Positions 1-33,441 of a stretch of 33,441 nt of DNA are shown here, piece after piece. The notes beneath the pieces are model-generated. The model had not been told where the DNA came from, ran no database searches, and was given only the letters and a program-made list of their open reading frames with translations. How positions within the stretch are numbered: the first letter of the stretch is position 1; each line of letters begins with the position of its first letter. The position numbers were made by a program, and so were the translations under genes. Source of the DNA: Gemmatimonadota bacterium (GTDB lineage Bacteria > Gemmatimonadota > Gemmatimonadetes > Palauibacterales > Palauibacteraceae). The stretch is taken from contig JAOTZH010000020.1 in the NCBI GenBank assembly GCA_029861425.1, forward strand, positions 1-33,441. The letters run 5' to 3'.

Positions 1-1
1 C

Positions 2-265
2 GAGGTGCGCAGGCCTCCGGGGAGCATGGGCTACCGCGATTGGCCGCGGCTGATCGAACAGCTTCGCTTCGTCGCCCGAAACATCCAGGGTCCGCAGGCC
101 CGGCCCACGGAGGCGCAGCTCGAAGTGCTGAGCGAGGTCGAGGTCGCGGCCGCCGAGCGGGCGGAAGAGTTGAGCGCGATCATCAACGGGGTCATCGCCG
201 ACCTGAACGAGCTGCTCGAGGACGCGCCGAAGATCATCACGAACTGGAGGCGCGTCGTGAGCTAG
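2..265 (+). CDS. VPS10/sortilin-type exported protein, C-terminal fragment (gene enters from the left)
   Basis: The frame is open from the first base of the window to a TAG at 263-265, so only the last 87 or so codons of a larger gene are present. The fragment is mostly helical and acidic. Its pattern (a P-x-L-I-x-Q-L start, a short linker, then a long helix ending in a VIADLNELL-type segment) matches the C-terminal helical tail of the complete VPS10/BNR protein at 24406-27645, which ends in an analogous NAVIAGELAEFN segment. I infer that it is the tail of a paralogue. A GTG at 5 could begin an 86-residue ORF, but there is no room to judge a ribosome binding site and the similarity argues for a truncated long gene. 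No catalytic residues are visible here. Confidence 0.6.
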   Translation, partial: EVRRPPGSMGYRDWPRLIEQLRFVARNIQGPQARPTEAQLEVLSEVEVAAAERAEELSAIINGVIADLNELLEDAPKIITNWRRVVS

Positions 266-299
266 AACGTGAGTCGGGGCCGTCGGCCGCCGCGCTCGA

Positions 300-328
300 T
301 TGCCGTGGCACAGAGGCTGCGCTAACGT
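300..328 (+). promoter_or_regulatory. Sigma70-like promoter candidate for the folE leader RNA
   Basis: TTGCCG at 300-305 and TAACGT at 323-328 are separated by 17 bases. The -35 box matches consensus at 4 of 6 positions (TTG plus the C). The -10 box keeps the first T, the A and the final T. The predicted start, about 7 bases after the -10, falls near 335-337, just before the 5' arm of the RNA stem that begins at 340. The agreement in position between promoter and folded RNA is the main support; the -10 alone is weak. Confidence 0.4.
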
Positions 329-339
329 CAGGTGCAACG

Positions 340-483
340 GATGCGAGGTCGCATTTCTTGAGCCAACACTTGCCCGTAGAGTCTTCGATCCGTCGGCGGA
401 CGTCATGCCCTGAATGGGAAGGCGAAGACCCGATGGTAGGAGGCGAACCTTTCGAGGTGGGCTTCAAGAAATCACCTCGCATC
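340..483 (+). ncRNA. Structured RNA upstream of folE (6S-like architecture or cis-regulatory leader)
   Basis: Hand folding gives a long closing helix. Bases 340-349 pair perfectly with 474-483 (10 bp). After a small internal loop, 353-361 pair with 464-472, and 362-364 with 460-462. Inside is an open region of about 16 bases on the 5' side, then an arm closed by 381-387 with 423-429 (7 bp) carrying a TCCG/CGGA tetraloop hairpin near 389-400. The 3' side of the bubble carries a small TTCG-capped hairpin near 447-459 and an AGGAGG at 438-443. A closing stem, central bubble with a small 3'-side hairpin, and terminal arm is the general plan of 6S RNA. Because an intrinsic terminator and the folE start follow directly, a folE attenuator or folate-type riboswitch is equally plausible. 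I cannot assign a family by sequence. Confidence 0.55.
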
Positions 484-496
484 TGCTTCTACAGGG

Positions 497-522
497 GGGG
501 TGACCTGCGGGTCGCCCCTTTT
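497..522 (+). terminator. Intrinsic terminator between the leader RNA and folE
   Basis: GGGGTGACC at 497-505 pairs with GGTCGCCCC at 510-518 (nine pairs, one of them G-U) across a short loop, and TTTT follows at 519-522. It ends only 5 bases before the folE Shine-Dalgarno (528-532), leaving no room for a separate folE promoter. Transcription of folE therefore has to pass this terminator or start upstream of it, which makes it a candidate control point. Confidence 0.65.
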
Positions 523-539
523 GCATCAGGAGTGGCAAA

Positions 540-1166
540 GTGAAAGAAGAACCGATGGTACCCGCGCCCACTGACGACCCGGACGACGTCTCGGCGGAAC
601 CCGAAGATCTTCTCGAGTCGCTGGTGAAGCGCGAGCTTCATCTGCTCGGCGAGGATCCCGAGCGCGAGGGGCTCGTCCGCACGCCGCACAGGGTCGCCGG
701 CGCCCTGCGGTTCCTGACCCAGGGGTATCGTCAGACCGTAGAAGACGTCATGGGCTCGGCGATCTTCGAGGAGGCGCACGACTCGATGGTCCTCGTGAAG
801 GACATCGAGATCTACTCGCTTTGCGAACACCATATGTTGCCGTTCTTCGGGAAGGCCCACGTCGCGTACATCCCGGACGGCCGGATCGTCGGTCTGAGCA
901 AGCTGCCGCGGATCGTGGACGTGTTCGCCCGCCGGCTTCAGGTGCAGGAACGGCTTACGGAGCAGATCGCGCAGGCGATCGAGGACGTGCTGAAGCCACA
1001 GGGCGTCGGTGTGGTGATCGAGGCGGTCCACCTGTGCATGATGATGCGCGGTGTGGAGAAGCAGAACAGTCGCACGATCACGAGCGCCGTGCGCGGTCTC
1101 TTCCGCCGAGACAACCGAACGCGCGAGGAATTCCTCCGGCTCGCGGCTTCCGACACGTCGCTCTAG
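540..1166 (+). CDS. folE: GTP cyclohydrolase I
   Basis: FolE converts GTP to 7,8-dihydroneopterin triphosphate, the first step of tetrahydrofolate and pterin synthesis, in the cytoplasm. The 208-residue product has the family signature around [12 protein letters not shown] and a C-terminal LCMMMRGVE block. The zinc ligands are Cys95, His98 and Cys166. Their spacing (3 and 68) equals that of the E. coli ligands Cys110, His113 and Cys181, so the zinc-dependent class is intact. The start is GTG at 540, seven bases after AGGAG at 528-532. An in-frame ATG at 555 has no such site. The N-terminal 20 residues are variable and acidic, as is normal in the family. Its 5' region carries a folded RNA and a terminator, so expression is probably conditional. 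The next gene begins 37 bases downstream. Confidence 0.95.
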
Positions 1167-1203
1167 CGGCGCAGCCGCGGACGACACGCCACGCTCACGC
1201 CCG

Positions 1204-1836
1204 GTGTTCATCGAACTCGCCGAAATCCTCGACTGTCCGAGCTGCAACGACGGCTTCGGGCTCGTCGCGTTCGTCTCGGAAGCAGACCGTCGCCGGGTGC
1301 TGGCCGGACGCCTGGGATGCCCCATCTGCGAGATCGAATTCCCCATCGCGGCCGGTGCGATCCGGCTGGGTGAGCCAGGTGAGCCAGTCGACGCTGAGGG
1401 TGGCCACGCGGAGGGTGACGGCGCGGAGATGGCCCTCCGTCTGGCGGCGTTGATGGGAGTCGCCGAAACGAACGGGTCGGCGGTTCTGCTGGGGCCCGGG
1501 CTCGGCGAGTACGCGGCCCGTCTCGCGGCGATGTCCGATCGAATCGAAGTGCTCGCGGTGATGTCGGATGAGACGAGCCTTTCCCTCGACGACCTCGAGT
1601 CCGGCGTGAATCCGTTGATCGGGCTCACCGACACCTGGCCCGTGCGAAGCGGCGCGCTGGACGGCGTGGCGCTGAAGGGCGGGGTCGCGGCGCCGGCGGA
1701 GGCACGGCGCTGTCTGGCTCACGGACGCAGACTCGTCGTCATCCAGCCGAGGCCGGACGACCTCACCGCCCTCGAGGAGGCCGGATTCTCGACTCTCGCG
1801 AGCGACTCCCGGACCTGGGTCGGCGCACGATCGTGA
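1204..1836 (+). CDS. Zinc-ribbon protein with a possible degenerate methyltransferase-like domain
   Basis: I do not recognise a named family over the full length. Residues 11-14 and 39-42 form two Cys-x-x-Cys knuckles (CPSC and CPIC) in an N-terminal domain resembling the Trm112-like zinc ribbon, with an FPI tail after the second pair. After an acidic Gly-rich linker (56-75), residues 91-112 contain a hydrophobic strand and a GPGLGEY loop like motif I of SAM-dependent methyltransferases. No acidic end-of-strand-2 residue or catalytic motif is clear, so activity is doubtful. The start is taken as GTG 1204 because the residues upstream in this frame only shadow folE; no strong Shine-Dalgarno is visible. 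The gene lies 37 bases after folE and may be cotranscribed with it. Product length is 210 residues. Confidence 0.7.
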   Translation: MFIELAEILDCPSCNDGFGLVAFVSEADRRRVLAGRLGCPICEIEFPIAAGAIRLGEPGEPVDAEGGHAEGDGAEMALRLAALMGVAETNGSAVLLGPGLGEYAARLAAMSDRIEVLAVMSDETSLSLDDLESGVNPLIGLTDTWPVRSGALDGVALKGGVAAPAEARRCLAHGRRLVVIQPRPDDLTALEEAGFSTLASDSRTWVGARS

Positions 1837-1841
1837 CGCGT

Positions 1842-1871
1842 TTGCCCGCGGGTGACGAGACGATCTAGTTT
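1842..1871 (+). promoter_or_regulatory. Promoter candidate for the TPR / acyl-CoA synthetase / cutA operon
   Basis: TTGCCC at 1842-1847 and TAGTTT at 1866-1871 lie 18 bases apart in the 83-base gap before the TPR gene, where a promoter would be expected. The -35 resembles the TTGCCG proposed for the folE leader. Support is consensus matching only. Confidence 0.3.
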
Positions 1872-1919
1872 GCGCCTCGATCGTCCGCGGTTCGGTAGGA
1901 CGCAGAGATCGGCTGGCTC

Positions 1920-2342
1920 ATGACGCGGTGGAAGTTCTGGGAGAAGGGGTCGGGGGGCGGTTCCCCCGACTACTACGAAGAGGGCGTCGCTCTCGTCAGC
2001 CAGGAGCTGTACCACGAGGCGCTGACCTCCTTCCGTCTCGCCCTCAAGCAGACTCCGGATGACGCCGCGACGCTCGAGCACATGGCTGTCGCGTACACCC
2101 ACATCGGCCTCGCGGAGGATGCCGGTCGCGCCTACGAGCAGGCCATCGAGCTGCGACCGAAGAGCCCGTCCGCGCACTATGGCCTCGCTTTCATCCTTCT
2201 GAAGGATGAGCGACGGGACGAGGCCGCCCTCCACCTGCGACAGTTCCTCGATCTCGCGCATCCCGACAGGGAGGATGATCGCCAGATCGAGCACGCTCGT
2301 CGGACGCTGTCCAGGTTGACGCCGCCCGCGCCGGCCGACTGA
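1920..2342 (+). CDS. Tetratricopeptide repeat protein
   Basis: The 140-residue protein has about three TPR units between residues 18 and 120. Typical helix pairs such as A-L-x-x-F-x-x-A-L, then AYTHIGLAEDAGRAYEQAIEL and a third unit with YGLAFILLKDERRDEAALHL are visible. TPR arrays usually act as protein-interaction scaffolds. There is no signal peptide or membrane segment, so it is probably cytoplasmic. The stop codon TGA (2340-2342) shares its A with the ATG of the acyl-CoA synthetase, implying translational coupling and a shared role or regulation. The start is the ATG at 1920; only weak purine-rich sequence precedes it. The partner cannot be told from sequence. Confidence 0.8.
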   Translation: MTRWKFWEKGSGGGSPDYYEEGVALVSQELYHEALTSFRLALKQTPDDAATLEHMAVAYTHIGLAEDAGRAYEQAIELRPKSPSAHYGLAFILLKDERRDEAALHLRQFLDLAHPDREDDRQIEHARRTLSRLTPPAPAD

Positions 2343-4246
2343 TGAAGACGCGGGTCTCCACGCCGATCCTGCCTGACTACGAGCTCGGCACGGTCGTGGA
2401 TCTCTTCCTCGACGGACTGGATCCGAAGCGGGCGGTCGTGGCGCGCACCCGAAACCCGGACGGAACGTGGACCCCCCACTCCTCGGGGGACGTCGGCGAG
2501 CGCGTGCGCGCGCTCGCCCTCGGCCTCAGGACCGTCGGGCTAGAGCGGCACGACCGGGTGGCAATCCTCTCGCATACGCGGCTCGAATGGGCGCAGGCCG
2601 ATTTCGGCGTGGTCATGGCGGGGCTGGTCAGCGTCCCCGTCTACCCGGTTCTGCCGGCCGATCAGATCCGACATGTGCTCTCGGACTCGGGGGCTCGCGG
2701 AATCGTGCTCGCGGATCAGGAGCAGCTCGAGAAGGTGCTCGAAGTGCTCGGCGATCTACCACAGCTGGAGAAGGCCTGGGTGATCGAGCCCTTCGAACCG
2801 CCGGGCGGGACGGTTGACCTCGAGGTCGAGAGCTTCGGTGACCTGGCAGCCCGGGGCCAGGCGGCGGAACCCGAGCTGGGAGACTCCTACGAAGCGTACG
2901 CGCGCGCGACGCGACCGGAAGATCTGGCGACGCTGATCTACACATCGGGTACCACAGGGCTGCCGAAGGGGGTCATGCTCTCGCACGGGAACTTCCACTC
3001 CAACGCGGTCCTCGGCGGCACCGTCGTTCCCGTCGGACCGGGGGACACCGCGCTGGCGCTGCTTCCGCTCGCGCACGTGTTCGAGCGTCTGGTCGGGAAC
3101 TACGCGATGTGGAGACTCGGTGTGACGCTCGCCTATGCGGAGTCCCCGATGACGGTGGCCAGAGACCTTGGAGAGGTGCAGCCGACGGTGATGGCGGCCG
3201 TGCCCAGAGTCTTCGAGAAGGTGCTCGAACGGGCCGAGGCGGCCGCGCGCGAAGGAGGCGGAGCCAAGGCGGGGATCTTCGAATGGGCTCGCCGCGTCGG
3301 CGAGCTAAAGGCGGAACGGGAGCTCGCCGGAAGCCCGCCCGGTCCGATTCTCTCGTTTCAGGCGAGGATCGCGGACCGGCTCGTGTTCTCGAAGCTGCGG
3401 GCCCGGACCGGCGGGAACATCCGGTTCTTCCTGAGCGGCGGGGCGCCACTTCCGCCTGCCGTCGCTCGCTTCTTCTTCGCGGCCGGGCTTCCGATCCTGG
3501 AGGGGTACGGACTGACCGAGACGTCCCCGGCCCTCACCTTCAACCCGGTGGACGCCGTGCGGATCGGGACGGTCGGACGTCCCATTCCGGGTACGGAGAT
3601 CCGCATCGCCGAAGATGGGGAGATCCTGGCGCGAGGGCCCCAGATCATGCAGGGCTACTACAACCTGCCGGACGCGACCGCCGAGGCAATCGATGCCGAG
3701 GGTTGGTTCCACACCGGCGACGTCGGCGAGATCGACGACGAGGAGTACCTGCGGATCACCGACCGCAAGAAGGACCTGATCATCACGGCCTACGGGAAAA
3801 ACATCGCGCCACAGCCGATCGAGAACGATGTGAAGCGACACCCGCTGGTGGCAGAAGCGGTGATGATCGGGGATCGACGGAAGTTCCCGATCATGATCGT
3901 CGTCCCGGACTACGATGCCGCCCGAAGCCTGCTCGAGGGAGGCGCGGAAATGACCGACGACGATCTGTTTAGCCATGCTCCCCTGCATGTGGCGATGTCA
4001 CGCGCCGTGCTCGAGCGGTGTGCCGATCTCGCGAAATACGAGCGGCCGCGCGACGTGCTCGTCCTGCCGGGGCCGTTCACCATCGAGGGTGGCGAGCTGA
4101 CGCCGACTCTCAAGGTGAAGCGCCGGGTCGTGGTCACGCGATTCGCCGATCGGATCGACGAGCTCTATGAGGAGGCGGAGCTGGAAGCAGACGCCGGGGC
4201 GATGCCGGAAGCGCGGGAGGGCTCCGAGGCGCGTTTCGACCCGTGA
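2342..4246 (+). CDS. Long-chain acyl-CoA synthetase (AMP-forming)
   Basis: It activates a fatty acid with ATP and joins it to CoA through an acyl-adenylate, feeding beta-oxidation or lipid synthesis. The 634-residue length and motifs fit the long-chain FadD15/FAA-like branch. The phosphate-binding YTSGTTGLPKG lies at about 200-210, the adenylate-binding GYGLTETSP at about 388, the hinge-region FHTGDVGEID with ITDRKKD from about 456, and the C-terminal catalytic lysine region ITAYGKNIAP near 485. All the core motifs are intact. The start overlaps the TPR stop (TGATG), and the end overlaps the cutA start (GTGA at 4243-4246), so the three genes form a coupled operon. Chain-length preference cannot be read from the sequence. 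The last 25 residues are acidic and variable. Confidence 0.93.
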   Translation: MKTRVSTPILPDYELGTVVDLFLDGLDPKRAVVARTRNPDGTWTPHSSGDVGERVRALALGLRTVGLERHDRVAILSHTRLEWAQADFGVVMAGLVSVPVYPVLPADQIRHVLSDSGARGIVLADQEQLEKVLEVLGDLPQLEKAWVIEPFEPPGGTVDLEVESFGDLAARGQAAEPELGDSYEAYARATRPEDLATLIYTSGTTGLPKGVMLSHGNFHSNAVLGGTVVPVGPGDTALALLPLAHVFERLVGNYAMWRLGVTLAYAESPMTVARDLGEVQPTVMAAVPRVFEKVLERAEAAAREGGGAKAGIFEWARRVGELKAERELAGSPPGPILSFQARIADRLVFSKLRARTGGNIRFFLSGGAPLPPAVARFFFAAGLPILEGYGLTETSPALTFNPVDAVRIGTVGRPIPGTEIRIAEDGEILARGPQIMQGYYNLPDATAEAIDAEGWFHTGDVGEIDDEEYLRITDRKKDLIITAYGKNIAPQPIENDVKRHPLVAEAVMIGDRRKFPIMIVVPDYDAARSLLEGGAEMTDDDLFSHAPLHVAMSRAVLERCADLAKYERPRDVLVLPGPFTIEGGELTPTLKVKRRVVVTRFADRIDELYEEAELEADAGAMPEAREGSEARFDP

Positions 4247-4569
4247 GCGCGGGCGTCCGCGTCGCTCTCACCACGGGTCCGGACGTCGAGACCCTGCGCT
4301 CCATCTGCCGCGCGCTGATCGAGGAGCGCCTCATCGCCTGCGCGAACGTGCTCGAAGGGATGACCTCGATCTATCGGTGGGAGGGGGCGATCGAGGAGGC
4401 GCCGGAGTGCCTCGCGATCCTCAAGACGACGTCGGACCGCATCGAACCGCTCGAAGCCCGTCTGCGCGAGCTCCACCCCTACGACGTCCCCGAGCTCGTG
4501 GTCCTCGACATCGCGAACGGGTCAGCCGCCTATCTCGACTGGGTCCGTGAGTCCACCCGGATCGGCTGA
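4243..4569 (+). CDS. cutA: CutA-like divalent cation tolerance protein
   Basis: The 108-residue product matches the small trimeric CutA family, which has a ferredoxin-like fold. Family blocks are ALIEERLIACANV near residues 24-36, the YRWEG segment near 45, ECLAILKTT near 56, and HPYDVPELVVLDI followed by the C-terminal YLDWVRES. CutA is named for copper tolerance in E. coli, but its biochemical role remains poorly defined. The GTG start overlaps the stop of the acyl-CoA synthetase by four bases. The 3' end runs 40 bases into the convergent ctaG-type gene on the opposite strand, so the two mRNAs are complementary there. Confidence 0.92.
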   Translation: MSAGVRVALTTGPDVETLRSICRALIEERLIACANVLEGMTSIYRWEGAIEEAPECLAILKTTSDRIEPLEARLRELHPYDVPELVVLDIANGSAAYLDWVRESTRIG

Positions 4570-5345
4570 GGGTCGTTCTCCCTCCGGTACCACAACCAGA
4601 ACAGCACGCCCGCGGCGGTCCAGAGGATGGTCCCTCCGCCGAGGCGCATGATGAGGCCGGCGACTCGCTGGTCATCTCGCGCAGAGAGAACGCCAACCGG
4701 AGGTGCCAGCTCGTAGGTCGCATAGAACGGGAGCTCCGCGAACGTGAGGAAGACATACGGGAGGGTCATGAGCACCGTGCAAACGATCAGATACCCCATC
4801 CTCACACCGAGCGGGAAGCGCGGCCGATCCGGCACGGGGCTCACTACCGGCCACCAGAGAATCAACCCTGCGAGGAGCCAGGATACGTCCAGCACGAACG
4901 AACCGAGCTGCGAAGACATCAGCGAGTCCACCAGCCCCGGCCAGTGGGTGGCGACCACGACGGTGTTGAACAGCAGCAGGGCGACCAGAGGGACCGTGAG
5001 AACGCGGACAAGACCGAATCCCCGCCACGTCGCGAGCCGTTGGTACCTTTCCGCGGGGATGCCCATCAGCAGGAGTGGCGGAGCGACGAGCGCGATCAGG
5101 AGAAACTGGACCATGTGGAGCGACGCCAGGTACCCCGACCCGAGCGCCCCGATCGGCCAGTCGAGCGCCACCCACAGCGCGATCAGACCGGCGAAGGAGG
5201 CGGTGCGCTGTCGTGAGGACGCGGCTGAACCGCCGCCGAACCGCAGGTAGGCGAGCAGCAACAGGCCGATGAAGATCCAGACGCCCGGGTAGGGTCGCCA
5301 TGACCATGTCCAGGCGACACCCTGAGCCGCGCACCACCACTGCAT
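4530..5345 (-). CDS. ctaG: CtaG-type cytochrome c oxidase assembly protein (caa3_CtaG family)
   Basis: This 271-residue polytopic membrane protein has about seven hydrophobic helices. It shows features of the Bacillus-type CtaG family: WSWRPYPGVW near the N terminus, an SGYLASLHMVQFLLI block, PPLLLMGIP, and a late helix with GGTILWTAAGVLFWLWY. Members are needed for assembly of caa3-type cytochrome c oxidase, probably in copper handling. The ATG lies three bases after the stop of the Sco gene, which also supports a copper-insertion role. It is the last gene of the minus-strand operon, and its 3' end overlaps cutA by 40 bases. Do not confuse this family with the unrelated Cox11-type protein also called CtaG. 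Confidence 0.88.
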   Translation of the reverse strand: MQWWCAAQGVAWTWSWRPYPGVWIFIGLLLLAYLRFGGGSAASSRQRTASFAGLIALWVALDWPIGALGSGYLASLHMVQFLLIALVAPPLLLMGIPAERYQRLATWRGFGLVRVLTVPLVALLLFNTVVVATHWPGLVDSLMSSQLGSFVLDVSWLLAGLILWWPVVSPVPDRPRFPLGVRMGYLIVCTVLMTLPYVFLTFAELPFYATYELAPPVGVLSARDDQRVAGLIMRLGGGTILWTAAGVLFWLWYRRENDPQPIRVDSRTQSR

Positions 5346-5348
5346 GGG

Positions 5349-6104
5349 CTAACGCCCCGTGTCGCCCGCCACGGCGGCGTTGAGACGGAGAAGGGCCGGC
5401 AGATCGTTCCGCCAGTCGTTCTGCCGGATGCCGCCGGGATACGCCAGCCGGATCAGCCCGTCCCCCGTGATCGCCATGATCTGAGCCACGTGGCCGACCG
5501 TATAGTCGTCCGTTCCCGGCACGGGCTCCTTGATCGCGGGGGGGAGATCCATCGAGACGAGCAGCCCGTTGACCGTGTCGATCGGGGCGACGAGCCCCAC
5601 GAACTCGGCGTCGAAGCGGTCGAGATAGTCCCGAACGACCTCCGGTGTGTCCCGCTCCGGGTCGGTCGACACGAACACGACCTCGATCTGTCGTCGGTCG
5701 GAGTAGGGGAGGTCCCCGAGCGCGGCAGCGAGATTGGCGAGCTGCACCGGGCAGATGTCGGGACAGTGCGTGAACCCGAAGAAGAGGAACGAGAGGGACC
5801 CCGCGGTCTCGGCGAGATAGTCGAACGGCTCACCGCTCGTGTCGGTCAGGGTGAAGGCCGGGAGCGGGATCGGGTTGATGAGCTCCATCCCGCGAAACCC
5901 ACCGGCCTCGCCGCCCGGCTCGATCCTGGCCGGATCAGGTGCGGACTGGGCGGCCTCCGGCACACTCTCGTCGGTCGAAGTGCATCCCGAGAGCACCAGG
6001 CTCCCAAACGCGAGGCACGACGTGAACGAGGCGAGGACGGGTCCCGAGCGAGCCCTCGTCTGGGACGAAACGGATTCCGCGGCGAGGCCGGTCTCATCTC
6101 TCAT
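5349..6104 (-). CDS. SCO1/SenC family copper-binding lipoprotein
   Basis: Sco proteins are membrane-anchored thioredoxin-fold proteins that deliver copper to, or reduce, the CuA site of cytochrome oxidase. The 251-residue product has a hydrophobic signal ending in the lipobox LSGC with Cys41 as the predicted lipidated residue. The copper-binding motif is FTHCPDIC (Cys114 and Cys118), followed by STDPERDT at 146-153 and the conserved histidine at 205 in VGHVAQI. All three metal ligands are present. The frame stays open to 6488, but only the ATG at 6104 gives a proper lipoprotein signal; it follows the stop of the DUF445 gene by five bases. Downstream, ctaG starts three bases after its stop. 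Confidence 0.93.
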   Translation of the reverse strand: MRDETGLAAESVSSQTRARSGPVLASFTSCLAFGSLVLSGCTSTDESVPEAAQSAPDPARIEPGGEAGGFRGMELINPIPLPAFTLTDTSGEPFDYLAETAGSLSFLFFGFTHCPDICPVQLANLAAALGDLPYSDRRQIEVVFVSTDPERDTPEVVRDYLDRFDAEFVGLVAPIDTVNGLLVSMDLPPAIKEPVPGTDDYTVGHVAQIMAITGDGLIRLAYPGGIRQNDWRNDLPALLRLNAAVAGDTGR

Positions 6105-6109
6105 CTGAT

Positions 6110-7675
6110 TCAATCCAGGATAATGGTGACGATCACGAGGATCGTTCCGATAAAGCCGCCGAGCACGTACCCCAGTCGAACGATGAGATCCAGCTCGCGT
6201 TGGCTGATGTCTCGCACCAGCCCCTCGATCTGCTGGAGCGGGAAGCCTTCGATCTTCGCGGAGATGCGCTCCTCGATCTTGATCCGACCGGCCACCTCGG
6301 GCACCTGTCGGGCGACCCAGTCCCAGGTCGGCGGGCCGAGCGTATCGGCGAGCCTGATCGCCGCGTCCTGTCGCAGAAAGCGGTCGACGCGACCGATCGG
6401 TGCCTCGAGAATCCGGTCGGCGACGGGTTCGGCGATCGAGTCGAAGAGCGCGCTCCCGGCCTCGCTCCGCAGTCCCACCGCGAGCCACCCCGCCACCCGT
6501 TCCGCCGGTACCACACGCAGGATATCCGCCCAGCTACGTTCGCCCAGCCTGCCGATGGCCCCTTCGAGCTGATCGAGCAGAAACGACCGCGATTCCTCAT
6601 CCCGCGTGGCACGAACCACCCAGCCGCTGATCGAGTCGAGGGCATCCTGTACCTGCGGGTCATCGACCTCTCCCAGCACCGAGGTCGTCGGTCGCCGGAG
6701 GAACTCGACGATCCCGTCGTTGACGTTCTTGGCCATCGCGGTCTGGACTTCGGCCTCCTGCAGCACATCCCCCAGCCGGTCCGCGCCCTCCTCCTCCAGC
6801 GTGTCCATGGCTTTCGTCACCGTGTCCTGCGTGACGATGAGCTTCGCGACGACTCTCTGGTGGAACCGAAGGTCGTTCATGAAGCGATCGAGCAGCTCGC
6901 GTATCAGACGCTCGACGCGATCGCGGGTATCCGGGTCCTCGAGCAGGCGGCCCAGCCGCTCCATGGCGACCGGGAGATAGTCCTTGATCGCATGCTCCAT
7001 CGCCGCGACGAGGCCCGGCGGGATGAGCTCCTCGAGGGTGCGGCCCGGTTGCAGAACGTGCGCTGCCGCCTGATCGAGCTGGTGTCGCACGGTCTGCTCG
7101 AGCGCCTCGCTTTCGAGCAGTCGAACAAGCCACCCCTCGAGACTGTCCCGGACCGAGGCGAGTCGATCGGGGTCGAGCGCGTTCGAGAGCGGCTCGTCGC
7201 TGAGCGACTCGATCACGGAGCCGAGCACTCGTTCGGCGTCGGTGCCGAAGTCCGGGGATTCGAGAGACGAGACGAGGATGTCGCGCCCCTCGGCCATGAG
7301 GTGGAGGATCAGAGCGCGCACCTCCTCCAGGGCTCCCCCGGGGAGCAGCTCCTTCAGCGACGGCTGCTCGCCGCGGACCAGCTCGACAGCGAGTTCGCGC
7401 AGCCGTTCCTGGAACGCGCCCTCGAGGTCCTGAAGCTCCGAGGCGATGTCGTTGGGGGTCAGAAGCGTGCCTCCCACGACCCGGCCAACGGAGTCCGCGA
7501 GTCGCTTCTGGTTCTTCGGTACGGCCCCCTGAAGCCAGCTGACCTGCCGTCCGAGCAGCGTCGGGGGCGTGTACGGATGGAAGAGCATCCACACCGCGAT
7601 CCGGTTCGTAACACCGCCCGCGAGCGCTCCGAAACCGATCGTCAACAGGATCCTGACCCAGTCGAGCTCGATCAT
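6110..7675 (-). CDS. DUF445 family membrane-anchored protein
   Basis: The 521-residue product starts with a membrane helix carrying the DUF445 hallmark GGVTNRIAVWMLFHP (about residues 18-32). It ends in a second membrane helix (about 497-521, VLGGFIGTILVIVTIIL). Between them is a long helical, charged region of roughly 450 residues with repeated L-x-x-L and D-R/E-R patterns, likely coiled coil. The function of the family is not established. The ATG at 7675 overlaps the stop of the lipoprotein gene (ATGA), and the Sco gene begins five bases after its own stop. Placement directly before sco and ctaG suggests a link to envelope or oxidase biogenesis, but that is context only. Confidence 0.85.
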   Translation of the reverse strand: MIELDWVRILLTIGFGALAGGVTNRIAVWMLFHPYTPPTLLGRQVSWLQGAVPKNQKRLADSVGRVVGGTLLTPNDIASELQDLEGAFQERLRELAVELVRGEQPSLKELLPGGALEEVRALILHLMAEGRDILVSSLESPDFGTDAERVLGSVIESLSDEPLSNALDPDRLASVRDSLEGWLVRLLESEALEQTVRHQLDQAAAHVLQPGRTLEELIPPGLVAAMEHAIKDYLPVAMERLGRLLEDPDTRDRVERLIRELLDRFMNDLRFHQRVVAKLIVTQDTVTKAMDTLEEEGADRLGDVLQEAEVQTAMAKNVNDGIVEFLRRPTTSVLGEVDDPQVQDALDSISGWVVRATRDEESRSFLLDQLEGAIGRLGERSWADILRVVPAERVAGWLAVGLRSEAGSALFDSIAEPVADRILEAPIGRVDRFLRQDAAIRLADTLGPPTWDWVARQVPEVAGRIKIEERISAKIEGFPLQQIEGLVRDISQRELDLIVRLGYVLGGFIGTILVIVTIILD

Positions 7676-8586
7676 GGCAGCGGCAGGGAGGCAGCGAGGC
7701 CGGTGAAGCGGAAGACATCCCCATCGGCGATGAGCTCGCACACGACCCGAAACGCGGGAACCGGCCCCTCGGAAGGACTGGCCACGGCCCGGATCGTTCC
7801 GCTGAGCGCGGCGTCCGGAATGTCGAACCGCCAGCGCCTCCCCGGGGCGGTGCCGGCGAGCGTGTCCGTCACGAGGACGACGTCGCTCCAGGCGTCGACG
7901 CTTCCGTGCAACCACGTATGCGCGACGGCCGAACTGTCGTTCTCCGTCGTCTCGATCAGCAGCCCGTTGCCCACCGAATCCGCCAGAAGGAAGCCGCGAC
8001 TCGACCCCGCCGCATCGGGGAACTGCAGGGCGCGGGCCGCCCGGCGAAAGAAGAGAAGGCCGCCGACCGACTCGCCGTCGACCTCCAGGCCCGCCACTCC
8101 CACCGACTCACGCTGACCCGTGGGACCGGTCAATAGCGCCACTTCGTCGCCGGTCCTCAGCTCAACGCGCCCCCCCGAAGTCGTGAACGAGAGCCCGACG
8201 ACCTCTCTCGAGTCCCCGACCCGGACGTTCATCCCGTCGGACGGAAGGATCCGCCAGGCGGCCCGAGGTACCGGCAGGGTGTCGCGCACCGCGGTCAGTT
8301 GCCGCCAGCCCTCGGGACCGGACCACCACGCGTCATAGACGCGAGCCAGCTGTCGCTCGCTCGTGGTCTGCTCGAAGCGGCCGAAGAAGGCGGAGCCGTC
8401 GACTCCCGCGAACACGAAATGGGTGAGGTACCGGGCGGGAGCTCCGGTCGCGGTCTGGCCTCCGAGGGAGTCCCGGGCCGTGTCCACCTCCGATCGCGGC
8501 GGCGCCTCGAGGCAGCCGGTGGCCGGCACGAGTAGCAGGACAAGCATGCCCGGAAAGAAGGAAAACCGGCTGATGCGTCGGGTCAC
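7672..8586 (-). CDS. Predicted lipoprotein of unknown function
   Basis: The 304-residue protein has a basic N terminus, a hydrophobic stretch and a lipobox-like ATGC (Cys25), so it is probably anchored on the periplasmic side. The rest is beta-rich, with many valine and glycine strands, and I cannot assign a family. Recognisable features are an AWW-x-G-PEGWRQL segment near 85 and a central GGLLFFRRAARALQFPDA block. The start is GTG at 8586, overlapping the stop of the DUF1499-like gene in a GTGA. Its own stop overlaps the DUF445 ATG. It is the second gene in the unit leading to sco and ctaG, so a role in the cell envelope is likely. Confidence 0.75.
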   Translation of the reverse strand: MTRRISRFSFFPGMLVLLLVPATGCLEAPPRSEVDTARDSLGGQTATGAPARYLTHFVFAGVDGSAFFGRFEQTTSERQLARVYDAWWSGPEGWRQLTAVRDTLPVPRAAWRILPSDGMNVRVGDSREVVGLSFTTSGGRVELRTGDEVALLTGPTGQRESVGVAGLEVDGESVGGLLFFRRAARALQFPDAAGSSRGFLLADSVGNGLLIETTENDSSAVAHTWLHGSVDAWSDVVLVTDTLAGTAPGRRWRFDIPDAALSGTIRAVASPSEGPVPAFRVVCELIADGDVFRFTGLAASLPLP

Positions 8587-9089
8587 GCGAACGTGGCTCC
8601 CGTATCGGATGGCGGACTCGACGCCGGGCGCGGCTCGCGGTCCGGGATCTCGGAGGCGGGCCGCGTGCCGGTTCGCCGGTCAAGGAGGCGATTGGCGGCC
8701 CCGACCGCCTCATCGAGCGCATTGAGGAGCCGCTCGATTCGCCGGCCGTTCACGCCCCAGTCACCCTTGCCGACCCTCGACCGGCTCAACGCCTCCACCC
8801 GAGTCAGTCCGTCCTCGTCCAGCGATACCCAGAGGGTGAGGTCGTCCACGAAGCGCAGGACGAGCGTTCTGCACGAAACCGATATGATCCCGAGTTCCTC
8901 GTCCCGGTGCTCGAGGGTCCACCGACCGCGCCTTTCGATCAGTCGGATCAGTTCATCCCAGACCTGCGCGAACGGCACGGTGTAGACGCGCCCCTCCGGC
9001 CCGTCGGGTGACCGCGTATCCGCCGTGTTTTCGGCATTCCAGCGGCGCGTCTTTCCGGCGTGCGCCGGCTCGGTTTCGGGGGCTGTCAC
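8583..9089 (-). CDS. DUF1499-like protein
   Basis: The core YTVPFAQVWDELIRLI followed by GRWTLEHRDEELGIISVSCRT and a strand-rich FVDDLTLWVSLDEDGLTRVEALSRSRVGKGDWGVN segment resembles the DUF1499 family, small proteins of unknown function often found with envelope genes. The C-terminal 30 residues are proline-rich and variable. Two starts are possible: GTG at 9089 (168 residues) or GTG at 9188 (201 residues). The latter has a better Shine-Dalgarno (GAAGAGG, 7 bases away) but would add a low-complexity N terminus and leave only 51 bases to the divergent gene. I took the shorter form with low certainty. This is the first gene of the five-gene minus-strand operon. Confidence 0.65.
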   Translation of the reverse strand: MTAPETEPAHAGKTRRWNAENTADTRSPDGPEGRVYTVPFAQVWDELIRLIERRGRWTLEHRDEELGIISVSCRTLVLRFVDDLTLWVSLDEDGLTRVEALSRSRVGKGDWGVNGRRIERLLNALDEAVGAANRLLDRRTGTRPASEIPDREPRPASSPPSDTGATFA

Positions 9090-9239
9090 GGTGACGGCAT
9101 CGGGCTCCGCGTGCGGCCGAATTCGGTTGACCGTCTCGGGCGTCGAGGGGTAGGTTGCCCCCCGCGAAGACCCGGGTCGCCCGGGCACCCTCGGGCCTCT
9201 TCCGAGGCGGACGATTTCCGAGCAAACAAACGGCTGAAC

Positions 9240-10235
9240 ATGCAGGCCATAATACCGCTGGCCGGTAAGGGTACAAGAGTCCGACCGCACACCCACACCC
9301 GGCCGAAACCCCTCCTTCGCGTCGCCAACCGTCCAGTCCTCTCCTACGTCGTCGAACAGCTTCAGAGCATCGGCGTCGACGAGGTGATCGCGATCACCGG
9401 CCACCTCGCTCCGCAGATCGAGCGGTACCTCGCCGAGGAGTTCGCCGATCTGCCCGTGAAGTTCGTCGAGCAAGTCGAGCAACGCGGCACGGCGGATGCC
9501 ATCGGCCTCGCGGAGTCGTTCGTGACCGGCCCCGTGCTGATCGTCTTCGTCGACACGCTCTTCGAGGCGGACTTCTCCCTGATCGAATCGCACGCCGATG
9601 CGGCGGGGATCATCTGGGCGAAAGAGGTCGAGGACTATCAGCGGTACGGGGTCGTCGTCACGGACGGGGATGGCTACATGACCCGGATTATCGAGAAGCC
9701 CAGCGAACCGATCTCGAAGCTGGCCAACATCGGCGTCTACTACATTCGAGACTACGAGCTGATGTTCGAAGGTGTCAGGCATGTGATGTCCCAGGACCCC
9801 AACCTCGGCGAGTATTTCCTGACCGACGCGTTCCAGTACATGATCGATCACGGCGCGCGGCTCTATACGGCGGAAGTCGGCGGTTGGTTTGACTGTGGAA
9901 AGCCCGAGACGCTCCTCGACACGAACCTGGCAATGATCGAGCGCGGGCACGGGACCGCGGCACGGGCGTTGCCCGCGGACGTGACGGTTCTGGGTGGGGT
10001 CGCCGTCGAGGATGGCGCGGACGTTCGCGACTCGAAGCTGGGCCCCAATGTCAGCGTCGCGAAGGGTGCCACGGTGGCGCGGTCGATCCTGCGAGACTGT
10101 ATCGTAGGTGTCGGAGCCCGCGTCGAAGACTCCGACCTGACGGATTCGCTCGTAGGAGACCACGCGGTCGTCACGCGCATGAGCGGAACCGTGAACGTCG
10201 GTGACCACTCGGAGGTCCATGGACCGCCAGACTGA
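9240..10235 (+). CDS. Sugar-phosphate nucleotidyltransferase
   Basis: It probably transfers a nucleotidyl group from an NTP to a sugar 1-phosphate, making an activated sugar for cell-surface glycans. The N-terminal signature is PLAGKGTRVRPHTHTRPKPL at residues 6-25. Further RmlA/GlmU-type blocks are QRGTADAI near 82, the FVDTLF metal-binding segment near 100, YQRYGVVV near 131, IIEKP near 150 and GGWFDCGKPETLL near 218. The C-terminal 90 residues have hexapeptide-like spacing typical of a left-handed beta helix (VLGGVAVEDGADVRDSKLG). That layout fits long RmlA-like or GlmU-like enzymes; the exact sugar and base are not determinable. The start at ATG 9240 fits the signature exactly; no strong Shine-Dalgarno is visible. 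The gene is divergent from the DUF1499-like gene. Confidence 0.88.
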   Translation: MQAIIPLAGKGTRVRPHTHTRPKPLLRVANRPVLSYVVEQLQSIGVDEVIAITGHLAPQIERYLAEEFADLPVKFVEQVEQRGTADAIGLAESFVTGPVLIVFVDTLFEADFSLIESHADAAGIIWAKEVEDYQRYGVVVTDGDGYMTRIIEKPSEPISKLANIGVYYIRDYELMFEGVRHVMSQDPNLGEYFLTDAFQYMIDHGARLYTAEVGGWFDCGKPETLLDTNLAMIERGHGTAARALPADVTVLGGVAVEDGADVRDSKLGPNVSVAKGATVARSILRDCIVGVGARVEDSDLTDSLVGDHAVVTRMSGTVNVGDHSEVHGPPD

Positions 10236-10265
10236 ACGAAGACTGTCGACCCCGGAGATCGCGGC

Positions 10266-11507
10266 GTGAACCGCGATGAGCTGATCCACGACTGGAATCA
10301 GACGCCCGGAGCGTTCGACTACCGATCCACCCACGTCGAGCTCGACGATGAGACGCTGCGCGACGGGCTGCAGAACCCGTCGGTAACGGACCCGCCGATC
10401 GAGAAGAAGATCGAGCTCCTCCACCACATGGTGGCTCTGGGGATCGACTCGGCCGACATCGGTCTTCCCGGGGCGGGTCCACGCGCGTACAACGCGGTTC
10501 TCGCCCTCGCGCGCGAGGTGGTCGAGCACGATCTGCCGATCGAGGTCAACGCGGCGGCCCGGACCGTGTTGGCCGACATCGCGCCCATCGTCGACATCGC
10601 GCAGAGGACGGGTCTCAGGTTCGAGGTTGGGACGTTCATCGGTAGCTCACCGATCCGGAAGTACGCGGAGGGATGGGACACGGACCGGATTCTGGGCTCG
10701 ACCCGCGAGGCCGTCGGCTTCGCGGTCTCGGAAGGCCTCGATGTGATGTACGTCACCGAGGACACGACGCGGTCGCGGCCCCAGGATCTCCGGACACTAT
10801 TCACCGCGGCGATCGAGGCGGGTGCGCATCGCATCTGCATCGCCGACACGGTCGGACACGCGACGCCCCACGGCGTCCGGGAGCTCGTGCGGTTCACGAA
10901 ATCGCTCGTCGACGAGGTCGGCGATGGCGTGAAGGTCGACTGGCACGGCCACCGGGATCGGGGCTTGGGAATGGCGAACGCGCTCGTGGCAATCCAGGAG
11001 GGAGTCGATCGCGTCCACGGGACAGCGCTCGGGATCGGCGAGAGGGTCGGCAACGTGGAGATGGACCTCATCCTCGTGAATCTGGTACTTCTCGGCGCGC
11101 GCACGCAGGACCTGTCGGCTCTGCCCGCGTATTGCCGCCTGACGGCCGAGATGTGCGACGTTGCGTTGCCGCACAACTATCCGGTGATCGGGGACGATGC
11201 GTTTCGCACGGGGACGGGGGTCCACGCGGCCGCCATCATCAAGGCCATGAAGACAGGTGACCGCTGGCTCGAGAATGCCGTCTACAGTGGCGTTCCAGCC
11301 TCGCTGGTCGGACGCGAGCAGGAAATCGAGGTCTCACCGGTATCCGGGCTGAGCAACGTTCGGTTCTGGCTGGCCAAACGCGGGCACGATGCCGGCGACG
11401 AGGAGTTGTGCGACGCGGTCTTCGCTCTCGCCAAGGTCTGCGATCGCACGTTGACGCGAGAGGAAATCGAGGCGGAGGTGACCCGGGTCCTGACGGCTCG
11501 GGCCTAG
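10266..11507 (+). CDS. LeuA/homocitrate synthase-like enzyme (HMGL-like family)
   Basis: The 413-residue TIM-barrel enzyme has the metal and catalytic motif LDDETLRDGLQNP at about 22-34, the metal-binding WHGHRDRGLGMANAL near 225-240, and GIGERVGNVEMDL near 258. These belong to the family that condenses acetyl-CoA with a 2-oxo acid (isopropylmalate, homocitrate and citramalate synthases). The long C-terminal LeuA allosteric domain is missing, so leucine feedback control is unlikely and the substrate is uncertain. The start is GTG 10266 with GGAGA 7 bases upstream. It lies 30 bases after the nucleotidyltransferase, and an NAD-type isocitrate dehydrogenase follows two genes later. A homocitrate or other 2-oxo acid elongation role is an inference. 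Confidence 0.82.
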   Translation: MNRDELIHDWNQTPGAFDYRSTHVELDDETLRDGLQNPSVTDPPIEKKIELLHHMVALGIDSADIGLPGAGPRAYNAVLALAREVVEHDLPIEVNAAARTVLADIAPIVDIAQRTGLRFEVGTFIGSSPIRKYAEGWDTDRILGSTREAVGFAVSEGLDVMYVTEDTTRSRPQDLRTLFTAAIEAGAHRICIADTVGHATPHGVRELVRFTKSLVDEVGDGVKVDWHGHRDRGLGMANALVAIQEGVDRVHGTALGIGERVGNVEMDLILVNLVLLGARTQDLSALPAYCRLTAEMCDVALPHNYPVIGDDAFRTGTGVHAAAIIKAMKTGDRWLENAVYSGVPASLVGREQEIEVSPVSGLSNVRFWLAKRGHDAGDEELCDAVFALAKVCDRTLTREEIEAEVTRVLTARA

Positions 11508-11533
11508 CCGCGCTCGTTGGTGAGGAGGAAGGG

Positions 11534-12190
11534 ATGAAGACGACGGTTCTCTTAGCGACGGCGGCCCTGGTGACGATCGCCTCCGCAGTCGCCGCTCAAG
11601 CCGTGCCGACGATACCCGCTGGCGTCCCGGCGGTGTTCTTGCCCGTTCAGGAGACACGCCCGACAGCCGGAGGGGCCTGGCTTGCCGGTTCCGTCACCGA
11701 CGATGAGGCGATCGCCCTCCTCGATGCCGAACTCGCCTTCGCCTTCGGAGAGGAGCGCGGCGCCGACAGCTGGGCCATGCCGGAGGACGTGAAGGCTCGC
11801 CTCGAGCGAAACCCGATGCTCAAGGTCAACGCGACCCAGCTCGCGTACCACGGGCTGTTGGCTCCCCCGCGCGATGACATCCTGCAGATCTACGAGCCGC
11901 TTCACACGCAGCTCCGCCAGATCGCCGCGCTGTTCGACGCGCGAATCGTGGTGCTTCCGCTGGCTTCGTATTACGTGCCGCCGACCGAAGAAGAGAAGGA
12001 GGCCGCTCTCGAGGCCGGATCCGAAGAACCGCTCATGGGGCACGCCGTGCTGCTGACCGCCGTGATCGATATTCGGAGAAGCGCCGTCCTGTGGCATGGC
12101 GCAATCCCGGGGGGGCGCGCCGAAGCCACGTCCCGGGCCGTCCTTACGACCCTGGCCATCGAAGCGGCCAAATGGCTCGCTCCCTCCTGA
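11534..12190 (+). CDS. Exported protein of unknown function
   Basis: The 218-residue protein begins with a clear signal peptide (MKTTVLLATAALVTIASAVAAQA, cleavage near residue 22). AGGAGG at 11523-11528 sits just upstream of the ATG at 11534, so the start is secure. The mature part is mixed alpha/beta. It includes SWAMPEDVKARLERNPML near 80 and DARIVVLPLASYYVPP near 135, then a charged PTEEEKEAALEAG loop and a final WHGAIPGGRAEATSRAVLTTLAIEAAKWL helix. I do not recognise a family. It sits between two metabolic genes on one strand (27 bases after the LeuA-like gene, 10 bases before isocitrate dehydrogenase), so it is probably cotranscribed although periplasmic. Confidence 0.75.
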   Translation: MKTTVLLATAALVTIASAVAAQAVPTIPAGVPAVFLPVQETRPTAGGAWLAGSVTDDEAIALLDAELAFAFGEERGADSWAMPEDVKARLERNPMLKVNATQLAYHGLLAPPRDDILQIYEPLHTQLRQIAALFDARIVVLPLASYYVPPTEEEKEAALEAGSEEPLMGHAVLLTAVIDIRRSAVLWHGAIPGGRAEATSRAVLTTLAIEAAKWLAPS

Positions 12191-12200
12191 ACGGACCGTT

Positions 12201-13226
12201 ATGCGAGACGTAACCCTCATTCCCGGCGACGGCATCGGGCCCGGAATCGCGAAGGCGACGGTAGATGTCATCGAGGCAGCCGGAGCGCGGATTCGCTGGC
12301 ACGAGCATGTCGCCGGTGTCACCGGTGTGGAAGAGAAAGGGGAGCCGCTGCCCCCTGACACGCTCGCGTCGATCGAGGAGCACCGCGTGGCTCTCAAGGG
12401 CCCGCTGACGACCCCGATCGGAAGCGGATTCCGGTCCGTGAACGTCGCGCTCAGAAAGCACTTCGATCTGTTCGCGAACGTCCGACCGGCGTACACGATT
12501 CTTCCCCAGGCCCGGTATCCCGGCGTGGACCTCGTGATCGTCCGTGAGAACACCGAGGGCCTCTACGCCGGGATCGAGCACTTCATCGGGATGGAGAAGG
12601 ACCCGCGAGCGGTGGCGGAGTCCGTGATGTTGATCACGCGCTACGGGTCACGCCGGATCGTTCGGTTCGCGTTCGAATACGCGTTGTCGCACGGCCGGGA
12701 GAAGGTCACGCTGGTGCACAAGGCGAACATCCTGAAGTACACCCAGGGATTGTTCCTGGAGGTCGGTCGCGAGATCGCCCGGGAGTACGAGGGCCGTGTC
12801 GTCTTCGATGACAAGATCGTCGACAACACCGCCATGCAGTTGGTCCTCGACCCCTATCAATTCGACGTCATCGTCACCGAAAACATGTTCGGGGACATCC
12901 TCTCCGATGAGGTGGCCGGGCTGATCGGGGGCCTGGGTTTCGCCCCCGGAGCGAACCTGGGTGAGAATGCGGCGATCTTCGAGGCCGTCCATGGCTCTGC
13001 CCCGGACATCGCCGGCAAGGGGATAGCCAATCCGACCTCGCTGTTGCTCGCCGCCTGTCTCATGCTCGAGCACATCGATCAGGCGCCGGTCGCTCAGGTG
13101 GTCAGGGCGGCTCTCGAGCGAACCCTCGTCGCCGGAGACACGCTCACCCCGGACCTCGAGGGCGGCAGCGCCGGGACCGACGAATTCGCCGCAGCCGTGA
13201 TCTCGAACTTCGAGAGCGACGGATGA
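12201..13226 (+). CDS. NAD-type isocitrate dehydrogenase (isocitrate/isopropylmalate dehydrogenase family)
   Basis: The 341-residue enzyme oxidatively decarboxylates a 2-hydroxy tricarboxylate; the motifs point to isocitrate as substrate and NAD as cofactor. The N terminus has the beta-decarboxylating dehydrogenase motif LIPGDGIGPGI. The substrate loop is LKGPLTTPIGSGFRSVNVALRK at about 67-88, with the Ser and Asn seen in isocitrate enzymes. ANVRPA, VIVRENTEGLYAG, the catalytic HKANILK block (Lys near 177), DNTAMQLV, the metal-binding NMFGDILSDE and HGSAPDIAGKGIANPT follow in order. The ATG at 12201 is chosen because the fold begins there; the frame upstream only shadows the exported protein. 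The 3' end overlaps the next gene (ATGA). Homoisocitrate activity cannot be excluded, given the LeuA-like neighbour. Confidence 0.9.
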   Translation: MRDVTLIPGDGIGPGIAKATVDVIEAAGARIRWHEHVAGVTGVEEKGEPLPPDTLASIEEHRVALKGPLTTPIGSGFRSVNVALRKHFDLFANVRPAYTILPQARYPGVDLVIVRENTEGLYAGIEHFIGMEKDPRAVAESVMLITRYGSRRIVRFAFEYALSHGREKVTLVHKANILKYTQGLFLEVGREIAREYEGRVVFDDKIVDNTAMQLVLDPYQFDVIVTENMFGDILSDEVAGLIGGLGFAPGANLGENAAIFEAVHGSAPDIAGKGIANPTSLLLAACLMLEHIDQAPVAQVVRAALERTLVAGDTLTPDLEGGSAGTDEFAAAVISNFESDG

Positions 13227-13567
13227 TCCAGCCGGTTCGCGCGGACCGTCCGGCCGACTCGCTTCACTTTCAGGGCAGCGAATGTGGCGGATGCGGGGAG
13301 ATATACCCGAACCCGGCGCTCGACGAGCGCGGGTGGTGCGACGCATGTCGTCCGATCATGCGCCGTCGCTTCAGACTTGGCCGGCACCTCGTGGCAGCGC
13401 TCATCACTCTGCCCTTCGCCATCTGGATTCTGACACTGGATCGCGGGGCGACGCTGGCCCCGCCCGTCTGGGCGCTGCCGCTGGCCGCCGCCTACTACCT
13501 GGGGTTCCGAATCGGCGGCGAAGTCGTGAAGGGCTACAGCCGCTGGAGAAGGATTCCGAAGTGGTGA
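13223..13567 (+). CDS. Small zinc-ribbon membrane protein
   Basis: The 114-residue protein has two Cys-x-x-Cys pairs (Cys21/24 and Cys39/42) forming a likely zinc ribbon. A basic stretch and two hydrophobic helices follow (about 54-71 and 79-95), ending in a basic tail. The ATG overlaps the stop of isocitrate dehydrogenase (ATGA), and its stop overlaps the next start (GTGA), so translation of all three is coupled. No family is recognised. The ribbon is probably cytoplasmic by the positive-inside rule. Confidence 0.7.
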   Translation: MIQPVRADRPADSLHFQGSECGGCGEIYPNPALDERGWCDACRPIMRRRFRLGRHLVAALITLPFAIWILTLDRGATLAPPVWALPLAAAYYLGFRIGGEVVKGYSRWRRIPKW

Positions 13568-13803
13568 GCCGGGTGATCGCTTCCCGAGGACAGATGCTCG
13601 GCTTGCCGCTCGCCGCCACGGTCATGATGTTCGGGGTCGTTTTCGCCTTGAACGCGGGGCTCTATGGGGCGCTGGTGGCCACCATTGGCGGTGCGATGGT
13701 CTTCGCGGGATTGGCGGGAACCTCGAAGCTGTACCGATCCAGCGCCGCGCGCGTCGGGACGGATCGGGCTAATGGGCACAGTGACGGAGACGGAGATACA
13801 TGA
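13564..13803 (+). CDS. Small two-helix membrane protein
   Basis: The 79-residue product carries two hydrophobic segments (about 11-29 and 33-50: LPLAATVMMFGVVFALNAG and YGALVATIGGAMVFAGLAG), then a polar, Gly/Asp-rich tail. The GTG at 13564 overlaps the stop of the preceding zinc-ribbon gene, and the stop TGA overlaps the ATG of the acyl-CoA dehydrogenase at 13800. Such double overlap makes it a real gene despite its size. It may form a membrane pair with the preceding protein. No family is recognised. Confidence 0.6.
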   Translation: MSRVIASRGQMLGLPLAATVMMFGVVFALNAGLYGALVATIGGAMVFAGLAGTSKLYRSSAARVGTDRANGHSDGDGDT

Positions 13804-14984
13804 GCTTCAAAGGCGTCGATTACTTCAACCTCGACGAGCTCCTCAGTGACGAGGAGCGGGCAATCCGCGACATGGTGCGCGACTGGGTCGAAAGCGAGGT
13901 CATGCCCATCATCAACGATGCGTATATCTCGCGGACCTTCCCCCGCGACCTGATCCCCAAGATGGGCGAGCTGGGATTTCTGGGGGCGAACCTGCCCGAG
14001 GAGTATGGCTGCGCCGGGCTGAGCAATGTCGCCTACGGTCTGATCATGCAGGAGCTGGAGCGAGGCGATTCGGGCGTCCGGTCCTTCGTCTCGGTGCAGG
14101 GGGCGCTTTGCATGTACCCGATCTATGCCTTCGGTACGGAAGAGCAGAAGCAGAAGTGGCTGCCGCAGATGGCGGCCGGCGAGAAGATCGGGTGCTTCGG
14201 GCTCACCGAGCCGGATTTCGGATCGAATCCCGGCGGCATGATCACGCGTGCGGTTCAGGACGGCGACGAGTGGGTCCTGAATGGGGCGAAGATGTGGATC
14301 ACGAATGGCTCGATGGCCGATCTCGCGATCATCTGGGCGAAGACAGGCGATCTGGACGACGCGACGTCCATCCGGGGCTTCATCGTCGAGACGGAGCGGG
14401 AGGGCTTCACCGCGAAGGACCAGAAGGGGAAGCTGTCGCTGCTGGCCTCGGACACGTCCGAACTGGTCCTGCAGGATGTGAGGATCCCCGCTTCGAATCT
14501 CCTGCCGGAGTCAGGCGGCTTGAAGAGCCCGCTGATGTGCCTGACACAGGCCCGGTACGGGATCGCCTGGGGCGCCATGGGCGCCGCTATGGCGTGTTAC
14601 TGCGAAGCGCTGGATTACGCCAAGAACCGTGTCCAGTTCGACGACACCCCGATCGCGGGAACTCAGATCCAGCAGGTGCGGATCGCGGACATGTTGACCG
14701 AGATCACGAAGGGACAGCTGCTCGCGCTTCGACTGGGTCGCATGAAGGACCAGGGAACCATGCGGCCGCAACACGTGTCCATGGCCAAGCGAAACAACGT
14801 CGACGTCGCATGTGAATGTGCGCGTGAGGGCCGCAGACTCCTCGGGGCCAACGGGATTCTGGTCGAATACGCGTGTATGCGGCATATGGCAAACCTCGAA
14901 TCCGTATATACTTACGAGGGAACGCACGACATCCACGCGCTGATCCTGGGCCACGACGTATCGGGCGTTCCCGCCTACAACTGA
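13800..14984 (+). CDS. gcdH: Glutaryl-CoA dehydrogenase-like acyl-CoA dehydrogenase
   Basis: The flavoenzyme family oxidises acyl-CoA at the alpha-beta bond. Glutaryl-CoA dehydrogenase also decarboxylates to crotonyl-CoA. The 394-residue protein follows the GCDH pattern closely: ELERGDSGVRSFVSVQ near 80, MYPIYAFGTEEQKQKWLP near 104, CFGLTEPDFGSNPGG (FAD and substrate contacts) near 132, WITNGSMADLAIIWAK near 165, QARYGIAWGAMGA near 250, and NLESVYTYEGTHDIHALILG at the end. Glu373 in TYEGT is the expected catalytic base. The start at ATG 13800 overlaps the preceding stop. The substrate is inferred from similarity to GCDH over other acyl-CoA dehydrogenases. It closes the coupled run that begins with isocitrate dehydrogenase. 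Confidence 0.88.
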   Translation: MSFKGVDYFNLDELLSDEERAIRDMVRDWVESEVMPIINDAYISRTFPRDLIPKMGELGFLGANLPEEYGCAGLSNVAYGLIMQELERGDSGVRSFVSVQGALCMYPIYAFGTEEQKQKWLPQMAAGEKIGCFGLTEPDFGSNPGGMITRAVQDGDEWVLNGAKMWITNGSMADLAIIWAKTGDLDDATSIRGFIVETEREGFTAKDQKGKLSLLASDTSELVLQDVRIPASNLLPESGGLKSPLMCLTQARYGIAWGAMGAAMACYCEALDYAKNRVQFDDTPIAGTQIQQVRIADMLTEITKGQLLALRLGRMKDQGTMRPQHVSMAKRNNVDVACECAREGRRLLGANGILVEYACMRHMANLESVYTYEGTHDIHALILGHDVSGVPAYN

Positions 14985-15238
14985 CGGCCCCACACGGAGG
15001 GCTCCGGGGCGCCCGTCCCCGGAAGGTCAGCGCCGGCCGGATGCCCATCCGACGGCGCGTCGCCGCTGTCCCCTAGCATGCCCGGATCGCCCTCTGGGCG
15101 TCGTTCAGCCCGCCCGCGGAGCGACCCTCCTCGTCGCCCCGGCTCTTCGCATGCCTGATCCACGGTACAGGGAACGGATTCTGCACCCTAACTGACCGGG
15201 TTTCCCCCGGTTGCGGGGTTTGCGGAGGCGGTGGACGG
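14985..15238. other. Intergenic region with a GC-rich hairpin (possible terminator) before the GGDEF-EAL pair
   Basis: No gene is visible here. CCGGGG at 15004-15009 pairs with CCCCGG at 15017-15022 across a 7-base loop, 20 bases after the gcdH stop. There is no T-run, so it is at best a weak or Rho-assisted terminator. ACCGGG/CCCGGT can form a second hairpin near 15195-15211. GGAGG at 15224-15228 is the Shine-Dalgarno for the GTG at 15239. I found no riboswitch-like motif, including none of the cyclic di-GMP type. Confidence 0.4.
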
Positions 15239-17200
15239 GTGCCCGGGACACACAAACAGGGCGGCGTGGCGGGGGGGGTCCCCTCGCCTCGGGGACTGAC
15301 GGCGGTCGCTGTCGCTCCCGTGCTGCTCCATAGTGTCTCGGGCGCCGTGGTGCTGGCCCTCGTGTTCGTGCTTCTGATCGCCTGGTGGCGGGCGGTGAAG
15401 GACACGGACACCTCTCCGATCGAGGCGATCTTCGAAGCGGACTTCGAGGCGGTCCTGCTGATGGACCCCGAAGGCCGCATTCGACGCGCGAACCGACGTT
15501 TTCTTGACATGGCCGATCTGTCGTCGGGGGAAATCCAGGGGCGACCTATGCTCGGGTTCGTCACGGGCTGGAGTCGCAAGCGTGCGGTCATGGCCATGCG
15601 AGCCAGCGGCGATGGCTCTCGACAGGTTACCGAAATCGGCATCGCCACACCCAACGGCCACGTCGACGTGCGCATGACGTGCGGCCCGGAGCTCGATCGC
15701 CAGAAGGTGATCGGAGTCTGGGCGATGCTGAACGACATCACGGAGCAGAAGAAGGCCGAACGAGAGCTCGAAGACCGGGCGCTCCGTGACTACCTGACTG
15801 GCCTTCCGAACCGGGCGCTGTTCCACGACCGGCTCGAGCATGCGGTGCGCCGGACGCGCCGCGGTGGGGGCGAGGTGGCTCTCCTCTACCTCGATCTCGA
15901 CAAGTTCAAGCCAGTGAACGACAGCGCGGGACACGCGGTCGGCGATGAGGTCCTGCGAGAGGTCGCACAGCGACTGGTGGGGATCGCACGCGCCGGGGAC
16001 ACCGTCGGACGCATCGGCGGCGACGAGTTCGGCGTCCTTCTCGAGACGGCCGGGACGGCCGAAGAGGCCATGGGCGTGGCAGGGCGGATTCTCGCCGAGA
16101 TGCAAGCGCCCATGGTCGTGAAGGGCGAGAAGCTCGATGTGGGCGCGAGCGTCGGCGTCGCGATGAGCGGTGATGACGCACGCGAGGCCGAAGAGCTCGT
16201 TCGTCGCGCCGATATGGCGATGTACGAGGCCAAGCGCCGGGGCGGCCTGCAGAGGCACATGTACTCCAGTGAGCTTGAACGCGAGCCCCTCCACATGGGG
16301 AAGCGAATCGAACACGACCTTCGGGCCGCACTCGCGCGCGACGAGCTGTATCTCCAGTACCAGCCGATCGTCGACGTGACGGGTCAGAGCTTCGCCGGCG
16401 TAGAGGCTCTCGTTCGCTGGGATCATCCCGAGTTCGGGCTGCTGTTTCCGTCCGTCTTCATCCCGGTCGCCGAACGCTCCGCTCTGATCGCGGAGGTGGA
16501 CCGCTGGGTGCTGGCACGGGCCTGCCGAGAGATGTGTGAGATAGAGCGGCAGGCCGATCTGAAGCTCCAGCCACGCCTGGCCGTGAATCTGTCGGCCCGC
16601 CATTTCGAAGAGCCCGACTTCGTCGAAGCGGTCTCGGAGATCCTGCTCGACAGCGATCTCGATCCCGAGCGCCTCCAGCTCGAGATCACGGAGTCGGTCG
16701 CGGGCGGGGACAGAGAGTCGGTACGGCGCCTCAAGGCGTTGGGCGTGCGCATCGCGATCGACGACTTCGGGACCGGTTACTCCTCGCTCGCCTACCTCAG
16801 GGACCTCGACGTGGATGTTCTCAAGGTCGATCGGTCGTTCGCGATTTCGCTTGGCGCCGACCCGGCGTCGGCGGCGATCGTGCGCACGATCCTGACACTG
16901 GCGGAGCTGCTCCAGGTGGAAGTGATCATCGAAGGCATCGAGGAGGCTGCGCAGCTGGAGAAGCTCCGCGGACTCGGCGGGCGCTACGTCCAGGGCTTCG
17001 TGTTCGGACGACCGGTCGACGCCGGGGAGCTGCCGAACGTGCTGGAGCGGGGCCCCGTCACGCGGTCCGCAGAACATGGCCTCGAGGAGCCCGTCCGACA
17101 GGGTGGTTCGCTCGACGCACCACGGCCTCCTCCGTACCGGGCGTCGCCCGGCAAGCGACCGACAGCGGAACGCCATCTCCTTCCCCCGAGCCGAACCTGA
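15239..17200 (+). CDS. Membrane-anchored PAS-GGDEF-EAL cyclic di-GMP protein (first copy)
   Basis: The protein can in principle both make and degrade cyclic di-GMP. In order it has a membrane helix (about 27-50), a PAS-like sensor (about 60-175), a GGDEF domain (about 185-340) with an intact GGDEF at 260-264, and an EAL domain (about 355-605) with EAL at 389-391. The inhibitory RxxD site is present (RAGD at 251-254). EAL-domain metal and catalytic residues are retained in NLSARHF, ITES, DDFGTGYSSL, KVDRSF, EGIE and QGFVFGRP. Both domains therefore look active, so the PAS input probably sets the balance. The start is GTG 15239 with GGAGG 10 bases upstream. The last 45 residues are proline- and arginine-rich. 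A paralogue follows after five bases. Confidence 0.92.
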   Translation: MPGTHKQGGVAGGVPSPRGLTAVAVAPVLLHSVSGAVVLALVFVLLIAWWRAVKDTDTSPIEAIFEADFEAVLLMDPEGRIRRANRRFLDMADLSSGEIQGRPMLGFVTGWSRKRAVMAMRASGDGSRQVTEIGIATPNGHVDVRMTCGPELDRQKVIGVWAMLNDITEQKKAERELEDRALRDYLTGLPNRALFHDRLEHAVRRTRRGGGEVALLYLDLDKFKPVNDSAGHAVGDEVLREVAQRLVGIARAGDTVGRIGGDEFGVLLETAGTAEEAMGVAGRILAEMQAPMVVKGEKLDVGASVGVAMSGDDAREAEELVRRADMAMYEAKRRGGLQRHMYSSELEREPLHMGKRIEHDLRAALARDELYLQYQPIVDVTGQSFAGVEALVRWDHPEFGLLFPSVFIPVAERSALIAEVDRWVLARACREMCEIERQADLKLQPRLAVNLSARHFEEPDFVEAVSEILLDSDLDPERLQLEITESVAGGDRESVRRLKALGVRIAIDDFGTGYSSLAYLRDLDVDVLKVDRSFAISLGADPASAAIVRTILTLAELLQVEVIIEGIEEAAQLEKLRGLGGRYVQGFVFGRPVDAGELPNVLERGPVTRSAEHGLEEPVRQGGSLDAPRPPPYRASPGKRPTAERHLLPPSRT

Positions 17201-17205
17201 GAACG

Positions 17206-19119
17206 ATGACTGACATGCTCTGGCATCCCGCGATGCTTCCGCTCTCGTTCGGCCTCCTGGGCTCGATGCTCTTCGTGTGGCGAACGTACATCCGCTTGCA
17301 CGAGGGCAAACGACAGCTCGAGCGGCAACGAGAAGAGCATCGTTCGCTCTTTCAGAACAATGTCGACGGCGTCGTCGCCGTGGACTCGGAGGGTGCCATT
17401 CTGATGGCGAACCCGGCCGCCTGCGACCTGGTCGGCCTCGGGGAAGACGAGCTGGTGGGGAGGCCCTTCCCGGACCTCATCGTCGAGGAAGGACGGAGCC
17501 GGGCGAACGCCGCTCTCGAGGCGGCGCTGGGTGGAATCCATAGCACTCTCGAGACCGAAGTTCAGCACCTCGAGTCCGAGCTGAGCGAGGTCGAGCTCAC
17601 CAGCGTCCCCATCGTGATTGGCGACGACGTGGTGGGTGCGTATGAGATCCTGCGCGATTCGACAGAGAGAAAGCGTCTCGAGCGTGAGCTCGAAGATCGG
17701 GCGCTGCACGACTACCTGACCGGACTTCCGAACCGGGCGCTTTTCTCCGATCGGCTCGCCCATGCGCTCAACCGGCGTCGTCGCGATGCCGAGAGCGTCG
17801 CGTTGCTGTACGTCGATCTCGACCGGTTCAAGCCCATTAACGACCGCGCCGGACACAAGGTCGGGGACCATCTCCTCTGCGAGGTAGCGACCCGCCTCAA
17901 GTCGTTGGTCCGTGATGCCGACACCGTGGCGCGCATCGGGGGCGACGAGTTCGCGGTGCTCCTCGAGACGGTCGATGGCGAGGCGCAGGCGCTAGCCGCC
18001 GCGGAGCGGATCGTGGCAGTCGTGCGCGCCCCGATCATCACCGGGGGAGAAGAGCACCAGGTCGGTGCGAGCGTCGGAATCGCCGTAAGCACGGAGGACC
18101 TCGAGAGCCCGGAGGAGCTGGTTCACCAGGCCGACCTCGCCATGTACGAGGCGAAGCGTCGCGGCGGCTTCCAGTTCAAGCTCTACAGCCATGAGCTCGA
18201 GCAGGAAGGCTCGGGATGGGCCGATCAAATCGAGGGGCAGCTCCGACGGGCGGTCGAGAAGGAGGAGCTCGAGCTGGTGTATCAGCCGATCGTGGATGTG
18301 GGCGGCTCCAGGATCGTCGGAGTGGAGGCGCTGGTTCGCTGGACGCATCCCGAGCACGGTCTCCTCATGCCGAACGCCTTCATCGCCGTGGCCGAGAAGA
18401 GCTCACTGATCGCCGAGATCGACCGGTGGGTACTCGAGCAGAGCTGCAACGACATCAAGCGCCTCCTCGACTTCGGCGTGATGGACACTCCCTTCTGTCT
18501 TTCCGTCAATCTGTCCGCCCGTCACTTCGACGAGTCGGACTTCGTGGACGCGATCGAGGACATCGTTCGGCGCACCCGGTTTCCCTCGAATCTCCTGCAG
18601 CTCGAGATCACCGAGAGCTCCGCGGGTGGCGATCCCGAGAAGGTCCGGGAATTGAAGCAGCTCGGCGTCAAAGTCGCGATCGACGACTTCGGCACCGGCT
18701 ACTCTTCGCTCAGCTACCTGAAAGACCTGGACGTCGACGTGTTGAAGGTGGACCGGTCGTTCGTCCTCGCCCTCGGCGCAGACCCCGCGTCCGTCGCGAT
18801 CGTCCGAACGATTCTCACCCTGGCCGAGATGCTGAATCTGGAGGTGATCGTGGAGGGGATCGAGGACCCCGTTCAGCTCGCGCACCTCGAGGATCTGGGC
18901 GGAAGTCTGGTGCAGGGGTTCTTCTTTGGCCGTCCCGTGCCGGCCACGGATCTCCCGAACCTGCTTTCCAATGGCATCGACGTCACCAAAGGCCGGGTAC
19001 ATCACGATGAGAAGGAAGAAGTCGGAGCGGTGCGCGGACTCCCGCCGCTCGGCGCGAGCGCGCTGTCCATCATTCCGAAATCACATCGCAAGTGGAAGCC
19101 GGGCCGTCGCCGACCCTGA
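17206..19119 (+). CDS. Membrane-anchored PAS-GGDEF-EAL cyclic di-GMP protein (second copy)
   Basis: This 637-residue protein is a clear paralogue of its upstream neighbour. It has one N-terminal helix (about 6-26), a charged coiled-coil linker with repeated R-Q-R-E residues, a PAS domain (about 45-155) with FQNNVDGVVAVDSEGAILMANPA, a GGDEF domain with GGDEF at 245-249 and RxxD at 236-239, and an EAL domain with EAL at 374-376. The catalytic blocks NLSARHF, ITES, DDFGTGYSSL, KVDRSF, EGIE and QGFFFGRP are all intact. The catalytic domains are very similar between the copies, while the sensor regions and tails differ. That suggests tandem duplication followed by divergence in input. The ATG at 17206 lies five bases after the first copy's stop; a second in-frame ATG at 17215 is possible. 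Confidence 0.92.
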   Translation: MTDMLWHPAMLPLSFGLLGSMLFVWRTYIRLHEGKRQLERQREEHRSLFQNNVDGVVAVDSEGAILMANPAACDLVGLGEDELVGRPFPDLIVEEGRSRANAALEAALGGIHSTLETEVQHLESELSEVELTSVPIVIGDDVVGAYEILRDSTERKRLERELEDRALHDYLTGLPNRALFSDRLAHALNRRRRDAESVALLYVDLDRFKPINDRAGHKVGDHLLCEVATRLKSLVRDADTVARIGGDEFAVLLETVDGEAQALAAAERIVAVVRAPIITGGEEHQVGASVGIAVSTEDLESPEELVHQADLAMYEAKRRGGFQFKLYSHELEQEGSGWADQIEGQLRRAVEKEELELVYQPIVDVGGSRIVGVEALVRWTHPEHGLLMPNAFIAVAEKSSLIAEIDRWVLEQSCNDIKRLLDFGVMDTPFCLSVNLSARHFDESDFVDAIEDIVRRTRFPSNLLQLEITESSAGGDPEKVRELKQLGVKVAIDDFGTGYSSLSYLKDLDVDVLKVDRSFVLALGADPASVAIVRTILTLAEMLNLEVIVEGIEDPVQLAHLEDLGGSLVQGFFFGRPVPATDLPNLLSNGIDVTKGRVHHDEKEEVGAVRGLPPLGASALSIIPKSHRKWKPGRRRP

Positions 19120-19160
19120 CTCTCCCCTGACGTAGCCGGTCGCCGAAACGGGCCGGAGGT

Positions 19161-19829
19161 CTAGAAGCCTTCTGTGCCCGCGCACAGAGGCGACCCGGCT
19201 GCGGCCGCCTCCAGGGCTTCCACGATCTCGCGCACGGTCGACACGCCCCCATCCTCCTCGTACCAGCTCATCTTCTCCACGAGGAACTCGCTGTCGGGCA
19301 GCCTGGGTCTCGCGTCCAGCGCCCAAGCCTGCAGGTCCGCGGGTCGCTCAACGAAGCAGCCGACGTCCTCGTAGTCGTCGTCGAGGACGAGGACGGTCGG
19401 TGTCGCGGCCCGGTCGTCCGGCGTCCGGTGCGCCTCCATGAGCTCGCGTCCCCGGTCCGAATCGAGGATCCGGATCTCGAGATTGGACGCCTGCTCGGCC
19501 AGCAGCGCGAGGAAGGGCACCGTGTTCACCGAGTCGCTGCACCAGTCCTCGGCTACCGCGAGGAGGCGCCACCGTCCCTCGAGGGCTTCCACACGTGCGA
19601 CCATCTCCGCCGCTACCGACCCTTCCGTGTAGTTCTTCACCCAGAGTTCGCGTCGACGGTCCGCATCGTCGAAGAACGCGTCGAATGTGATCCCGGACTT
19701 GTAGAGCTCCTCCAGGTGGTCGCTTCTCTCGACGACGACGCTTGCGGGTATAGGACCGTCCTGGGCCGGCTGAGTCGGGCACACCGCGGAAGTGGCCGAG
19801 ACGAGGAATGTTAGGGCGATCGCCGACAT
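19161..19829 (-). CDS. Exported thioredoxin-like protein (Thioredoxin_9-type)
   Basis: The 222-residue protein starts with a short signal sequence (MSAIALTFLVSATSAVC), possibly lipidated at Cys17 although the lipobox is imperfect. AAGGAG lies five bases before the ATG at 19829, fixing the start. Residues 85-102 (WRLLAVAEDWCSDSVNTVP) match the active-site strand of the thioredoxin-like family with a D-W-C-x-D-S motif. The second cysteine is replaced by Ser100, so it is a monothiol C-x-x-S site. Later blocks (IRILDSDRGRELMEAHRT and ATPTVLVLDDDYEDVGCFVERP) match the same family, which normally is cytoplasmic; export is unusual. It converges on the GGDEF-EAL pair with a 41-base gap. Confidence 0.85.
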   Translation of the reverse strand: MSAIALTFLVSATSAVCPTQPAQDGPIPASVVVERSDHLEELYKSGITFDAFFDDADRRRELWVKNYTEGSVAAEMVARVEALEGRWRLLAVAEDWCSDSVNTVPFLALLAEQASNLEIRILDSDRGRELMEAHRTPDDRAATPTVLVLDDDYEDVGCFVERPADLQAWALDARPRLPDSEFLVEKMSWYEEDGGVSTVREIVEALEAAAAGSPLCAGTEGF

Positions 19830-20127
19830 CTGTGCTCCTTGTCGTACAGCTGAATATGACTGTCGCGCCAAGCTATGGGTCGCGAGAGGGGGAGTCACGC
19901 GCGTTTCGCAAGCGATCCTCGCAGAAGGCGGCAAGGCGCGTGTGTTTTCTTCGCAACAACCCGCCGTTTTCGGCGAAACCTGGACCACCCTAACCCATTC
20001 GCCGAGTGCGAGTTCCGGCCTACGCGACCCTCGATGTGATTTCGAATCGGGTTTTGCCCTTACCCCGGCCCGCCGAGACGGTGTCGAGACCGACCCGGCG
20101 ACACGATAGACGAAAGACGGGCGGACC
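19830..20127. other. Divergent intergenic region between the thioredoxin-like and pseudopilin genes
   Basis: About 300 bases without a gene, so promoters for both directions should lie here, but I cannot pick convincing boxes. CGCCG at 19962-19966 and CGGCG at 19971-19975 form a small hairpin with a TTTT loop. There is no similarity to a cyclic di-GMP riboswitch. The Shine-Dalgarno for the pseudopilin gene is weak (GGGCGGA before 20128). Confidence 0.4.
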
Positions 20128-20613
20128 ATGCGTAACAAGAGCCAGAAGAATAGCCGGGGCCTGGGCAACACGGGCTTCACGCGGATCAGCACGCTTCACG
20201 TGCTCGCTCTGTCGGGTGTCACGGCGGTCGGGACGGGAGGCGCGCTGGTGAGCGCCAACCAGGAGCTCGCCATGACCAACGCGGTCGAGCTCGTCAAGCT
20301 CGCCCAATCGCAGGCTCGCACGACCGCCCTCCGTTCGGGCGAGACCGTTCGCATGGTCGTCGATGCCGAAGCTGGCCGCATTCGCGTCGTGGTGATGAGC
20401 GACGATGTCCGTTCGTCTGAAGTGCTGGTGCGCGAAGTCGCGCCGCCGGCAGTCGCGATCGAGAGTGAGTTCGAGACGATCTGCTACGATGGGATGGGGC
20501 AGCCGTTCGTGGGAGGTGACTGTGAGGAGCATTTCGGCTCGATCACGATTCGCACGCTGAAGGACAAGACCACGCTGACGCTGAGCGGAGGCGACAGGTT
20601 CGATCTTCGGTAG
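20128..20613 (+). CDS. Orphan GspH/FimT-like pseudopilin with an atypical prepilin motif
   Basis: The 161-residue protein has a short basic leader, then Gly16-Phe17-Thr-Arg-Ile and a hydrophobic helix. This is the layout of a class III prepilin signal cleaved after the glycine. The mature residue 5, normally glutamate, is Ser21, and mature residue 3 is arginine, breaking the usual FTLIE pattern. The segment NAVELVKLAQSQARTTALRSGETVRMVVD at about 52-80 fits the GspH/FimT helix and first strand. Two cysteines (in TICYDG and GGDCEEHF) could form the disulfide seen in GspH-like folds. No other secretion or pilus gene is in the window. An intrinsic terminator lies 65 bases downstream, so the gene looks monocistronic. 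Confidence 0.6.
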   Translation: MRNKSQKNSRGLGNTGFTRISTLHVLALSGVTAVGTGGALVSANQELAMTNAVELVKLAQSQARTTALRSGETVRMVVDAEAGRIRVVVMSDDVRSSEVLVREVAPPAVAIESEFETICYDGMGQPFVGGDCEEHFGSITIRTLKDKTTLTLSGGDRFDLR

Positions 20614-20677
20614 GGCTCTCGAAAGCGGTACAGGCCGTCTCGTGCGCTGAGCTCGTCATCACCTCGAGCGGTCTGCT

Positions 20678-20714
20678 GGCCGGTGCCCTGAAAGGGGTGC
20701 CGGCCTTTTTCTTT
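20678..20714 (+). terminator. Intrinsic terminator after the pseudopilin gene
   Basis: GGCCGGTGCCC at 20678-20688 pairs with GGGTGCCGGCC at 20695-20705 (11 pairs including two G-U) around a six-base loop, followed by TTTTTCTTT. This is a textbook intrinsic terminator 65 bases after the stop at 20613. Confidence 0.9.
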
Positions 20715-20804
20715 GTCTCGCTCGTTTGACCAGCGACACCTCGACGCGCGTCGACTCGTCACTTAGATCATCCAATGCGAGTCACCCGATCCCAGGAGGA
20801 TCCC

Positions 20805-22718
20805 GTGCCGGTCGCGTCGCGCTTTCGCGCAGGTCCACTCGCCCTCTTCCTCGCGATTGCGCAGGTCGCCTGCGAGACCGCTGTCCCGGAACCGGGCGAG
20901 TCCGCGCTGGATGGACGGATCTCGGAGTTCGGCAGATACGAGGGGTACTCCCAGGCTCGCTTCGACAGCTGGGTGACTTCCTCGCGGTACCTCGAGATGC
21001 GGGATGGCGTGCGGCTCGCCATCGACGTGACGCGCCCGGCGGTCAACGGAGCCGCGGTCGACGAGCCGCTCCCCGTCCTCTGGACCCACTCCCGCTACCA
21101 CCGGAATCCGGGCGCGGTGGTCCGCATGTTCAACCCCGATGTGCCGCCGGAGGACCTGCCGGTGATCCGTTCGATGGTCGACGCCCAGGAGGACCTGGCC
21201 GAACTGGTTCGACACGGATACGTCGTGGCGGCGGTCGGTGTGCGCGGCAGCGGAGCGTCCTTCGGTCGCTACGAGGGGTTGTTCTCGGAGGCGGAGACGG
21301 ATGATGCAGTCGAGATCATAGAGTGGTTGGCATCGCAGCCCTGGAGCGACGGCAACGTCGGCATGTTCGGCGGCTCGTATCTCGGGATCACGCAGTACAT
21401 GGCCGCCTCGCGAAAGCCCGAAGCGCTGAAAGCGATCTTTCCGAACGTCGCGGCGCTGGACATCTACGATTTGCTTTATCCCGGCGGCGTGTACCGGGAC
21501 GACATGATGGATCACTGGGGTGACCTGACGCGGGATCTCGATACGAACGTGCCCGCACCGCCGGTGGACGGAGACGTCGAAGGGGTCCTCCTCCGGCAGG
21601 CGATGGAGGAGCACGAGCAGAACTGGGACGTGCAGGTGGAGTACCCGGCGGGCCGCCTCCGGGACTACGACGAGCCCCAGCTCAGCTGGATGGAGCATGG
21701 CCCGACCGGGGTCCTCGATGACGTACGCGAAGCCGCCGTCCCGGCCTACCACTGGAACGGGTGGTACGACGTGTTCGTCCTCGACGCGACGCTGTGGTAC
21801 GCGAACTACGCCGGCCCACAAAAACTCGGCATCGGCGCCTGGTCGCACGGCGGAATGCCGGACTCGCTGCTCATGGCCGAACGCCTCCGGATCGGCACCG
21901 TCGAGCAGCACCGCTGGTTCGACTACTGGCTCAAAGGCATCCAGAACGGGGTCCTCGACGAGCCTTCGGTCCACTACGCGATCATGGTCGACCCCGGCGA
22001 TTGGCGGTGGGTGTCCGCAGACGCGTGGCCGCCATCGTCTGTCTCCCGGACCTTCCGGTTCGCGGGCGGCTCTACCAGAAGCGTCGCCTCCGTGAACGAT
22101 GGGGGGCTGACGGAGATGGACGAGGCTCCGGGCGGAGATGCATACGACGAGTACGACGTCGATCTCACCACGACCACGGGGACCGCGACGAGATGGGACA
22201 ACGCCGTCGGCGGTGCTCCGCTCATGCGGTACCCCGACCTCGGGCCGAACGACGCGAAGGCCCTCACGTACACGACCGAGCCGTTGGCGCGGGACCTCAC
22301 CGTGACGGGGCATCCCGTGGCGACCCTGTACGTGACGTCTTCTGCCGACGACGCCGATTTCTTCGTATTGCTCGAGGAGGTCTATCCGGACGGACGGTCG
22401 CGGTACGTGACCGAAGGAGTGCTCAGAGCCTCGCATCGGGCGACGGGCGAGGCGCCCTGGGGTGACAACCTCGGGCTGCCGTTCCAACGCAGCTTCGCGG
22501 AGGATCTGGTTCCGCTACTGAGTGACGAGCCGACCGAGCTCGTCATGGACCTCCACCCGACGTCGACCGTCTTCAACGCCGGTAACCGCGTGCGCGTGAC
22601 TATCATGGGAGCCGACGCGGACAACGCCGAGGAACGCTTCGCGACTCCGCCGAGGATCAGGGTCTATCGAACCGCGGAGCACCCCTCCCGCATCGTCCTT
22701 CCCGTCGCCGAACAGTAG
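20805..22718 (+). CDS. CocE/NonD-family alpha/beta hydrolase, predicted lipoprotein
   Basis: This 637-residue enzyme belongs to the X-Pro dipeptidyl-peptidase/CocE group (S15-like hydrolase plus C-terminal jelly-roll domain), which cleaves acyl esters or amides. The nucleophile elbow GGSYLG puts Ser191 as catalytic. YVVAAVGVRGSGASFG and WSDGNVGMFGG precede it as in the family, and a downstream WSHGG supplies the likely catalytic histidine. The C-terminal half (from about 420) is the beta-rich jelly-roll. GTG at 20805 is chosen over ATG at 20775 because AGGAGG at 20794-20799 is ideally spaced. The N terminus then gives a signal with QVAC, a lipobox-like cysteine. It ends at a perfect inverted repeat (22732-22754). 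Substrate unknown. Confidence 0.88.
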   Translation: MPVASRFRAGPLALFLAIAQVACETAVPEPGESALDGRISEFGRYEGYSQARFDSWVTSSRYLEMRDGVRLAIDVTRPAVNGAAVDEPLPVLWTHSRYHRNPGAVVRMFNPDVPPEDLPVIRSMVDAQEDLAELVRHGYVVAAVGVRGSGASFGRYEGLFSEAETDDAVEIIEWLASQPWSDGNVGMFGGSYLGITQYMAASRKPEALKAIFPNVAALDIYDLLYPGGVYRDDMMDHWGDLTRDLDTNVPAPPVDGDVEGVLLRQAMEEHEQNWDVQVEYPAGRLRDYDEPQLSWMEHGPTGVLDDVREAAVPAYHWNGWYDVFVLDATLWYANYAGPQKLGIGAWSHGGMPDSLLMAERLRIGTVEQHRWFDYWLKGIQNGVLDEPSVHYAIMVDPGDWRWVSADAWPPSSVSRTFRFAGGSTRSVASVNDGGLTEMDEAPGGDAYDEYDVDLTTTTGTATRWDNAVGGAPLMRYPDLGPNDAKALTYTTEPLARDLTVTGHPVATLYVTSSADDADFFVLLEEVYPDGRSRYVTEGVLRASHRATGEAPWGDNLGLPFQRSFAEDLVPLLSDEPTELVMDLHPTSTVFNAGNRVRVTIMGADADNAEERFATPPRIRVYRTAEHPSRIVLPVAEQ

Positions 22719-22731
22719 CGGAACGATCGAT

Positions 22732-22754
22732 CCTGCCCGGTCGGACCGGGCAGG
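22732..22754. terminator. Perfect inverted repeat between convergent genes (possible two-way terminator)
   Basis: CCTGCCCGGT at 22732-22741 and ACCGGGCAGG at 22745-22754 are exact complements with a CGG loop, placed between the ends of the CocE-like gene (22718) and the minus-strand metal-resistance-like gene (22761). There is no T-run on either side, so it may slow polymerase or protect 3' ends rather than terminate on its own. Confidence 0.55.
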
Positions 22755-22760
22755 TGCTCG

Positions 22761-23165
22761 CTAGCGGGGTGGGGTGTGTCCGTCGGGGTGCTGGATGATG
22801 TGCATCTCCCGCTGCCCCTGCTCGTGCAACCACGCCTGAAACGCCTCCTGCTGCTCAGGCCGGAGGACGTGCTGCATGCTCGCATGGACGCTTTCGATCG
22901 CCGTTCTTAGCCGGGGTTCGACCGCGCTCCAGGACTCCACGACGACGCTCTGGTGCCGGCGGAAGATCTCGTCGATCTGCTCCACCTGGCCATCGTCGAG
23001 ATCGAAGAGCTCCTGGAAGTGCTGGAGCGCCATTCGGTGCTGCTCGGCCGCGGAGGTCTCGGAGGGATGGTGGCGGAGGATCATTCGGTCTCCCGCCACG
23101 CCGATTGCCACGCCAAAGAGAACGAGAGCCACCCCGCCCACGGCGCCCGCCAGTCGCTGATTCAC
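22761..23165 (-). CDS. Spy/CnrX-like (Metal_resist-type) membrane-anchored periplasmic protein
   Basis: The 134-residue protein has one N-terminal hydrophobic helix (about 9-25). A helical hairpin domain then carries a CpxP/Spy-like LRPEQQEAFQAWL segment (101-113), equivalent to the LTxxQ motif. It is rich in histidine: 11 of 134 residues, clustered at 32-33, 43-49, 94-99 and 114-130. Proteins of this shape are periplasmic chaperones (Spy, CpxP) or metal sensors (CnrX, ZraP). GAGGAGG precedes the GTG at 23165 with good spacing, and the stop of the anti-sigma candidate is two bases upstream. Third place in an operon with an ECF sigma factor fits a sensor or stress-response output. Whether it binds metal is not shown. 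Confidence 0.72.
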   Translation of the reverse strand: MNQRLAGAVGGVALVLFGVAIGVAGDRMILRHHPSETSAAEQHRMALQHFQELFDLDDGQVEQIDEIFRRHQSVVVESWSAVEPRLRTAIESVHASMQHVLRPEQQEAFQAWLHEQGQREMHIIQHPDGHTPPR

Positions 23166-23167
23166 GT

Positions 23168-23539
23168 CTATTCCTCCTCTGTCGAGCCGCCCAGGTCGCC
23201 GCGACTCATCAAATCGGCCAGATCCGGAGCACTCCCGGGCCCCAGCAGCCCAGCGGCGAGGGGATCCGCCGGTCGCAGTGCCCTGGCGACGACCGACTCG
23301 TCCGCGACCGCCGACCCGGTCGGGACGAACAACCACGCGGCGCCCGCGATCAGCAAGGCGCCGATGGCGAGGGCGGGGGAGAGCTCGGGCCGGGCCCACC
23401 ACACGGAGCGGCGCCCGATCAGCCTGCGCCGTCGCGCCAGCTCTCCGCGCACGCGGTCGTCGACACGTGTCGCCAGCCTGGACCAATAATGCGGGTCCGG
23501 GGGGAGGCGCGGCTCGAGGCGCTCGCGACGCTCGTTCAT
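23168..23539 (-). CDS. Single-pass membrane protein, probable anti-sigma factor
   Basis: The 123-residue protein has an Arg-rich cytoplasmic N terminus (about 1-53), one membrane helix (about 54-73) and a periplasmic tail ending in an acidic stretch. Its ATG overlaps the stop of the ECF sigma gene (ATGA), the usual place for a cognate anti-sigma factor. It lacks the H-x3-C-x2-C zinc motif of ZAS-type anti-sigma factors and is short, as are CnrY-type proteins. The assignment comes from position and topology, not sequence similarity. GTG-started metal-resistance-like protein follows after two bases. Confidence 0.65.
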   Translation of the reverse strand: MNERRERLEPRLPPDPHYWSRLATRVDDRVRGELARRRRLIGRRSVWWARPELSPALAIGALLIAGAAWLFVPTGSAVADESVVARALRPADPLAAGLLGPGSAPDLADLMSRGDLGGSTEEE

Positions 23540-24126
23540 GTGGCCATCCTCGTCTCCATGTCTCCGTCCTGATCCGGGCTCGTCTCCACCAGATCCCCGA
23601 GCGACGAGCGCAACGCCGCGCGCGCGCGATGAAGATGGACCCTCACCGTAGAGTCACTCAGGTCGAGCATGCGCGCGACCTCCGAGCGGCTGAACCCCTC
23701 GAGCTCGCAAAGCCGGAAACAGGCCCGCTGTTTGTGCGGCAGACAGTCCATTGCCTCCGCCACGCGGTCGCGGACCTCACGACGTTCAGCTGCGTCGGCC
23801 CGTCTGGTCCTGCCGGCGAGGGCGTCCGGGAGTCGAACGAATCGCCACCGCGCCCTGTGGGCAATCGAGTTTCGACCGAGATTCCGCACGATCGTGAAGA
23901 ACCACGGCGCGAACGGACGCCCCGTGTCGAACCGGTCCAGTCGGCGGAGCGCGCGAAAGAATGCGTCCTGCACGAGGTCCTCTGCGTCTTCCCTCGTGTC
24001 GACGTATTCCCAGGCGGCCGCGAGCGCCGGCCGGAGATACCGTCGAACGAGCTGGCCGTACGCGGCCTCTTCTCCCCCGAGGGCTCTGCGCACCAGTTCG
24101 GCGTCCGAGATGTGTCCATGATCCAT
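23536..24126 (-). CDS. ECF-type RNA polymerase sigma factor
   Basis: The 196-residue protein has region 2 with REDAEDLVQDAFFRALRRL and FAPWFFTIVRN (about 50-90), then a linker, then region 4 with CLPHKQRACFRLCELEGFSRSEVARMLDLSDSTVRVHLHRARAALR (about 130-175), including the helix-turn-helix. Group 4 (ECF) sigma factors direct RNA polymerase to stress or envelope promoters. ATG 24126 is preferred because DAELVRRALGGEEAAYGQL, the usual ECF beginning, follows it and GAGG lies five bases upstream. It heads the operon sigma, membrane anti-sigma candidate, Spy/CnrX-like protein, and is divergent from the large VPS10 gene. Autoregulation is likely but I cannot identify the promoter. Confidence 0.9.
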   Translation of the reverse strand: MDHGHISDAELVRRALGGEEAAYGQLVRRYLRPALAAAWEYVDTREDAEDLVQDAFFRALRRLDRFDTGRPFAPWFFTIVRNLGRNSIAHRARWRFVRLPDALAGRTRRADAAERREVRDRVAEAMDCLPHKQRACFRLCELEGFSRSEVARMLDLSDSTVRVHLHRARAALRSSLGDLVETSPDQDGDMETRMAT

Positions 24127-24405
24127 CGACGCCTCACGCCCGGGGTCGACCGAAACCGCCGCGATTGACCCGTGTGTTCGCCATGCCTTATGAAGCGCTC
24201 CCGCCGATCTTCGGTCAAGGATGACATGAAACCCTCGCGGCCCCCGTTCACTCGTCATCGACATGCTGCGAAGCGTCCCCGGCGGACGTCCCCTTCGATT
24301 GACCGTACCAACGGAGCCACGGCTCGTTTACCCGGTCTGGCACGCGTCGAATCGCGGCGTCAACTTGCCGGGGTCTTGTCCAACCCGCTTTTCGTGAGGT
24401 GAAGC
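24127..24405. other. Divergent intergenic region between the sigma operon and the VPS10 gene
   Basis: No gene is visible. On the minus strand TTGACC (complement of 24213-24218) and CATAAG (complement of 24187-24192) give a promoter-like pair, but the spacer is 20 bases, so I rate it weak. I found no clear ECF-type -35 (GGAAC-like). On the plus strand TTGCCG at 24365-24370 has no matching -10. GAGGTGAAGC just before the ATG at 24406 supplies the Shine-Dalgarno. Confidence 0.4.
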
Positions 24406-27400
24406 ATGTCCGCATTCCGCCGTCTCGTCCCGGCGCTCGCTACCGCAGCTGCGACGCTGCTCATCACGTCGACACTCGTTGCCCAGCCCATCTCGCCCGA
24501 GCAGTACGAGAATCTCGCGTTCCGTCACATCGGCCCCCTCGGCAACCGAGTCGCTTCCATCGCCGGGGTGCCAGGGGATCGAACGACGTACTTCGCGGGC
24601 GCCGCGAGCGGCGGCCTATGGAAGACGGACGATGCGGGCCTCCACTGGCGGCCGGTGTTCGACGATCAGCCCGTCCACTCGATCGGCGCGATCGCGGTGG
24701 CGCCCAGCGACCCGGGGATCGTTTGGGTCGGCACGGGTGAGAGCTCGATCCGCTCGAACGTCTCGATCGGGAACGGTGCGTGGAAGTCGACGGATGGCGG
24801 AGAGACCTGGGAGCACATGGGGCTCGAAGGCACCGGCCGGGTCGGTCGCATACTGATCCATCCGTACGACCCCGATGTCGTCTACATGGCGACTCTCGGA
24901 CACTCGTACGGCCCCGCGGAGGAGCGCGGCGTCTACCGGACCCGCGACGGCGGCGACACCTGGGATCGCATCCTGTTCGTGGACCAGGAGACGGGCGCGT
25001 ACGAGATGGCGATGGATCCGCAGAACCCGCGGAAGATCATCGCCACGACGTGGGATCTCGATCTCAAGACCTGGAAGCGCGACAGCGGCGGTCCCGGAAG
25101 CGGGATCCACGTCACAACCGACGGGGGCGACACCTGGACGGAGCTCGAAGGGAACGGGCTGCCGACGGGGACACTCGGGAAGATCGCCGTATGCATGTCG
25201 GCCAGTAATTCCGACCGGGTCTACGCGCTGATCGAAACGAGTGACGGCGTGCCGATGGAGGGGTACGAGACCGACACGGGCGAGCTATGGCGCTCCGATG
25301 ACGGCGGGGAGACCTGGAACCTCACCTCGTACAGCCACGATCTGGCGACCCGACAGGCGTACTACACGCGGTGCGGCGTCTCTTCGGACGATCCGGACGA
25401 GGTCTACTTCCTGTCCTCGTCCTACTCCGTGAGCCGGAACGGCGGCGAGACGCACGACACGTTCAACTTCTTCGGTGACCAGTGGCGGTCGCCCGGGTGG
25501 GACCACCACGACATGTGGATCGACCCGACGAACGGGGATCGCTTCGCGATCGCCTTCGACGGCGGGGTAACCATCACCGAGAATCGCGGCGATTCCTGGT
25601 TCCGCGTTCAGCTGCCGATCGCCCAGATGTACCACGTCACCGCCGACAACGCGGTCCCCTATAACGTGATGGGTAACCGGCAGGACGGCCCATCGATGCA
25701 CGGGCCCTCCAACACGCGTACACAGGGGTTCTGGTCCACGGGGATCATCCCGCGCGGCATGTGGCGCGACGTGGGGGGCGGCGAAAGCGGATTCGCCACA
25801 CCCGACCCGACCGACCCGAACATCGTCTGGTCCAGCGCCTCGGGATCGGGCGCCCGAGGTGGCATCGTGGTGCGCTACGACCGACGCACGGGCCACTACC
25901 GGGACGTGGAAGTTTGGCCGATGTCGACCGGCGGCTGGCCGGCCGAGGACCTCCGCTTCCGCTTCCAGTGGACCTTTCCGCTGCTCATCTCTCCGCACGA
26001 CAGCGAGACGATCTACGTCACGAGCCAACACGTACACCGCACGACGAACCGCGGGCAGAGCTGGGAGGTCGTCAGTCCGGACCTCACGACGAACGACAAG
26101 TCGAAGCAGGTGATTTCGGGGGGGCTGACGCCGGACAACATCGGCGTGGAATACTGCTGCGTGATCTACGCATTCGATGAGTCGCCCGTGCAGGAGGGTG
26201 TCCTCTGGGCCGGCTCGAATGATGGACTCGTGCAGGTGAGCCGGGACGGTGGGGCGACCTGGACGAACGTCACCGCGAATATCCCGAACCTGCCTCCTGA
26301 CGGTGTGGTGCGGAGCATCGACGCGTCGAAGTGGGACGTCGGGAAGGCGTACATCACCATCGAGCACCACCAGGTCGGCGACTTCACGCCCCGTGCCTAC
26401 AAGACCGAGGACTTCGGCGAGACGTGGAGGTTGATCACCAACGGCGTCGACAACGACCCGGTCGACTACACGCGCTACCTGCTCGAGGACCCGGTGCGCG
26501 AAGGCCTGCTGTACCTGGGCACCGAGACCACGCTCTACGTCAGTTGGGACGATGGCGCCAGCTGGCAGCCTTTCATGAACAACCTTCCGTCGACCCCGTT
26601 CTACGGCATCGTCGTCCAGGAGCACTTCAACGACCTCGTGCTCGGCACCTACGGCCGCGGCTTCTGGATCCTGGATGATCTGGGGCCGATCCAGCAGATG
26701 ACCGACGCGATCGCCGGATCGCCGGCGCACCTGTTCGAGCCTCGCGATGCCTACCGGTTCCGTCCCACGACCGAGCACATGGCGATGTTCGAGGACTGGT
26801 CGGCGGGGCAGAACCCGCCGCCGGGTGCGTCGCTGAACTACTGGCTGGCGGACGGCGGATCGCCCGTGCAGCTGAGGATCGAGGACTCGGAGGGCGAGGT
26901 CGTTCAGACCCTCAACGGATCGGCGAACCCGGGGATCAACCGTGTCTGGTGGAACTTCACGAGCCAGGGGCCGACCCAGATGAAGATCCGGACGAAGCCG
27001 CTGTTCGCGGACTGGATGCCGATGCCGGAGACCTTCACGCCGAGTGGAGGCGGAGGCTTCTTCGGGGGCGGTGGGCCGCTGCAGCCGCCCGGGACGTATA
27101 CCGTCACGCTGGTCGTCGACGGCGAGGATGCCGGCAGCCAATCGCTCACCGTTTTGAAGGACCCGAACTCCCAAGGCTCCCTGGCCGACATCCGTGCGCA
27201 GCGGGCGATGGTCCAGGCGATCATGGCGGATCGGAACCGGGCGGCCGAGCTCGTGAATCGAATCGAGCTCCTTCGACGTCAGATCTACGACCTGCGGCCC
27301 GTGCTCGAGGAAGCTGGAGATGCGGAGGCAGTGATCGAAGCCGGGGAGGCGCTCGACGAGCAGCTGATCGAGGTCGAGAGCCAGCTGGTCCAGCTGAAGA

Positions 27401-27645
27401 ACACCGGCGGCGGTGACGGCGTGCGCTGGCCATCCATGATCGTCGGCCAGTTGTCGTCACTACAGAACAGCGTTCAATCGGCGGACTTCCCGCCGACGGA
27501 TCAGCAGGGTGAGGTGCATACGGTTCTCAGCCAGCGGCTGGACGACGCCGAGTCGGACCTGAACGCGGTGATCGCCGGCGAGCTCGCCGAGTTCAATCGA
27601 ATACTGCAGCAGACCGTCGGTCGGGTGATCACAACGGACCAGTAA
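24406..27645 (+). CDS. Secreted VPS10/sortilin-type beta-propeller protein (BNR/Asp-box repeats)
   Basis: The 1079-residue protein has a signal peptide (about 1-27, ending LVAQ), then long beta-propeller modules with about ten Asp-box motifs of the S/T-x-D-x-G-x-T-W type, for example KSTDGGETW, RTRDGGDTW, VTTDGGDTW, RSDDGGETW, VSRDGGATW and KTEDFGETW. After the propellers (to about 770) comes a beta-rich domain, a Gly-rich loop (FTPSGGGGFFGGGG) and a helical C-terminal tail (about 925-1079). Proteins of this build are often annotated as glycosyl hydrolases, but no catalytic pair is evident and activity is unproven. A similar tail occurs at 2-265. The gene is divergent from the sigma operon and 30 bases before the acylase gene, so cotranscription is likely. 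Confidence 0.88.
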   Translation: MSAFRRLVPALATAAATLLITSTLVAQPISPEQYENLAFRHIGPLGNRVASIAGVPGDRTTYFAGAASGGLWKTDDAGLHWRPVFDDQPVHSIGAIAVAPSDPGIVWVGTGESSIRSNVSIGNGAWKSTDGGETWEHMGLEGTGRVGRILIHPYDPDVVYMATLGHSYGPAEERGVYRTRDGGDTWDRILFVDQETGAYEMAMDPQNPRKIIATTWDLDLKTWKRDSGGPGSGIHVTTDGGDTWTELEGNGLPTGTLGKIAVCMSASNSDRVYALIETSDGVPMEGYETDTGELWRSDDGGETWNLTSYSHDLATRQAYYTRCGVSSDDPDEVYFLSSSYSVSRNGGETHDTFNFFGDQWRSPGWDHHDMWIDPTNGDRFAIAFDGGVTITENRGDSWFRVQLPIAQMYHVTADNAVPYNVMGNRQDGPSMHGPSNTRTQGFWSTGIIPRGMWRDVGGGESGFATPDPTDPNIVWSSASGSGARGGIVVRYDRRTGHYRDVEVWPMSTGGWPAEDLRFRFQWTFPLLISPHDSETIYVTSQHVHRTTNRGQSWEVVSPDLTTNDKSKQVISGGLTPDNIGVEYCCVIYAFDESPVQEGVLWAGSNDGLVQVSRDGGATWTNVTANIPNLPPDGVVRSIDASKWDVGKAYITIEHHQVGDFTPRAYKTEDFGETWRLITNGVDNDPVDYTRYLLEDPVREGLLYLGTETTLYVSWDDGASWQPFMNNLPSTPFYGIVVQEHFNDLVLGTYGRGFWILDDLGPIQQMTDAIAGSPAHLFEPRDAYRFRPTTEHMAMFEDWSAGQNPPPGASLNYWLADGGSPVQLRIEDSEGEVVQTLNGSANPGINRVWWNFTSQGPTQMKIRTKPLFADWMPMPETFTPSGGGGFFGGGGPLQPPGTYTVTLVVDGEDAGSQSLTVLKDPNSQGSLADIRAQRAMVQAIMADRNRAAELVNRIELLRRQIYDLRPVLEEAGDAEAVIEAGEALDEQLIEVESQLVQLKNTGGGDGVRWPSMIVGQLSSLQNSVQSADFPPTDQQGEVHTVLSQRLDDAESDLNAVIAGELAEFNRILQQTVGRVITTDQ

Positions 27646-27675
27646 TCGAGGCGGTCGGAAGATGGGTGACACCGC

Positions 27676-29892
27676 ATGAACCGGCTGATCGAAGCAATGC
27701 GCTGCCGTCGCCACGGGGAGATAGGTGTCGGCGGCCGCGTCCGGGGCACCCTGCCAGGGCGGGCGCCCGGGCTCGTGTGCGTCGTCGCGCTCGCCCTCGG
27801 GGTGGCTCCCGGGGGTGTCCACGGTCAATCGACGACGGACATCGCCCGGTGGGAGGCGACGGCCGGACAGGTCACGATCCACCGCGACACGTGGGGCGTC
27901 CCCCACATCTTCGGACCGACGGACGCGAGCGTGATGTTCGGAGCGGCCTACGCTCGGGCCGAAGACCAGCTGCTCGAGGACGAGCCCTTCTTTCTCGCCG
28001 CGCTCGGGCGATCGGCCGAGATGAACGGAGAGGGGGCTCTCGATGCCGACCGCCTGCGTCGCGCGTTTCGACCAGAGGCTCTGGCTCGTCGCGAATACGA
28101 CTCGTCACCGCCGACACTTCGGGCGATGGCGGACGCCTACGCCGACGGGGTGAACTTCTACCTCTACCTGCACCCTGACGTGACCTGGCAGGTGCTCGAA
28201 CGCTTCGAACCGTGGTGGGTCTTCGCGTTTCACCGGCTGGATCCAAACACGCAGCTGGCGGGGCTCGCCGAAGCCATGCCGTTTCAGCCGCCGCCCGCCG
28301 GCCCCGCGCGAGGGTCGAACGGCTGGGCGATCGGACCCGGGAAGACCGCGAGCGGCTCGACCATGTTATTCGCGAACCCGCACATGGCGTTCAATGTGCC
28401 CTACGAGTTCCACCTTAAGAGCGACGAGGGGCTCGAGGTTTCGGGAATCACGGGATACATGATCGTCGGTCTCCCGATCATCGGTCGGAACGCGCGCCTC
28501 GGCTGGACCCACACGGTCAACTACGCGGATGTGGTCGACGTATTCCGGCTGACGTTCGACCATCCTGACGACCCGCTCGCCTACCGGTACGGGGACGACT
28601 ATCGGCTGGCCGAGGAGTGGACGGAGACGTTCCGGGTGAAGACCGCCGCCGGGTTCGAGGAGCGCCGGCTGACGCTCCGGGCGAGCCACCACGGCCCGGT
28701 CGTCGAGAGGGGGGGGCGACACTTTGCGCTCCGCCGGTCGAATCACGATGTCGGAAGCATGTTCCCGCAGTATTACGCGATGGCGAGGGCACGGAATCTC
28801 GAAGAGTTCCGGGCCGCGCTCGCCATGCGGCGTCTGCCGTATCACAACGTGATCTACGCCGACGCGGACGGGAACATCATGTACCATTACGGGGGGGCGC
28901 ACCCGCGTCGAAGCCCCGGCGCGAACCGGGAGGCGCCCCTGGATGGGAGCGATCCCTCGCTCGACTGGCAGGGCTATCATGCTCTCGATGAATCTCCGAC
29001 GGTGATCAACCCGCCGAGCGGGTGGGTGCAGAACGCGAACTCGAGTCCGTTCTCCGCGACCGCGAATGGCGAGAACCCCTCCCCCGACGACTTTCCCGAG
29101 GCGATGGTTCGTGAGATCCGGGTTCTCGGCGCCATTTCCCCCCTCGTCGACGCGGACGGAAACGGGTTGCGGGCGCGGCAGAGCCGAAGGCTCCTGAGCG
29201 CGGAGAGCGACATCACGCTCGAGCGCTGGTCGGAGCTGGCGACGGACTCGTATCTGCTGGCGGCCGACGAGGAGCTCCCGGGGCTCTTTGAACAGTTCGA
29301 CGCGCTGGGCGAGGGCGAGCGGCGAGCGGTCCTCGAGGGGCCGATCGGCGAACTGCGCTCATGGGATCGGGTGGGGCTCGCCGAGTCGGTCCCCACCACC
29401 CTGTTCGTTCTGTGGCGAGAGGCGATGTTTTCGCCCCCGGCCCCGGCAAGCCAGGGGCTGGAACGGCTCGAGCGCATGGTGGACGCACTGGTGGAAGAGC
29501 ACGGGACCTGGCGTGTCGATTGGGGCAACATCAATCGCCATCAGCGTCCCCTCGTTCGCGAAGGCCGGTCGTTCGAGGATGCCCGGCCGAGTCTGCCTCT
29601 CGGCGGCGCGAACGCGAACATCGTCGGGTCCATCTTCACCGCGAGCTCGGAACGGCCGGAGGGGCAACGTCTACGCTATGGCGCGTTCGGGAACACGTAC
29701 GTGGCCGTGATGGAGTTCGGCCAGACGTCACGAGCCCTCTCGATCGTCCCGTACGGGCAGAGCGCCGACCCGCAATCGCCGCACTTCTTCGACCAGGCTC
29801 CGTTGTTCGTCGAGGGCGGATTCAAGCCCTCGTGGTTCACGCGGGAGGACATCCTCGCCAACGCAGAGCGCAGCTATCACCCCGGCCGTTGA
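27676..29892 (+). CDS. Penicillin-acylase-family (Ntn-hydrolase) exported enzyme
   Basis: The 738-residue precursor has a signal-like hydrophobic segment at about 32-50, then the alpha chain with VTIHRDTWGVPHIFGPTDASVMFGAAYARAEDQL. The self-processing site is Gly-Ser-Asn-Gly-Trp-Ala with Ser214 as the predicted N-terminal nucleophile of the beta chain. ANPHMAFNVPYEFHL, GITGYMIVGLPIIGRNARLGWTHTVN and WVQNANSSPF (the oxyanion and catalytic Asn region) follow as in the family. Known members cleave acyl amides such as penicillins or acyl-homoserine lactones; the substrate here is unknown. GGTGA six bases before ATG 27676 is a modest ribosome site. About 30 extra residues precede the hydrophobic core, so a later start is possible. 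Confidence 0.9.
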   Translation: MNRLIEAMRCRRHGEIGVGGRVRGTLPGRAPGLVCVVALALGVAPGGVHGQSTTDIARWEATAGQVTIHRDTWGVPHIFGPTDASVMFGAAYARAEDQLLEDEPFFLAALGRSAEMNGEGALDADRLRRAFRPEALARREYDSSPPTLRAMADAYADGVNFYLYLHPDVTWQVLERFEPWWVFAFHRLDPNTQLAGLAEAMPFQPPPAGPARGSNGWAIGPGKTASGSTMLFANPHMAFNVPYEFHLKSDEGLEVSGITGYMIVGLPIIGRNARLGWTHTVNYADVVDVFRLTFDHPDDPLAYRYGDDYRLAEEWTETFRVKTAAGFEERRLTLRASHHGPVVERGGRHFALRRSNHDVGSMFPQYYAMARARNLEEFRAALAMRRLPYHNVIYADADGNIMYHYGGAHPRRSPGANREAPLDGSDPSLDWQGYHALDESPTVINPPSGWVQNANSSPFSATANGENPSPDDFPEAMVREIRVLGAISPLVDADGNGLRARQSRRLLSAESDITLERWSELATDSYLLAADEELPGLFEQFDALGEGERRAVLEGPIGELRSWDRVGLAESVPTTLFVLWREAMFSPPAPASQGLERLERMVDALVEEHGTWRVDWGNINRHQRPLVREGRSFEDARPSLPLGGANANIVGSIFTASSERPEGQRLRYGAFGNTYVAVMEFGQTSRALSIVPYGQSADPQSPHFFDQAPLFVEGGFKPSWFTREDILANAERSYHPGR

Positions 29893-29925
29893 CCAGTCGG
29901 AGCGCGGTCGCCGGCCAGGCAGCTG

Positions 29926-30858
29926 ATGAACCCGATCGCGGATATCCTGGCCCGCCAGGGTATGCTGGTTCTCGATGGCGGGCTGGCCACCGAGCTCGAG
30001 TCCCTCGGGTGCGATCTGGATGACCCGCTATGGTCGGCCCGGGCGCTGCTGGATAGCCCGGACGACATCCGTGAGGTCTGCCGCCGGTATCTGAGCGCCG
30101 GCGCGGACTGCGTGGCCACGGCGACTTACCAGGCGAGCACCCCGGGTCTCGCTGCCGCCGGTCTGTCCCACCCCGAGATCGCCACGCTACTCCGGGACGC
30201 GGTCTCTCTGGTCGTCGAGGAGCGCGATCGCTTCTGGGAGGATCCTTCGAACCGTCTCGGACGTTCACGGCCGCTCGTTACGGCAAGCGTGGGGCCTTAT
30301 GGAGCCTACCTCGCGGACGGCTCGGAGTACCGGGGTGACTACGGGCTGTCCGCCGCAGACCTGTACGACTTTCACGCGGACCGGTGGGCCGATCTCGCCG
30401 GGACCGCCGCGGACGTGATGGCCTGCGAGACCACACCATCCCTCGAGGAGACGCTGGCCTATTGCCGCCTCGCGGCCGTTTCCGGCAGCCCGACGTGGGT
30501 CAGTTTCCAATGCCCCGACGAGCGCTCCCTCGCGGATGGCACTCCGCTCGTCGAAGCCGTGGCTGTTTGCCATGAGGAGCCGAACATCGTCGCCGTGGGA
30601 ATCAACTGCACCGATCCGCGGCTGGTCTCCGCGCTCGTCCAAAGGGCGCGCGAGTCCACCGACCTTCCGGTCCTGGTCTACCCCAACTCGGGCGAGGAGT
30701 GGGACGCCGGGTCGAAGACGTGGATCGGTGCGCCGACTCCGACGGACTGGGCATCCCGGGCGCGCGAATGGCGGGAGGCCGGAGCGTCCGGGATCGGCGG
30801 GTGCTGCCGCGTGGGTCCAGCCGACATCACGTCGATCCGGCAGGCGCTGTTCGGATAG
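29926..30858 (+). CDS. mmuM: Homocysteine S-methyltransferase
   Basis: MmuM transfers a methyl group from S-methylmethionine or S-adenosylmethionine to homocysteine, giving methionine. The 310-residue TIM barrel has LVLDGGLATELESLGCDL at the start, YLSAGADCVATATYQAS near 55, ASVGPYGAYLADGSEYRGDYG near 120 and MACETTPSLEE near 165. The zinc-binding cysteines are intact: Cys228 in GINC and Cys293/Cys294 in GGCC. This is the same set as in the E. coli enzyme. The ATG follows the acylase stop by 33 bases, with an AGGC-type ribosome site. It converges on a small minus-strand gene with six bases between the stops, so no room is left for a full terminator. Confidence 0.92.
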   Translation: MNPIADILARQGMLVLDGGLATELESLGCDLDDPLWSARALLDSPDDIREVCRRYLSAGADCVATATYQASTPGLAAAGLSHPEIATLLRDAVSLVVEERDRFWEDPSNRLGRSRPLVTASVGPYGAYLADGSEYRGDYGLSAADLYDFHADRWADLAGTAADVMACETTPSLEETLAYCRLAAVSGSPTWVSFQCPDERSLADGTPLVEAVAVCHEEPNIVAVGINCTDPRLVSALVQRARESTDLPVLVYPNSGEEWDAGSKTWIGAPTPTDWASRAREWREAGASGIGGCCRVGPADITSIRQALFG

Positions 30859-30864
30859 CGACCG

Positions 30865-31065
30865 TCAGTCGTGGCCCCGACTCGGCACGGCGAGGACCGC
30901 GACGCAGACCAGGGTAACGGCCAGACCGAAGGCGAGAACCCACGCAGATCCTCCTCTCATCAGCCGCACCAGCCCCACGAGGGCGATCACGTTCCCGACG
31001 AAGTTGAGGACCAGCCCCCAGACACGGCCTCTCCAGGGGCCGAGCTTCCGGTCGACGTCGATCAT
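30865..31065 (-). CDS. Tiny two-helix membrane protein coupled to the Nramp-family gene
   Basis: The 66-residue protein has an Arg-rich start and two hydrophobic helices (about 17-33 and 41-60). Its ATG shares its A with the TGA of the Nramp-like gene (TGATG), implying coupled translation. No family is recognised. It could be a small transporter accessory subunit, but that is only suggested by position. Confidence 0.6.
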   Translation of the reverse strand: MIDVDRKLGPWRGRVWGLVLNFVGNVIALVGLVRLMRGGSAWVLAFGLAVTLVCVAVLAVPSRGHD

Positions 31066-32444
31066 CAGAACCACCATCCGAATCGGTTCATCACGTACAC
31101 GATGGCCACCGCGTTGAGCAGCGTGATCCCCAGGAGGATCCCGAGATTCCACACGTAGGACCGGCAGCGGTGCTCTCCCATCACCTCGGGGTCGTTCAGG
31201 AGCAGGTACATCGACCAGCCCACGACGTTGCCGGAGAGGGAAAGGAACGCGGCGATCGTGATGATCAGCCAGATGGGGTTCGCCGCCCAGGCCCCGATCA
31301 GCCCGACCTGCGGGAGAAGAAGCACGGCCTTCCAGCGCCAGGAGCGCACGTCCGGCTCCCACCCGAGAGCCTCATGCGCGGCCATGGCGCCTGCCAGGCT
31401 CATGCCGACCGTCGTGCTGATGGGGACCGCGAGAAAACCGAGGTAGAAGAGGACCTCGGCCCCGCGCGCGCCGAGCAACGGAGCGAGTGCGGCGGCGAGC
31501 TCGGGAGCCGTTCCGGGAGCGTCCAGACCGGGCGTGTAGAAGGTCCCGGCGAAGAGGGCCACGACCAGAAGATTGACGACCACGAACGGGAGGAAGAGCC
31601 CCATGCCGATGTCCATCCGTCCGAGCGCTTCGTGCTTCTCTCCCCATCCGCGCGCGAGTCCGGCATAGTGGAGGAACACCCAGTCCATCACGCCGACGGC
31701 CGAGGCCGAGGACGCGATCACGAGGTAGATGTCGTCTCCGCCCTCGGGCAGCCAGGGCACGAACAGCCCCTCGAGGGCGGCCGCCCAGTCCACGCCGACC
31801 AGCGCCAGACTCACTCCGAACGCCACGAGCATGAGCCCGATGCATGCCTTCATCACCGTCTCTACCGCGCGGGTGCCACGCCGGCCGCCCCGACCGTAGC
31901 TGAGCAGAATCCACGACGTGAGACCCCCGTACACCGCGACCGCCACCCATTTCGCCAGGGGGACTCCGGAGAACCCGGCCAGGGACTCCAGGAGGTGAAC
32001 GCCGAGGCTGACCTGCCCGGCGTTGAAGATCATGGCCACGGCGAGGCACCCGATCAGGCCGGTGAGAAACGACCCGATGAACCGGCCGTGTCGCCGGTTC
32101 TGTTCCTGAATCACCCGGAAGCCGCCCTTGCACGTGAACCGCACCATCGCGGCGAGCATGAAGACGCCGACCCCGACGAACAGCCAGGTGATCCACATTG
32201 TCTTGTAGCCGAACCGGGCGCCGGAGAGCATGGCGGAGGTGAGCGATCCGGCTCCGAGCGTCAGGGCGGCACCCATGAAGCCCGGGCCGCCCAGCCGCAC
32301 GTAGCCCCAGATGCGTGTCGGCCATGGGCGGGCGGCAAGCGCTTCGAGCGCGGCGACCTCCGCGTCCAGCGCCTCCTGCGGGATCGACTCGGCGATGGGG
32401 TAGGCCGTCCGTCGTCCCGAACGCGACTCCGAAGTCTCGCTCAC
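31065..32444 (-). CDS. Divergent Nramp-family membrane transporter
   Basis: The 459-residue protein has about eleven hydrophobic helices with the LeuT-fold pattern of Nramp transporters, starting LGGPGFMGAALTLGAGS. In canonical manganese/iron Nramp proteins helix 1 carries DPGN and helix 6 carries an MPHN-type motif that bind the metal. Here helix 1 has LGAGS at 63-67 and helix 6 has GVMDWVFLHY at 251-260, so both signatures are missing. The substrate is therefore uncertain. The start is GTG 32444, with AGGAGG three bases upstream. The N-terminal 40 residues are hydrophilic. A tiny two-helix protein is coupled downstream (TGATG). The gene is divergent from the thioesterase, with a short palindrome between them. 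Confidence 0.78.
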   Translation of the reverse strand: MSETSESRSGRRTAYPIAESIPQEALDAEVAALEALAARPWPTRIWGYVRLGGPGFMGAALTLGAGSLTSAMLSGARFGYKTMWITWLFVGVGVFMLAAMVRFTCKGGFRVIQEQNRRHGRFIGSFLTGLIGCLAVAMIFNAGQVSLGVHLLESLAGFSGVPLAKWVAVAVYGGLTSWILLSYGRGGRRGTRAVETVMKACIGLMLVAFGVSLALVGVDWAAALEGLFVPWLPEGGDDIYLVIASSASAVGVMDWVFLHYAGLARGWGEKHEALGRMDIGMGLFLPFVVVNLLVVALFAGTFYTPGLDAPGTAPELAAALAPLLGARGAEVLFYLGFLAVPISTTVGMSLAGAMAAHEALGWEPDVRSWRWKAVLLLPQVGLIGAWAANPIWLIITIAAFLSLSGNVVGWSMYLLLNDPEVMGEHRCRSYVWNLGILLGITLLNAVAIVYVMNRFGWWF

Positions 32445-32480
32445 GCGCCTCCTGACGTCGCTTCGAGGTGGCTCACCCTG

Positions 32481-32495
32481 CTCGTCACGGACGAG
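32481..32495. repeat. Short palindrome in the transporter/thioesterase intergenic region
   Basis: CTCGTC at 32481-32486 and GACGAG at 32490-32495 are exact complements with a 3-base ACG spacer. It lies 37 bases upstream of the Nramp-like start. An operator for a dimeric regulator or a small hairpin are both possible; GC-rich DNA also produces such repeats by chance. Confidence 0.25.
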
Positions 32496-32595
32496 CGTGC
32501 GTCCGGCCCGTGGCCCGTCCGCCAGCGTCCACTACTTTGCGGCGCGTGCCGCACTCCAGAAAGGGGGAAGCCCTCGTGAACGACCGGATCCAGCC

Positions 32596-33003
32596 TTGAA
32601 CATCGCGGACATCGAGGAGCTGTTCTCCGACTCGCCGGTCTTTCAGGCACTGCGGCTCGACGTCACGGAGATGGACGAGCATGCCGGGAGGGCGATCGTG
32701 CGCATGCCGATCGGGAGCGCCGTCGAACGCGTGACGTCGGAGGGGATGGTCCACGGGGGTCCGATCGCGACGCTGATCGATATCGCCGGAGACCTGGCCA
32801 TCGCGGCTCGCGTCGGGGGTGGGGTGCCGACGATCAATCTGCGCGTCGACTACCTGCGACCGGGCACGGGCACGTTCCTGGAGGCGAGGGCGGCCGTCCG
32901 TCGTTTGGGCAGGACGATCGCGACCGCGGACATCGACGTGTACGACGACCAGGACCGTCTGTGCGCGATCGGGCGCGGCACGTACAGCTCGGTGGTCGGA
33001 TGA
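32596..33003 (+). CDS. PaaI-like hotdog-fold thioesterase
   Basis: The protein belongs to the acyl-CoA thioesterase group that hydrolyses aromatic or other acyl-CoA thioesters. The signature VHGGPIATLIDIAGDLAIAARVG and PTINLRVDYLRPG followed by LEARAAVRRLGRTIATADIDVYD is intact, with HGG and the downstream Asp as the active-site region. The start is uncertain. TTG at 32596 yields 135 residues beginning at NIADIEELF, the usual family beginning. The frame is open to a GTG at 32497, but that part is low-complexity. A strong ribosome site (AGGGGGAAG, 32561-32569) precedes an out-of-frame GTG at 32576, whose tiny reading frame ends at a TGA overlapping the TTG. The stop overlaps the next gene's ATG (ATGA). 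Confidence 0.75.
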   Translation: MNIADIEELFSDSPVFQALRLDVTEMDEHAGRAIVRMPIGSAVERVTSEGMVHGGPIATLIDIAGDLAIAARVGGGVPTINLRVDYLRPGTGTFLEARAAVRRLGRTIATADIDVYDDQDRLCAIGRGTYSSVVG

Positions 33004-33441
33004 GGGCTGTCGTCTTCGATCGTTACGGCGGCGCCGAGGAGCTGTCCGTGCGTGAGCTTCCGGACCCGACCCCCGGGGCCGGCGAAGCGCTGGTGCGGGT
33101 GCACGCGTCGGCCCTCAACGGGTTCGATCCGATGATGCTGGCGGGGAGCACCGGTTTGAACACCCCGTTTCCCATGACGCCGTGCGGGGATGGCGCGGGC
33201 GAGGTCGTCGCTCTCGGGGCTTCGGTGGACGGGGCCGGACTCGCGATCGGCGCTCGCGTGATGATCGACCCCGCGATACCGGGACGTGGCATGTTCGGCG
33301 AAACCGAACCCGGCACGTGCCGCGAGCTGATTGCCGTGCCCGTGGGGAACCTCGTCCCCATTCCGGACGGCGTGACGTTTTCGCAGGCTGCCGCGATCCC
33401 GGTCGCGTATGGGACCGCGCTCAAGATGATCGAGGATCGCG
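33000..33441 (+). CDS. MDR-family alcohol dehydrogenase/quinone oxidoreductase, N-terminal part (runs off the window)
   Basis: Only the first 147 codons are in the window. ATG at 33000 overlaps the thioesterase stop. The N-terminal GroES-like domain is recognisable (RAVVFDRYGGAEEL, PGAGEALVRVHASALNGFDPMMLAG, VGARVMI-type loop). The GHE motif that binds catalytic zinc in classical members is replaced by GDGAG after TPCGD, so it looks like the zinc-independent quinone oxidoreductase type. The NAD(P)-binding domain begins near the right edge (AAAIPVAYGTAL). Coupling with the thioesterase suggests a shared CoA-thioester or aldehyde pathway, which is inference. Confidence 0.82.
   Translation, partial: MRAVVFDRYGGAEELSVRELPDPTPGAGEALVRVHASALNGFDPMMLAGSTGLNTPFPMTPCGDGAGEVVALGASVDGAGLAIGARVMIDPAIPGRGMFGETEPGTCRELIAVPVGNLVPIPDGVTFSQAAAIPVAYGTALKMIEDR

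Follow-up and report, generated by a model that had tools for sequence, protein, structure and literature searches.

A divergent RNA upstream of folE is very probably the 6S RNA (ssrS) gene of a Gemmatimonadota bacterium

The window, which is the whole stretch of DNA that was analyzed (33,441 nucleotides), is one whole contig. Its genome is assigned to Gemmatimonadota on the strength of the closest named relatives of its FolE, which belong to that phylum. A folded RNA (approximately positions 336–522 of the + strand) lies immediately upstream of folE. The folE gene (540–1166, + strand) begins with a GTG start codon, is preceded by a Shine-Dalgarno sequence (AGGAG, 528–532) and encodes GTP cyclohydrolase I, as identified by TIGR00063 (257.3 bits; cut-off 181.6) and PF01227 (260 bits). 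In front of the RNA, a sigma-70 type promoter (300–328, + strand) is composed of a -35 element TTGCCG (300–305) and a -10 element TAACGT (323–328) separated by a spacer of 17, and its position would place the 5´ end of the RNA near 335–336. Behind the RNA, an intrinsic terminator (496–522, + strand) is formed by a 10-pair stem (496–505 with 510–519), a 4-base UGCG loop and T residues at 519–522 only. The T run ends 5 bases before the AGGAG and 17 bases before the folE start. Further downstream, behind folE, an ORF (1204–1836) resembles Trm112 at its N-terminus (27.5 bits; cut-off 77), and similar Trm112-like ORFs are also located behind the RNA or behind folE in many relatives.

The initial annotation of this DNA, which was made from the sequence alone, had described the promoter pair in front of the stem and the terminator ending five bases from the Shine-Dalgarno sequence of folE. 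Both can be read in the sequence as described, whereas a simple promoter and terminator scan of the window listed neither element. The promoter was missed because it matches the consensus at only 7/12 positions, and the terminator was missed because its T run is short, while the scan demands five T. The relatives support the promoter. Of the 23 family loci, 18 carry a TTG-type -35 element, a spacer of 17–18 and a -10 element ending 6–9 bases before the model start; the other five lack this arrangement. When 54 of the 67 RNAs of the largest alignment (A3, see below) were scanned, 31/54 upstream regions scored at least 8/12, compared with 7.1% of shuffled regions, the shuffles preserving base content only. 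A hairpin with a T run follows 49 of these 54 RNAs under a lax rule that was applied with no control, and the terminators of the relatives have longer T runs than that of the window.

The region 330–530 folds with an energy of -98.2 kcal/mol (z -5.1), and none of 200 shuffled sequences folds as well. The RNA body (336–488, + strand) adopts a rod. The closing stem (5´ arm 340–349, 3´ arm 474–483) is an exact 10-bp complement, exactly the perfect stem that had been claimed. Above it, the inner stem pairs 353–364 with 460–472, and its 5´ arm contains most of the pRNA template. The central bubble has a 5´ side (365–380) and a 3´ side (445–459), in which ACCU..AGGU (447–458) is able, judging from the letters, to form the small hairpin that had been proposed there. 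The rod is completed by an apical arm (381–444; helices 4–7 of alignment A1) with a terminal hairpin GCCC...GGGA. The second helix and the terminal arm, both previously proposed, correspond to the inner stem and the apical arm, and the covariation seen among 15 relatives supports both.

On the basis of DNA similarity, the stretch is present in 27 of 60 genomes: its own, the 16 other genomes of the genus and 10 further genomes of the same family. Alignment A1 comprises 15 RNAs of the family and a 40-pair structure. Pairing in A1 is 93%, compared with 42–55% when the partners are slid, and double changes occur in 17 of the 40 pairs, a count that is reached by 0/500 shuffles. The closing stem (helix 1) shows changes on both sides in 5 of 9 pairs, its 3´ arm being supported by covariation as well as by exact complementarity, and in the inner stem (helix 2), the 3´ arm of which was likewise placed by A1, 96% of the cells are paired. 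In alignment A3 (67 rows, 66 of them distinct), double changes are found in 33/40 pairs, which again none of 500 shuffles reaches; since A3 was fitted to the structure, this count rests on a fitted alignment. An alternative alignment, A2, with 21 sequences, gave a less clean fold than A1 (26 pairs), since some of its rows seemed to have the 3´ arm in the wrong place; A1 served for the model. The closing stem, the central bubble and the apical arm of the 6S architecture are all present in the RNA, with covariation in their support.

At the Rfam cut-offs, cmscan of the window matched no family. In a permissive scan of 301 bases, the best-ranked family is RF00013 (6S), one of the two readings that the initial annotation had offered, with 22.4 bits (E 0.009) over 354–472. 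The score lies below the gathering cut-off of 46.4 bits, the window RNA being 24 bits short, and the match places the UGAGCC region in register. The gathering cut-off is a threshold of the model rather than a biological feature; the 22.4-bit match by itself is a lead, not proof. RF00013 has no match in the window's own genome at E≤0.001, reaches 10.6 bits on one relative (L003), and finds no 6S RNA in two other relatives (L017 and L057) at E≤10 or in a batch of 17 relatives' loci. Across 395 genomes of the phylum, RF00013 matched 38 at E≤1, only three of which exceed the cut-off, and 30 of these loci were fetched.

A model, R1, was built from the 15 RNAs of the window's family only, so that its test against the RF00013 matches is independent of Rfam. 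Of the 30 RF00013 loci that were fetched, R1 recovers 29, each with the same position and strand (28 with E-values of 3.3e-5 or lower, and L147 with 0.016). Two of the three loci over the Rfam cut-off (L139 and L140) are found by R1, and the third (L138) is missed. The score of R1 on the window RNA, 143.9 bits, is high by construction, as this RNA belongs to the training set. Among 38 further sources, which are part of the folE loci with those named as other phyla excluded, R1 matched 33, 8 of which are the training RNAs again, and it had no match in the remaining L045, L049, L062, L065 and L067. The recovery of the RF00013 loci indicates that the window RNA is a homolog of RNAs that the Rfam 6S model matches in other families, which supports the 6S-like reading of the initial annotation.

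A second model, R2, was trained on 67 of 68 sources (L140 fell out; the weakest row is L064 with 32.2 bits), and its training rows include loci first found with RF00013. R2 gives 125.9 bits for the window RNA (336–488). At E≤0.001, it has a match in 374 of the 395 phylum genomes, once in 360 and twice in 14, and no match in the other 21. In 6 kb of E. coli sequence around ssrS, the best match of R2 is ssrS (26.0 bits, E 4e-5; next best 9.5 bits), a result that is not independent of Rfam because of the RF00013-found loci in the training set. R1 does not single out ssrS in the same test (6.1 bits, rank 7), which means that the window RNA and E. coli ssrS are linked through intermediates. The locus missed by R1, L138 (G313:C266), is a strong RF00013 match (62.5 bits) and probably lies on a foreign contig in the bin, because R2 finds a match at another site of the same genome (G313:C376).

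The template core of the 67 aligned RNAs is UGAGCC in 63, UGACCC in two, and CGAGCC and UGAUCC in one each. Its CC, which corresponds to GG at pRNA positions 4/5, is found in 67/67 RNAs, and 65/67 have an A in the template behind the predicted start; these rows were picked by a model that itself includes the template core. The predicted pRNA of the window starts opposite C367, at the 5´ side of the central bubble, as placed by alignment with E. coli ssrS, for which we take the pRNA start to be U44. It would read 5´-GUUGGCUCAA..., with GG at 4/5 and AA at 9/10, and the predicted start GUUGGCUCAA of the window is replaced by AUCGGCUCAA in rows with GAGCCGAU. GG at pRNA positions 4/5 or 5/6 and an adenine before the start are described as shared hallmarks of 6S RNAs in passages of PMC8414754. 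The predicted pRNA region of the window appears to carry all these features, namely a template at the edge of the bubble, the GG position and the preceding adenine.

THF riboswitches and folate-linked cis elements would likewise precede folate genes, and the initial annotation had favored control of folE, by a THF-class riboswitch or an attenuator, over the 6S reading. The RNA would then be a cis-acting attenuator or a folate/pterin riboswitch terminating transcription ahead of folE or a queD-folE operon, as the short distance from the terminator to the folE start might suggest. No THF or other folate-linked riboswitch family matched the window RNA at either the gathering or the permissive threshold. 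The downstream genes were surveyed at 80 loci, with L138, duplicate loci and loci without a match excluded. In the other genera of the window's family, queD (PTPS, PF01242, shown for L027) and then folE lie behind the RNA in 15/15 loci, five of which were found via folE and ten via the RNA, and queD is also located downstream in 19 of 29 RF00013-linked loci. This recurrence fits control of a pterin operon, but queD thereby intervenes between the RNA and folE, and the other 10 of the 29 loci have neither queD nor folE downstream (nine were read for at least 990 bases and one for only 195). Within the window's genus, no queD was found in the flanks read. Of the 17 loci there, 8 have FolE behind the RNA and another 8 have a Trm112-like ORF but no FolE, and the contig of the remaining locus (L004) ends 52 bases past the RNA. 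FolE was not found in 9 of the 17 genomes, and the RNA is kept in all 17, including these nine. The two enzymes are exactly complementary in the genus: FolE is present in 8/17 genomes and FolE2 (PF02649, encoded elsewhere in the genome) in the other 9/17.

A ZapA ORF (PF05164, over its cut-off) ends 6–46 bases before the RNA in L139, L140, L141 and L147, which belong to three families other than that of the window (f4, f9 and f11). In E. coli, zapA lies just before ssrS and fau/ygfA lies downstream; passages of PMC4064990 and PMC9130861 describe the ssrS-ygfA linkage. At five loci (L148, L142, L144, L156 and L166), the RNA is present with no queD, FolE or Trm112 match in the flanks read. The RNA appears to be a gene in its own right, equipped with promoter and terminator signals and not bound to one downstream gene; no constant tie to a gene that it would regulate was found. 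Taken with the 6S pRNA-template core, these data make the attenuator or riboswitch highly improbable. It was rejected as the main reading on three grounds, the missing family match, the RNA in genomes where FolE was not found and the intervening queD; a dedicated folate-gene switch is not the best reading of this RNA.

An RNA of the Ms1 type would resemble 6S RNA and bind the polymerase core rather than the holoenzyme. Ms1 of Actinobacteria is structurally related to 6S RNA and is likewise a polymerase-binding RNA, according to passages of PMC9130861, which also give core polymerase as its partner; that study looked for Ms1 in Actinobacteria only, so that it is no direct test of this reading. 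On the model side, the comparison with Ms1 covered whatever Rfam includes. The conserved UGAGCC template core and the two homologs (L139 and L140) that exceed the RF00013 cut-off argue against such an RNA, which we regard as hardly credible here. A chance fold of leader DNA without RNA function, for which the GC-rich sequence, the mechanical ORFs overlapping the stretch on both strands and the weakness of single-sequence folding as evidence could be adduced, is next to inconceivable, as the covariation beats both slid and shuffled controls, the z value is -5.1 and matches extend throughout the phylum.

We conclude with a probability of roughly 93% that the element in front of folE is the ssrS (6S RNA) gene of this bacterium, in a divergent form. 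This reading is supported by the covarying structure, the homology to RF00013-matched RNAs, the promoter and terminator signals and the synteny. This divergent 6S RNA escapes the current Rfam model and was found in nearly all the sampled genomes of the phylum.

6S RNA is well known as a regulator of bacterial transcription. According to passages of PMC10406553, it sits on RNA polymerase as a mimic of an open promoter until the synthesis of pRNA releases it. For the window RNA, we infer transcription, polymerase binding, pRNA synthesis and read-through as follows. Its own sigma-70 type promoter would start a transcript of ~185 nt, which would take on the rod shape of 6S RNA, with its closing and inner stems, its central bubble and its apical arm, and stop at the intrinsic terminator. 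By homology, the RNA would mimic an open promoter and so occupy the housekeeping RNA polymerase during slow growth, and the polymerase would release it by copying it into pRNA from the start opposite C367. Some transcripts probably pass the terminator into folE, as in ssrS-ygfA elsewhere. Because the T run is so close to the folE start, folE itself is probably transcribed by read-through that begins at the 6S promoter or at a point farther upstream, unless the RNA gene contains a promoter. A more speculative and rather unlikely extension is that 6S RNA and the pterin/folate genes form one unit, in which read-through into folE or queD-folE would couple polymerase sequestration with the supply of pterins and one-carbon units, and which would have arisen independently of ssrS-ygfA of Proteobacteria.

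Like E. coli ssrS and RF00013, the window RNA has a rod built from a closing stem, a central bubble and an apical arm. It also shares with E. coli ssrS the UGAGCC template at the bubble edge, promoter and terminator signals of its own, an adjoining folate-pathway gene and, in some Gemmatimonadota families, an adjoining zapA. In contrast to E. coli, the downstream gene is folE or queD rather than fau/ygfA, and the predicted pRNA of the window starts with G, as opposed to A in the E. coli-like rows; the distance from RF00013 is that of the sub-threshold score given above. The 6S RNAs of B. subtilis and lactic acid bacteria have the same architecture, including a hairpin opposite the 5´ bulge, which is described for 6S RNAs in passages of PMC8414754. 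The same passages place the pRNA GG of lactic acid bacteria at 5/6, whereas it is at 4/5 in the Gram-negatives cited there, as in the window.

The literature searched contained no report of a 6S RNA in Gemmatimonadota; the surveys Wehner 2014 and Barrick 2005 could contain one. With the RNA described here, a phylum whose 6S RNA the reference model largely overlooks (RF00013 matches in 38/395 genomes, 3 over the cut-off, versus 374/395 for R2) gains a defined and testable 6S gene. That 6S RNA again lies beside pterin/folate genes, and here beside genes other than ygfA, makes the long-standing question of the 6S-folate linkage accessible to comparative tests.

Two 6S-like RNAs are present in 7 of the 15 genomes of family f8. 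No tRNA was found behind the second copy at three of these seven loci (L218, L222 and L228). At the other four, all in genus g20 (L224, L227, L223 and L226, in G210, G307, G330 and G388), a tRNA-Met(CAT) lies 5–11 bases behind the second copy, and from this spacing the two look as if they formed one precursor.
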